Shown here: piece by piece, positions 1-64,000 of the stretch
How positions within the stretch are numbered: position 1 is the stretch's first letter
Layout of the letters: each line of letters begins with the position of its first letter
Assembly (NCBI GenBank): GCA_963681505.1
Contig: OY811973.1
Span: forward strand, 7,558,857-7,622,856
DNA from: Eunapius fragilis
Taxonomy: Eukaryota; Porifera; Demospongiae; Spongillida; Spongillidae
DNA length: 64,000 nt
Direction of reading: 5' to 3'
The notes under the pieces: model-generated
What the model was told of the DNA's origin: nothing
The model's input: only the letters and a program-made list of their open reading frames with translations
Databases searched by the model: none
Program-made: the position numbers and the translations under genes

Positions 1-1340
1 TGGTGAGAGGATTATAATTGGTCATAAACATTGTTAATTCGTTTAATAGTTAGTTAATCGACCCCCTCCCCGCCCTTAAAAAATTACGTCAACTATGTAG
101 TAATTAAAAAACATATCTTGATTTTAACTTCATAATCCATAAAAATCTGAAACTCAAATTTTTACAGTGAAAGAAAACAAATTCCGCTATATGGTAAAAT
201 GTTATAGAATCAATTTGGATTTTTTTAATGAATGTCCTCCAATGTATTGGGCATTTCTGGATATGTGAAGTCCCCGAGGTTACAGAATTATACTTTGGCA
301 ATTGCTCTAAAGTACCTGTACAACGAGCATGCACTGTCAAATGTTAAACTGGCTGAATGTGATAAATTTACTTTCTTAGCACCGCAGTAGGCAAATATAC
401 CCCCGAGAGGAGGTCCCTGTACAGTAGACACTAACGCCACTGATGTTGCCGTTGAATTCTCCACTACTAACGACGAAACGCACCAGATACTTCGGTACTG
501 TAGTTTTACTGGTGCTTTGAAACGAAATTCATGTAGCATGAATATAATTATCGTTTCATTTTTGCCACCCCTATAATATGATAAGCTTCGCCGCCCCTGT
601 ACTACATGCGCAACCTAGCTGCATGGCATGACGACAGAGTCCACAACAAATTGGCGCTCTATGAAATACATTACAGGTGACCACGTTAATGCTATTCACT
701 GTAAAGTTTAGTTTGTTTAAAGAACAATGAATGTGCCTAATTTTCGTATCTTCGAGTGCGATTGTCCGTATCTTCGAGTCCCGAGTGAATGGATTTGAGG
801 AACCCATAACAACTTCATAATATTGTGTGGTCCGCTCGCAAACAACAAGTATCTTAAGTTTTTGCATGTCATGCATGGCTTAATTGTGTCAACATGCAGT
901 AGCAATAACAAACTAAACCATGCAGTTTCATGCGTCCAACTGAGGGGTAATGAGAAATACCGAATAGGCCGGGTGAGCGCGGGGTGGGTGACTTTCATCC
1001 CATCAAATGAAAGCACCTAATCCCAATATACACACCTCGTTATTACCTACCTTTAAAACGCTGCACGCTGAGAGGTAGTGCCAACGTTGCCGTCACTGTT
1101 ATCGCAACGAAGATGGACAGGGACAACACAATGTGTGTTGTTTCCATCTTCTACTAAATTCGTCGAAAGGATGTCATCAGCCGAAGCCAGATAAGGGTAA
1201 ACAATGCGCGATTTTTGTGGTCCCGGCTGAGGCATAATCAGAATCGACTATTCATGCATGATCTTGTGCCGATGCATGACTGCTCATGAGAGCTGTACAG
1301 TAAACGGCTCACGTAAAGAAAACCGCGCTCCCGCGTATCG
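1..1340. other. No supported gene or repeat
   Basis: I read both strands and found only short open frames without splice context or a recognisable motif. The stretch is moderately AT-rich unique-looking sequence. It could be an upstream intron of the ankyrin-kinase gene that appears at 4916, since no ankyrin-type exon is visible before that point. Confidence 0.4.
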
Positions 1341-1580
1341 GAACCTACGCGAGTAGGTTCATATAGGAATCCTGCAGTATCATGAATGTCATTAAAAAAA
1401 CTTCACTCGCGTCTAGCGGGACAGCCAAGAGTCGGGTCACTTCGCTTTAAGTGGCAATCGAGCAATATCAAAAGGAGAACAGTTCTGCGTTATACATATG
1501 TCATAAGACGGTGTACTTTTAGAGAACAAAAATACTCGTCCCCATCGTCCGTACCCATTTCCACCTAAAATTTCTCCTCC
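1341..1580 (+). repeat. Dispersed repeat R1, copy 1
   Basis: This is the first of three diverged copies of one roughly 240-bp repeat; the others are at 5589 and at 39610-39702 plus 44463-44640. It opens with a perfect hairpin (GAACCTAC, loop GCGA, GTAGGTTC), followed by 'atatagga', 'atgaatgtcatta', 'gaacagtt', 'gagaacaaaaatactc' and 'cgtaccc'. It ends in a pyrimidine-rich tail. A 5' hairpin with a simple-sequence 3' tail would suit a SINE-like non-autonomous element, but I see no clear Pol III A and B boxes, so the class is open. Confidence 0.7.
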
Positions 1581-3843
1581 GTCGTCTCTTCTTCTCTCTT
1601 CTTCTTCTTCTTCTTCTTCTCTTCTTCTTCTTCGTCTTATTCTTCTTCTTCTTCTTCTTCTTCTTCTTCTTCTTCTTCTTCTTCTTCTTCTTCTTCTTCT
1701 TCTTCTTCTTCTTCTTCTTCTTCTTCTTCTTCTTCTTCTTCTTCTTCTTCTTCTTCTTCTTCTTCTTCTTCTTCTTCTTCTTCTTCTTCTTCTTCTTCTC
1801 TTCTTCTTCTTCTTCTTCTTCTTCTTCTTCTTCTTCTTCTTCTTCTTCTTCTTCTTCTTCTTCTTCTTCTTCTTCTTCTTCTTCTTCTTCTTCTTCTTCT
1901 TCTTCTTCTTCTTCTTCTTCTTCTTCTTCTTCTTCTTCTTCTTCTTCTTCTTCTTCTTCTTCTTCTTCTTCTTCTTCTTCTTCTTCTCCTCCTTCTTCTT
2001 CTTCTTCTTCTTCTTCTTCTTCTTCTTCTTCTTCTCCTCCTCCTCCTCCTCTCTCTTCTTCTTCTTCTTCTTCTTCTTCTTCTTCTTCTTCTTCTTCTTC
2101 TTCTTCTTCTTCTTCTTCTTCTTCTTCTTCTTCTTCTTCTTCTTCTTCTTCTTCTTCTTCTTCTTCTTCTTCTTCTTCTTCTTCTTCTTCTTCTCTTCTT
2201 CTTCTTCTTCTTCTTCTTCTTCTTCTTCTTCTTCTTCTTCTTCTTCTTCTTCTTCTTCTTCTTCTTCTTCTTCTTCTTCTTCTTCTTCTTCTTCTCCTCC
2301 TCCTCCTCCTCCTCCTCCTCCTCCTCCTCCTCTTCTTCTCCTCCTCCTCTCCTCCTCTTCTCCTCCTCCTCCTCCTCCTCCTTCTCCTCTCCCTCCTCCT
2401 CCTCCTCCTCCTCCTCCTCCTCCTCCTTCTCCTCCTCCTCCTCCTCTCCTCCTCCTCCTCCTCCTCCTCCTCCTCCTCCTCCTCCTCCTCCTCCTCCTCC
2501 TCCTCCTCTTCTTCTTCTCCTCCTCCTCCTCCTCCTCCTCCTCCTCCTCCTCCTCCTCCTCCTCCTCCTCCTCCTCCTCCTCCTCCTCCTCCTCCTCCTC
2601 CTCCTCCTCCTCCTCCTCCTCCTCCTCCTCCTCCTCCTCCTCCTCCTCCTCCTCCTCCTCCTCCTCCTCCTCCTCCTCCTCCTCCTCCTCCTCCTCCTCC
2701 TCCTCCTCCTCCTCCTCCTCCTCTCCTCCTCCTCCTCCTCCTCCTCCTCCTCCTCCTCCTCCTCTCTCCTCCTCCTCCTCCTCCTCCTCCTCCTCCTCCT
2801 CCTCCTCCTCCTCCTCCTCCTCCTCCTCCTCCTCCTCCTCCTCCTCCTCCTCCTCCTCCTCCTCCTCCTCCTCCTCCTCCTCCTCCTCCTCCTCCTCCTC
2901 CTCCTCCTCCTCCTCCTCCTCCTCCTCCTCCTCCTCCTCCTCCTCCTCCTCCTCCTCCTCCTCCTCCTCCTCCTCCTCCTCCTCCTCCTCCTCCTCCTCC
3001 TCCTCCTCCTCCTCCTCCTCCTCCTCCTCCTCCTCCTCCTCCTCCTCCTCCTCCTCCTCCTCCTCCTCCTCCTCCTCCTCCTCCTCCTCCTCCTCCTCCT
3101 CCTCCTCCTCCTCCTCCTCCTCCTCCTCCTCCTCCTCCTCCTCCTCCTCCTCCTCCTCCTCCTCCTCCTCCTCCTCCTCCTCCTCCTCCTCCTCCTCCTC
3201 CTCCTCCTCCTCCTCCTCCTCCTCCTCCTCCTCCTCCTCCTCCTCCTCCTCCTCCTCCTCCTCCTCCTCCTCCTCCTCCTCCTCCTCCTCCTCCTCCTCC
3301 TCCTCCTCCTCCTCCTCCTCCTCCTCCTCCTCTCCTCCTCCTCCTCCTCCTCCTCCTCCTCCTCCTCCTCCTCCTCCTCCTCCTCCTCCTCCTCCTCCTC
3401 CTCCTCCTCCTCCTCCTCCTCCTCCTCCTCCTCCTCCTCCTCCTCCTCCTCCTCCTCCTCCTCCTCCTCCTCCTCCTCCTCTCCTCCTCCTCCTCCTCCT
3501 CCTCCTCCTCCTCCTCCTCCTCCTCCTCCTCCTCCTCCTCCTCCTCCTCCTCCTCCTCCTCCTCCTCCTCCTCCTCTTGCTCTTCCTCTTCCTCTTCTCC
3601 CCCTCCCCCCTCCTCCTCCTCCTCCTCCTCCTTCTCCTCCTCATCCTTCTCCTCCTCCTCCACCTTCTCCTTCTTCTCCTCCTCCCCCTCCTCCTTCTCC
3701 TTCTCCTCCTCCTTTCTTCTTCTTTCTTCTTCTTTCTTCGTTCTGCTTCTTTCTTCTTTCATCTTCTTTCTTTTTTCTTCTTCCTCTTCCTCTTCCTCTT
3801 CCTCCTCTTCCTCTTCCCCCACCTCCTCCTCCTCCTCCTCCTT
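1572..3843. repeat. 2.3-kb CTT/CCT polypyrimidine microsatellite
   Basis: About 2.27 kb of almost pure pyrimidine on the plus strand. The tract is (CTT)n from about 1600 to 2295, almost pure (CCT)n from about 2340 to 3575, then degenerate TCC/TTC to 3843. It starts directly at the 3' end of R1 copy 1. Such homopurine-homopyrimidine mirror DNA can form triplexes, and its assembled length may be unreliable. The long frames of Glu, Gly, Arg and Lys through it are artefacts of the three-base period and are not annotated. Confidence 0.95.
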
Positions 3844-3962
3844 GGGGATAGTATAACTCATGACATGAACGTTTGTAAAGCATGCCAAGTGTACCAATCA
3901 CTTTAGGATGCGTCCACAGGTTATCTTCAGGTGTCTGTTGGTCACCTAACAGATTGGGTATA

Positions 3963-4186
3963 CGAGAAGGTTGGTGGTATATAGAAATCAAAGGTGATGG
4001 TGGTGTAAAAAGCAAGGAAACAAGGCTTCTGATTGAAAAGGAAAAATGAAATAGACCTATATTAGCACGCACATTTAAATATGACAACTAGGTTTGATTT
4101 CATTTTTCCTTTTCAATCAGAAGCCTTGTTCCTTTACTTTTTACACCACCATCACCATTGATTCCATTATACCACCAGCCTTCTCG
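3963..4186. mobile_element. Palindromic MITE M1, copy A (TA target site)
   Basis: The termini CGAGAAGG and CCTTCTCG are the ends of arms about 95 bp long that pair across a central spacer carrying 'agcacgcacatttaaat'. The arms carry 'gtggtgtaaaaag' and 'caaggaaacaaggcttctgattg' with their complements. TA dinucleotides flank both ends (3961-3962 and 4187-4188), as expected for a Tc1/mariner-mobilised MITE. A closely related copy lies at 8400-8637 and a broken one ends at 9062. Confidence 0.8.
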
Positions 4187-4915
4187 TATAGAAAATGTTT
4201 TTATTACTTGTGTATTTTATTACAATAACTGAGAGCATGCTAGATCAGCATACATTGCCATGGGATGACTTGAGCTGTGTCATCTCCTCCATCAATAGGA
4301 TTATCACAATAAATTTTGATAATAACGGTAGCTAAAGATAGGCAGAGGTGTCGGATATTTAGCAGAGTTTCCAGGTTATGGTAATAAAAGCATTTGAAGC
4401 GTCCATCAGTAAGGGACCTCAGTTACTGGATCATGAAAGGTGGTTTACCTTAAATGTATATTTGCCTTGCATACTGATTCATGGCCTCCACAAAGCTGAA
4501 AGATGTCTGCAGCTTCTGCAATGTCACAACAGATAGCATGGCTCTAATAATTATTCAGCATTATACCTTGCAACAATGTGGTTAGGGCAAGTACACCGCC
4601 TTTGGGGATATTAGAGAGCTGTTGTAGGATAGGATGAAATTTTTAAGGGTAGACATCTGCTATGATGCTGGGAAGTAAACAGTATTGTTACCAACAGACA
4701 TATGCTCCCCTTGTTTAATATATTTGATGAGGCAATGGTGGAGCCATTATACATGTATCTGCAATATTGTGTATTTGTATGCATCCCCACCAGCCAGGAA
4801 GAGCAAATTCCCATTCCCAATTGCTGTGTAATATTGTTGCTGAATGCAATCTATCATAAGTGTAACTTCAACTGTATTTTATTTAGAGATATATTATTGT
4901 GTTGTCTCTTCCTAG
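4187..4915. other. Presumed intron, nothing recognised
   Basis: AT-rich sequence between MITE copy A and the first ankyrin exon. No ankyrin-like or other exon with both splice sites is visible. A polypyrimidine stretch and 'cctag' acceptor close it at 4911-4915. Confidence 0.4.
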
Positions 4916-5020
4916 CCCTGTGATGGGACCACTGCACTGCACATTGCTGCAGAGAAAGGTCACCATGAAGTGGTGGCAGTCCTGTTGGAATATAACGCTG
5001 ACACTACCATAAAGAATAAG
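4916..5020 (+). CDS. Ankyrin-repeat exon of the ankyrin-kinase gene
   Basis: This 105-bp exon is bounded by a 'ttcctag' acceptor and a 'gtactc' donor, and is in phase 0 at both ends. It encodes 35 residues with a textbook ankyrin repeat: DGTTALHIAAEKGHHEVV, then a leucine pair, then NADTTIKNK. Ankyrin repeats are protein-binding modules. The phase and orientation match the exon at 5409 and the kinase exon at 13688, so I infer one gene. Earlier ankyrin exons must lie upstream of the window or be too diverged to see. Confidence 0.75.
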
Positions 5021-5408
5021 GTACTCGACATGTGTCATGCTTGAATGTATGACATTCACAAGTATGCACAAGTGTGATGTAACCAGGCACTTCATGCAAT
5101 ACACATGGAGTAGCAAATTAATTTTCACAATGTGTGCAATAACTTCATCCCCATGGATGTACCTAGTTTCTCCACTGCCTGTTTCTTAGCTTTATTGATC
5201 TTAAATAATATGCATCTACATTGATCACATGATCAAAAGCACACAATGTGGAAATGGGCACAAATAGCATTATTCCATACATACCAGGTGGACATGCACA
5301 ATGCATACATGGCACCACTGATTACTATAGAAGTCATGGTTCTAACATGTACCATCACAAGTGAATGTTCATGTGCTACATATTAGGATCAACTTGTATT
5401 CCATGTAG
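5021..5408. other. Intron between ankyrin exons
   Basis: A 388-bp GT-AG intron with no embedded repeat that I can see. The donor is GTACTC and the acceptor is 'catgtag'. Confidence 0.6.
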
Positions 5409-5477
5409 GATAATAATACAGCCATTGATTTGATGGTAAATAAATATCGACAAGAGCTTTCCCTATTATTTTCAAAG
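5409..5477 (+). CDS. Second ankyrin-type exon of the ankyrin-kinase gene
   Basis: A 69-bp exon, phase 0 at both ends, with a strong GTGAGT donor at 5478. It encodes 23 residues beginning DNNTAIDLMVNKYRQELSLL, the helix pair of a degenerate ankyrin repeat that completes the repeat begun in the previous exon. An 8.2-kb intron follows. I see no further exon before 13688, and splicing directly to that exon keeps the frame. Confidence 0.65.
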
Positions 5478-5588
5478 GTGAGTAAGCATATCTCTATTTT
5501 TCATTATTCATTATAAGAAGTACATGTACATATGTTTAATATACTGTAGTTATCAGATATGTCAAATGTAGATAGTCTACATGAATCT

Positions 5589-5865
5589 GAACCTGCAGAA
5601 GCAGGTTCCATATAGGATTGATGCCGTATAATGAATGTCATTAATAAACGTGACTCGCATCTGGAGGGACGACAGTGAATCGATCATTTCCCTCTTTGTC
5701 GCTATTGAACGATAACACAAATAAGAACAGTTTCGCGTTGGTTCTGTGTCATAACAGCGCACGCTTTTTGAGAACAAAAATACTCTAGCCCATATCTCGT
5801 ACCCGGTCCAACTGTTATTCACCACCGTTTTTATTCTTCTTCTCCTTCCTTCTGCCACGAAGAAC
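5589..5865 (+). repeat. Dispersed repeat R1, copy 2
   Basis: Same order of blocks as copy 1. The opening hairpin is again perfect (GAACCTGC, loop AGAA, GCAGGTTC), with one stem pair changed from A-T to G-C on both sides. Blocks 'aatgaatgtcattaa', 'agaacagtttcgcg', 'gagaacaaaaatactc' and 'cgtacccggtcc' follow. The 3' end has only a short pyrimidine tail (about 5830-5852), at the position where copy 1 has its 2.3-kb tract. It lies in the kinase-gene intron. Confidence 0.75.
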
Positions 5866-6641
5866 TTGAGCTAGAAACATTGTCATCAATCCCTTCAGCA
5901 TATCTGGATTTTATCTTTGGGGTTCAGGAACTTGTATGACGCATAATGTAATATAAAAAAGTGCGTAGTCTTAATTTGGTATATTGGGCTGGATAAAAAA
6001 AAATCTTGTACCCTGGCCGTACATCTACTATGCTATTCAAAGACATACGTAAGTCACACCTACGCATTATGAATAGTTACCCGTTTAGCAAGGCGAGCAC
6101 AATGACTGATGGCTATACGTACTTTTGGCCTATGAAGTCCAAAACCACGCTATGGACTCAGCAGCGCTCTTGATGTAGCTACAAGGCTGATCCATAAAAG
6201 GACTATGAGTGTGTCAGCTACAAGCTAGGCTAATCCAGAAAAGGTCTGTGAGCACAACAGCTACTAGTTGATCCAGAAAAGATGGTCTATGAGCACGACA
6301 GCTAGGAGGCTGACCCAAAAAAAAAGAAGACGTATGAGCGCGACAGCCACCTCTCACTCAGTGAGTCCAGAAAATTATAGGTAATGATTATTTATTTATT
6401 TACTTTACAGACTAAAAGTCTACCTAGGCAGTTGCTGGTGGTTCTGCCAGCTACGCACGTGTATATTAAAACTGTCCAATTTGCTAAGCGAATTCAATAC
6501 GAGACCCAGACATCCAGTCGCAAAGATGACGTATTGCCGTAGGGTCTTAGAACTACCAACAGAACTACCATCAAAATGGTAAGATCAATGGCATATACGA
6601 ACCTTGCTTTTATCAATACGTGCGTGGGTTCATGTTGTAGA
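5866..6641. other. Intronic stretch with a degenerate 50-bp tandem repeat
   Basis: No exon was recognised. About 6180-6345 holds three to four diverged tandem copies of a roughly 50-bp unit built on 'gctgatccagaaaag', 'ctatgagcacgacagcta'. The rest is unique-looking. Confidence 0.45.
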
Positions 6642-7776
6642 TTGGATTGGAAGCACGTCACGTGAGAGCATACTTCTATAGTGGCACTCCATGATACGGT
6701 AAGAACTATTCCTTGACCTCTGCCATCCTACGCGATTATTTGTTTTAAAAGGCATCTTTGTGTAGCTTGGTCTGTGCCACATACCACTGTGTAATTCATT
6801 TTTAGCGTAATGTTTTATAATTAGTGATGTGTCTTTGTATTTGTAGCGTATACCTGTAGTGATACTGAGAACTATCCCTTGATAACTGCCATCCTCTGTG
6901 ACTATTAGTTTTAATACCACATCCGCGAGTAAAGTGGGTAAATTTTGGCTGTTTTTGGGGGAAGTAAAAAAACTAAAAGGTCCGCTGATGAGTATTTTTG
7001 TTTTCAATAACAGGAATGTGAAAGTACAACTCTTGAGACGACATTGGATGCATTTTGTGAGAGATCGTTCAGCTCGCTGGATGCTACAAATGCGGCGATA
7101 TAAAAGGGGTCCATTCCTATGAAACCTTAATTCATCATCATCGAAAAACGGCAATAATCACATTGTATAAGCCAAGTTGCACTTTTACACATTTCAATCG
7201 ATTTTCAGTTGTATGCAATGTATTTTTTTTAACTGTGTGCATGTGTTTGATGACTTTTATCGTGTGCAAATAACTCTATGCATTCCCGCGTGCGTTTTAA
7301 CTAGGATGCTTTTCACGATTTTTGCAAGTCTTCATGCACATGTAATTAGGGAAACCAAGAGCTGCATTTATATAGATGGCTCATGGATGCTTATGAATTT
7401 ACAGTCAAGAAGGGAAGGGGTGCAAAATGATAAAATGATGTTTAGTACCACGATATGCCTTTAAAAAGTGTGTACATAAAAACTGTGATAGTTGCAGCTC
7501 TTATAAATTATAATGCATAAAAGGTTACTCTATTTATTTTACAACCAGTACCAGTGATTTTATTGCTAGCGGATCTTTTTAGTTTCCCCTAAATTTTGAC
7601 CCACATTACTCGCGGATATGGTATTAAAAAGCATGTTCATGTAGCTTGGTCTGTGCTGCATCCCACTGCATAATTCGTTTCAAGCCCACGTGGATGTGGA
7701 TTGCGCAAGGGATAGGTCTTACCATCACGGAGTGCCATTATAGAAGTATGCTCTCACGTTAACTGCTTCCAATCCC
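6642..7776. mobile_element. Inverted-repeat (foldback-like) element in the intron
   Basis: The left end, from 'gattggaagcacg' through 'gtgagagcatacttctata' and 'tggcactcc', reappears reverse-complemented at 7713-7776. A second inner inverted pair relates 6890-6990 (block 'ccgcgagtaaagtgggta') to 7590-7650. The arms are therefore long, nested and imperfect. No transposase frame is present and I could not settle a target duplication. It is probably a non-autonomous DNA transposon or foldback element. Confidence 0.6.
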
Positions 7777-8399
7777 TCTCTTAATGATCTATGTTTGTTA
7801 AGGGAGGTTTAGGTTTATTATCTGATGTATGGTATGCGTATGTGTAAGGTTTCACATGCAGGTCTGTGTATGCCTTGTTAACACCTGGCTGGTGGAATTA
7901 ATTACACTGTTATATGAGTTACATATAATGTAAGGTAGGTAAAAGAAATGTTTTTTTATGACTGCAATCATTTCCTATAGCTACTCCCTGTATGAAGCCA
8001 AGAGTATAATGCTGGTGCTTGAAAAAGCTGTACTGTAATAGTGTCCATTGAACTGGACATCCTGCTAGCTTCATCAAGTTTCCTTCATGTTGGGACATCC
8101 ACACTACTGCAAGGCCCCTTGCTCCTCCTCATCAGGGTACCTTCATTTCCTTAGATGCTGCACTTCCACATCAGGACACTGCTTCTCTACGACCCCCCAA
8201 CCACACAGTATACCCCTCCTGCTCCACCACTACATGCAACCCCCACTTCCACCTCCACAATTACACACCTGTGGGGATCCTAATACACCATCTTCATATC
8301 TGGGAAGGGTCTGCTGCAACTAAATATTCTTGCAGCCCAATTGGACACCATGTTATTATCTGAAATTAAAAAACAGATGAAACAAGAATAAAAACTTTA
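7777..8399. other. Intronic stretch, weak proline-rich open frame
   Basis: Contains a plus-strand open frame (8087-8323) rich in Pro, His and Cys, without a convincing acceptor-donor pair. I do not call it coding. Nothing else was recognised. Confidence 0.35.
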
Positions 8400-8637
8400 T
8401 GAGAAAGTTGGTGGCATGTAGGATTGGAATAAGGCAATATTGGTGTAAAAAGGAAGGAAGCAAGGGTCTAATAAGAAGGGGAAATGTAATAATCGTATAT
8501 TTCGCACACAAACATAATGTCCCACAAATAGGCGAAATATAGGACTATTATATTTCCCCTTCTTATTAGACCCTTGTTTCCTTTCTATTTACACCAATAT
8601 TGCCTTATTTCAATCCTATATGCCACCAACTTTCTCA
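8400..8637. mobile_element. Palindromic MITE M1, copy B (TA target site)
   Basis: Ends TGAGAAAG and CTTTCTCA are flanked on both sides by TA. Arms of about 100 bp contain 'gttggtggcat', 'caatattggtgtaaa' and 'ggtctaataagaaggggaaat' with their complements. It is related to copy A throughout but not identical. The spacing and TA duplication indicate a Tc1/mariner-type MITE. Confidence 0.85.
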
Positions 8638-8714
8638 TAGAGAATCTTTTTATTACTTGTGAAATTTATGCATTTCCTCCGCTTATAAAACTGATAGTTA
8701 TATATTTATATTTG

Positions 8715-9460
8715 AGACAATTCATAAGTAAAATAACCTTTGTGTTTATTTATATGAACTTATAAAAATGATCACTTCAACATCTCCCATACTGACTTCC
8801 TATTGCAACACTTCATACTACATGAAAAAATACATTATGGGGTCTAAGCATTAGCTTTGTGCCAGTGTTGCAACATCCGATACCCCGTGGGGTTCATAAA
8901 TATAAAAATGTGATAGTCCTATATTTAGCACAAGGAAATTTTATAGGCTAGAAATGGGCTAAATATAGGACTATGACATTTTCCCTTACTACTACAGACC
9001 CTTGTTTCCTTGCATTTTACACCACCATTGCCTTGAAATCCTATATTTCATCAGCTTTCTCATAGAGAATGTTACTTTATTGGTAGAGGGGTCTGTACCT
9101 ATTGATTTGTTCTGTTCATTAATTTTTACGCCACCAGTTACAAAGATAGCTTTGCAAAGTTAGTACACATTTCCCGGTCATTTTGCTTCATTTAACTCAT
9201 TATGGCTGGCTTCCCGTTATTCCGAGTTTATGAATGTGCAACTACTTCCCGTACCACTCCCATTCTCCACCCATAAAATTGCAGAACCTTAAAACAAATG
9301 AGACTTCTCACTTCTTGCAAACGTCAGTTGGATTCTTTTTCAAATTCTATAGTGTACAGAAGCAAAGAATGAGCAATCTAAATTCAGCTGCCGTTGCCTT
9401 ACTCGGCACTGTATGTAGTAGCAGTTTGCACGCACATATCATCATGACTCGTACAAATCA
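8715..9460 (+). repeat. Dispersed repeat R2, copy 1, interrupted by MITE M1
   Basis: Blocks 'gacttcctat', 'caacacttcatactacat', 'ttgtgccagtgttgcaac', 'ccgataccccgtggggttc', 'gtacctattgatttgttctg', 'tttcccggtca' and 'acttcttgcaaacgtc' recur in the same order at 10727-11100. They also recur, partly and inverted, at 13312-13560. Here the copy is split by the MITE remnant at 8905-9062, showing that the MITE is younger. Confidence 0.65.
8905..9062. mobile_element. MITE M1, copy C, left end lost
   Basis: The right arm is intact ('gacccttgtttccttgcattttacacc' in blocks, ending CTTTCTCA followed by TA). The left arm is reduced to the central part around 'gatagtcctatatttagc'. It is inserted in R2 copy 1. 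Confidence 0.65.
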
Positions 9461-9461
9461 T

Positions 9462-9625
9462 GTACCACTCACCCTATGAACCCCTCCCTCCCCCTTGGTG
9501 ATGGCTGTATCACTCACCCTATGGACCCCTCCCTTCCCCATGGTGATGGCTCTACCACTCACCCTCTGGACCCCTCCCTTCCCCAGTGGTGATGGCTGTA
9601 CTACTCACCCTACGGACCCATCCCT
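9462..9625. repeat. 45-bp minisatellite, about four copies
   Basis: The motif 'actcaccctatggacccct' followed by 'cccttccccatggtgatggctgta' recurs at 45-46 bp spacing starting near 9466, 9511, 9556 and 9602. The copies differ at a few positions. Confidence 0.8.
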
Positions 9626-9640
9626 TTCATTTTACCATGT

Positions 9641-9641
<1 letters not shown>

Positions 9642-9673
<32 letters not shown>
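9642..9673. repeat. (AC)n microsatellite
   Basis: An uninterrupted AC run of about 30 bp. A complementary TG-rich run lies nearby at about 9911-9948. Confidence 0.9.
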
Positions 9674-9674
<1 letters not shown>

Positions 9675-9948
9675 CACATGCTTACCCCATACTTGAGTGG
9701 TCCTGTCCCGTAGCCTTGACTATATGTCAGTGTTTTATAGCTTCCCCACTACATGTTTGCAACCACTACATGCTTGTGTTTTTATAGCCTCCACTACATG
9801 GATCTGTCTTATAACCTGGCAAAGTTTGAGTAACATTAGGGACAGATTGGTGGGTGGGGCCATAAATACTTCCTCATCAATAGTATTCATTTGTTGGTAG
9901 TACTAAAGTGTGTGTGTATGTGTGTATGTGTGTGTGTGTGTGTGTGTG

Positions 9949-10726
9949 CAAGCACAAAGATAATGTAACCCTTTGATCCCTAAATGGTACCATTCTTTCT
10001 GAAAGGTGGTATGTACAGATTTGTGTAGCATTTAATTTTTTGTGATGTGCAGTTAGACTAGATAACTACTGCTACGTTTAGTATTGTTTTTTTTTTAATT
10101 TAAATTTAGTTTCTGGAAGACTTTCATCTAGAGGTACATGTAGTGACTGAATATTGACAGATGTGGGCCACTGTATCACAGTGGTTTAAGACCATGACAT
10201 GAGGTCCAGGTATGAAGTTTAGATTTTATTGCATAAACTGATAGTTAAATGCCTGAACTATCACAATTCATCATCAAGAATTGTATTATTTTCAAACAAC
10301 AGGGCGTAATAATTGGTGCAAAGTTATTAAACTGTTAAATTTTATGAGATAATGTATTGTAGTGTAATAGACATTTAAAAAATAACCCTGCATGATAGAC
10401 ACTAAATAATATAGAAAATAGATATTTCTGACCATCCTCGTATGTGCACAATTATATTTTCAACGTGCAATTTTCGTAACGGGTCGCAATGTGTTAGATT
10501 GTTCGTAAAATCATTGTGATATAACCACATGTAGTGCACAAGAGATTGCACGGGCGAAATAGGAGGACCTTTCAAAACTAAATAATGCAGCACAAAGCTT
10601 CTGGTATGAGATACCTATCTAATATGGTATGCCGCTTTTTGCCGCATCAAACTTTGGAATTTTTAAAACGCTATAAACACAAGTGACTTACGATGTTAAA
10701 ATATAAATAAAGGTAACTAACTTCGT
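9949..10726. other. Intronic stretch, nothing recognised
   Basis: AT-rich sequence without a recognisable exon, repeat boundary or RNA gene. Confidence 0.4.
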
Positions 10727-11100
10727 GCCAGTGTTACAATGTCCGATACCCCTTGGGGTTCAAATCCACCATATCTTTCGGCAGGAAGATTCAATTCACC
10801 CCTAGTTTGGTTTACACGTAGAGGGATCCTGTACCTATTGATTTGTTCTGTTCGATAATTTTTTCTTTATCCGTTACGGGGATACAGTAATTGCATATTT
10901 CCCGGTCGTTTCGCGCCATTTACCTATTATGACTGACATCGAGGACATGAATATGCAATTACTTCCTGTTAAATAACTATGTCTCCGCCCATCCATACTC
11001 TATACAACAAGTACGGCGTTTTCGTTCTTGCAAACGTCTGGTTCTGTTTCCCTTCATCATAGCGAGCAGATGCTAAAGATCCGTAATACAAGGATTCAGC
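10727..11100 (+). repeat. Dispersed repeat R2, copy 2
   Basis: Matches R2 copy 1 in order: 'cgtgccagtgttacaatgtc', 'cgatacccc', 'gtacctattgatttgttctg', 'tttcccggtcgttt', 'cttgcaaacgtc'. Its first 75 bp pair with an inverted copy at 13312-13385. 'ggttcaaatcc' resembles a tRNA B box, but no A box is correctly spaced. Confidence 0.65.
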
Positions 11101-11116
11101 TGCCATCAGCCTGCGC

Positions 11117-11470
11117 AACACGGTACGTACTCTGTAGTGCATGCACGTAGAAATCGAGAGTGTTGGCTCAGTCAAACTGCTTCATTTATGCGTGCACAAC
11201 GCTGCAGAGCATGAAAGTGCACGGTGTCTAAGGCTAGCTTAATCTGAAACGCACCCTTCTTTTTGACGTTTGCACACGCACAGATATATCAAAACATGGT
11301 ACGTACTCTGTAACGCATGCACGTAGAAATCGAGAGTGTTGGCTCAGTCAAACGCTTCATTTATGCGTGCACAACGCTGCAGAGCATGAAAGTGCACGGT
11401 GTCTAAGGCTAGCTTCATCTGAAACGCACCCTTCTTTTTGACGTTTGCACACGCACAGATATCAAACATG
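11117..11470. repeat. Tandem duplication, 2 x about 178 bp
   Basis: The block from 'ggtacgtactctgta' through 'aaatcgagagtgttggctca', 'gagcatgaaagtgcacggtg' and 'tttgacgtttgcacacgca' occurs twice back to back (about 11117-11296 and 11297-11470). The copies differ by only a handful of bases, so the duplication is recent. Confidence 0.9.
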
Positions 11471-12224
11471 CATGCACCCACTTGTAGCTACATGTATTTA
11501 CCAACATGTAGTACTCTCGATCATTGGCCTACTAAAACCTCTTTCTTGTTTAATTTATCTTCATTAGTGAACCAATTATATTTGGTTCTACAAAATAATA
11601 TCCATACAAAATATAATCCACACACACACACACATGCACACACTCACATTCATGCACAACCTCAGATCAGAGCAATTGATGTCATTTAATTCTGTCAGAA
11701 TGCTCCCTCATGCTTAGTTTCCAATTGGTGGTGTGCATGGCATAGTTGATTGTTTGCCCAAAAGGGGTCAGGCGACTGTGGGTTTGCTGTCCCCCTGCCC
11801 TGAGTGTGACTGAAACCAAGGTTACCATTTGGTTAGCCCACACCTTGACGCTGGTCAAGATAAGGTGGATAGGCTAGGGTAGAAGCCAAAAGGGTGCTAC
11901 CTGCCATTGATGTGTAAACAATAACAGGTAGCACATTTATAAGTACAGCCATGGTAAGCAACGCAGCATTTAGCTGGAGTGATTGCAGCCCACCTCTACC
12001 ATCCTTAATACATACATGTGTGACCTGCAACCATACCAGGTGTCAATATTTTCGGGACAGTGTGTTAGATGGGGTATGATCAAAAGTGAGGGAATGAGTT
12101 AAATGGAGGGTTAAATGGAGGTGAGGCTTTCCCAGACATTTAGGCTCAGGGTAGAATGAAAGTGAGGTTTTCCCTGAAGATACTCCAGGCTAGAATTTAG
12201 CTGGGAATTTAGTGTTGCCATGTG

Positions 12225-13000
12225 CACTTATACACACACATGCACATTCACACACACACACAAACATGTACACTGACACACACCATGGACAGTCAGTCAT
12301 TCATGCATCAACATCAATGCTTTGCTATTGCAATTTATTTTATTTCCTAATTGTCGACCCACATACAAAACATTAAACTGTTTTTAGCTGTCATCCTATT
12401 CATCACATGCTTCTCTATTGGAGCCATACCTTTTTCTAAATTGTCTTGTGGTATCAATGTGCATATTTATGCATGCACACCCATACACACCACACACGAG
12501 CACTAGCATACACTTGCAACTGCAGTCACATGTTTATTGTTTGTGTAAATTTGTGTTTCCTTGCTCTGGCAATTACCAACAGGTCTTCTTGTTGCCTTTT
12601 GCACTTTAAACATATGCATGCACATGCACACACATACACACACACACACATGGACACAAACCCACATGCACATGCACGCACATTCATGTACACACACAGG
12701 ATTCATGCTTCAATTACAAACATGTGCATATGTACACATAACAATGGCTTTGGCAGTCATCTATCACACACACACATGCACCCACACACATACACAGAAC
12801 TGGCCTCTGCTTTGTAAAATTATTATCTAATTTCCCTGTTGTCTCTTGTTGCTATGAGTACACTTACTAGATGTGAGCCTGCACTACAAGAATGTACACT
12901 TATGCACACAGGCATGCATGCACAAACACACACACACACTCACACAAACAAACAAACAAATAAACGAACAAACACACACACACATACACAAGTGCAAACC
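12225..13000. repeat. CA/CATG-rich low-complexity tract
   Basis: Interspersed short (CA)n, (ACAAA)n and 'catgcacacaca' runs in unique sequence. The His/Thr-rich open frames here are products of the repeat and are not annotated. Confidence 0.75.
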
Positions 13001-13311
13001 ACCCACACTCTCCATTCTTCTTGGTACACTCACACTTGTACCTACACCATTAGAGCCTGTTGGTCCTTAATTCACCATTTTGATTTTTTTTCTTCTGCTG
13101 CTCCTGTTTGGTTTCCACTGATGTACCCATGGCCTCCACTAGATGCTCATGTCCCATCACCTACATTAGATACTCATGTCCCATGATTCTAAGTACTAAC
13201 TTGTCAGTTTGAGTAGCGCCAGCAGCTAGGTAGGTGCATAAGCATGCACCATCACCCATAGCCGTTGAGGTTTTCAATATACAAGGCATGTATCCAGGTT
13301 AAGAGTGAATT

Positions 13312-13560
13312 GAATCTTCCTGCCGAAAGATATGGTGGGTTTGAACCCCAAGGGGTATCGGACATTGTACCACTGGCACGAAGCTAATGCAAGAGCCCAT
13401 AATCTATTTTACCGGAGGGAAATGATGTAGTATGAAGTGTTGAAAATAGGAAGTCAATAGCGTTTACCGTTCCAAAGTTATAGCGATTCAAACGTGAGTC
13501 ATTTTTATAACTTTTAAAAATATAGGGAAGGGCCATTTTCTCGTGAACTAACCCATATAT
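13312..13560 (-). repeat. Dispersed repeat R2, inverted partial copy
   Basis: The reverse complement matches 8780-8890 ('gacttcctat', 'caacacttcatactacat', 'cgtgccagtggtacaatgtc') and 10727-10800. It lies just upstream of the kinase exon. Confidence 0.6.
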
Positions 13561-13687
13561 ATATATGTATATATATGCATTCGGAAGGATATTTTTTTCG
13601 TGAACTGTCCCATTCCGCCATCCTAAGGTTGTGCACATGACACATTTGTATGGTGCATTAATAGCTGATTAATATTTCATTCTCCAG

Positions 13688-14905
13688 ACAAGTACTGGTG
13701 CACAAGTTCAGAGCACCGAAATCTGCTCTCTTGCTGAACAGAAATTTTTTACCACTCAAAAAAGAGTATCTGTTGCTGAAGAGCGAGCAATGACTGCTGA
13801 AAGAAGAGTCATTTTTGCAGAAGAGAGAGCTGCCACTGCTGTGGAAACTGCATCTGTCCTTGAGAAGACAGCCGCTAGTGCTGATGAGAGAGCCATTGGA
13901 GTGGAAAGGAGAGCTACTAGTTGTGAAGAAAGTAAAAGAGTTGCAGAAAGCAGAGCCACCATGTATGAAGTGAAAATGTTGCAAGCAAGTGCACATATAT
14001 CTGATATCAGAATGGCAGAGCTGGTGCAAACAAATAGAGCTCTGGAGGACAGGGCCACAAGAGCAGAGCAGCAGATCCAGGACCTGACCATGCAGTGCAG
14101 ACAGCTACAAGAGCAGCTTGACAAAGCCACTACACCATCATGGCTTGTAAAGAAAGGTGATATTGTTCTGATGGATAAAGAGCTAGGTAGAGGAGGATGG
14201 GGTGTGGTGAAGGTAGCAAGGTACTGTGGACTTGAAGTGGCTGCTAAGCTCCTTCATGGTGCAATCCTATCTCCTCACAACGAGCAGCTGTTCAAGAGAG
14301 AAATGAATATATCGGCACTGGTACGTCATCCAAACATACTACTATTGATCGGAGCCACTTTGGATCAGCCATGTGTCATCCTCACAGAGCTGATGCGCAC
14401 CTCTCTAAGGGCAGTCCTAGAGGATAAGGTGCTGAAAAAGGTAACCCTCTCCCATCAGCAAGTATCCACTATAGCCATTGATGTAGGTAGGGCCCTGAAT
14501 TATCTGCATTTAATGAAACCAGATGCCATCATCCACCGAGATGTAAGCAGCAGCAATGTGCTCCTTGATCCACTGGGAGGAGACATGTGGAAGGCCAAGT
14601 TGTCCGACTTTGGGTCATCCAACTTTGCACGTCAGGTGACTACTGTGGGCCCTGGAAATTACAGCTATGCAGCTCCTGAGAGCTCTGATCCTTCCCTGCA
14701 ATCTCCCAAAATGGATGTGTTTAGCTATGGCATTCTTCTGTTGGAAATGGCATGTGGTCAGTTTCCAGAAGTGCAAAAGAGGCTAGATGTAATGAAAAGG
14801 CTCCAGTGGTCAGCAATAAAGAAATTGATTGAGCAGTGCACAGCAAGGAGTCCAGGTGATCGTCCTAAAATTGCTGATGTACTTATGAAACTTCCTATAG
14901 CTTAG
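13688..14905 (+). CDS. TKL-type protein kinase with N-terminal coiled coil (last exon)
   Basis: A single long exon opens at 'tctccag' in phase 0 and ends with TAG at 14905. Its first about 145 codons encode an Ala/Glu/Arg heptad-like helix with repeats of the form AEERAxxAERR, strongly suggesting a coiled coil. The kinase domain follows. Counting from the ATG at 13790, it has the glycine loop GRGGWGVV at 134-141, Lys153 in VAAK, a Glu at 171, HRD at 249-251, Asn256, DFG at 273-275 and APE at 295-297. A final DRP motif lies near the end. All catalytic residues are present, so the enzyme is probably active. Glycine loop and HRDVSSSN point to a tyrosine-kinase-like Ser/Thr kinase. With the ankyrin exons upstream it forms an ankyrin / coiled-coil / kinase protein, an architecture I associate with sponges. 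The substrate is unknown. Confidence 0.93.
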   Translation, partial: TSTGAQVQSTEICSLAEQKFFTTQKRVSVAEERAMTAERRVIFAEERAATAVETASVLEKTAASADERAIGVERRATSCEESKRVAESRATMYEVKMLQASAHISDIRMAELVQTNRALEDRATRAEQQIQDLTMQCRQLQEQLDKATTPSWLVKKGDIVLMDKELGRGGWGVVKVARYCGLEVAAKLLHGAILSPHNEQLFKREMNISALVRHPNILLLIGATLDQPCVILTELMRTSLRAVLEDKVLKKVTLSHQQVSTIAIDVGRALNYLHLMKPDAIIHRDVSSSNVLLDPLGGDMWKAKLSDFGSSNFARQVTTVGPGNYSYAAPESSDPSLQSPKMDVFSYGILLLEMACGQFPEVQKRLDVMKRLQWSAIKKLIEQCTARSPGDRPKIADVLMKLPIA

Positions 14906-14933
14906 TAGCATTGTTTTGTACGTTATGGACAGT

Positions 14934-14939
14934 AATAAA
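14934..14939 (+). terminator. Polyadenylation signal of the kinase gene
   Basis: AATAAA lies 29 bases after the kinase stop codon, within normal reach of a short 3' UTR. A TG-rich stretch ('agcggtattgtcg') follows shortly after. Confidence 0.65.
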
Positions 14940-16439
14940 ACTGAGAGCGGTATTGTCGTTTATTTGATATACTACATGTATAATATTAATAATATTAATT
15001 TTGATCTGCAATTAGCAATAATGATAAGAATATCAAAATATAAGTATTAAAATGTAGGTCATAATAGCTAGTTGCCTCAGACTGGCTGTATCCATTCCTA
15101 TATGTGCTGCACATTGATATTGAATCAATGTATGCATTGGCACTATTCTTTCAAGGATGAATTAAGCCATGTTGGTCTTGATATATAGCAGCTCAGATCA
15201 ATCAGCCAGATGGCCAGTTGGAAGATGTATACTGCCTCGTGGCCCAATACACCATAGGTCTCCTTTAGTGGTAGACAATTAAGCTCACTACCTGACATCA
15301 TTGCACTGTATGTTCTGGTCTGCTGCTACTCCTGCAGATGTATTCACTGCCAGGTCAATTTAGTGATTAGTGTTAGACAGAGGTCAAGTTAAATATTCAT
15401 TAAAGCCACACCCACTTGGGCTACACCAGTAGGAGATCCCCTCGCTCTATCCATTCCCCCTTTTTGGACTGGCGCTGAATATTTTTACATCCAGACCCTT
15501 ACATAGCAAATGGTGAATGACCCCCACCCCCCACCATCCCTCCCCACCTTCCCCTCTAGTCATATGTCACCTTGACTCTGATGGACAAGCAATGAGGAGA
15601 TGCATTGTGGTCCACTTTGTAGAAGCCTCCACAGGGAGGGGAAAGGTGAGTGCTTTGCACCTACATCTTAGGAGTTGATCTCTGTGTATTTATTTTGAAA
15701 TGGTTTGTTATGGAGACGCTACGGATGTTGAGTTGAGGGGTTTGTAGCACCCTGCCAAATCGAAAAAAAAGTCCACAGAGTGTAATTATGAGGTGTGAGA
15801 GGGAGATGGTGAAGATTGCAGGGAGAAGGGAGAGTTGTGTCAATGAGAGATGTTTCATGTGAGCACTAATGAAATTAAAACGCTAAACATGTGTGGGTGG
15901 AGATAGAGCAACAGGCTACGTGTTCGAGGTGGAGGGGCTGATGGAGGGATTAATATAGAAGCTAGCCTAGTAAAGAATATTACAGGAGTGCGAATATTGG
16001 TAGGGATGGATGGGGAGAGGAAGGGGGCAGAGGAGGTTGATGATGGTGCTGGTGGAGAATTACTATAGGTCCAGAAGGAACTTCCGTAGGCCCACGTTTA
16101 GGCATTGTCGTTTCTGTGCTTACGTGACACGTTACGTAATTAATGTCCGCAAGTGCACCATAGATTACAGAAAATAGTATTCTATTATCTATTATTGCGT
16201 GCTGGACATGTACATAATTATGCGCAGGAAATGCAGGCTTCTGTGAGCACCTCGTTACCAAGGCGTGGAAGCAATGCCAGCAATCACGTGCACAGCATGT
16301 CTTGAACTAACCGTACATGCATTCGAATATAAAATAGTCTGATCTTGAACCAGGGCAACAGTTTGGGAACCCTCTGCTCCCTTACCTGGTTACATTGAAT
16401 GTACCCTGCTAATGGCGCATCAATCATTACAGGTATATG
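14940..16439. other. Intergenic, no supported gene
   Basis: Unique-looking sequence. One short open frame (about 15592-15645) ends in a GTGAGT donor but has no acceptor or homology, so it is not called. The rest gives nothing on either strand. Confidence 0.4.
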
Positions 16440-17335
16440 AAACCATGTAGCAGATAGATAACATTGCTTACCTTGGTCAGACAGTGGGGTAAACTCACTC
16501 TCACATGTGTGACATAGCCATGGTCCTCAAGGAGGAGGAGCCATGATCATGAAACACGTTCAGAAATGTGTGACAGACCTCATCAGATGCTGTGGTGGTG
16601 CAGGATCACCAGAACATCGCTTACCTTGGTCAGACAGTGGGGCAAACTCTTTCACATGTGTGACATAGCCATGGTCCTCAAGGGGGAGGAGCCATGATCA
16701 TGAAACACGTTCAGAAATGTGTGACAGATCTCATCAGATGCTGTGGTGGTGCAAGATCACCAGAACATTGCTTACCTTGGTCAGACAGTGGGGTAAACTC
16801 ACTCTCACGTGTGTGACATAGCCATGGTCCTCACGGGGGAGCAGCCATTTTAATCACACATGTTCAGAAATGTGAGACAGACCACATCAAATGCTGTGGT
16901 GGTGCAGGATCACCAGAACATCGCTTATTTTGGTCAGACAGTGGGGTAAATTCACTCTCACATGTGTGACATAGACATGGTCCTCAAAGGGGAGGGGCCA
17001 TTTTAATCACACATGTTTAGAAATGTGAGACAGACCTCATCATACACCAGAAAATTGTAGACACTCACTGTCCTACGTATGACATAGCCACGGTCCTCAA
17101 GGCTGTCATAAGCTTGGCATTACCTTTCTTTACTAGATTGCATTCAAGGTGTGGATGGCCACACTGTATTATTCGCCGTAATTGGGACTTTATAATTATA
17201 TTCATTATAAACTGAGCCGCACAATATTGTTCAGAGATAATTAGTGTAGAATGTGGTGCTAACTTCCAAGCGGTTAAGTTTACATTATTGTTAAATCGTC
17301 GTGTACACGTAGACAACTCTATATAGTATGGTATA
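16440..17335 (+). repeat. 153-bp satellite plus one arm of foldback element F2
   Basis: About four tandem copies of a 151-153 bp unit start at 'gcttaccttggtcagacag' (near 16466, 16619, 16770 and 16923). The unit also carries 'gacatagccatggtcctcaa' and 'cagatgctgtggtggtgca'. After the array come 'cgtagacactcactg' and 'cataagcttggcattacc'. It ends with 'ctaacttccaagcgg', the same order as the right arm of the complete foldback at 36678-38062. This is therefore a half copy. Confidence 0.8.
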
Positions 17336-17723
17336 TAAACAGGGGCGGATCCAGGATTTCAGGAAAGGGGGGGTTGTGAAGGGGTGGGGTCAGCCCCACC
17401 CCAGCTAGGGGGTCAGGGGGAGCGCTGTAAGCTCCCCGAGCGAACCAACACTTTTTTTGCTATATCACGCTTAAAACGCTACACAAAACTGTTTGGAAAA
17501 ACACAAATTTGTAACTTACAATTACGGGATCTATAATAATCTATGGATCTATGTTCTACAATCGTCAAAAACCCTGTGGTGGGCAACGTTTCAGTAATAA
17601 CATGTAAATAATGAATTAGGCAAACCTCAGCGTCAAAAATAAGTCGTTGCCGTTTGTTTCCCGCACAGCTGCAATATTGTATTGACAACTTTAATTTATA
17701 ATATAATAATTATTACAGTATAA

Positions 17724-18716
17724 TTATACACAATCATCAAACAAGGATTCTTGAAACAGTTTTCTTGGATTGGCCTGCACATATGCCTTGCAAATTTCAT
17801 CCACAGGTACTCTTTCTTTATAGTGCATTGATATCATAGCCAGATCAGAAAAACGTTCTTCTGTCATAACTGATCTCGAATACGTTTTTATCCTTCTCAT
17901 TAAGGAGAAAGAGCGTCCTGCTTCTGCACTGGATATAGGCAGTGTAACAAGCAGGAAATGGATGTTTGGAAATGAATCTTTGTCACATGCAGCCAAAGCC
18001 TCAAGAAGCGTTTTAGGAATTTCACTTTTATTTCCACCAACCATTTCATTCATCCATAGTCCCTTCCACCTCCTTACTTCACTTCCAAGGGATTTAGGAT
18101 ATTGAAGGTCTTTCTCCCATTTAAGCATATCTTTGATGTAGTCATCTGGATGAACATCAAAGTCTAGAAACATAGATGGCACAAGAGAAAGAATACCACA
18201 GGCATGGCAATCTTCTTTGTTAAATTTTTGATCCATCTGAGCCGAGAGGTTGTCAAGAAATGGGATATCAATGGTTCTCTTGTAATGCTCTTCTGCACTG
18301 TCACTAGGAGTATTACTCCTATTTTTCATGATGGCAGTCTTCCTAGGAACAGCCGCAACTGTTCCAACACTGTCAGCCAATTTTTTGATGTCAGCATACC
18401 AGAAATGAAAGTTTTCATTAATGCTTTTTCTTGTGTACCGTATGCCTTCAACCACCTCATCTATCATCTTGTGAGCATCAAGTACATCTTGATCTTTTTG
18501 CTGCAGTTTAATAGCCAGTGATTTTACCATGTCAAGAATGTTCTTAGTGATGATAAAAACTACAATTGTTTGAAATGACAAGAGTGCACTTTTCATTCCT
18601 TGAGCCTTCACTATTGTGTCTTGCTCCCAATCCCAACTACCAAAGGATGATACTAGTTCTGGGTACTCATGAGGAGATACAAAAGCATCCAGAAACGTCA
18701 CAAGAAAAACATACAT
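17724..18716 (-). pseudogene. hAT transposase, C-terminal part with dimerisation domain
   Basis: A 330-residue open frame. Near its C-terminus it reads FPNIHFLLVTLPISSAEAGR, then SFSLMRRIKTYSRS and MTEERFSDLAMISMH, the hallmark of the hAT C-terminal dimerisation region in ZMYM1/THAP-like hAT proteins. hAT transposases cut and paste DNA as dimers or larger assemblies. Upstream on the minus strand the reading frame shifts near 18720 and again near 18790 before joining the segment at 18783-19400. With the missing N-terminus, the copy cannot encode an intact enzyme. Confidence 0.8.
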
Positions 18717-18782
18717 TTCAAAAATGCTTCAAAACATGTATGCCTTTCAACCCATCTTGTCTTGCATAGCCCTGGAAGCTTA

Positions 18783-19440
18783 CTATGAGACTGCATCAGG
18801 TAAGTGATACGACAGAGTCAACTGGAACATGTACTGACGTTTTGGACTGTTGTGTATAAAAAGGTATGCCTCATTAATTATTCCAACAAGATTTCTTACT
18901 TCTTGAAGATTACATGTTGATGCAATAGATAGATTCAGGCAGTGTGCATAAAAATGAGTGTAGACTGCTAATGGAGAGATTTCTTTAATTTTATCCTGTA
19001 CACCTGCTTTGTCAGAGGACATAACAGCTGCTCCATCATATGCCTGACGTCTTATTAGTGATGGGTCCAAGGACACAGGCGCTTCACTAATGCACTCCAA
19101 GATCTTGTTTGATATTGTGGCAGCATTTGTCCTATCCAGATGAATGAAACCAATGAAGCACTCCTTGATGTGAGGATCTTTTAACCTCAATAGATCTACA
19201 AACCTTAAGCACATTGACAATATCTCTTGATTTGAGTAAGAATCAGTGCACTCACCAGTAATTATTGTGAAGGGCAAGCATTGCTCTTTAAGTTGATGTG
19301 TCAGATTGCTTCTAATTTTACTAGCATAGATATGGATGATCTCATTCTGAACACCTTTGCAGGTGTACTTAGCATTTTTACTAGGTGTTTCTGTAAAATA
19401 CTGCTATCCTTTGCCATGAGCTGAAGAGTGGCAATGAAGT
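18783..19440 (-). pseudogene. hAT transposase, DUF4371-type central part
   Basis: The minus-strand frame 19277-18783 carries ITGECTDSYSNQE (the DxTxD-like region), RRQAYDGAAVMSSDKAG, 'YTHFYAHCLNLSIA' and a closing 'SPKR', in the order known for DUF4371 hAT transposases. The frame extends upstream without stops to a 'KNAKYTCKGVQNEIIHIY' segment. One frameshift near 19395 separates this from 'NFIATLQLMAKDSSILQKHL'. The AHRLN-like block is intact, but frameshifts at both ends mark decay. Confidence 0.78.
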
Positions 19441-19480
19441 TTCCTTCTCAGGGCAGTTAAGGCATGGGTAGCCATTCATT

Positions 19481-20855
19481 TTTAACTTTGCATATTGCTC
19501 ATGAACTGTGCAATATCTATGCATAAGTATGATATCAAATTAAAGTATTAATGATGCGGAATATTATAATCGCCATGGTTACGCCATTGCATCACGTGAG
19601 TATTGCAGAGGTTCAATATTGTCATATTTTGTTCAACGAATTATGCGGCAGTGAAGCCAGGGTATTTCAGTGGTCATTTTTCATCCCTACACATCAAGTG
19701 ATGAGTACTTCTAACTTATCGGTAGGATTTCCTAAAGAACTTCTTCACGGAGAAAAATGATTATACCTACCCCAATATTAAAAATTTCTGTATACAAAAT
19801 TTTTTTCTATGCTGACTCGATAAGTATTTAGCTTCTACCGCCCACAACCTTAATAGAGTACAAGACGGAGCACAGTTTAGTGTATGTTAAATAATTTTTG
19901 CCTTTTGTTTTCTCCGCCGTATGAAAGGAATAAGAAATCAACGTAGCCATTACCGCGCGCCGCCCGTATCTTAGCAACGAAGCATGCGCGCGATTCACGC
20001 GGTTAAGATAAGCTGGATTTTCATACAACAGTCTATACGACTGGTAGGTAAGTTATGTGCTGCATCCCGTCTTACCTTACATATAACTTCTCTGCATAAC
20101 GATAATACGGAACCGGGATATGTGCATGAAAGGATACCGGACGATTCATACCATGAATGTATCAGAGTTTTTTTATAAACTTAACTGTTGTGGAATGTTT
20201 TAGTTTTAAAAACGAGGCAAGACCAGTTAGCGCGCATTAAAATCGGTGAGAGGAACCCATAAGAATTCTAGTAACTCGCGCGCAATATCAGATAACAATA
20301 AACACAAAGATCTCAAATGAACAGCACGGTTCAATCTGTAGCGGGGAAAATAAAACAATTTTACACATACGTCACGGCAGGTTGCATCAGATAAACATGC
20401 AGTGACCACGAGACAAAACAAGGCACTATGAATATATAGTAACTAAATAATCTGCGTGTAACCACACTATGTCAGCTGGTCTTGATCTGACATGTACACG
20501 TACTGTACAGGACACACACACACGCAATCACACACACACAAACAATCACACATGCAATCCACAATCACACATGCAATTCACACACATAATCATACTTTCA
20601 CATACATACAGTATATGCACTCTAATTCTTTAAACTACTAACTGCTTTTCAGTGTGGGTGCTAAGGAAATCAAATCACCCATCACACAAACCATGCAACA
20701 TATCACCCACCCACACTGCATCAACCACAACACCATTTACCCATCACCTATCTACATTACACCATCTGCCATATATAAAAAACTGACCTGTCTATACGGA
20801 AATAAAGTGTACTTACAATACGATCTCGCACACTGTAGGTTCATGAGTACAATCT
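19481..20855. other. Intergenic with a short CpG-rich island and CA-rich tract
   Basis: Around 19945-20000 CpG is clearly enriched ('ccgcgcgccgcccg', 'catgcgcgcgattcacgcgg'), unlike the surroundings. Open frames start on both strands there (minus-strand ATG near 19949, plus-strand ATG near 19984), so a promoter is possible but unproven. A CA-rich stretch lies at 20510-20600. No gene was recognised. Confidence 0.4.
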
Positions 20856-21378
20856 TTGTTGACTGGTTTTGCGAGGGCAGCAATCAAGGAGCTGTCTGCA
20901 ACAATGGTTATTGATGACACTGCACAGATGGTACTGCAGGAAGGGATTTCATTACGAACCTACAATAGAATGCACCTGTTACAATCATTTGAAGCTCCAC
21001 AAAAAACAATGGAAGGAGAGAGTGGAAAAGTAAGGACACATTCACCATCCCTGTCAAGCATAGCATGGGATACAGCAGGTGCAATGATGGAAATTACGAA
21101 CTGGGATACAACAACCAAGTTGAACTGGTCTTCACTAGCACACAAGTACAATGTACCTGGTTGTAATGGTGGGTAAGTGCTAAAGAATATGCACAAAGCC
21201 ACGGAGTTGATACTTACCAACTTGATTGACTGGGACAGTGAAAGAGAGTAAGACGAAGGAAGCTCAAAATGCCAGGAGGTGAAATCTCAGTCCCTTGTAC
21301 AGGCACAGTGAAGCAGGTAAAAGCAGTGTGGCAAAGGCAAATTGATGAAGGAGTGCTCACAGTAGGACCCCAAGAGAA
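20856..21378 (+). pseudogene. SAP-family gene, 5' part, frame broken
   Basis: The plus strand reads 'NWSSLAHKYNVPGCNGG' near 21115-21172, then a stop. It goes on in other frames with 'KEYAQSHGVDTYQLD' (near 21183) and 'KMPGGEISVPCTGTVKQVKAVW' in blocks (near 21265-21330). The order fits the upstream part of the protein at 21379-24413. At least two frameshifts and two stops separate the pieces. Confidence 0.55.
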
Positions 21379-22275
21379 GTGACAACATTATGTACACAAG
21401 GCGGTGAGGTTGTCACAAAAACACACATGATGCACAGTAGGAAAGTACCTCTTAAATGCCTACGGGAACAACTGTTGAAAATGCAAGAGCCATACATGCG
21501 TCTGCAGTCAGATGAACAGATGGATTCTATGTCCAGAGATGATGCAATACAAATCTTGAAACAGTTCCATGAGCCTGGGGATGACAGTGAGAACATGATC
21601 AACATCAGACATCGAATTAAGGTTCTACAAAGACGCCGTCATTTGGCAATGTGGCATGATCATGGGACAATACTTGGCGAAGGGTACATATTCATTACTG
21701 TTAAAGTAATCTATGATCCAGCAGTGTTTTTAACAAAGGAAGAAGTGGACCCACACAACCCCAATCTCAATATACAGGGCATCATAGAAAAGCCAGAGGT
21801 GCATATGATTGGACTTTCAGGTTCTGCCCATATGCAGCAGGCACTGCTCATACATGACAGAGTATCTTGTTTAAAAGAAAGCCATTTACCAATCATGTCC
21901 AGCAATGGCATTGGAGTAGAGGACACTGTTCTGTATTTCTGTGGTGACGGACTTTCAAGAAACTACGAAAGAGGGGTTCAGCAAGGAGGAGCAATACGCT
22001 GTGGTGCATGTGGCATTCAAGCTACAATGACAAGTGATATTGCACACGCCCTTACTCTGGCATGGAGAACTCTCCAAGAGCAACAGGAAATAATTCTGGC
22101 AGGGCAGTACGGCAAAAAACCAGAACTAAAGCCATTCAGGAGACTATCAAAACAACAATTAAAGGTGGAGCTTGCCTCAAGAGGAGTCACTGTTCCCCGC
22201 ACTGCTAAGAAGAAAGAACTTGAAGCCAATTTGCAAGGCATATACTTCATGGATTTGTTCGCGTGCCTACACTGA
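21379..22275 (+). pseudogene. SAP-family gene, central part with SAP domain
   Basis: A 298-codon open frame. It reads RRRHLAMWHDHGTILGEGY near residue 75, 'YFCGDGLSRNYERGVQQGG' followed by CGACGIQ near residues 185-215, then LSKQQLKVELASRGV with TAKKKELEANLQ (about 255-285). The last block is a SAP motif, a helix-extended-loop-helix that binds AT-rich DNA. I remember WHDH- and GDG-containing proteins of this kind as multicopy uncharacterised proteins in cnidarians and sponges; the biochemical role is unknown. The frame is lost near 22260 and resumes at 22263 in another frame. There is no intron, which suits a mobile or retrocopied gene. Confidence 0.6.
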
Positions 22276-23120
22276 TGATGAACAATCCATGTCAGAGTCT
22301 TCAGTCATTACACCTTGAGCGATATACCATCTTGGAATGTGAGCCTATGCATGACTTGCAGGGGCACATCCACAATCTGTTGACAGAGATAACCGCACAC
22401 TTAGACCCCTGTATGAAGCCAGAGTGTGAAGCCATAATTGAACAAATGATGAAAAAAGAAACCAAAAGAGCATGTGATTACAGGCATACAGCCATACTAT
22501 TCCTGATGGCCTTACTGAAGTATGACGATTGGTCACCATTGTGTATTATCTTCAAGACCATAGTAGAGATTACCGAGATCCTGTATGGATCAGACGGCAA
22601 ACGTACAACCAAGAGTGTTCTTCGGCTCTACAATATCACATGGTTACACGCAATGACATGTGCAGAAGTGATGCACACACCTAGAAGTATGACAACGGAG
22701 AAGTTTTTTGGAGCATACTTTCATGCCCTGTGTAGCCACGCTGCTCCACAGTACGAGGTGGTGTGTCTGAAAAGTGTTAACACAGAAAATGAAGAAAGAA
22801 TAATTGGAATGGCGAGCAAAATTGCATGCACAACTTCAAACAGGAAACCAGTAAATGTACTTCCAAACATTTTGCTGAGACTACAGGCTAGTGCACAATG
22901 TGATCGTAACACTCTAGAAGAGCAAAACAACGCAATAAGAACAGCTGCAAAGCAGCTACCAACTACAAGTAACACAGCTGTGACCATAACAATGATGCGA
23001 AAGTATACTTTTAGTTGGCAGGCTCATCTAACCAGAATTGCTCCTTACCTTGAAGCTGGTCAGGGGGTCTGGTGGGAAGATCGAGGTGACCACTGTGAAT
23101 TCTTCGATGGACCAAAATAG
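22263..23120 (+). pseudogene. SAP-family gene, C-terminal conserved part
   Basis: A 285-codon frame continuing the protein after a frameshift. Conserved-looking blocks are 'VLRLYNITWLHAMTC', TTEKFFGAYFHALCSHAAP, QYEVVCLKSVNTENEERI and 'CTTSNRKPVNVLPNILLRLQ'. It ends with 'WWEDRGDHCEFFDGPK' and a TAG at 23118-23120. The next codons (PAFRPEGPPLKHYR) stay in the same frame and match the expected continuation, so the TAG is a point nonsense mutation. Confidence 0.6.
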
Positions 23121-24413
23121 CCAGCTTTCAGGCCAGAGGGTCCTCCACTTAAACATTACAGGAATACATCCATTGAGCAGCTGGACGTAAAGAAACGAGA
23201 GATGTTTAAAGCAATGATACAAGTTAGTAAGCTTCCAGCTGAGACACTTAGGGTCTATGATACAGGAGGTTACTGCACAAGGATCATGGACAATCTGAAT
23301 TCACCTGCAGTGAATGAGACAGTTCATTCACAGTTTTCTACAGAGTCCTCTTTGAATTCCATTCCTCTTTCAGCTTCAGCATCACATGTTCAGTCCTCTT
23401 CAGCTTCACATGTTCAGTCCTCTTCAGCATCACATGTTCAGTCCTCTTCAGCATCACATGTTCAGTCCTCTTCAGCATCACATGTTCAGTCCTCTTCAGC
23501 ATCACATGTTCCGTCCTCTTCAGCATCACATGTTCAGTCCTCTTCAGCATCACATGTTCCGTCCTCTTCAGCATCACATGTTCAGTCCTCTTCAGCATCA
23601 CATGTTCAGTCCTCTTCAGCATCACATGTTCAGTCCTCTTCAGCATCACATGTTCAGTCCTCTTCAGCATCACATGTTCAGTCCTCTTCAGCATCACATG
23701 TTCCGTCCTCTTCAGCATCACATGTTCAGTCCTCTTCAGCATCACATGTTCCGTCCTCTTCAGCATCACATGTTCCGTCCTCTTCAGCATCACATGTTCA
23801 GTCCTCTTCAGCATCACATGTTCAGTCCTCTTCAGCATCACATGTTCAGTCCTCTTCAGCATCACATGTTCAGTCCTCTTCAGCATCACATGTTCAGTCC
23901 TCTTCAGCATCACATGTTCAGTCCTCTTCAGCATCACATGTTCAGTCCTCTTCAGCATCACATGTTCAGTCCTCTTCAGCATCCCATGTTCAGTCCTCTT
24001 CAGCATCACATGTTCAGTCCTCTTCAGCATCACATGTTCAGTCCTCTTCAGCATCACATGTTCCGTCCTCTTCAGCTTCAGCGTCACATGTCCTACACAA
24101 CAGTATTGGAATGGAAAAACAGTTAAAAACCAAAACTGCAGACAAAATTAGTCGATTCCTAGGCAATACTAGTTGGAACGAAATAGTACAACTCGATGCT
24201 CTTAGAAACAAAATCAAGACGACAAAAAGAGCAAAACACGATACGACAAGAATATCAATGGGAAGGCAGCACGATAAGATACTGAAGGTTTTGATGATTA
24301 AGATATCTGATGAATGCCAAAGGCTATCCACTGTAACTCCAAAAAACAATGAGAGAATCAATGAAGGAAAACGACTGATCTCTGAATTGGAACATCAAAT
24401 AACGGTCAATTAG
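23121..24413 (+). pseudogene. SAP-family gene, C-terminal tail with Ser-rich repeats
   Basis: In frame with the previous segment after the TAG. It begins PAFRPEGPPLKHYRNTS. An 8-residue repeat SSSASHVQ (sometimes SSSASHVP) follows about 29 times, then a basic helical tail with 'DKISRFLGNTSWNEIVQLDA' and 'LISELEHQITVN' before the stop at 24413. The repeat is translated cleanly in this frame, but the tract is open in several other frames because its unit is 24 bp. Confidence 0.6.
23384..24078. repeat. 24-bp coding minisatellite, about 29 copies
   Basis: The unit is 'tcttcagcatcacatgttca' plus 'gtcc'. Almost the only variation is cag/ccg at one codon (Gln/Pro). High uniformity means recent expansion or homogenisation. 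Complementary and shifted open frames through the tract are shadows. Confidence 0.95.
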
Positions 24414-24833
24414 AAAAACAATGTAGTGACAGTGTCTGTACGCGGAGTTAACACAACTACATGAGCTTGTATACACTTATGTGGGCAAAGTACACATCGC
24501 ATAGTATAAAAAACTAGAAATTAGCGTCAGTATAATTACTAGACCAGTAAGTGCTTTAAATAGAACGCGTTTCGTGGTACTAACAATACATGCAGTTGCA
24601 GAGCTGCAAAAACGTCTAAATAATATAAAGCAGAAACTTCGTAACGAGAAAAGGGAAGCGTGCTAAGCTTTGTTTAAACCCGAATGATATATGCTTTTAC
24701 CTGTGCGTAATGCTATAAGTAGCGTTCGCTGTTTCTAACAAGGAACGGCGCAACCCATTCATCTGCACCCATCGCTTTACATCACACCGAACAACTTAAT
24801 TAGTTATATAAAACTCACTGGATCATGGAACCG
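24414..24833. other. Intergenic, nothing recognised
   Basis: Follows the SAP-family stop codon. No polyadenylation signal or terminal inverted repeat could be tied to that gene. The last six bases, 'gaaccg', are the target duplication of the next element. Confidence 0.4.
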
Positions 24834-25732
24834 CAGGGGCGGATGCAGGATTTTGGCGAGGGGGGGGGTTCCGACATGAATAATTGATGAGGAGGGGGGC
24901 GAGCGAAAAATTTTGTGGTACGCATTCCAATTTTTCCACAGATTGTACATGTAAGGGGGCCGGGGATTGGAAACTAAGGCAATCAACACCAATAAATGAG
25001 TGACACTCCGTTACATTTCTGCCGGCTATTGCAGTCTTATGGATTTAAATGGCTGTGTTGTTACATGCATGCGGTTTCCATTGCTATTTGAACCACTTAC
25101 AATTTATAATCGCACTCCGGCAGATGACCTACTTCAAGCAGTGAACAGTATAACATTCGCGCGCGAAAAATTTTTTGCACACATTCCACAGATTGTACAT
25201 GTAGGGGGATTAGAAACGGAAGCAATCATAACCAATAAATGCGTGCCACTCCGTTACGTTCTGGTTTCCAGGCTATTGTGGTTTTGCGGATTTAAACGGC
25301 TCTATTGTGTTTCGTCGCAGATTTGCATTGTACGCCGGCTTAGTTTCTTTTTTAAAATTTATAATTTAAAATTTAAATTTGCAATGGTCTTGCAGCAAGG
25401 TGCATTCAACCTTGATGGGTACTAATAACAGAGCACGAATCAAAATAACTGCGGAAAGAATCGCTCTATAATACGACCTTGGGTTAGCATTTTGGAATAC
25501 ATTTACCTTACGTATAAATACCAGCCTACTACGTATCTCGCAATTTACAGACTAAAATATAGTACTAACCAACGAATAAGCAATAAGAATAAGCTATTTA
25601 GCAACTTCACGAAGTGCACTCCGTAGAAATGTATATCTCACGTGCGACACGTCATATGCTAATTATATTCATATTCAGGTTCGAGGGGGGGGGTCCAGAC
25701 ACCCTGGACCCCCCCCCCTGGATCCGCCACTG
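24834..25732. mobile_element. Non-autonomous TIR element, CAGGGGCGG termini, 6-bp TSD
   Basis: The left end is CAGGGGCGGATGCAGGATTT and the right end is the complement of CAGTGGCGGATCCAGGG. Both are followed by poly-G/C subterminal tracts. 'gaaccg' flanks both sides (24828-24833 and 25733-25738). An internal duplication relates 24904-25060 to about 25161-25310 ('gcgaaaaatttt', 'cacagattgtacatgta', 'gccactccgttac'). The terminus resembles that of hAT copy A at 17340, so a hAT-type enzyme is the likely mover. A 6-bp rather than 8-bp duplication is atypical for hAT. Confidence 0.8.
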
Positions 25733-25742
25733 GAACCGTTAC

Positions 25743-26752
25743 CATAGATATTATAGTAGAAGGATAGGAAACGCAGTCAATTAAAACGACCTAACACCTG
25801 CAGTCCGCATAGTTCTCGTACCCATGCCACCATCATGGCTCGATGTCAAGTCTTCTTCAACAGTATCGTAGAAAACAGCCATTTCAAAGCCTCGTAGGTA
25901 GGAACATGCTTGTATGCGCGCATCATGCACGTAAAGCAACGTTGATTTGGTTTTTTTTTGTAGGAGATTTTATTGCCGTTTTAGACATAGATATTATAAT
26001 ATCTATGCTTTAGACGACATCGTGTTGGATGAAAGTTTTTTTGCTGCCATAACAGACGAGACAGGAAACAAGCTGACTTTATCTAAGGGGATGTGCACTG
26101 GTAGTCTGGTAGCGTCTTCCTCTTTGTTCTGCAGTCCATCCTAAACTTGGAGTGCCCAGTCCGATTCATCAGGTCTATGCAGACATGAAACGGCACCTTG
26201 TTTTCTCCCCGTAAGAAGCTTATTATACCAAAACCAAAATGCGTTGCTGTATAGAATTCATTTTCCAACATGCATATTGCATATGGTCCTGAACAGCCTC
26301 AAAATACGCACGCTACACGCCGCAGTTTGACCTCATATCAGGAAGTAGTTTTTTTGGCCCTCACACGTACAAAATCAATCTGGCATAGGGGAAAAACACA
26401 CCATGCTGTGTAGTTTCACGAAAGCTACACGAAAAAACATTCCAATACGATTTAAACATATCGGTTTGCATTCAGTACGCCTCACTTCACTTATATAGGT
26501 AATTACTACAAACCCGCGTATCTACCGTTGCAGGCATGTGCCACTGATAATATTTACATCACCGTGATCAGCGTCAGCAGCTCTATCAGAATAATAGCAC
26601 AAACGTTCTCTATCTCTTCAAACTCTAGTCGTCGTTTTGGGGGAGTAGCGTTTCACACTCAATTAACAACTATGCGGACTACGCGCCGTAAAATCTACAG
26701 TAGAGTATGGCTCACGTGATTTGTTTCCTATCCTTCTACTCTAATATCTATG
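25743..26752. mobile_element. Non-autonomous TIR element, CATAGATATTA termini, 7-bp TSD
   Basis: The ends match over about 31 bp: left CATAGATATTATAGTAGAAG, then 'gataggaaac'; right the complement with one or two changes. 'ccgttac' flanks both ends (25736-25742 and 26753-26759). A third internal copy of the end sequence, as a small palindrome ('catagatattataatatctatg'), lies near 25985-26008. No transposase is encoded. Its target duplication overlaps that of the element ending at 25732. Confidence 0.85.
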
Positions 26753-26804
26753 CCGTTACTGGAACTATTGCACAGACATTTTTTTTAATTTGGCCATGAA
26801 AATG

Positions 26805-28181
26805 TCACGTGCGCTCACGTAAAATATGAATATAATTAAACTGTGCTATAAATTTTACCCATGCCTTAACTCCCCTGAGTTTGCTGTCATCAACAACTCC
26901 AAAATCTACTCTATCATCCCTATGGCCTCTAAATGACAAAACTTGTTTTTCCAAAAAGTCAACAGCCATTACAATATGACGAAGAATCTCCTTATTTTCA
27001 TTGGCCTGCTTATCTTGCTGCTTTAGAAGACGGGTATCAACGCGTGCTTCAGGGTTCCGATAGTTTTGGCGAAAAAGATCTGCCCGTTCCTCAGCCTGCA
27101 CATTAACTGCGTTTTTCGCACGAGAAGATAGGATGTCCTCTTTACCAAGTGCTTTGTTGTAAGGATATTGGTATGGGGATAAAATAAATACACCTGGTAA
27201 TGATCCACGAGATCCTCTTCTTTTTGGTCCTTCTGTAAAAAGTATACAGCAGCGACAGATCCCTCCTCTCAGAAGACCACTGTAAGACAACCAAGGAAAA
27301 TCATTTAATCACTTAAGCTGAAATTTAACTTTCCATGATTTTCCACTTTTTGTGACAGAATGAGAATGCAGATCATCTGAAGTCACTGGTTTTGAGTGGC
27401 ATGTCAGATACTGCATTCTCTGAGCATCACTTAAGTTAATCGACAAGCACCTAAGTGCATTGCATAAGCCATGTGCTGCTTGTAAAAGGGATCCCAGGTC
27501 GACACTCTCACTTTGTGTATAAATTCCATCTGCATTCACTGTACTGCTAGACTCAAAAGCACTTACAATAACACTACTCTGCACTTCTGCAATTTACATT
27601 GCCACTGCTGAAACCCCACTGAAACCACTGCTATTACCACTGTTACTGATAGTACTATTGCCACTGCTACTGAAAACACTGCTGCTACTGAAACCACTGC
27701 TACTATTGCCACTGTCACTGATGCCACCGCTGAAAACACTGCTACTGTTGCCACTGTCACTGCATGATGCCACTGCATGCTGAAAACACTGCTACTGTTG
27801 CCACTGTCACTGATGCCACTGCTGAAAACACTGCTACTGTTGCCACTGTCACTGATGCCACTGCTGAAAACACTGCAACTGTTGCCACTGTCACTGATGC
27901 CACTGCTGAAAACACTGCTACTGTTGCCACTGTCACTGATGCCACTGCTGAAAACACTGCTACTGTTGCCACTGTCACTGATGCCACTGCTGAAAACACT
28001 GCAACTGTTGCCACTGTCACTGATGCCACTGCTGAAAACACTGCTACTATTGCCACTGCTGAAAACACTGCTATAATTGCTGGAACAATATGCACTACCA
28101 TTGCTGCTCGATGGAGACAGGTGAGGTATCTTTTGCTTCTTCACAGGTTCGCATGAATCATCAGGATGTTTTAGCGATCTA
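26805..28181 (-). pseudogene. hAT transposase, N-terminal half (copy B)
   Basis: On the minus strand this opens after 'gtcattttag' with 'RSLKHPDDSCEPVKKQKIPH'. It passes through a Ser/Gly-rich 14-residue repeat, then shows 'LSDAQRMQYLTCHSKPV', 'LNDFPWLSYS', GGICRCCILF, 'NKALGKEDILSSRAKN', 'ENKEILRHIVMAVDFLEKQ' and LSFRGHRDD. This is the TTF-type zinc finger and linker order of ZMYM1/THAP-like hAT transposases. An in-frame TGA at 27309-27311 replaces an expected Trp before LNDFPW, and the sequence degrades after FRGHRDD. Catalytic and dimerisation parts are absent. Confidence 0.72.
27660..28075. repeat. 42-bp minisatellite in hAT copy B
   Basis: The unit 'actgctgaaaacactgct' plus 'actgttgccactgtcactgatgcc' recurs about nine times. 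It encodes SGISDSGNSSSVFS-like 14-residue repeats on the minus strand. Plus-strand and shifted frames are open only because the unit is a multiple of three. Confidence 0.92.
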
Positions 28182-28480
28182 AAATGACATGAAAAGCTCA
28201 ATGGGACAATGTGGAAGCTAGAGCACCCACAGCTGACCCTGGACAGTTAACCTGTTACCACACATGCAATTACTGTATGAGCAGAAAACCGCGTAATTCT
28301 ATCAGTGGTCAAGTGGTCCATAAGACATATGTGTATCGAAATACACTTCAGTTCATGAATATATAAAGTATCAACTAGCTAGGCAAACCTCTTCAAAAAA
28401 GTCGTGATGCTGCCTTGCCGTTTGTTCCTCGCACAGCAATCCTTACGCGTTTCAGCCATTTTTAGTTAGCCGACTTTTTA
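28182..28480. other. Flank of hAT copy B
   Basis: A stretch at about 28384-28440 ('aggcaaacct', 'cttgccgtttgttcctcgcaca') resembles 17619-17665 beside hAT copy A, so some of this is probably hAT subterminal sequence. No gene was recognised. Confidence 0.45.
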
Positions 28481-28550
28481 ATAGTACCCCGTTGAAGTTA
28501 GCCGCACATTCCTCAGCCGCACATTTTACAATGAATAAGTTAACATTCCA
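28481..28550 (-). repeat. Fragment of foldback F2 outer flank
   Basis: 'accccgttgaagttagccgcacattc' in blocks is the reverse complement of 38080-38125, just outside the right arm of foldback F2. Confidence 0.6.
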
Positions 28551-29092
28551 CTAGCGGCGGGCGGCGGATGTGCGCGTTTGATGACTGTACGAGGTTGGTC
28601 CACGGTTGTCGATATGACCATTCTAACGGCGATGCTTAGGGCATGGTAAGTACGCAACGAATCTAAGTCTCAGCTTTCCCCAAACTCAGAGAATATAATA
28701 TAAAACTTCCGTGACTATACACGAATAAAATTTATAATCAAAACTGACACAACATGCAACTCATACGCTATGCTCACAGTTCCTAGATGCTTAAAAAATG
28801 TAGCAAACATCCTTAGTGTAGGACCAATGCATGCGACGCTTCAGAACGGGTCCAAACCAACTGATCAGCTATTCATGGCTCGGGTCTTACATGTATATGA
28901 AAAGTACATGCACCACTGGTTTCCAACATAGAGGGACTGAGTTGCACCATGCTCTGAACCACCATTCATCTTCTGAAATAGTGCATTGAACTGAACTCAG
29001 GCAGTGCTATAGTTGTTTTGACACAAAACTTTGTTCTGTCATGTATATATATAGGCAGCCTCAGATCAGTTCAAACATATTGATGCAATACA
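28551..29092. other. Intergenic, one exon-like start
   Basis: A plus-strand ATG at about 28579 opens a 22-codon frame ending at a strong GTAAGT donor near 28649. I could not find a matching second exon in phase. Nothing else was recognised before the satellite. Confidence 0.3.
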
Positions 29093-32000
29093 TTATTCTT
29101 CACTGTGGATGGACACCACCTCTGTAGGTTCTAAAGCAGATCCAGACGTTCTGATGACAATTCCCTGTTCCCACAGAGTAGGTGTGTACAAGTGAGGGTG
29201 GGGAACGCAACGCCACGTGTAGTTCCCCAATGCCTGGCCAACATATGAGTGACCCCCAAATGAAGTTATTTGCATATAATTTTCACTGATGGATGCCACC
29301 TCTGTAAATTCTAAAGCAGATCCAGACATTCTGATGACAGTTCCCTGTTCCCACCGTGTAGATGTGTACATGTGAGGATGGGGAACCCAACGCCACGCGT
29401 AGTTCCCCTATGCCTGGCCAACTTGGAAGTGACCCCCAATTATTCACATATCATCTTAACTGAAGATGGATGCTACCTCTGTAAGTTTTAAAGCGGATCC
29501 AGACATTCTGATTACAGTTCCATGTTCCCACAGGGGAGGTGAGTACATGTGAGAATGGGTAACCCAACACCACGCGTAGTTCCCCAATGCCTGGCCAACT
29601 TGTGAGTGACCCCCAAATGAAATTATTCACACATTATCTTAACTGAAGATGGATGCCACCGCTGTAAGTTCTAAAGCGGATCCAGACATTCTGATGACAG
29701 TTCCCTGTTCCCACAGGGTAGGTGTGCTCATGTGAGGATGGGGAACCCAATGCCACGCGTAGTTCCCCAATGCCTGGCCAACTTGTGAGTGACCCCCAAA
29801 TGAAATTATTCACATATCATCTTAACTGAAGATGGATGCCATCTCTGTAAGTTCTAAAGCGGATCCAGACATTCTGATGACAGTTCCATGTTCCCACAGG
29901 GGAGCTGAGTGCATGTGAGGTGGGGAACCCAACGCCACGCGTAGTTACCCAATGCCTGGCCAACTTGTGAGTGACCCCCAAATGAAATTATTCACATATC
30001 ATCTTTACTGAAGATGGATGCCACCTCTGTAAGTTCCAAAGCGGATCCAGACAATCTGATGACAGTTCCCTGTTCCCACAGGGTAGGTGTGCTCCTGCGA
30101 GGATGGGGAACCCAACGCCACGCGTAGTTCCCCTATGCCTGGCCAACTTGTGAGAGACCCCCAAATGAAATTATTCACATATCATCTTAACTGAAGATGG
30201 ATGCCACCTATGTAAGTTCTAAAGCGGATCCAGACATTCTGATGACAGTTCCATGTTCCCACAGGGGAGATGAGTGCATGTGAGGATGGGGAACCCAACG
30301 CCACGCGCAGTTACCCAATGCCTGGCCAACTTGTGAGTGATCCCCAAATGAAATTATTCACATATTATCTTAACTGAAGATGGATGCCACCTCTGTAAGT
30401 TCTAAAGCGGATCCAGACATTCTGATGACAGTTCCATGTTCCGACTGGGGAGGTGAGTGCATGTGAGGATGGGGAACCCAACGCCACTCGTAGTTACCCA
30501 ATGCCTGGCCAACCGTGAGTGAACCCCGAATGAAAATATTCACATATTATCTTAACTGAAGATGGATGCCACCTCTGTAAGTTCCAAAGCGGATCCAGAC
30601 ATTCTGATGACAGTTCCCTGTTCCCACAGGGTAGGTGTGCGCATGTGAGGATGGGGAACCCAACGCCACGCGTAGTTTCCCTATGCCTGGCCAACTTGTG
30701 AGAGACCCCCAAATGAAATTATTCACATATCATCTTAACTGAAGATGGATGCCACCTCTGTAAGTTCTAAAGCAGATCCAGATATTCTGATAACAGTTCC
30801 ATGTTCCCACAGGGTAGATGTGCTCATGTGAGGATGGGGAACCCAACGCCACGCGTAGTTCCCCTATGCCTGGCCAACTTGTGAGTGACCCCCAAATGAA
30901 ATTTATCACATATCATCTTAACTGAAGATGGATGCCACCTCTGTAAGTTCTAAAGCGGATCCAGACATTCTGATGACAGTTCCATGTTCCCACAGGGGAG
31001 GTGAGTGCATGTGAGGATGGGGAACCCAACGCCACGCGTAGTTACCCAATGCCTGGCCAACTTGTGAGTGATCCCCAAATGAAATTATTCACATACTATC
31101 TTAACTGAAGATGGATGCCACCTCTGTAAGTTCTAAAGCAGATTCAGACATTCTGATGACAATTCCCTGTCCCACAGGGTAGGTGTGTACATGTGAGGAT
31201 GGGGAACCCAACGCCACGCGTAGTTCCCCAATGCCTGGCCAACTTGTGAGTGACCCCCAAATGAAATTATTCACATATCATCTTAACTGAAGATGGATGC
31301 CACCTCTGTAAGTTCTAAAGCGGTTCCAGACATTCTGATAACAGTTCCATGTTCCCACAGGGGAGGTAAGTACATATGAGGATGGGGAACCCAACGCCAC
31401 GCGTAGTTCCCCAATGCCTGGCCAACCTGTGAGTGACCCCCAAATGAAATTATTCACATATCATCTTAACGGAAGATAGATGCCACCTCTGTAAGTTCTA
31501 AAGCAGATCCAGATATTCTGATAACAGTACCATGTTCCCACAGGGTAGATGTGCTCATGTGAGGATGGGGAACCCAACGCCACGCGTAGTTCCCCTATGC
31601 CTGGCCAACTTGTGAGTGATCCCCAAATGAAATTATTCACATATTATCTTAACTGAAGATGGATGCCACCTCTGTAAGTTCTAAAGCGGATCCAGACATT
31701 CTGATGACAGTTCCATGTTCCCACAGGGGAGGTGAGTGCATGTGAGGATGGGGAACCCAACGCCACGCGTAGTTACCCAATGCCTGGCCAACTTGTGAGT
31801 GATCCCCAAATGAAATTATTCACATACTATCTTAACTAAAGATGGATGCCACCTCTGTAAGTTCTAAAGCAGATCCAGACATTCTGATGACAATTCCCTG
31901 TTCCCACAGGGTAGGTGTGTACATGTGAGGATGGGGAACCCAACGCCACGCGTAGTTCCTTTATGCCTGGCCAACTTGTGAGTGACCCCCAAATGAAATT

Positions 32001-34256
32001 ATTCACATCTCATCTTAACTGAAGATGGATGCCACCTCTGTAAGTTCTAAAGCGGTTCCAGACATTCTGATAACAGTTCCATGTTCCCACAGGGGAGGTA
32101 AGTACATATGAGGATGGGGAACCCAACGCCACGCGTAGTTCCCCAATGCCTGGCCAACCTGTGAGTGACCCCCAAATGAAATTGTTCACATATCATCTTA
32201 ACTGAAGATAGATGCCACCTCTGTAAGTTCTAAAGCAGATCCAGATATTCTGATAACAGTTCCATGTTCCCACAGGGTAGATGTGCTCATGTGAGGATGG
32301 GGAACCCAACGCCACGTGTAGTTCCCCTATGCCTGGCCAACTTGTGAGTGATCCCCAAATTAAATTATTCACATATTATCTTAACTGAAGATGGATGCCA
32401 CCTCTGTAAGTTCTAAAGCAGATCCAGATATTCTGATTACAGTTCCATGCTCCCGCAGGGGAGATGTGCTCATGTGAGGATGGGGAATCCAACGCCACGT
32501 GTAGTTCCCCAATGCCTGGCCAACTTGTGAGTGACCCCCAAATGAAATTATTCACATTTCATCTTAACTTAAGATGGATGCCACCTCTGTAAGTTGTAAG
32601 GCGGATTCAGACATTCTGATGACAGTTCCATGTTCCCACAGGGTAGGTGTGCTCATGTGAGGATGGGGAACCCAACGCCACGTGTAGTTCCCCAATGTCT
32701 GGCCAACTTGTGAGTGACACCCAAATGAAATTATTCACATATCATTTTAACTGAAGATGGATATCACCTCTGTAAGTTCTAAAGCAGATCCAGATATTCT
32801 GATGACAGTTCCATGTTCCCACATGGTAGGTGTGTATATGTGAGGATGGGGAACCCAACGCCACGCGTAATTCCCCAATGCCTGACCAATTTCTGAGTGA
32901 CTCCCAAATGAAATTATTCCCATCTCATCTTAACTGAAGATGGATGCCACCTCTGTAAGTTATATAGCAGATTCAGACATTCTGATGACAGTTCCCTGTT
33001 TCCACAAAGTAGGTGTGTACGTGTGAGGATGGGGGACCCAACGCCATACGTAGCTTCCAAATGCCTGGCCAACTTGTGAGGAACCTCAAATGAAATTATT
33101 CACACATCATGTTCACTGAAGATGAATGCCACCTCTGTACATTCTAAAGCAGATCCAGACATTCTGATGACAGTTCCCTGTTCCCACAGGGTAAGTGTGT
33201 ACATGTGTGGATGGGGAACCCAACGCCACGCGTAGTTCCCCAATGCCTGGCCAACCATGAGTGAACCCCGAATGAAATTATTAACATATCAACTTCACTG
33301 AAGATGGATGCCGCCTCTGTAAGTTCTAAAGTGGATCAAGACATTCTGATGACAGTTCCTAGTTCCCACAGGGTAGATGAGTACATGTGTGGATGGGGAA
33401 CCTAGCGCCACGCGTAGTTCCCTAATGCCGGGCCAACTTGTAAGGAACCTCAAATGAAATTTTTCACACATCAACTTTACTGAAGATGGATGCCACCTCT
33501 GTAAGTTCTAAAGCCGATCCAGACATTCTGATGATAGTTCCCTGTTCTCACAGGGTAGATGTGTACATGTGAGGATGGGGAACCCGACGCCATGTGTAGT
33601 TCCCAAATGCCTGGCCAACCTGTGAGTGAACCCCAAAGGAAATTATTAATATATCATCTTCACTGACGATGGATGCCACCTCTGTAAGTTCTTAAGTGAT
33701 AAGAGACATTCTGATGACAGTTCCCTGTTCCCACAGGGTAGATGTGTACAGGTGAGGATGGGGAACCCAACACCACGCGTAGTTCCCCAATGCCTGGCCA
33801 TCCTGTGAGTGAATCCCAAATGAAATTATGAACATATCAACTTCACTGAAGATGGATGCCGTCTCTGTAAGTTCTATAGTGGATCAAGACATTCTGATGA
33901 CAGTTCCTAGTTCCCACAGGGTTGATGAGTACATGTGTGGATGGGGAACCCAGCGCCACGCGTAGTTCCCTAATGCCGGGCCAACTTGTGAGGAACCTCA
34001 AATGAAATTATTCACACATCAACTTCACTGAAGATGGATGCCACCTCTGTAATTTCTAAAGCAGATCCAGACATTCTGATGATAGTTCCCTGTTCCCACA
34101 GGGTAGATGTGTACATGTGAGGATGGGGAACCCAACGCCATGTGTAGTTCCCAAATGCCTGGCCAACCTGTGAGTGAACCCCAAAGGAAATTATTAATAT
34201 ATCATCTTCACTGAAGATGGACGCCACCTCTGTAATTTCTAAAGCAGATCCATACA
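29093..34256 (+). repeat. 183-bp satellite, forward arm, about 28 copies
   Basis: The unit contains 'gatggatgccacctctgtaa', 'gcggatccagacattctgat', 'cacgcgtagttccccaatgc' and 'gtgagtgacccccaaatgaa'. Spacing of 'gatggatgcc' is 176, 184, 183, 182 and 183 bp over the first copies. Copies near both ends are more diverged than those in the middle, as expected for unequal exchange. 183 bp is 61 codons and a few copies are open on the minus strand, but most are closed by stops or indels, so I do not call it coding. Confidence 0.95.
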
Positions 34257-34554
34257 TTTTGTTCTAATTGTAAAATTAATGACAACACTTTAGCAACTGG
34301 TCTTAGTAACTCCTCAGATTTCATCTATTAATACCTGCACACCAAACCTTTCAACTAACACATGCTCCACACTAACACAAATCCATGTTTTTAAAAGCAT
34401 TAACATGTACTGAAATGTATCATTGTTTTGCATATTCCAAATTATAATACATCGGTCTTGCAGCACCTACTTGGTTATCCTTAAAAGCGTTGTCAAGTAG
34501 GCCATTGAAAAGATGGTCCCAGGAAGGAGAGAGCATCCAGGAACTAGCCATGGC
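34257..34554. other. Spacer between the opposed satellite arms
   Basis: About 300 bp of unique AT-rich sequence separates the forward and inverted arrays. No open frame or motif was recognised. Confidence 0.6.
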
Positions 34555-35158
34555 ATAGTGTTCCCCATCCTCACATGTAAACACCTACCCTGTGGGAACA
34601 GGGAACTGTCATCAAGAATGTGTGGATCTGCTATTAAACTTACAGAGGTGGCATCCATCTTCAGTGAAGATGTGATGGGAATAATTTCATTTGGGGGTCA
34701 CTCACAAGTTGGTCAGGCATTGGGGAACTACGTGTGGCATTGGGTTCCCCATCCTCACATGTACACACCTTCCCTGTGGGAACAGGGAATTGTCATCAGA
34801 ATGTCTGGATCTGCTTTAGAACTTAACAAAGGGTGGCATCCATCTTCAGTGAAGATTAGATGTGAATAATTTCATTTGGGGGTCACTCACAAGTTGGTCA
34901 GGCATTGGGGAACTATGCGTGGTGTTGGCTTCCCAATCCTCACATGTACACACCTACACTGTGGGAACAGGGAACTGTCATCAGAATGTCTGGATCTGCT
35001 TTCATAGGTGGCATCCATCTTTAGTGAAGATGATATGTGAATAATTTCATTTGGGGGTCACTAACTAGTCAGTCAGGCATTGGGGAGCTACGTGTGGCGT
35101 TGGGTACCCCATCCTGACATGTGCACACCTACCGTGTGGGAACAGGGAACTGTCATAT
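34555..35158 (-). repeat. 183-bp satellite, inverted arm, about 3.5 copies
   Basis: The same unit on the opposite strand ('ccccatcctcacatgta', 'gtggcatccatcttcagtga', 'tttgggggtcactcacaagt'). Its last copies are truncated. Together with the long forward arm this makes a strongly asymmetric inverted repeat. Confidence 0.92.
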
Positions 35159-35197
35159 TGATATCAAATGTATCATATTCCACTTATCACATTTCAG

Positions 35198-35927
35198 AAA
35201 AGCAAATTGCCCAGTCAGGGAAACACTAGTGACTGCAGTATGTATGCATGTCTTGTATGTTTATTTTACATCATTTTTTATGCACATTGCAATAATATCG
35301 CACAACAGGCTGCTAGGCTTGTGTTGGAAAATGTTACAATTGAATACACCCAAGTACACTGCTAATGTATCCAGCAGGCCTTTCAAAAGTATTTCACTTT
35401 CAGGATATGGTGGAAAGGTTTCGTCTCCAAATGTTGTATGAGCTCTCAGTTAGTGATTTGTTCCCTATGAAGATATCAACAGGTCAATAACTATTCAGGA
35501 TGAAAAGCATGCATTACTGTCTTTTTTTAAAACTATGTTTCATAAGAGAATGCTGTGGATAGGGTATGGCTTTGGTAGTGACATTAGCTTATTATCCTTT
35601 CTTGTTTACTTGGATAGGAAACACTACTTCATTGCCCATCAATGCTCATTGTAAAGCTGTTATTATACCTGAAGACAGTAGGGTATGCTACATATGAAAT
35701 AAATGGTGATGCATTTATTATACGTTTTTTCCCCAGCTCCAGTGCATTGTAATGACAATAAAAGTGACACATTTTCGAATCAAAGTACCCCTGACCACAA
35801 TGATAGCAGTAATTGCAACATTCATAGTAGTGAAAGAGGCTTTTTTGGTTCTAAGAATGTGGAGAAATTCCTGATCCCATCTTACTACAACAAGCCAGAT
35901 GTGGATGATATATGTGCTCTGAAGTAG
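35198..35927 (+). CDS. 3' end of an unrecognised spliced gene (four exons)
   Basis: Four exon-like segments chain in phase: 35198-35237, 35309-35353, 35404-35482 and 35737-35927. Acceptors are 'atttcag', 'caacag', 'tttcag' and 'ccccag'; donors are gtatgt, gtacac and gtcaat. Translated pieces include 'CPVRETLVTA', 'RLVLENVTIEYTQ', 'MVERFRLQMLYELSVSDLFP' and a Ser/Asn-rich end 'NVEKFLIPSYYNKPDVDDIC' with a TAG stop. I do not recognise the protein. Two donors are weak, so the model could be wrong in detail. The satellite block may lie in an upstream intron of this gene. Confidence 0.4.
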
Positions 35928-36677
35928 GGTCTACATCATTATATGTTAAGTTCTTTCCCTCATTGAGAAGACCTTGAGCTCCTTACACGTATGATCACCT
36001 ACAGTGTTCATTAGTAATCCTTGAAATATATAGTGAGCAGCGAATGCCCTTTCAGTAGAAACTTAATTCATAAGGAAAGTTGTGAAGGGCATGCATACAT
36101 GGAGGTACATATATATGTGATGTCAGTTCTATGCCTTGAGCATCATATCGTAGCCAAGTATAAGAAATTTATTGATGGGACAAACTCAATCTGAATATCG
36201 TACACATGCATCATGCACGAGCTCTTCAATAACTCAACAGAGTTGATAGAGACTGCATGCATGGCCATTACAGAAGTGCCTGGATATGGTATGTGTATAT
36301 CAGAATAATGGTCTTACAATATATAGCAGTATGATTTAATATACAGGTATCAGAAATCACCCTTTTCATAATAGAGGTAGAAAGCGATATTAACGCTACC
36401 GCGTCAGTTTCAGAATGACAAATTAATTCATCGTTTGGCCTGAAGTAAGCTACATTCTTCAGTACTAGTACTCATTCGGTGATTCCCTTTTCAGACTATC
36501 GCCGCTCTTGTAACGACGAAGTTTGATACAACCCGAGAAGCGGCTAGTTCGCATGTCTTTACCCACACATTGCCATAATAACTGCAAATACAAACCTATG
36601 CATGGCACAATCAATGAATATTCTAAACGAAATGATTATCATTAGCCGTACGGCCTAATTGTAAGTGATAATTGCTT
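35928..36677. other. Intergenic, nothing recognised
   Basis: Unique-looking AT-rich sequence, with a slightly CpG-richer patch near 36380-36560. No exon, polyadenylation signal or repeat boundary could be supported. Confidence 0.4.
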
Positions 36678-38062
36678 GGACCGCTTGGAAGTTGGCACCA
36701 CATTCCACAGCACCACATTCCACACTAATTATCACAAAACAATATTGTGCGGCGGGCGCCAGTGTCCCACAAGTGCAAGAACTAGTTATAATTACACAAT
36801 AACAGCATACGATCGGATTGCATCATGCGTGAACCGGTACATGTAATCAGTATAATAATACTGCACTACCACAGCATCTGATGAGGTCTACACATTTCTG
36901 AACATGTGTGATTAAAATGGCCCCTCCTCCTTTAGGATCATGGCTATGTCACACATGAGAGAGTGAGTTTACCCCACTGTCTGACCAAGGTAAGCGATGT
37001 TCTGGTGATCCTGCACCACCACAGCATCTGATGAGGTATGTCTCACATTTCTGAACATGTGTCATTAAAATGTCCCCTCCCCCTTGAGGACCATGGCTGT
37101 CACACATGTGAGAGAGAGTTTACCCCACTGTCTGACCAAGTTAAGCGATGTTCTGGTGATCCTGCACTACCACAGCATCTGATGAGGTCTGTCACACATT
37201 TCTGAATGTGTTTCATGATCATGGCTTCTCCCCCTTGAGGACCATGGCTATGTCACATGTGTGACATAGCCATGGTCCTCAAGGGGGAGGGGCCATTTTA
37301 ATGACACATGTTCAGAAATGTGAGACAGACCTCATCAGATGCTGTGGTGGTGCAGGATCACCAGAACATCGCTTAACTTGGTCAGACAGTCGGGTAAACT
37401 TGCTCTCACATGTGTGACATAGCCATGGTCCTCAAGGGGGAGGGGCCATTTTAATCACACATGTTCAGAAATGTGAGATAGACTTCATCAGATGCTGTGG
37501 TGGTGCAGGATCACCAGAACATCGCTTACCTTGGTCAGACAGTGGGGTAAACTCACTCTCACATGTGTGACATAGCCATAGTCCTCAAGGGAGAGGGGCC
37601 ATTTTAATGACACATGTTCAGAAATGTGAGACCTACCTCATCAGATGCTGTGGTGGTGCAGGAATACCAGAACATCGCTTACCTTGGTCAGACAGTGGGG
37701 TAAACTCACTCTCACATGTGTGACATAGCCGTGGTCCTCAAGGGGGAGGGGCCATTTTAATCACACATGTTCAGAAATGTGAGACAGTCCTCATCAGATG
37801 CTGTGGTGGTGCAGGATCACCCGAAAATCGTAGACACTCACTGTCCTTCGTATGACGTAGCCACGGTCCTCAAGGCTGTCATAAGCTTGGCATTACCTTT
37901 CTTTTCTAGATTGCATTCAACGTGTGGATGGCCACACTGTATTAATCGCCGTAATTGGGACTTTATAATTATATTCATTATAAACTGAGCCGCTCAATAA
38001 TGTTTTGTGATAATTAGTGTGGAATGTGGTGCTGTGGAATGTGGTGCCAACTTCCAAGCGGT
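36678..38062. mobile_element. Foldback element F2 with opposed 153-bp satellite arms
   Basis: The left end 'accgcttggaagttggcacc', followed by 'acattccacactaattatcaca', is inverted at the right end (37992-38062). Inside, 153-bp satellite copies run in reverse orientation up to about 37255 and forward from there to about 37850. They meet in a near-perfect palindrome at 'accatggctatgtcacatgt' / 'gtgacatagccatggt'. No coding sequence is present. The half copy at 16440-17335 shows that this is a family. I could not define a target duplication. Confidence 0.8.
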
Positions 38063-38185
38063 ATTGCTTGGAATGTGCGGCCGAAGAATGTGAGGTTGAA
38101 TGTGCGGCTAACTTCAACGGGGTTTTAATAGTTACATGTACATAGGTGTTACACATTTAAAGACCAATAAACGGCCCAGAGTTAG

Positions 38186-38548
38186 ATGAAAACAGTGCTA
38201 GTGAACTTTGCATTTGTTAATATTATTCATAGCAGGTTGTTGGAAAGGGGGGGGGGGGGGGGGGGGATTGCAACCCCCGCAAACCCACCCCCCCCTTCCC
38301 CCGATCTGCCACTGGCTCAGCTGATCGAAAATGCGTATTTCAAGGGTACCGCAGCAATCCACGCAACCTTTACGCTCACAGCCACTGACTCCCTCCGCAA
38401 GTCTATGAATAAAGATCTGCAACAAATTAGGGAGGACATGAGAAAATCTGATCACTCTACTAGGGAAGAGCTGCACAGAATGAATGGGCTGTTGTGCAAT
38501 GTTTTGGACAAAATGAAAAGGCTTAGTGCTTCCTTTTCAAGAAACTAA
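38186..38548 (+). CDS. Possible coiled-coil exon, unrecognised
   Basis: After a poly-G/C MITE remnant (about 38245-38312, ending 'gatctgccactgg') an open frame reads 'QLIENAYFKGTAAIHATF' and then the helix 'DLQQIREDMRKSDHSTREEL' up to a TAA at 38548. Codon choice and the heptad pattern look protein-like. No start, acceptor or homologue is certain, and the 5' part of the frame runs through the MITE. It could be the last exon of a gene or a transposon-derived fragment. Confidence 0.35.
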   Translation: MKTVLVNFAFVNIIHSRLLERGGGGGGIATPANPPPPSPDLPLAQLIENAYFKGTAAIHATFTLTATDSLRKSMNKDLQQIREDMRKSDHSTREELHRMNGLLCNVLDKMKRLSASFSRN

Positions 38549-38865
38549 AGAAAAGGGCTTCACTATTGAAGATAGTATATACAAGGTGCGTCCAAATCAG
38601 GTATAATCGCGTTCACGTACCAACTTAACCTTGTTAAAATCCATGGAATTAACGATTTAGTTGGGGAAATGGGCATTCTTTTCTGCAAAAGTCTTCTCCG
38701 GAGGCCCAGCAAAGCAGATGTTCAGGTAATATCTAAGTGCATGCATTCTAATGAAATCATTTTCACCTTGGCATAGGATACGATAATGAAAATACTCAAA
38801 GAAGGGCGGAGTAAATACAAATTTGCTAAGGCACTTGTTTTCTGTAACGCTATTTTAATTTTATT

Positions 38866-39127
38866 GAAATTTAACTTTCCATGATTTTCCACTTTTTGTG
38901 ACTGAATGAGAATGCAGTAGTCATCTGAAGTCACTGGTTTTGAGTGGCATGTCACATACTGCATTCTCTGAGCATCACTTAAGTCAATCGACAAGCACCT
39001 AAGTGCATCGCATAAGCCATGTGCTGCTTGTAAAAGGGATCCCAGGTCGACACTCTCACTTTGTGTATAAATTCCATCTGCATTCACTGTACTGCTAGAC
39101 TCAAAAGCACTTACAATAACACTACTC
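38866..39127 (-). pseudogene. hAT transposase fragment (copy C)
   Basis: Nearly identical to 27316-27580 in hAT copy B, including 'STVNADGIYTQSESVDLGSL' and 'LSDAQRMQYVTCHSKPV'. A small insertion ('tag' region near 38917) breaks the frame. The match ends abruptly on both sides, so only about 260 bp was duplicated or retained. Confidence 0.8.
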
Positions 39128-39609
39128 TATATGCAACATGCCCTCTATCTGACCCCCCGAGTTACATATTATTCATGTACATATTAATAACATGGTTAAA
39201 TTTACAATAACAATTAATCGGCCGGGTAGCTTTTAGCTTATAGACACGGAAAATACATGTATCTGTGGCGTAGTTTCACGGTTGGTACTGATCTAATGAC
39301 AGACTGCGTGAAGTCAGGAAAGGTATTCATGCATGCTCAAGCGGGCTTCAAGTCCGGCGGGTGGTGCTTCTCAGCACCCTGCATACGGGCATGTACAGCT
39401 TTTTGAATTCTTGTGCTGTCCACAAAAAAAGTATACTTGACAGGTTGAAAAGTGGGCATTCGTAGTGGTTCATCAGTTGCTGTCCGTTAGGTAGCTGCTT
39501 TGGCAAGAAACCATTCACTAGGCAAAGGGTACGTCCTGATTTGAGTTTCACAGCTGCCCATACATGAACTGGAATGGGACATGAATTCATGACATAAAAT
39601 AGTACTATC
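39128..39609. other. Intergenic, unexplained minus-strand open frame
   Basis: A minus-strand frame of about 115 codons (39348-39695) contains 'NSCPIPVHVWAAVKLKSGRT' and overlaps R1 copy 3. I recognise no family. It may be part of a longer element of which R1 is one end, or it may be chance. Confidence 0.3.
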
Positions 39610-39702
39610 GGAGTTTCGCTAGAAACCTCCATATAGGATTTGACCACGACTATGAAGTATGAACTCATTAATAATACGCGACCCGTCCCTAACAAGACTC
39701 CC
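39610..39702 (+). repeat. Dispersed repeat R1, copy 3, left part
   Basis: Begins with the R1 hairpin (GGAGTTTC, loop GCTA, GAAACCTCC), then 'atataggatt' and 'ctcattaataatacgcgac'. It is cut at 39702 by the 5' LTR. The remainder lies at 44463. Confidence 0.65.
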
Positions 39703-39836
39703 TGTTAGAACAATAGTGTAATTTTGTATTGATTGACTAGCGCATGCGTGGTGCTTTTATTGGAATCGATTTGGCGTGTTCTAGATCTTTGAGTATTGTA
39801 CGTTGGGTCGTTGGTTCTCGGCTTCGTTTCCTTACA
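39703..39836 (+). repeat. 5' LTR
   Basis: 134 bp, TG...CA. It shares 'gcgcatgc', 'gtgcttttattggaatcgat' and 'ggttctcggcttcgtttcct' with the 3' LTR. It differs by small indels and substitutions over its length, so the insertion is not recent. 'gcgcatgc' is an NRF1-like core that could serve transcription. Confidence 0.92.
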
Positions 39837-39841
39837 TTTAT

Positions 39842-39852
39842 TGGCGACGAGG
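39842..39852 (+). promoter_or_regulatory. tRNA primer-binding site (tRNA-Ser GCU type)
   Basis: TGGCGACGAGG starts five bases after the LTR. It is complementary to the 3' end of metazoan tRNA-Ser(GCU), whose acceptor strand reads CCTCGTCG before CCA. A serine-tRNA primer suits the Mag-like branch of Ty3 elements. Confidence 0.7.
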
Positions 39853-40301
39853 GTCGTGGATGCAAACGCCATACGACAGGCAGTGCAACGTTTCAGGTTT
39901 GAGCGTTTTGATGTAGCGGTGGAAGAATTTGATTTTTACATTCAACGTTTTGAGACCGAATTGGACCCTTCAAGGCGATGCCACGGCTGATGCCCGTAGG
40001 ATTCTCCTGTTATCCCGAATTGGACCCGATGCTTTTAAGGTATTGGTCGACCATTTTAGACCGGATGCTGTCAACACGAAGACGTACGTCGATTTAAAAC
40101 GCACCCTGCAAACTCATTTCAAGAAGGACACTTGTGTGATTGCAGAAAGGGTGAAATTCACGCTACGTCACCGGAAAGAGGAGGAAACTGTAACACAGTT
40201 TTTGATTTCATTGCGTGCAATTGCTGGGAAATGCGCTTTTGGCCAATCCTTAGATGAAAGGTTAAGAGATCAGTTGGTGATTGGCATAAGCAATGATTCA
40301 C

Positions 40302-40519
40302 CAGGGGCGTACTGAGAGGGGGTTCGTAACCAAGGAAACCCGTAAAATTGCTAGAAAAATCAGATTTTACTAGCAATTTTACGGGTTTCCTTGGTTACGA
40401 ACCCCCTCTCGGTACGCCCCTGGTAACCAAGGAAACCCGTAAAATTGCTAGTAAAATCTGATTTTACTAGCAATTTTACGGGTTTCCTTGGTTACGAAAC
40501 CCCTCTCGATACGCCCCTG
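40302..40519. mobile_element. Palindromic insertion in gag, CAGGGGCG termini
   Basis: 218 bp beginning CAGGGGCGTACTGAG and ending CGCCCCTG. The arm 'ggttcgtaaccaaggaaacc' plus 'cgtaaaattgctag' occurs four times in alternating orientation (arm, inverse, partial arm from 40423, inverse), so it is a palindrome with a duplicated arm. The order and near-identity of the arms suggest a recent insertion, well after the retrotransposon. No clean target duplication is visible. Confidence 0.85.
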
Positions 40520-40595
40520 ATGGCAACAGGAAATTTTTAGACTACATCCAAAGAATGACGCTACACTTCAACAGGTTGAGCAGTCGACATTAATA

Positions 40596-41582
40596 GTGGA
40601 GCAGGCTTTTACCCAACAGCAACAAATACATGCTATGACAAAAAGTGAGCTTAAACAGGAGACAACCACCTGCAGGGTTAAGGCCAAACCAAATAAATTA
40701 GGTACAGGTAAACAGAGATTTGAGCAAACGAGGGATTTACATGTAGGGGTTCATTGTTTGAAGTGTGGGTTTCCCAGACACATGAAAGGTGAGTCATGCC
40801 CAGAGGCAAGCTCAAGCTGTCACACATGTGGACGGGAAGGACATTTTGCTCGAGTTTGCATAAAGTCTGGAAAGGCTATTGTGAAAAAGGGGAAAGGAAA
40901 ACAGGTAAATTCAGTTGAAACAGAAACCAGGGAAGGGACACCTTCCAGTGGTGAAGAGGAATCAAGGGTCTTGAATACCATAAGGGCTATCAAGTCAGTT
41001 TCGGCCAAAGTGGAAGTTCAGTTAAACGGAAGACCTATAACGATGCTTTATGATCCCGGTGCATCAAGATCCATTATTAGTAAACGTATGTGGATTATGA
41101 TTGGGTCTCCACCCCTTAAACCTACAAGTTCATTGGTTGCTTACACCAATGTGACGGTGGACACATGTGGTGAGGCAGTAGTAGCAGTGAAACTGAAAGA
41201 GAAGGTGCAACACCTGGCTGTAGTGGTTAGTAGGAAACATGATTTTCCGCTTTTTGGATTGGATTGGTGCCTTAGTTTTGGGTTGGAATTACCATCTGTG
41301 GTGAGACTGGACAGTGTAAATCAGCTGGGTGAGCCACAAAAGCAATCTGAGATTGAATTGGAAGCTTTGATTAGTGAATATCAAGAGCTATTCGGTGATG
41401 ACCTAGGTGTAATAAAAGGACATAAAGCGGTGGTACATTTAAAAAGCAACATTACTCCCAAGGTTTACTCAGCACGGCCATTACCATTTGCAATGAAGGA
41501 GTCTGTGGAAATTGAGCTAAGATGGTTAGTAGACAAGAGTATTATTGAACCAGTGGATACTCAAAGCCACCCTGTGGAATAG
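40596..41582 (+). pseudogene. gag C-terminus, protease and start of reverse transcriptase
   Basis: Contains a variant zinc knuckle (CLKCGFPRHMKGESC) and a canonical one (CHTCGREGHFARVC). Then comes the retropepsin block LYDPGASRSIIS. Active retropepsins have D-T/S-G at this position; here it is D-P-G, which should abolish activity. The reverse-transcriptase lead-in 'ELFGDDLGVIKGHKAVVHL' follows. A TAG at 41580-41582 stands where a Trp is expected, and the same frame continues. Confidence 0.85.
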
Positions 41583-42638
41583 GCTTCGCCAATTGTGTGT
41601 GTGAGAAAAGCTACTGGCGCCATTAGGATTTGTGGTGACTTCAAGGCTACACTAAATCTATGCATATATGTTGACCCTCACCCACTGCCTAGATTTGAGG
41701 ATATTATGTCTAAAATCACAGGTAGTAAACATTTTACAAAGATTGATCTTTCTGAGGCTTATTTACAGATGGAAGTAGACGAACAGTCTCGAAAGTATTT
41801 TGTTATTGCAACGCACATTGGGTATTTTCAGTACAAGAGGTTACGTTTTGGAGTTAACTTTGCCCCAGCATATTTTCAAAAGACTATGGAAAAAATCCTG
41901 GAAGGAGTACCTTATACAGCTATTTTCATTGATGATATTCTTGTTGGTGGAAAATCAAAGGAAGAACATTTCAAGATCTTGCGTGATACTTTCCACAGAT
42001 TAAGGCTATCAAACATACGAATCAGAAAGTCAAAATGTGTGTTTTTTCAAAAAGAAATTAGTTATCTGGGTCATCGTATTGATGAACAGGGGATTCATCC
42101 AACAGAGGAGCATCTTCAGGCTATAAAATGCATGCCTACTTCTAACAACAAAAAGGAGCTCCGGTCCTTTTTGGGGTCAGTGAATTATTATTCCCGGTTC
42201 ATTCCTCATTTACAGGCTATGTGTGCTCCATTACACGACTTGGTTAAAGTGGAAACTAAGTGGGCATGGAAGGCGACACATGATCGGTTGTTCACAAAAT
42301 TGAAGCACCTATTGACATCAAAAGACACCCTGATACATTATAGTTTGGAGTTACCAGTGATTGTCACAACTGACGCAAGTGATTTGGGGGTTGGTGCTGT
42401 TTTGTCACACAAGTTTCCTGATGGTACAGAAAAACCTGTAGCCTATGCTTCTAGGAGGCTGAGCAAGAGGGAGCAGCAGTATGCAGCCATAGACAAGGAA
42501 GCCTTGGCTATTGTGTTCGGAATCGTTAAATTTCATCAGTATGTATATGGTCGTCACTTTACTTTACAAACTGATCACAAACCATTGGAGCGGATTCTTG
42601 GGGCACACAGGGAAATTCCAAGAATGGTGGCGAATTGA
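41583..42638 (+). pseudogene. Reverse transcriptase and RNase H
   Basis: In frame with the preceding segment. It carries 'FTKIDLSEAYLQMEVDEQSR', the catalytic box IFIDDILVG near 41921-41945 (xxDD present), 'SYLGHRIDEQGIHP' and 'LRSFLGSVNYYSRFIPHLQ'. The RNase H part has TTDASDLGVGAVLSHKF, 'IDKEALAIVFGIVKFHQYVY' and TDHKPLERIL. A TGA at 42636-42638 replaces an expected Arg codon (CGA to TGA), and the frame resumes. Confidence 0.92.
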
Positions 42639-43785
42639 TTGCAACGTTGGGCACTGACACTGAGTGCTTATGATTATGAACTGAAGGTGGTGCAAGGGAA
42701 GGAAAATGTTGTTGCTGACTTTTTGTCTAGGCTACCCTTGAGTTCCACCAATGCATCTGCTGCTGAAAGGGTAGGAGAGTCTGATGTGTTGTTGAATGTG
42801 CGTTTGGGAGACCTATCATTGACCAGGAGGGACTTGCAAAGAGAGTCTCAAAGGGATGAGGTTCTAAAGAGGGTTATAGCTCATGTGGATCGGGGATGGC
42901 CAGTGGACAGATCAAAGGTCTCACCTGAGTTTACCACATTTTGGGAGAAGAGGGGATCACTGTCATTTGAAAATGGTATTCTTCTTCTTTGGAGTGGAAG
43001 AATTGTAGTCCCCTATTCACTGCGTAAACAGGTCCTAACACTCCTGCATGAGGGACATCCAGGAGTTTGGGCCATGAGAGCCTTGGCACGGTTTTATGTT
43101 TGGTGGCCCCGTATTGACTCGGAAATCGAGGTTTTTTGAAAGGATGTTACTCTTGTCAAGAAAACAGACCTTGGGCACCAGAAACACTCCTCTATTCCTG
43201 GAATTCACCCTCTGAACCTTGGGCTCGGATTCATATATTGATTATGCTGGGCCGTTTGAGGACATGTATTGGTTGGTTGTTGTGGATTCATATTCTAACT
43301 GGGTTGAGATTAAACGCAGTACAACTATGACAGCTATAACTACAATCAAGCTACTGAGGAAGATATTTTGCCAACTGGTCGTTCCAAAAGTTATCGTGTC
43401 TGACAATGGCCCCCAGTTTGTGTCTCAGAAATTTCAAGATTTTTGTAACCAAAACTATATCACACACATCAAATCTACTCCATACCATCCTAAGACAAAT
43501 GGCCTAGCTGAAAGAATGGTAAGAACTTTCAAAGAACAACTCAGGGCTGGAAAGAACAGCTCTGCTGATCTAGACTTACGTTTACAGAGATTCTTGCTGT
43601 CTTATCGTAACACACCACACAAATCCACAGGACGCTCTCCTGCCGAGTTGCTAATGGGGCATCGGTTAAGATCCAAGCTGGATCTACTAAAGCCTGATGC
43701 AAATAGTTCTTCAGACAAGTCATCAGTAATGCAAAAACTGTATCATGATAACAAAGCACAACCGCGTTGGTTTTTCCAGGATTAG
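42639..43785 (+). pseudogene. Integrase
   Basis: The tail of RNase H (WALTLSAYDYELKVV) leads to the HHCC domain: HEGHPGV and, after a frameshift near 43132, CYSC. The catalytic core begins near 43232 after a 2-bp insertion in 'catatattgat'. It has DYAGPF, VSDNGPQFVS and 'PKTNGLAERMVRTFKEQL', supplying the D, D, E residues. The frame stops at 43785. Frame changes at two points rule out an intact integrase. Confidence 0.9.
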
Positions 43786-44316
43786 GCGGTATGGGTTCAG
43801 AAACCATCTCAACAGGGCTACGTAGCTGGCATCATCAAGAAGCGATATTCAGATTACTCATATCTGGTGGATATTAACGGGTCGTTCGAAGGAAACATGC
43901 AGACCAATTGCGTGTACGACATAAGGAGCAGTCAGATGAGTCAGCAGATGAGCCAGTGATAGAAGAGCGTGACACTTTAATGCATTTATACACACTTCAA
44001 CCACAGTGATTGCAGTGATACACACCCACAAAGAGACATGGTAAACAACCCAGATCCTCCATCCCCAGTGATGGTCCCTTCAGAGGAGAATGAACCTGAG
44101 TTGCAGCCAGTGGTGTCTTTGCCTCGTCAAGGCTCAGTTGGTCAAGAGGAAAAATCAGATGAAACTGTGGGTGGATCAGAAATAAATGTGGCTCAGGATA
44201 AAACAGGAAATGGCGATACCTCTGTTGGGGGTCTGGTGTCCCCGAGACCAAGAAGGAATCGCAGACCACCTGCGCGTCCATATGACAAATATCTGCAGGA
44301 CCCTAGGGCAAAATAA
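43786..44316 (+). pseudogene. Integrase C-terminal tail
   Basis: After the stop at 43785, other frames read 'VWVQKPSQQGYVAGIIKKRY' (a GPY/F-like strand region) and then, shifted, 'HADQLRVRHKEQSDESADEP'. A last frame from 44038 gives 'RPRRNRRPPARPYDKYLQDP' and a stop at 44316, a basic Arg/Pro tail common at the end of Ty3-type pol. Confidence 0.7.
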
Positions 44317-44340
44317 CTGGAAATAAACAGGAGGAACAAA

Positions 44341-44462
44341 TGTTAGAACAATAGTGTAACTTACTAGCGCATGCATGGTGCTTTTATTGGAATCGATTTG
44401 GCGTGTTCTAGCTCTTTGTGTTTGTACGTTCGGTCGTTGGTTCTCGGCTTCGTTTCCTTACA
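44341..44462 (+). repeat. 3' LTR
   Basis: 122 bp, TGTTAGAACA...CTTACA. It is shorter than the 5' LTR by deletions near 44360 and 44420. The host resumes at 44463 with CTCAC. Confidence 0.92.
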
Positions 44463-44640
44463 CTCACGACGATCGGATTGTTTAGCTTGTTATAGCAATC
44501 GAACTAGAAGTCAAAAGTGAGCAGTTTCGTCTTTGTTTTATGTCACAGAACCGCGTGGTTGTAGAGAACAAAAGAGTACCGCCGCCCTCGTACCCAGTCC
44601 CAGAACATGGTCTCCTTTTCCTTCTTCAAGATAGGAACAC
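44463..44640 (+). repeat. Dispersed repeat R1, copy 3, right part
   Basis: Continues R1 from 39702: 'gcaatcgaacta', 'gagcagtttcg', 'atgtcacagaaccgcg', 'gagaacaaaagagtacc', 'cctcgtacccagtcc'. It closes with a short pyrimidine run ('tctccttttccttcttc'), again at the position where copy 1 has its long tract. Confidence 0.7.
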
Positions 44641-44762
44641 TTTGTAACAATGAAAATTTCACCAATAGCTTCAGAATTACCACAGAATAAACTACATTAC
44701 ATACATGATAATCAAGTATTTAACTAGTCAACTATGTAGCTATGTATGAGTTAACCAACCAA

Positions 44763-45010
44763 GTAGAGGTCTGAGACTTCAGCACGGGGACCTGACCTTG
44801 CAAGAAATGCTCTGGCATTCGAGCGCACAAGGGAAAGGTTTAGTCTGGAATAAATGCTGTCCAGAGTGGTGGAAGTGAAGGAGTTAACGTGGACTGAAAG
44901 GTGGGAAGCAAGTTACTTGAATGTGTTAGAGGCAAGTTGGCCCCAGGCCCCGAATGATTCAACAACAAGGGGTATGCAACTCCAGCCTAGTTCTTCACAA
45001 ATCCCTGCCA
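44763..45010 (-). pseudogene. Transposon-derived coding fragment
   Basis: The minus strand reads 'ICEELGWSCIPLVVESFGAW' and, after one in-frame TAA, 'STTLDSIYSRLNLSLVRSNA'. I associate this pattern with the region downstream of reverse transcriptase in multicopy sponge and cnidarian elements; that is memory, not a search. No complete enzyme is present. Confidence 0.45.
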
Positions 45011-45129
45011 CATGTTATCAATTTGTATCTAGCTTGTTATCTTTGTCGTATGACTATTAATAACAGCGCTAGCTTGTACCATTATTGATACAATGGAACC
45101 GTATATAAATATATCGTATATAGTCACAG

Positions 45130-45470
45130 AGAAAAAACGCGTCGAATCTTATTTGATTGTGAGAACGATTTTACAATTGATTTATTTGATTTACTTATGA
45201 TTTGAAATCAGAATAAGATTTATTTAGATTTTAAATCACACGAATGATTTTGTGTTTGATTTTTTATCTGTTTTTGATTTCACATAGATTTTTAATCCTT
45301 TGGCAAATCTAGTGTAGATTTTGAAAAGATTTTCTACTTGATTAAGCTTGGAAAATGTGCTCCAAATCCTGTTTGATTATGCGCTGGATTTTTCACATGA
45401 TTGGCTTCAGATTGGGAATCAATGAGTGATTTTAAGAAATCCAACAATACATATGATTTAATATACTATT
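45130..45470. repeat. GATTT-rich flank of the W element
   Basis: The word GATTT (and near variants) recurs about twenty times on the plus strand between 45150 and 45440, almost never as AAATC. The mirror-image stretch, AAATC-rich on the plus strand, lies at 48240-48640. Dense short words in opposite orientation at the two ends resemble the subterminal repeats of CACTA elements. Exact termini and a target duplication were not found. Confidence 0.6.
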
Positions 45471-45581
45471 ATTAGTACATTTAGCCAGTCATTGTAGTTA
45501 TGGCTTTCAACAATATACATGCAGCATACACAACAGTTCAACATAACTGCACACATTCATACATTGAAGTACATTGTTCAG

Positions 45582-46199
45582 TTACATCTCTGGTAGATTG
45601 GCAACATAATATGAAGATTTCTTCTCACCACGTACCAGGGTACAGCGACTGATAAACCTTCGAGGACTAATGATCTTATCGCGTTGATAAAATGTATCAC
45701 TCACTAAATATGGGTTTGACAATTTATCTTTCTCAGGTGTCTTAAACACCATCCAAGTTACATAAGCCAGTATTACATTTTGGAGGTTTCCAGAGCCACT
45801 TTTATGCTTGATGCATATTTGGAAGTAGAACCTCACAATCCCAAAGTAATGATGCAGTTCATTGCTGTCATTCCATACAAACATTGCTTGTATCAATGCA
45901 CCTCTATCAGTTGAATTATAATCAGATGAAAATAATTGTCCATTTACCCGGCACCTCCCAAATTTATCAATTCTTGGAAATACATGTACTTCATCGTTGA
46001 ACAAGTTGGTACAAAATAGTGTGATCTCCTGATAGAAACTATCATCAACTTTAATTTTAATCTTGCTGGGATGCAGCAATTCAATTGGCCAGTCTATAAC
46101 GTCACCACGATCAATTGCTCTATAATACTCAAACATGTCCTCCCTTATTTGGGTAAGTTCTTTCAAGTGTTTAAGTTCATTATACATTTCTGTCCACAC
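45582..46199 (-). pseudogene. CACTA/EnSpm-type transposase, C-terminal part
   Basis: A 205-codon minus-strand frame with 'FPRIDKFGRCRVNGQLFSSD', 'HHYFGIVRFYFQI' and the ending 'RRFISRCTLVRGEKKSSYYV' plus LPEM and a stop. I recognise the order FGRCR, a G(I/Q)V strand and the RFxxRC tail as the C-terminal region of animal EnSpm/CACTA-like transposases with DUF4218. It continues the segment at 46180-46743 after a frameshift or unrecognised short intron near 46190. Confidence 0.55.
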
Positions 46200-46743
46200 T
46201 AGTAAGTTCTATTAAAGCCTTAGACATAAATGTTTCATCCATTGGTGTTAGAGGATCAGTATAACAGTTAAAACAGAACTGCTGTATTATTTTGTTTAAT
46301 ATTCGTATTTCAATGTTTCTGTTACTGTTTGGAATGTCTGCAAGCACTCCATTCATACGCTCATACCCGAAACACCAGTACCCATGTAGGGGGCCATAAT
46401 CAGCAACAACATCAGGAAGGTGCAGTGCTAGATGGTAGTTAACTGAAACCTTCCACTTTCCATAGACCTTCTCAAATAGTTTGTGATGTTGGTAAAGCTT
46501 AGTACATATGTCATCTTGGAGTAATGACGGCTTGATAATAATCTCTACAATTTCACAGAGCAAGCAGAGACACTGATACTGGCTCACAGGTAGCAGCCCT
46601 GCAAAGTGTAGCGCAACCCCGCGTAGCACAACCTCAGTCTCAAACAGACTATAAACTTGATAATAGCGCAGAACACCAACACGCATACAATACACGCGAC
46701 TAACTGTTCTACTTACAACCAACCATTGTTCATTAATGCACAC
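46180..46743 (-). pseudogene. CACTA/EnSpm-type transposase, DUF4218-like part
   Basis: The minus strand reads 'LPVSQYQCLCLLCEIVEII', then 'VSVNYHLALHLPDVVADYGP', 'LHGYWCFGYERMNGVLADIP' and NSNRNIEIRI. The HLALHLPD...YGP...WCFxxER core is the DUF4218 signature. The catalytic N-terminal half of a transposase is absent: upstream, across a 50-bp gap, lies the unrelated integrase gene. Confidence 0.65.
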
Positions 46744-46792
46744 GGCACTATAGTTCTCGATAGTTCTGCCATCAGGCTGTAGCTAGTAGAGT

Positions 46793-48328
46793 TCAGCCGT
46801 TGCCATCGTTACACAGCTCCCTATCCAATGAAACTGTGTCCTCACAGTTTGTATAGGCGAGTACAGAATGAACAACTACGTGCCCATACCAATCTGGAAG
46901 ATGTCTGTTCCGAGTTGAACGACGCAACCGTTCTCCAGGTTCAGGTAGTTCTGTCTCAGCAGGCGGCTGTGGTGGCTGTGGGGGTGTGGGGGCTATAAGT
47001 AGAGGCGGGGGTACATGTTCCTCTACTGCTGGCCTCTGCTCTGGCCTCCTAGTTTCCACGTATAAATATTGCTCATCCTGTGCATTAGCCTGTGAACCCT
47101 GCGGTTCTTTGTTAATCTCCTCCTCCTCATCTGCTTCCTGTTCATCCTGTGGTGTTGCCTTCTCATCCTCGTCTCTTGATTCCTGCTCTCCATGAGGTGT
47201 TGCCTGCAAAAAAGGATTCAAACGATTGTAATGTACTATTAATCTTTTACATGGATGTGCCAGCCGTCGGATATCGTATGTGACTTCTCCCTTTTTGCGC
47301 AATATTTCATACAGTCCTTGCCATGGTTGATGAAATTTGGGAGACTTTTCTCTTGGAACAGCAGGGGTGTAGAGCCATACATGATCCCCCCTCCGAAAGA
47401 CACACTGTGTATTCTCTTTCTGATCGTACCCAGTCTTCTGATGCTGCATGCCTTTCTGTGCATGCTGTCTGACATACTGATACACCAGCTGGAACCTTTT
47501 TTTCAGATGGTCCACATATTTGACACTTTCCTGTGGGACCTGCTCAATACTAACTGGTAGATTAAACATTAAATGCTCCGAAAATACCACCTCCCTCCCG
47601 AACATCATCTCAAAAGGTGTTACCCCATTGGTCTCATGCACAGATGTACGATACGCGAACATCAATAATGGCAAGTGCACATCCCAGTCATGTTCCGCAT
47701 CACCAACAGCAGTGCTCAATAAATTTAACAGAGTTCTGTTAAATCGTTCGACTAAGCCATCCGATTGAGGGTGATATGCAGATGTACGAGTTTTTCGAAT
47801 TTGAAGAAGGTCACATTTGTTCTTAATGACCTTACTTTCAAATTTTCTACCTTGGTCTGAGTGCAATTGTTCAGGCACACCAATCCGACAAATAAATTCG
47901 TTCACCAAACATTTAGCTACAGTTATTGCCTCCATGTTAGGTATTGGGTAGGCTTCCGTCCATTTAGTAAAATAATCAGCAATAACAAGAACGTATTTAT
48001 TGCCTCTAGGGGTTTCAGGTAAAGGCCCCATGATATCCATCGCCACACTTTGCAGTGGTCGTTCTACAGGATCAAGCTGCAAGGGTGCACGTGATTTAGC
48101 AGGTGGAGGCTTCCTAGATGCACAGGACAGACAACCAGAACACCAAGCAGCTACATCTTTGCGTTGCCCTACCCAGTAAAAATGCTCGCGCGCCTTTTGA
48201 AGCAAACCGATCTGATTTAATGCATGATTTGTATGAACAAATCTCGTGATAAATCTTTTTTGGATTTGAGGCGTTTTTTCCCTCAAATCCAAAAAAGATT
48301 TAACACGAGATTTGTTCATACAAATCAT
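46793..48328 (-). CDS. Ty3-type integrase polyprotein fragment, uninterrupted frame
   Basis: A 511-codon open frame. The integrase core has the triad Asp98 (MDIMGP), Asp158 (HSDQGRKFES) and Glu194 (GLVERFNRTL), with 35 residues between the last two, as required. The upstream zinc-binding region keeps its cysteines (CSGCLSC, residues 63-69). The usual histidine side is replaced by residues encoded in the palindrome at 48222-48334. A GPY/F-like region ('KFHQPWQGLYEILRKKGEV') and an acidic, Pro-rich tail with RRSTRNRHLPDWYG follow. No reverse transcriptase or LTR adjoins it. An intact catalytic frame in otherwise decayed surroundings is notable. It may be a captured integrase or a truncated retrotransposon. 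Confidence 0.8.
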   Translation of the reverse strand: MICMNKSRVKSFLDLREKTPQIQKRFITRFVHTNHALNQIGLLQKAREHFYWVGQRKDVAAWCSGCLSCASRKPPPAKSRAPLQLDPVERPLQSVAMDIMGPLPETPRGNKYVLVIADYFTKWTEAYPIPNMEAITVAKCLVNEFICRIGVPEQLHSDQGRKFESKVIKNKCDLLQIRKTRTSAYHPQSDGLVERFNRTLLNLLSTAVGDAEHDWDVHLPLLMFAYRTSVHETNGVTPFEMMFGREVVFSEHLMFNLPVSIEQVPQESVKYVDHLKKRFQLVYQYVRQHAQKGMQHQKTGYDQKENTQCVFRRGDHVWLYTPAVPREKSPKFHQPWQGLYEILRKKGEVTYDIRRLAHPCKRLIVHYNRLNPFLQATPHGEQESRDEDEKATPQDEQEADEEEEINKEPQGSQANAQDEQYLYVETRRPEQRPAVEEHVPPPLLIAPTPPQPPQPPAETELPEPGERLRRSTRNRHLPDWYGHVVVHSVLAYTNCEDTVSLDRELCNDGNG

Positions 48329-48334
48329 GCATTA
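48222..48334. repeat. Long palindrome at the start of the integrase frame
   Basis: The arms 'tgatttgtatgaacaaatct' / 'agatttgttcatacaaatca', with 'ggatttgagg' / 'cctcaaatcc', pair over about 50 bp around 'cgtttttt'. It belongs to the AAATC-rich flank of the W element. Confidence 0.92.
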
Positions 48335-48640
48335 AATCATATCGGATTGAATAGACTTCCAGATGATAAATCATTCGTGAATCCAATTAATGAATCCGTA
48401 TTTGATTTTATATACGATAAATACTCAAAATCATTAATCTAATCCATTGATAAATCAAATAGGATATTTCATGGGGTTTTATATATGATTTCATGCAAAA
48501 TTCATCTGAAAAATCTAACGACCAATCAGCGACCGATTTTGCTTGCGATTCTAACTTTAAATCTAATAGCAAATCAAATCAATTTTCAATAATGTATTTA
48601 TACCAGATTTGGGCTCAAATCACATGCGCGTGCACAACTG
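48335..48640. repeat. AAATC-rich flank of the W element
   Basis: AAATC words recur densely on the plus strand ('tgataaatcattcgtgaatcc', 'aaatctaatagcaaatcaaatc' in blocks), the inverse of 45130-45470. Confidence 0.6.
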
Positions 48641-48849
48641 TTACAGTTTCAACTATGCATTGTCCAAGCATTTCATCCTTTAGCTAGTTCTCTGAGTCAT
48701 CTGATTCGCCTTCCGAGGAACGTTCTGCCAATTTCACGTTAGAGCTGAGCCGCTCGCGATTGAGATGTGGATCTGGATCAGGAAGCTGGGCCGCTCGTGC
48801 TGCCTCTTTGCACCTGCACCACACGCAGCGCGTGCGATTGCAATGTTGA

Positions 48850-48893
48850 TCAGTCGCGCTTTTTGGTAGAAGCTTGCAAAGTTTCTTCATCCA
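48850..48893 (-). CDS. Interrupted host exon, 3' piece
   Basis: The minus strand reads the last codons of an exon up to TGA at 48850-48852. Deleting element X (with one CCA) and the MITE at 55101 (with one TGG) joins 55323-55458 and 55085-55100 to this piece. One frame then runs with '...APLDNVQDRDP', 'HAEDVDEETLQAS' and TKKRD before the stop. The acidic end and clean joining argue for real coding sequence. The protein is not recognised. It could be a host gene or an older transposon gene. Confidence 0.5.
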
Positions 48894-49314
48894 CACTGCG
48901 TGAGACTATATCGTATGCGGGTCCGCATAACGCACCTATATGTGTCAAAACTGGTCTGCGCGCGAAACGTATGCAGCCATACGTACGCGTCGTATGCTGA
49001 TTCCGCATAACACCCAAAATGGACACTTCGACAATACGAATGATATGCGGATACTCTGCATACTAGTCGATACCAATCCGCTTACTCCGCAAATTCCATA
49101 TACATGCATCTGCATACGAAAGCTGCCAGTCTCTGCATACGTCGACATATCAGTATACGCGTCCATATACCTACACCGTAAACTTATACATGTATAGCGG
49201 GAAACTTTGATTCAATTACAGTTACAGTTTCAATTAAAAAAACAAAAACAAATGAACATAGTTTCAGTTGGCAGGAGATAAGTCTCCACAATTTCCACAT
49301 TTAAGGACCAAATT

Positions 49315-50315
49315 TCAGACGTAGTTAGTTGGGCATCCTTCTGGTAAGTCTTTACATTCAGCATGAAACATCACCATCTTGGCACTTGTCGAAGTTTTCA
49401 GTAAAAGCACCAGCACTGATTGTGTAGCAAGCTGTAGTAAGTTGGAGAATCAACCATGACACACAAAGAAGAGCATTACCTTAGATTCAGGCGAGCACAA
49501 AAGTTTACGTCACTTTCGTCAGTTGTGTAGTAAATTCAGAGTCCTCCTACTCATTTGGCCTTACCACAGCCTGGCATTGGCTAAAAAGCGGTCAGAAAGA
49601 ATTCATACATGCAGATATCCATTGGACTTACCTTGCAAAAGAGCTTGAGGCTTTTTCTGTTGATAAGATTGGTTGTTACTAGGTCCCTCACCTTTGGCAA
49701 TGAGTCTCAATGTGATTGTTTTATTGACTCCTGACAGCTCCTGATAGTGACATGAGGTACATTATTTGTTGAATACTCATTACAACGTACTATGTGCGAT
49801 GGAGGAGGTGTATCCTTGTACAGCAAGATCCTTTTTCATGGCATTTGAAGGTTCTAACGTGTTCAATTTTGGCTCTGCAAAAAAAAATTAAAAAATTAAA
49901 AAAACATGTATATACGGGCGGTAGTACCTTAGTAACAACTCAAACAACACGCTGTGTCCATAGTACGTTCACTTGTCCTGGTTTGGTAAGTGATATCTAG
50001 AGTAACATGCATGTGTACATAGCACAACTGACAGCGACGTACCAGTAAATTCTTCGGAACAGCCATGGTACATTCGTTTGCGAGCGTTCTTCAACCATGG
50101 CCTTTGTCTGCAGCACTTGAAGCTCTTTATCCTGGATATGACTAATTCGTACGTAAGTTAGCGGAGCAAGTACAACAGAACCTGCAGTCAATTAAAAATC
50201 CGATTTGCCTGCAATTTGGTTGACTTACAGAGGTCTGTTTTATTAACGCGAGTTTACAGTCCCAGTAGACTTACCTTTGTTTCCGTTTCGTGGTTGCTTT
50301 AATGTTTTCTAGCAT
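49315..50315 (-). CDS. Seven-exon minus-strand gene inside X, unrecognised
   Basis: Exons, all GT-AG and in consistent phase: 50275-50315 (ATG), 50043-50131, 49791-49874, 49692-49730, 49632-49656, 49565-49580 and 49315-49431 (TGA). Together they total 411 bp, 136 residues. The protein starts MLENIKATTKRKQ and has a basic, Cys-containing stretch ('KCCRQRPWLKNARKRMYHGC'). It later reads 'VNKTITLRLIAKE' and ends 'MVMFHAECKDLPEGCPTNYV'. The last exon's first half is hydrophobic (SVLVLLL). I recognise no family. The very short exons and an alternative second-exon frame (DKELQVLQTKAMVEERS) make details uncertain. It starts 34 bp from an NRF1-type site shared with the plus-strand gene. Confidence 0.45.
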
Positions 50316-50348
50316 CCTGATGCTCAGTCCGCCTTTTTCAGAATAAAG

Positions 50349-50360
50349 TGCGCATGCGCG
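50349..50360. promoter_or_regulatory. NRF1-type palindrome in a bidirectional promoter
   Basis: TGCGCATGCGCG matches the NRF1 consensus (YGCGCAYGCGCR). It lies between divergent start codons at 50315 (minus) and 50497 (plus). NRF1 sites mark short bidirectional promoters of housekeeping genes across metazoans. The position supports both gene models. Confidence 0.65.
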
Positions 50361-50496
50361 ATTAAAAATAAAATAATATAATAAGTTAGTAACTCGGACT
50401 GTGATTAGCCGCTGGATCAAGCTGCTTTCTGCGCACAAAGTACTACTTAATCACGTCTGAAGAGCCTGCAGCGGTTCAGCGATTATCCCTGCCACT

Positions 50497-51409
50497 ATGT
50501 CGGAGTACACCGAATGTAAGTGTGTGGAGCATTAATTAGGAGAGGCGTAAGCTTAGAATGTGTGTGGAACGAATAAAAAGCATGTATGTGCATATGTGGA
50601 GCAGAAAGTGGGTTTGTAGCAACATGTGGGAGTGTGCCTAAATAGTCACATGTCTCTACGTGATAGATACCTGACCTTGTACCTTGCTCTGTAGTAAGGG
50701 GTGCCCAGACTTACAGCACATTAGTCTCTCAGGCTACAAGGTGACAGAGGCAGGTTGCTGGCCCTCTCTAGGAGATGTAGCCATCTCTCAACGTCAGCTA
50801 CTGTGCCAAGGTGAGTGACAGTGAGAGGGGGTTCTGTGCCAATGTGCATGGCTTCCAGTGTAGAGGGACTCCGGAGGTACTTTTGAATGAATGGTTGGAT
50901 AATTTGTTTATAATACTCGTTCCTTAACCCATGCCTCTCCTCTTACCCATGCCCCATTCATCCACATGCCTCCCCTTTTTCCCATACCCCAACAGATTAG
51001 GGTCTTGAGCATATAGGAGTTAATGGAAAATATCTTGTATCCATCAGTCTGCAAGGTTAAGGTATGCTGAGGTGTGTGTTCATGTGGGTGGGTGGGTGTG
51101 CATGTGTGTGCATATGTGCGTGTATGTGGGTGGGTGTGCATCCATGTTGGTGTGCATGTGGGTGTGTCTGTGTGTGCTTTTGTGTGTACATGTGTGTGTG
51201 CATGTGTGTGTACATGTGTGCATGCATGTGTGTGTTGTGTGTACATGTTAGAAGTCAAGTTGATTTCTTCCCTTGTGTTGGATGATGTGTGTGTGCACAT
51301 GTGTGAATTTTGAGAGGTATGTTTGCCCTTGGAATGTCTCTAAATGGATTGGTGAAATGTGTACCTTTTTGACCAGATGCCTTGATGGCAATTGTGTGTG
51401 TGTGTGTGT

Positions 51410-51450
<41 letters not shown>

Positions 51451-51583
51451 CATGTCATGGAAAGCTCATGTGTCCAGCCCTTCAGGCATCTTAACACCGG
51501 ACCTTATCCTCCATTGGCCCCCGACATGCTCAGCTTGTGTTGTTGACATCACAGTGAAGTGGACCTGGGTGGACATGTCCTAG
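50497..51583 (+). CDS. Plus-strand gene inside X, unrecognised
   Basis: Exons 50497-50515 (ATG, GTAAGT donor), 50733-50810 (GTGAGT donor) and 51486-51583 (TAG) join in phase to 195 bp, 64 residues. The protein begins MSEYTECYKVTEAGCWPSLG, continues 'DVAISQRQLLCQ' and ends 'CSACVVDITVKWTWVDMS'. Donors of the first two exons are strong. A long (GT)n tract fills the second intron. I do not recognise it. A weak donor in the third exon could instead splice to 52051, giving a longer protein. Confidence 0.45.
51389..51448. repeat. (GT)n microsatellite
   Basis: An almost pure GT run of about 60 bp inside an intron of the plus-strand gene in X. GT-rich imperfect sequence also fills 51070-51245. Confidence 0.92.
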
Positions 51584-52050
51584 GAACCGGACCCCATGGG
51601 AGAGATACAGGGTGTGCACTAACTGGGAGGTAAGTACGCAGATAGTGGGGATAATTTTTTTTTGTTTGCTTGTGAACTAGAGGGTTGTGATGTATCACAG
51701 AATAGTGAACCAGAGGGTTATCACACAGAATTTCATTGAGTGGTATGGAGAAGGGGAAGGGCCACCTCCCCACATAGGTGGGGTGTGTGATCAGTCTGGA
51801 TGGAGATGGAGGAGAGAGGGGGGAATGGGAGGTCAAACCTAGTGACCTTATTAATGAACTGCAATGTTGTAATGATGTTATAGGATGGTGTGTTGCAGTA
51901 GTATGCATGTACATGTCTGTATGTATGTCTGCTGTGCTGCATTTCCACTTACAAAGATTGCAGACAGCTTGCCTATAGCTTACCAGGGATGATGTTCGAT
52001 GCTATAACAATGAAGGGATGTGGAAAATGTTTTCATCCTTCTATTTTCAG

Positions 52051-52228
52051 GAGCATGGAAGTGGCAAGATGTACACACCTCACTGATGCTGCACTGGCCA
52101 ATGTATGTGTCCAGTTTGGGGTAGCCACACCCCTCCCCAATGACCACGCCCATTACTGTGATTGCAGTCACTGTGTGAAGGACCACCTCCCAACACAGAT
52201 TCCCAGCCTAGACTGTCATGGTGCTTGA
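52051..52228 (+). CDS. Possible terminal exon inside X
   Basis: Opens after 'ctattttcag' and runs to TGA at 52228. It encodes MEVARCTHLTDAALANVCVQ and then a His/Cys-rich end 'HAHYCDCSHCVKDHLPTQIP'. HLTDAALAN resembles one leucine-rich repeat of the cysteine-containing type, and the Cys/His cluster could bind metal. It needs a preceding exon in phase 2, which I can supply only with a weak donor near 51556. Confidence 0.4.
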
Positions 52229-53044
52229 CTGTTGTGTCATTATATGTGTGTTGTATGGCCACATGACATGTTTGTACATGTAGTTACTTGCCATCAGTGT
52301 ACAGTGAAAAGCATCCCTCGCCTTACTGTTCAGGGTGTAGGGCAAACTTATTGAAAGTTATTTATAACTTCTCATCTCTGAGTCATACGTTCATGAGCTA
52401 AATTGTAGGATATGGTAACCATGTTTCATATTCTACTGAACAAAACTACATCACATGCCAGCGCATAAATTATATATTTGTAGGACTATTCGAAACAACA
52501 GAGGACACTGCAGTGTTGCTGCGATCCACTTAAGATGAAAGGAATCGTCGAGCTCGATAGTATGGGATCGACATATCGACGACTCGTCGGCGGCAACACT
52601 GGGACACTGACGGCTCAACAACCTACGCTCTTACGTTTAAACAATGACGTCGACAATGCATAATCCCTTACATCATCTTTATACAAAGGTCGGGGCGTGA
52701 TAACAGTGACAAAAAGTTTAGCGTACAACATCCCCTGTATTTCTCATACAAGGTATACTATAACTGATGTAATCGCAAAATACTGCATGTACAAAGCATA
52801 AAGTATTTGTATCAATCTGCGACTGAACATGGAACGAAATGTACACACACGTAAAATTAAACATCAAATTATACACACAAATACACATCAATCTGTTGCA
52901 TGCGCCTTGCTAGGATCATGTGTGCGTTGTTGTGAAAGTGGTGCATGAGGAAAATGACAAAAGTCCGAATCGACAATAATAGTGTGATCGTAACATTCAG
53001 AGACAGCCTCACTGGTCACTATGTGGAGTTAGAAATAAGTTAAA
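52229..53044. other. Interior of X, nothing recognised
   Basis: Unique-looking sequence with scattered CpG. No exon with both splice sites could be supported. Confidence 0.4.
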
Positions 53045-54475
53045 AACCATGAAACAGACACGACAACCACACAAGCTCAACTCACCCCAACCCTACACAC
53101 ACTATCAGCTCATCACAGAGAAGACCTCACCCAATGGACAATACCAGCCGTCGAATGGCCAGCTTCATATTCTAATTAGAAAGTGTCCAGACCTGAATGG
53201 GAGCACACAAACCATGGAACAGACATGACAACCACACAAGCTCAACTCACCCCAACCTACACACACTATCAGCTCATCACAGAGAACACCTCACCCAATG
53301 GACAATACCAGCCGTCGAATGGCCAGCTTCATATTCTAATAAGAAAGTGTCCAGACCTGAATGGGAGCACACAAACCATGGAACAGACACGACAACCGCA
53401 CAAGCTCAACTCACCCCAACCTACACACACTATCAGCTCATCACAGAGAACACCTCACCCAATGGACAATACCAGCCGTCAAATGGCCAGCTTCATATTC
53501 TAATTAGAAAGTGTCCAGACCTGAATGGGAGCACACAAACCATGGAACAGACATGACAACCACACAAGCTCAACTCACCCCAACCTACACACACTATCAG
53601 CTCATCACAGAGAACACCTCACCCAATGGACAATACCAGCCGTCGAATGGCCAGCTTCATATTCTAATAAGAAAGTGTCCAGACCTGAATGGGAGCACAC
53701 AAACCATGGAACAGACACGACAACCGCACAAGCTCAACTCACCCCAACCTACACACACTATCAGCTCATCACAGAGAACACCTCACCCAATGGACAATAC
53801 CAGCCGTCGAATGGCCAGCTTCATATTCTAATTAGAAAGTGTCCAGACCTGAATGGGAGCACACAAACCATGGAACAGACATGACAACCACACAAGCTCA
53901 ACTCACCCCAACCTACACACACTATCAGCTCATCACAGAGAACACCTCACCCAATGGACAATACCAGCCGTCGAATGGCCAGCTTCATATTCTAATAAGA
54001 AAGTGTCCAGACTTGAATGGGAGCACACAAACCATGGAACAGACATGACAACCACACAAGCTCAACTCACCCCAACCTACACACACTATCAGCTCATCAC
54101 AGAGAACACCTCACCCAATGGACAATACCAGCCGTCGAATGACCAGCTTCATATTCTAATTAGAAAGTGTCCAGACCTGAATGGGAGCACACAAACCATG
54201 GAACAGACATGACAACCACACAAGCTCAACTCACCCCAACCTACACACACTATCAGCTCATCACAGAGAACACCTCACCCAATGGACAATACCAGCCGTC
54301 GAATGGCCAGCTTCATATTCTAATTAGAAAGTGTCCAGACCTGAATGGGAGCACACAAACCATGGAACAGACATGACAACCACACAAGCTCAACTCACCC
54401 CAACCTACACACACTATCAGCTCATCACAGAGAACACCTCACCCAATGGACAATGCCAGCCATCCAATGGCCATC
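53045..54475. repeat. 164-bp tandem array, partly dimeric, about 8.7 copies
   Basis: The unit has 'ccagacctgaatgggagcac', 'acaagctcaactcaccccaa' and 'gtcgaatggccagcttcata'. Matching frames recur every 328 bp. Over the first three pairs, two variants alternate ('aattagaaag' with 'catgacaaccaca', 'aataagaaag' with 'cacgacaaccgca'), making a 328-bp higher-order unit. Later copies are all of the first type. The open frames in it are by-products. Confidence 0.93.
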
Positions 54476-54839
54476 TAGATATTAAACTAATAACTCACGT
54501 CATTCGTTATAGCACCTATTAATAACTCTGAACATATCACTGGTTTAGCATTAAGGTAACGCATTGGGGATGCAGGTTGGCGGAACTAGGGGCCACAAGA
54601 GACCAGTGCGCCCCCCCCCTCCCCCACACCACACACACACACACACACACACTTACTTTCTTACTGCTTGCGATGATTATGGCGCACATCCATACGGTAA
54701 TACCCCCCGACTGGAAAGGAAGGAGATTTTTCTTCCATCTCCGGCGCTTCTCTGCTTGATATTTACTAATTAGAGTGCCGCTTAATTGCATTTATTAACC
54801 TCGGCCCAACTTAACGTAGGTACTTGTATATTCCTATTA
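54476..54839. other. Interior of X with (CA)n run
   Basis: A C/G-rich patch and a (CA)n run at about 54630-54652. Nothing else was recognised before the right subterminal zone. Confidence 0.5.
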
Positions 54840-55084
54840 CTGCGCACTATTGTGGGTTTATACTGCACACGCGCGTTTCCGAGGGGGGGTTGATACGCGC
54901 CGAATACTTGTGTAATACTAAACCCCCCTTCATATCCATCTGCATACTGCTCATGGTATGTGTATATCTCGATACGAGTCAGGATATTGGTCTGCATACG
55001 CGCATGTCTGCATACCTATCTGCATACGTTAACGTGGGCAGACCTCTGCAATCTCTGCATACGGTACTATGTCACGCAGTGCCA

Positions 55085-55100
55085 CATCCTCTGCATGTGG
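55085..55100 (-). other. Short stretch of interrupted host exon
   Basis: Sixteen bases between X and the CACTG-type MITE. On the minus strand they supply the codons for HAED that connect the two larger exon pieces. Confidence 0.5.
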
Positions 55101-55319
55101 CACTGCATGAAAGTTTGGATTTACAATATATTTACTACTCATCAAATGTGGTGCAATTATGTATGTAAATGTGGTGTATGTGACATTTCCGCTATTAATA
55201 GTAAATGAACGCTTTATATTTACTACAGTGTTGATGTCACATATACCATATTTACTAACACATTAGCACCACATTTGATCAGTAGTAAATACATTGTAAA
55301 TCCAAAGTATCATGCAGTG
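55101..55319. mobile_element. CACTG-type palindromic MITE, TSD TGG
   Basis: Ends CACTGCATGA and the complement of CACTGCATGA. Long arms follow, carrying 'tttggatttacaat', 'atttactact' and 'tcaaatgtggtgc'. TGG flanks both sides (55098-55100 and 55320-55322). CACT termini with a 3-bp duplication fit a CACTA-mobilised MITE. It lies in the same interrupted exon as X. Confidence 0.85.
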
Positions 55320-55322
55320 TGG

Positions 55323-55458
55323 ATCCCTATCTTGTACGTTGTCTAGTGGTGCCAGCTTGACAGCAGCTTCAGCTTTTTTTATTCCTTCTGTATCTTGTGG
55401 TAGTACGTCTCCTTTGTGCAAGGCCTCTTTGACTGCTTTGTCGCGTGCAGCCAGCAGA
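55323..55458 (-). CDS. Interrupted host exon, 5' piece
   Basis: The minus strand is open throughout: 'AARDKAVKEALHKGDVLPQD', then 'KKAEAAVKLAPLDNVQ'. The Lys/Glu/Ala-rich helical composition looks like genuine protein. It is cut upstream by element Z at 55459 and downstream by the MITE at 55319. It joins in frame with 55085-55100 and 48850-48893 when the insertions are removed. Confidence 0.5.
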
Positions 55459-56836
55459 CACTGCGCGAAGGCATACTGTATGCGGCGTTGTATATTGCAT
55501 TGATATTACACGAAACTGGTCTGCAATCGTCGCGTATGCAGTTTTAGGTACGACAGGAATGCAGACTCCCGATAACTGCGGATACGGATACATTGTATAT
55601 ACGTATGATATCAGGTCTGCATACGACCTCTGTATATCAATCAGTATACGTTTCATGACCGTATACTCTACTCTTGTAACGTTTTGGCATACGTTTGATG
55701 TCTGTATGCAGAGTTTTGGTATACGAGTCATTATCGTAGCATATCCCGATCTGCATTCTGCTACTATATCCATTCCCAATAACCAGTATTAACATGAGTT
55801 GCAAACTTTATATAATGGAATTACAACGACATGTATAAACAGTACGAAATTCTGCTTTCTATACTTCTTTCCTCCACCATCCATGCAGCTTTGCATCCAT
55901 TCGGTTCTGGAGTTGAGGAATGTGCGCGTCAAGTCAGTAGCCGAGGTATAAACACCCATGACTTACTGGAAGCAACATAAGCGCTGTGTACATAGAGTGC
56001 GCATAGCAAGTTTGTCAGCGGGTAGTACTTGCCATTTCTAGGGCAGGTTCGATCCTTTGTTTAGTATAGTGGAGCAGTGGTTTTATGCTGTGCTTGCTGT
56101 CGGCTTTCTGTATTAAAGAACATGCTATGGTAAATGTCAAAACAGTACACATTTTCCAACGTACATGTCAATGAGTTTACTTGCCAAGCGTACATTCGAT
56201 GTCTGTTTTCAGCGGTGTACTTCTATTGTGCTATTTATTGTAAAGAACACGGCATTGTAAAGACTCTACCTTTTAATGTTTTCTTCGTAAATCGATTTAC
56301 CTGGTTTGAGTTTAAAAGAACACTGACACACGTTCAACACTTACTACGATCCCTGCACAAGTGAATTCCACCGTAGAAAATCCACACAGCAGCGAGTTCA
56401 TTTTTTTTGACACGCGAATAACTATGGAAGATGAAATGCATGGCCAAATTGAGCATCATTACACAACCATAATGACCACTTACCTTCGTTGATCTCTCTG
56501 CCTAGCTAGAGAGACATCTACTTTTCATACTTCCTCGCCCCTAAGCGCCAAAATACACGTGACACGACTAACGATTACTTTTAATAACCTCCAATCGAAG
56601 CCCACCTGAGGTTCTAAGCCCTATGGATATGAAAGGTTTTCTGATCAGATCATTGATATATGTGTGTATGTGCTTTTGCTAGCGGCCTGCAAACAATTTC
56701 AATGGAACTTTTTTTTACACCAGGGCATCAAGACAACTGGCTGTCACGGTCATGCAAGTATTAAGCTGTGATGACTTTGCTCCGTCGATGAGCGCACCAT
56801 GTATGTCACACCCACGTCGAGAGCTGTGCTGATGAT
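55459..56836. mobile_element. CACTA-like element Z, left part (split by Y)
   Basis: Begins CACTGCGCGAAGGCATACTG after AGA. It has the GCATACG-rich subterminal zone (to about 55790) and then sequence nearly identical to 56837-58204. It breaks at 'gctgtgctgatgat', where Y begins. The right part resumes at 62968 and runs past the window end, so its own terminus and target duplication cannot be seen. Confidence 0.8.
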
Positions 56837-58204
56837 CACTGCGCGAAGGCATACCGTATGCGGCGTTGTATATTGCATTGATATTACACGAAACTGGTCT
56901 GCAATCGTCGCGTATGCAGTTTTAGGTACGATTGGAATGCAGACTCCCGATATAACTCCGGATACGGATACATTGTATATACGTATGATATCAGGTCTGC
57001 ATACGACCTCTGTATATCAATCAGTATACGTTTCATGACCGTATACTGACTCTTGTAACGTTTCAGCATACGTTTGATGTCTACATGCAGAGTTTCGGTA
57101 TACGAGTGGTTATCGTAGCATATCCCGATCTACATTCGGCTACTATATCCATTCCCAATAACCAGTAATAACATGAGTTGCAAACTTTATATAATGGAAT
57201 TACAACGACATGAATAAGCAGTACGAAATTCTGCTTCTATACTTCTTTCCTCCACCATCCATGCAGCTTTGCATCCATTCGATCCTGGAGTTGAGGTAAT
57301 GTGCGCGTCAAGTCAGTAGCCGCGGATAAACATCCATGACTTACTGGAAGCAACAGAAGCGCTGTGTACATAGAGTGCGCATAGCAAGTTCTTCAGCGGG
57401 TAGTACTTGCCATTTCTAGGGCAGGTTCGATCCTTTGTTTAGTGAGCAGTGGTATTATGCTGTGCTTGCTGTCGGCTTTCTGTATTAAAGAACACGCTAC
57501 GGTAAATGTCAAAACGGTACACATTTTCCAACGTACATGTCAATGAGTTTACTTGCAAAAATTCGATTTCTGTCTTCAAGCGGTGTACTAGTACTTCTAT
57601 TGTGCTATTTATTGTAAAGAACACGGCATTGTAAAGACTCTACCTTTTTATGTTTTCATCGTAAATCGATTTGCCTGGTTTGAGTTTAAAAGAATACTGT
57701 CACACGTTCAACACTTACTACGATCCCTGCACAAGTGAATTCCACCGTAGAATTTCCACGCAGCAGCGAGTTCTTTTTTTTTTTGACACGCGAATAACTA
57801 CGGAAGATGAAACGCATGGCCAAATTGAGCATCATTACACAACCATAATGACCACTTACCTTCGTTGATCTCTCTGCCTACCTTACTGCCTCGCCCCTAA
57901 GCGCCAAAATACACGTGACGCGACTAACGATTACTTTTAACAACCTCCAATCGAAGACCACCTGAGGTTCTAAGCCCGAAATGTTTTCTGCGTAATGCAT
58001 GATCAGATCATTGATGTATGTGTGTATATGCTTTTTCTAGCGGCCTACAAACAATTTCAATAGGCCTGGAACTTTTTTTTTTACACCAGGGCGTCAAGAC
58101 AACTGGCTGTCACGGTCATGCAGTGTTAAGCTGTGATTGAGTTTCCTCCGTCGATGAGCGCACCATGTATGTCACACCCACGTCGAGAGCTGTGCTGATG
58201 ATGT

Positions 58205-58318
58205 GGTCGGAGAGCATCAGTGTACAGGGGCTGATATCTAAGAGGAGGATTGCAAGTCAGACCCGCGATATGAAAAGCAGGGGGGAAGGTGCTGTACGCC
58301 TCAGGCCCGATACGCATA

Positions 58319-58358
<40 letters not shown>

Positions 58359-58992
58359 GCCTAGCGGAAGAGGGGGAGGAACCTTATATGAAATGGTGGG
58401 GGGGTAATGGGGTAGCAACCCCACCCCCCTGTATCCGCCCATGGTGTACTGTACTCCCCCACAATAATGTATGTCACTGATTTTTGACTGATTTTTGACT
58501 GCAGCAGCTTCTTCTAAAAAACCACATGCTGTCACCATTAGTCTCCTGGCCTAGCCGGTCTCAGCTAAACAGTTAAACGTAATGCCCACCCACCGCCCCA
58601 AATCTGCACTTCATTTTCTATTGTATGTGTGTGCATATCCTTAGGTATTAAATACATGTTTCTGTTTGTTGAATACAACAAATGTGACAGAAACTTAGCT
58701 TCCTCCCAAATGCAAGGGCATAGACTAGTTTTTAAGGGTAGGGGGGCTACATGTAATTAATTTTGCGTGCGCGTGGGTTTTGTTTGTGAATACGATGTTG
58801 TTGCTCTCCTGGCTTGCTACACAGAAACCAAACAGTTGTACACTTCCAACTCAATCAGCAATACAAGTGTGTAACGCAATTGTAAAACGTGCGTGTGACT
58901 CTATTGAATAGCGTGCACTTTACAATTGATTATTAACAACTTCAGAAATTTTAATAACTCAACTGCAAAAATCTGGGGGGTCTAAAGCCCCC

Positions 58993-59026
<34 letters not shown>

Positions 59027-59200
59027 CCACCTTGTCTATTGTTTTTGGTGTTTGGTGAATTTATTAGGCAGATTCCAGTTGAATTTTCATTGACAGCGAG
59101 ACAGGACAACACAACAAGATGTTGAGTTCAAGGCACAAAATGGAACTGTGTGTGTCTTTTGTAATGTGATGTGGGAGTGGTTTTTCTGTAGGTTTTTTCC
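58205..59200. repeat. Segment shared by Y and Z
   Basis: Matches 62968-64000 at most positions ('gatatctaa', 'gtcctcctggcctagccgg'-like blocks, 'gacagcgagacaggacaac', 'gggagtggtttttctgtagg'). The two copies differ in length of G and C homopolymers and by a few indels, including a longer MITE end in the Z copy. Confidence 0.9.
58321..58357. repeat. Poly-G run
   Basis: Thirty-seven consecutive G. Similar poly-C runs occur at about 58997-59023 and 63709-63733. Such runs are typical of the MITE ends in this window and are also error-prone in assemblies. Confidence 0.9.
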
Positions 59201-59423
59201 AGGAGCCGTGTGAGGGCCCACCCCTCCAAGTGCATACACATGGCTCGTTGTGTGTTGTGTTGTAATGCTATGTCTATGTGGTTATGTGTGAGCGTGCAAA
59301 ATGAATTTGAACCAATCTGATGATTGACAGGGAGGTGGGGGCATCACGTGGTGCAGCACATGGGGAGGGAGGTACCATGAGTTTCATGCACCCATGATGT
59401 GTCAAGCGTGTGAGTACACTTAC

Positions 59424-59508
59424 CTTGTTTGTTGTATAGTGTTCATGTGTAATATGCAAACGCATCCACAGACAGTTGTGCACAGAGTCTGCATCTCACA
59501 GGTGACTA
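59424..59508 (-). CDS. Possible exon inside Y
   Basis: Minus strand, ends at a strong GTAAGT donor (59423). An open frame reads 'MQTLCTTVCGCVCILHMNTI'. The acceptor is ambiguous among three AGs. It could follow the exon at 60831-61049 in phase. Support is weak. Confidence 0.25.
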
Positions 59509-59552
59509 TGAGTACATTTGTTTCAGCTGGAAAGAAACAATGTACAGAAATC

Positions 59553-59577
59553 GTAACACACACACGCACACACACAT

Positions 59578-59624
<47 letters not shown>
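59553..59624. repeat. (CA)n microsatellite
   Basis: CA run of about 70 bp, interrupted twice, inside Y. Confidence 0.92.
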
Positions 59625-59625
<1 letters not shown>

Positions 59626-60830
59626 CTATGTATCCCACCCTTAGGGCTCATCAACATCTGGTTTGGATTTTCAGGCCCATCTTGTCATCAAGGAACACCA
59701 TTAAATATATATTAGTACACCATTGTAGATTCAATTTGTTAAACTCACACTGTCACGACTTATATATGTTCACTTGTCACATGGTGCATGGGAACCAGAG
59801 ACCTAAAACCAATGCTTTCAGTCTGCCACTGCATAGTCCAAACTATGCAACACTAGTACTAATGTCATCCACTCTGACCCGGCTTGTGTAGTGCATGATG
59901 AAATCATGCTGGAACCTAGCTTTAATTTAGAATCGGTGTTGTAAGGATTGTTGTTGTGCCCCGCCCACATTATAATACACTTGTTTTAACGCTTATAGTT
60001 GACTTAAGTGCAACAGAAATCGACTCAGCGGGGTACATTTCACTGTATTCTGAAAAAGATAAGATTTGGTCATGCTAAAATATCGCCGAGATCGGAATTA
60101 GGGCTCACATATAAACTGCAATTGAGCACTGCATGCAATAACTGAAGCTGCAGTACACAGAAATTAATTCCGTTATTGCTTTCCAATGTATTCTGTACCT
60201 GCATTTATAATTATTTACTGCCGATTACCCGGCCTATAAGATAGTATCATCTCTGATCTGTCAATGACCTCGGTCATTATAATATTTAAAATCAGTCATT
60301 GAGCACTTGGTTGAAAGTATTCAAAACTACCAGCGTCGTACCACGTCATTTCAACTTTGGCTTTGTGCAACAGATATGTTCAGCGGGTGACTCACTGACA
60401 TCTGTTCGATGATATCTTTGGACATCAATTTCATTGTTATTGTGCCCCGCCTACACTGATATAGCCGAATTTTTACGTGCAATACAACCCAGGGATATAC
60501 TCCATTGTGTAACGAATGTTTTAAAGGCACAGAATAACTGTGGTCGTTCTGTTCAGATTATAATAATATACATAAAATCATATTACAATTCATAGGCATA
60601 TATCATAATGTATAATTAAAAGATTGAGTTTTATGTGTGAGATCCTTTAAGATAATCCTATGTCCCCTAAATATTTGGTTTACTTTAGTAATGATACATC
60701 GATATTTAATTTTTGCAGTCCACTATAAGTATTTGCTGTAAGAAGTTTGAGGTATTATTGTGTGTATACAAACTGAGCATAGTCATGTGTAAAGATGGAG
60801 TGGGCGGGGGTGGGGATAGGGGGCACTTAC
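59625..60830. other. Interior of Y, nothing recognised
   Basis: AT-rich unique-looking sequence. 'ttgttgtgccccgcccaca' near 59950 and 'gttattgtgccccgcctaca' near 60437 are a short internal repeat. No exon was supported. Confidence 0.4.
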
Positions 60831-61505
60831 AGTTTTTTTCTTATTATAATGAAGTGGTAAGAGAATCATAGCAATGGCTTCTGTACGTTTGATTCTCCGA
60901 GCTTCCATTGTGCGAGAAAAATGTAAAGAATTATGAGCCACAGTCTCATTCCAGATCAGAACAGAAACCTGTACTAATGAATGCATGTGCTTATATGCTT
61001 CCAGATTGTTCCATATATGGCTTGTTGACATGTAGTTGCAGCTGTGTTTCTAAGGTTTGAGGTAAGTATGAATATGATTAGGTGTGCATAGTGTGTGTGT
61101 GTGTGTGCGTGTGTGTGTGTGTAGTTTGCGAGTGATTGAGACAGCCATAGGATTCTTCAAATAACAGTTTGGAACAGGAATATACAAAGCAATTCAGCAT
61201 TCAAATAAAATGTATCAACAAAAGTCCATTGGTTGCAGCTGTGAGGTGCTCTATCTGCTCTTATCAGCAGCTCAATTGTTCCAGGGTCTGCATAAACTGA
61301 TCATATGACTCAAATTACACCTTCCAAAAAGAAGCATCCATAAAGACTAGAGTTTATTTTTAAAAAACCATCCCAGTGGCACATTCCACCCCCACCCCCC
61401 CCGCCCGCCAAGTCTCCTGCTGCCTCCGGCCAAGCAGGATTAAGAAGTATTAGTCTTACCTGAAAAGCAAACTTCTCAGCTTTGCTCCCAGACCAGATCA
61501 CAATG
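60831..61505 (-). CDS. Two-exon gene segment inside Y, unrecognised
   Basis: On the minus strand, an exon ending at 61460 (CAG before GTAAGA) encodes 'LPIVIWSGSKAEKFAFQ'. It joins in phase 0 to 61049-60831, which opens at 'ccttag' and ends before GTAAGT. That exon encodes 73 residues including 'SHIWNNLEAYKHMHSLVQVS', 'LIWNETVAHNSLHFSRTMEA' and 'IKRTEAIAMILLPLHY'. Strong donors, an open 219-bp exon and protein-like composition favour real coding sequence. I do not recognise the family. The 5' boundary of the first exon is not fixed. Confidence 0.5.
61092..61121. repeat. (GT)n microsatellite
   Basis: Short GT run with one GC interruption, upstream (minus sense) of the exon at 60831-61049. Confidence 0.85.
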
Positions 61506-61598
61506 GGTAAGCTTAGAGCCCTTCTTCATAGACCCTAACTGGCAGAGTTATGCCCATCCCATACACCATTTGTACTTCTGTCAAAAATACCTTGTCAT

Positions 61599-61863
61599 GG
61601 GTGTCCCCAGCTTTTCTGGAAGGGGGCGCCATTTGACAGCCGCGTATATGTTGTCCGCTTTCCGCCGATTGAACCAGTGGGGGGGGAGGGGGTGCTGTCT
61701 GCTTTCGGCCAATTCAACCAGTGGGGGGGGGGGGGGGGGGGTTCAACCAGTAAAGTGGGGGTGCACATGTACGTAAACAAGGGGGAGGGGGGCACTATTA
61801 CGAGGGGGGGCTCCATTACAAGGGGGGGGGGGGGGGGCGCCATTCACCCCTGGGGACGCCCAT
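61599..61863. mobile_element. G-rich MITE with ATGGGYGTCCCCAG ends
   Basis: Begins ATGGGTGTCCCCAG and ends with the complement of ATGGGCGTCCCCAG. 'gggggcgccatt' occurs near both ends and poly-G fills the interior. Flanks 'cttgtc' and 'cttgttc' are a possible imperfect duplication. It lies in an intron of the Y gene segment. Confidence 0.6.
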
Positions 61864-61895
61864 GCTTGTTCACCCATGTTTTAAATTCAACTCAC

Positions 61896-62094
61896 TTTGA
61901 ATATGCCCGGCGTGTATGAAAAGCATGTTTTCTAGGATAGAGAAAATCCACACAAGAAACATGTGCACATGCAACTGAGCAACTGACTGTCAGTTGTGTT
62001 CCATCATGATTTGTGTGTTGAATGAAGTGTGTATTATAACCTGAATCAATTCCATCTCTGATGTGGGGTCATCAATATCTAGCGAGGCTGCCAT
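61896..62094 (-). CDS. Possible 5' exons of the Y gene
   Basis: A minus-strand ATG at 62094 opens 18 codons (MAASLDIDDPTSEMELIQ) to a gttata donor at 62040. A 36-bp exon, 61931-61896, follows ('atcctag' acceptor, GTGAGT donor). Phases agree between these two but not with the exon ending at 61460, so at least one junction is missing or wrong. The initiator region looks like a genuine N-terminus. Confidence 0.35.
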
Positions 62095-62844
62095 GTGTGG
62101 AGAGAATACATACGTACATGTAACAGACAGTACACATACCCATAGCACACAATGGTACCTTAAAGTTTATCTGAGCAGATACGAAAGACTGTCAGTGTAT
62201 ACATGATCCGAGTATGTGTGCTACATGTGCACGTGTGTTGTGTGTGCACATGCATGTGTGTGAATGCGTGCGAGTGTATGTATGTGTGTGTTCAAAAAGT
62301 ATAATAAACATCTAACCCGCAAATCAACCATCTCCTATGTGTTAGTTCCCATTTCCGCGTCCAGCAACCTGTTATGAGACATCGTTTTAGTTCGGGAATA
62401 GGTGCGTGCCGCGGCTATATTATCTCTGGCATTTCTCTGCTATGTCTGTAAGGCAAGTTACCCCATCGGCATGCATGCTACGGGGAAGTACTCCATGCAT
62501 GCTGTTAGATAGAATTGACTAACCCCTCCAAACTTCAAAGTGCTTCCCCCTCGGCTTCCCCTCTGCGGTCTATATTAAACTAAGTGCTAGTCACGTGATA
62601 CAGACAATAATTTAAAAAAAAGATTGTTATGAGTGATGCCTGCTGACCAAGCCACCAAGGATTAAAGCTACAGTAGCTCCATCACAGCTGTCCGCAGACA
62701 AGCGCGTTGCTTCTTTATGAATGCTGCACAAGAAGCTTATACAGGCATGCGTATTTTCACTTGTTAAATCGATCCGCATTTCCCCTTCTTACTGCTCCGC
62801 ATTCGGCCCCTCTAAATACTGCACAGCATTCTGCTCTTCATACT
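62095..62844. other. Interior of Y upstream of the exons
   Basis: Contains GT-rich imperfect sequence (62200-62290) and unique sequence. If the ATG at 62094 is real, its promoter should lie here, but I see no diagnostic element. Confidence 0.4.
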
Positions 62845-62967
62845 AGTCTTCTCACATACGAGTCCCCATATGTGTCCGGATACTAGAGCTTCTGCATACG
62901 TATCCGTATATGACTTAGTATACAGTGTCTGCGCTATACTCTGTATACGGTATACTTCCGCGCAGTG

Positions 62968-64000
62968 GATGTGGTCGGGGAGCGTCAGTGTACAGGGGCT
63001 GATATCTAAAAGGAGGATTGCAGGTCAGACCGATATGAACAGCAGGGGGGAGGGTGCTGTACGCTTCAGGCCCGATACACATAGAGGGGGGGAGGAGGGT
63101 GCTGCATGGGAGGAACCTTATATGAAATGGTTGGGAGGGGGGGGTTGCAACCCCACCCCCCTGTATCCGCCCATGGTGTACTATACTCCCCCACAATAAT
63201 GTATGTCACTGATTTGTGACTGCAGCGGCTTCTTCTAAAAAAAGCACATGCTGTCATCATATGTCTCTTGGCCTAGCCGGCCTCAGTTAAACAGTTAAAC
63301 GTAATGCCCGCCCCCCGCCCCAAATCTGCACTTCATTTTCTGTTGTATGTGCGTGTGTGTGCCCTTAGGTATTATACATGTTTCTGTTTGTTGAGTGCAA
63401 CAAATTGGACAGAAACTTAGCTCCCTCCCAAATGCAAGGGCATAGACTAGTTTTAAGAGTAGGGGGCTATATGTGGTTACTTTTGCGTGCGCGTGGGTTT
63501 TGTTTGTGTTGTTGCTCTCCTGGCTTGCTACACAGAAACCAAACAGTTGTACACTTTCAACTCGATCAGCAATACGTGTGTAACGCAATTGTAATATGTG
63601 CGTGCGACTCTATTGAATAGCGCGCACTTTACAATTGATTATTAACAACTTCAGAAATTTTAATAGCTCAACTGCAAAAATCTGGGGGGGGGCTAAAGCC
63701 CCCCTGCCCCCCCCCCCCCCCCCCCCCCCCCCCTTGTCTACGCCCTTGCAATGTGATTGGCTGGACAGAATGTGATGCTGCCACATGCTTGTTGGGGTTT
63801 AATGAGCGCATAGGGATTGTCAGTCTAAACTTTTCTGTGTTGGTGTTTGGTGAATTTTTTAGGCAGATTCCAGTTGAATGTGCATTGACAGCGAGACAGG
63901 ACAACATAGCAAGATATTGAACTGGAGAGTTCAAGGCACAAAATGGAACTGTGTGTGTCTTTTGTAATGTGATGTGGGAGTGGTTTTTCTGTAGGTTTTT
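62968..64000. mobile_element. CACTA-like element Z, right part (continues past the window)
   Basis: Starts with the duplicated 'gat' and 'gtggtcgg', the exact continuation of the sequence broken at 56836, as shown by the uninterrupted copy in Y at 58190-58230. It matches 58205-59200 and is cut by the window end. Confidence 0.85.
63434..63749. mobile_element. MITE with GCAAGGGC ends and poly-C interior
   Basis: Ends GCAAGGGCATAGACTAG and the complement of GCAAGGGCGTAGACAAG, flanked by AAT on both sides. The copy in Y (from about 58709) has lost its right end. It contains a 25-bp poly-C run. A 3-bp duplication would suit PIF/Harbinger or CACTA, but the motif is short. Confidence 0.6.

Follow-up and report, generated by a model that had tools for sequence, protein, structure and literature searches.

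Target-site duplications (TSDs) of 3 bp are typical of the CACTA (En-Spm) superfamily of DNA transposons. Two elements from this freshwater sponge, X and Y, resemble plant CACTA/En-Spm elements (Tnp2, Pfam Transposase_21) in their CACT-type inverted ends, subterminal words, 3-bp TSDs and the presence of Transposase_21 in partner elements, but their ends read CACTGCG and not CACTA. Rice and maize CACTA elements are described as having 5-nt TSDs (PMC8903248), compared with 3 nt here. Amongst animals, SmTRC1 and the TRC elements belong to the CACTA superfamily and, like the sponge population, have a Transposase_21 domain (PMC1636069). In that report, a 2-bp direct repeat flanks 7 of 14 copies of SmTRC1 of Schistosoma, relatives in T. 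castaneum and A. aegypti also have 2-bp repeats, and the A. aegypti end starts CCC. The sponge elements differ from this TRC pattern of CCC-type ends and 2-bp TSDs in having CACTGCG ends and 3-bp TSDs.

Pack-CACTA elements of Arabidopsis and other plants are non-autonomous elements with CACTA ends (PMC8903248), as X and Y are; unlike these, no coding host gene was found within X or Y. The animal analogue of Pack elements is the Pack-TIR, defined by non-TE filler that has a parental copy (PMC8277862), and such a copy was not found for X or Y. That paper gives 370 Pack-TIRs in 100 animal genomes, of which 323 are hAT or TcMariner, and its main text contains neither 'sponge' nor 'Amphimedon'. No account of sponge CACTA elements was found in a literature search by titles and abstract openings, with subscription papers and Repbase reports lying outside it.

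Ends, target duplications and subterminal words

Positions are those of the window, the whole 64,000-nt stretch of DNA analysed. Element X (6188 bp, 48894–55081, + strand) starts with CACTGCGTGAGAC and finishes with GTCACGCAGTG; element Y (6131 bp, + strand) occupies 56837–62967. An earlier note on this DNA had described both as CACTA-like, with CACTGCG inverted ends and 3-bp target duplications. All four ends were located, at 48894 (+) and 55075–55081 (−) in X and at 56837 (+) and 62961–62967 (−) in Y, and the duplications were read from the flanks, CCA at 48891–48893 and 55082–55084 around X and GAT at 56834–56836 and 62968–62970 around Y. By itself, CACTGCG is ordinary in the window (6 occurrences against 4.0 expected, with 6 or more in 21 of 100 shuffles). 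GCATACG, noted earlier as a dense subterminal word, is indeed enriched there, with 19 occurrences against 3.5 expected and none of 100 shuffles reaching 19. The terminal 2 × 350 bp contain 12 GCATAC/GTATGC/GTATAC words in X and 12 in Y; 500 single-base shuffles gave a mean of 0.51 and a maximum of 3.

Genome-wide, a terminus pattern allowing at most 1 mismatch found 200 matches (100 of them given with position), compared with 0 for the reversed control, so that the family is multicopy, as had been proposed, and does not consist of a single copy with these ends. Both ends were found at 13 of the 23 loci examined, namely X, L012, L013, L014, L030, L058, Y, a sister of Y termed Y', four Y siblings and C3:10011211. 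Every one of these 13 copies has a matching 3-bp direct repeat, and the repeats mostly differ from each other in sequence. One of them, the GGG of L058, is weak evidence because the L058 flanks are G-rich. A matching second end is absent at the remaining 10 loci (L011, L015, L016–L021, L056 and L057); L015, L016 and L021 have a stray end motif, with flanks that lack a matching repeat. CACTGCG is present at both ends of X, Y, L030, the Y-ended transposase element and the both-ended siblings, the exception being the left end of L058, which is CACCGCG.

Transposase-bearing relatives

Of 305 candidates, 150 were scored, giving at least 150 matches to Transposase_21 genome-wide; with the 200 termini conforming to one pattern, these document a CACTA population in a freshwater sponge. 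Two members have long open transposase frames. L030 (7.96 kb) contains an 879-aa open frame matching Transposase_21 with E=1.3e-17, and L058 (8.96 kb) contains an 864-aa open frame that also matches. Differences between the two frames are mostly at silent sites (dN/dS 0.16 over 860 codons), indicating that the transposase frame is constrained. With regard to a second, TnpA-like protein, both elements also have in common a coiled-coil-like ORF on the opposite strand, with a dN/dS of 0.27 over 117 codons.

The right end of X is common to L030 and L058, and their left ends are related to that of X. The left termini of X and these two elements are just 70–82% alike, over 82–193 bp, and for this reason the choice of a transposase that would act on X is a guess. 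A further element, L046/L051 (C3:10011211–10031969), has Y-type ends and a TSD of CCG, and a single stop codon divides its Transposase_21 match in two; its ends, read on either side of C3:10012001–10024499, were paired by type and TSD. The kinship of non-autonomous derivatives with particular transposase-bearing partners is directly readable from such comparisons.

The earlier note had seen no transposase motif within X and Y, which is correct; a recognisable Transposase_21 sits in related elements elsewhere. It had offered two readings, gene-carrying non-autonomous elements or elements encoding an unrecognised transposase. That the elements are non-autonomous is supported by the Transposase_21 relatives; an unrecognised transposase is not supported, since a recognisable one exists elsewhere. 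As elements with related ends elsewhere in the genome carry transposase, X and Y are best read as non-autonomous CACTA elements, and the CACTA affinity itself follows from the CACT-type ends, 3-bp TSDs, subterminal words and Transposase_21 partners. Very probably, then, both belong to the CACTA (En/Spm, Tnp2-type) DNA transposons as non-autonomous members, presumably mobilised by the Transposase_21 of full-length relatives and with non-coding interiors.

In the mechanism that we propose, full-length relatives at other genomic sites, partners that are presumably still functional, would supply the Transposase_21 protein. This protein would recognise the CACTGCG ends together with the GCATACG/GTATGC words in the subterminal regions, and the element would be excised and then inserted with a 3-bp staggered cut. 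The interiors of X and Y would be non-coding ballast. The sponge population could provide a usable system, in an early-branching animal, for studying the formation and mobilisation of non-autonomous CACTA elements.

Supposed spliced genes within X and Y

Exon chains with GT–AG boundaries and consistent phase had been put forward as evidence of genes within both elements. The longest ATG-to-stop GT–AG chain was compared with those of 100 shuffles and, with simple repeats cut, of 300 shuffles. On the + strand, the chains are at chance, that of X 49315–52228 being reached in 35/100 shuffles (75/300 with repeats cut) and that of Y 60831–62094 in 19/100 (137/300). On the − strand, Y 60831–62094 is again at chance (51/100; 163/300), and chains weakly above chance occur in X 49315–52228 (1/100; 10/300), the X interior (0/100; 7/300) and the Y interior (0/100; 3/300). 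For the transposase gene, the positive control, the chain is 2880 nt long and was reached in 0/100 shuffles. With the + strand at chance and the − strand weakly above it, these chains are not confirmed as gene evidence; where DNA is rich in repeats, GT–AG 'gene models' should be checked against shuffled sequence. Some long minus-strand frames run through TG/CA- and G-rich sequence.

The profile search that the earlier note recommended was made with Pfam. In six frames, the X interior gave nothing above the cut-off and one sub-threshold match at E≤1; the Y interior likewise gave nothing above the cut-off, its sole match being Septin (E=0.015, sub-threshold).

Could X and Y nevertheless encode their own transposase, unrecognised and spliced from the exon chains? 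The longest minus-strand chains of the interiors do exceed most shuffles (with repeats cut, 7/300 reach that of X and 3/300 that of Y). Against this, many of the compared frames are broken by a stop or a frameshift in the siblings of X and in those of Y, the long minus-strand frames include the read-through just mentioned, and Transposase_21 partners with shared ends exist. An own transposase is consequently a very improbable explanation.

Structure of element X and the question of gene capture

The interior of X is common to six copies, four of which are both-ended and flanked by a 3-bp TSD. Divergence amongst them is roughly even along the interior, except in the repeat-rich part near 52500–53100. 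Three segments can be distinguished. The left block, including the left terminus (48894–50300, + strand), has matches with changed ends in L017 (92%) and L019 (86–89%). The idea that L019 marks a captured segment's clean breakpoint was rejected, as similarity goes on weakly beyond X position 1407. The middle segment (50301–52857, + strand, ~2.5 kb) is specific to X copies, apart from short matches, in the searches of 50460–51060 and 51460–53043 described below. The right block (52858–55081, + strand) is common to transposase-bearing elements: 53044–55081 (~2040 bp) is 97.3% identical to L058, and 52858–53041 is 90% identical to C12:8353369, with a Transposase_21 match ~2.3 kb from it. This block includes a 164-bp minisatellite of 8.7 units (53044–54473, + strand), the array length of which varies among copies. 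L056 shares with X only the last 339 bp (100% identical); it was rejected as a cargo-bearing element, as no left end was present in 8.4 kb, and a right end alone is claimed. X is very probably a chimera, in which the right 2.2 kb (minisatellite and right end) is common to L058-like transposase-bearing elements and the left 4 kb is other sequence, lying where L058-like elements have the transposase.

Within the middle segment lies a 91-bp MITE (CAGTGTTGC...GCAACACTG; 52511–52601) with an 8-bp duplication, GGACACTG; from its TSD length and end motif, we take it to be hAT-like. It is carried by X, L011 and L012, and the same site is empty in L013–L015. As the MITE is in three of six copies at different loci and absent from the other three, X multiplied after the MITE had landed.

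The middle segment could be an old capture of a host gene fragment of leucine-rich-repeat (LRR) type, in which case template switching would have fused the right end of an autonomous CACTA element to foreign DNA. X, and perhaps Y, would then be a Pack-CACTA-like element in a sponge. The segment is flanked by blocks common to other elements and contains two short frames (59 and 38 aa) that are LRR-like by eye; for one of them, the PDB search gave an LRR receptor below threshold (E=0.22). Neither frame is disrupted in L011 or L012, the siblings nearest to X. Moreover, Y 60675–61491 matches a repeat on C9; the edges of this match are abrupt, and the 2.5 kb read there showed no CACTA end. In the more diverged siblings, however, the frames degrade: L013, L014 and L015 all have a shift in the 59-aa frame, and the 38-aa frame, nearly whole in L013, is shorter in both L014 and L015. 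In most frames listed, non-synonymous changes outnumber synonymous ones between X and L013 and L014. Nor was a host parent found. In DNA searches with 50460–51060 and 51460–53043, the matches listed were the six X copies and short ones, a 161-bp match (84%, C4) and the 91-bp MITE, and the peptides of two supposed X exons matched X copies only and no host gene. For Y, no parent was found with 60000–62300 (40 of 852 candidates scored) or 58203–59540 (40 of 357), and the DNA matches listed and placed were element copies and the C9 repeat. With gene models at or near chance, Pfam matches limited to one sub-threshold match per interior, best frames degrading and no parent found in these searches, gene carriage by X and Y, as the earlier note had it, is not supported, and capture of an LRR-type gene by X is unlikely.

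Element Y, its sister copy and the empty site

As a non-autonomous CACTA element, Y resembles the transposase-bearing element C3:10011211–10031969. Its left block (56837–59540, + strand) matches the left of that element in three stretches (Y 1–795 and window 58203–59005 and 59045–59540), and its right terminal block (62656–62967, + strand) has 85% identity to the right end. Y is very probably a derivative, its ends matching those of this Y-ended transposase element.

Y is nested within its sister copy Y', a relationship absent from the earlier note. The left part of Y' (55459–56836, + strand; TSD AGA at 55456–55458) is interrupted by Y, and the right part runs from 62968 to C3:7638154, its end lying beyond the window.

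A last alternative is that segmental duplication or satellite-like repetition, and not transposition, produced the copies. Two loci 17 kb apart, C1:15194717 and C1:15212036, each with a Transposase_21 match ~8 kb to its left, point that way. This is scarcely credible for the copies described here, given the matching and mostly different 3-bp repeats of all 13 both-ended copies and the existence of an exact empty site of Y: the target site of Y in uninterrupted form, GCTGATGATGTGGTCGG, can be read within Y itself at 58171–58231.

Ends of X and Y and nested insertion of Y

Element X (48894–55081) is flanked by CCA and element Y (56837–62967) by GAT, and each carries CACTGCG in inverted orientation at both ends. 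It was on these ends and 3-bp duplications that an earlier note, made from the sequence only, had taken X and Y to be real elements, and this reading stands. Within the window, CACTGCG alone is not rare (six observed, 4.0 expected). The dense subterminal GCATACG words described in the same note are overrepresented, with 19 in the window against 3.5 expected, a count reached in 0/100 shuffles. The terminal 2×350 bp of each element hold 12 GCATAC/GTATGC/GTATAC words in X and 12 in Y (500 single-base shuffles: mean 0.51, maximum 3). Judged by sequence, X/Y-type elements have the features of the CACTA superfamily for which they were tested.

A third element, Y', begins at 55459, preceded by AGA, and ends at C3:7638154, followed by AGA. 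Its first part in the window (55459–56836) repeats the left 1366 bp of Y at 91%, and the sequence to the right of Y repeats the next part of Y at 85–94%. Since the left and next parts of Y recur on its two sides, Y is inserted into this sister copy. Because Y is a sister of the copy it entered, the unbroken target site can be read within Y itself, at about 58200, as ...GCTGATGATGTGGTCGG...; the interrupted site reads GCTGATGAT, then Y, then GATGTGGTCGG. Between X and Y' there is an inverted repeat (55101–55319; 86-bp arms, 87% complementary), possibly another small inverted-repeat element.

Copies in the genome

The Eunapius fragilis assembly odEunFrag1.1 comprises 23 chromosomes and the mitochondrion, according to the available text of PMC12616128; 218,937,333 bases in 24 contigs were searched. 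Left-end searches gave 12 X-type and 40 Y-type places among the matches listed. The terminus pattern (≤1 mismatch) matched 200 times genome-wide, with places listed for 100 of the 200, versus none for the reversed control. At least 83 stretches match the Y interior (60000–62300) among the best 40 of 852 candidates scored.

Ends were examined at 23 loci: X and its five copies with the X interior (L011–L015), six loci with only an X-like left end (L016–L021), the transposase-bearing relatives L030 and L058, L056, L057, and seven Y-type elements (Y, Y', four siblings and C3:10011211). In 13 both ends are present, and a matching 3-bp direct repeat flanks every one of them (CCA, CCA, AAG, TCT, CCA, GGG, GAT, AGA, CTG, ATA, ATA, AGT and CCG). 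The genome search for duplicated targets proposed in the earlier note bears out its element family. The GGG duplication of L058 carries little weight because its flanks are G-rich. The other ten loci lack a matching second end; three of them (L015, L016 and L021) contain a stray end motif, the flanks being dissimilar.

Transposase-bearing partners and block structure

The genome contains at least 150 Transposase_21 matches (150 of 305 candidates scored). L030 (C3:5913400–5922399) holds a 7962-bp element with target duplication CCA, which carries the right end of X (89% over 462 bp) and the minisatellite. Its 879-aa stop-to-stop frame matches Transposase_21 (E=1.3e-17); the matches of this frame to DUF4218 and Plavaka both fall below cut-off. 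L058 (C16:3359400–3369100) holds an 8959-bp element with left end CACCGCG and GGG on either side; it includes the right 2040 bp of X at 97.3% identity and an 864-aa stop-to-stop frame with a Transposase_21 match. Over 860 codons, the two transposases differ by dN 0.086 and dS 0.539 (ratio 0.16). Near each lies a second, coiled-coil-like ORF on the opposite strand (L030:6582–6992, +; L058:1923–2288, −); these share 60% amino acid identity (dN/dS 0.27) and are candidates for an accessory transposition protein.

The element at C3:10011211–10031969 (target duplication CCG), read on both sides of its middle (C3:10012001–10024499), has Y-type ends (left 92% over 807 bp, right 85% over 317 bp) and is also similar to Y at 58203–59005 and 59045–59540. 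It contains the same transposase as L030 and L058 in two pieces (234 and 468 aa) with one stop codon between them. Other ORFs within it presumably belong to a Gypsy-like retrotransposon.

X consists of three blocks. The left 1.4 kb recurs in L017 and L019, where its ends differ, and the right 2.2 kb is found again in transposase-bearing elements. The middle (~50301–52857) is common to the six X copies; outside these, the matches listed for it in searches with 50460–51060 and 51460–53043 were limited to a 161-bp stretch of C4 (84%) and a small insert. The minisatellite differs in length from copy to copy. The insert (52511–52601; 91 bp, 8-bp duplication), which from its ends we take to be a hAT-like MITE, has relatives at 17 other genomic places. 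X, L011 and L012 carry it and the same site is empty in L013–L015; X thus multiplied after its arrival.

Coding potential of the interiors

The earlier note had seen GT–AG exon chains inside X (49315–52228) and Y (60831–62094) and took them for either carried genes or an unrecognised transposase. The longest ATG-to-stop chain with GT–AG introns and consistent phase was compared with dinucleotide shuffles. On the plus strand, chains were at chance level in these stretches of X (reached in 35/100 shuffles; 75/300 with simple repeats removed) and Y (19/100; 137/300); a transposase gene, the positive control, gave a 2880-nt chain reached in 0/100. With simple repeats removed, the minus strand of Y 60831–62094 was also at chance (163/300), and a weak minus-strand excess in X 49315–52228 (10/300), the X interior (7/300) and the Y interior (3/300) may reflect leftover low-complexity sequence.

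Six-frame Pfam searches gave a single sub-threshold match for each interior (X, LBP_BPI_CETP, E=0.53; Y, Septin, E=0.015), and the searches made found no parental host gene. In sibling copies (for X, L013 and L014 only), many of the frames compared contain frameshifts or stops, and non-synonymous changes exceed synonymous ones in most. Two LRR-like-looking peptides of X match only X copies. L011 and L012 have both intact. The 59-aa peptide is frame-shifted in L013, L014 and L015; the 38-aa peptide is almost complete in L013 and cut short in L014 and L015. Genes inside X and Y are thus not supported.

An 817-bp block of Y (60675–61491) is shared at 84% with a repeat on C9, which has no CACTA end within the 2.5 kb read. 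This repeat, of ~2.5 kb or more, occurs in two 99% identical copies in opposite orientation (L048, C9:2982800–2985300; L049, C9:7962000–7964500), with a third match at C9:9586830.

Comparison with known elements

In SmTRC1, 7/14 copies show 2-bp repeats, and the related insect elements combine 2-bp repeats with CCC-type ends (PMC1636069, in the text available); CCC ends and 2-bp repeats are also reported in the accessible part of PMC4298943. The sponge elements differ in having CACTGCG ends and 3-bp duplications, which rules out a TRC-like identity. Pack-TIRs are known from animals (PMC8277862, available text). The defining feature of Pack-CACTA, a recognizable captured gene, is absent from X and Y as far as searched. 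X and Y are elements of an already known CACTA kind, in a host for which the papers listed in the literature searches give no description of such elements.

Neighbouring and related loci

A Tnp2-type transposase remnant lies at 45585–46782 (−); it aligns with the L058 protein over 131 aa at 27% identity (E=2e-12) and has a sub-threshold DUF4218 match. The adjoining ORF (46796–48331, −) is presumably retroelement integrase-like.

A lone X right end is found at L056:8088–8426 (C2:5105087–5105425; 339 bp, 100% identical to X, terminal CGCAGTG), with no left end within 8.4 kb. C23:189892–190230 shares this 339-bp boundary at 99% and lies about 5.9 kb from a Transposase_21 match that has an 824-aa frame; the lone end may therefore belong to another element family rather than being a fragment. 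Similar-looking RING-finger ORFs occur near this end (L056:4138–4857, +) and outside the element of L030 (L030:8529–8999, +); among the RING matches, only zf-C3HC4 in L030 passes the cut-off.
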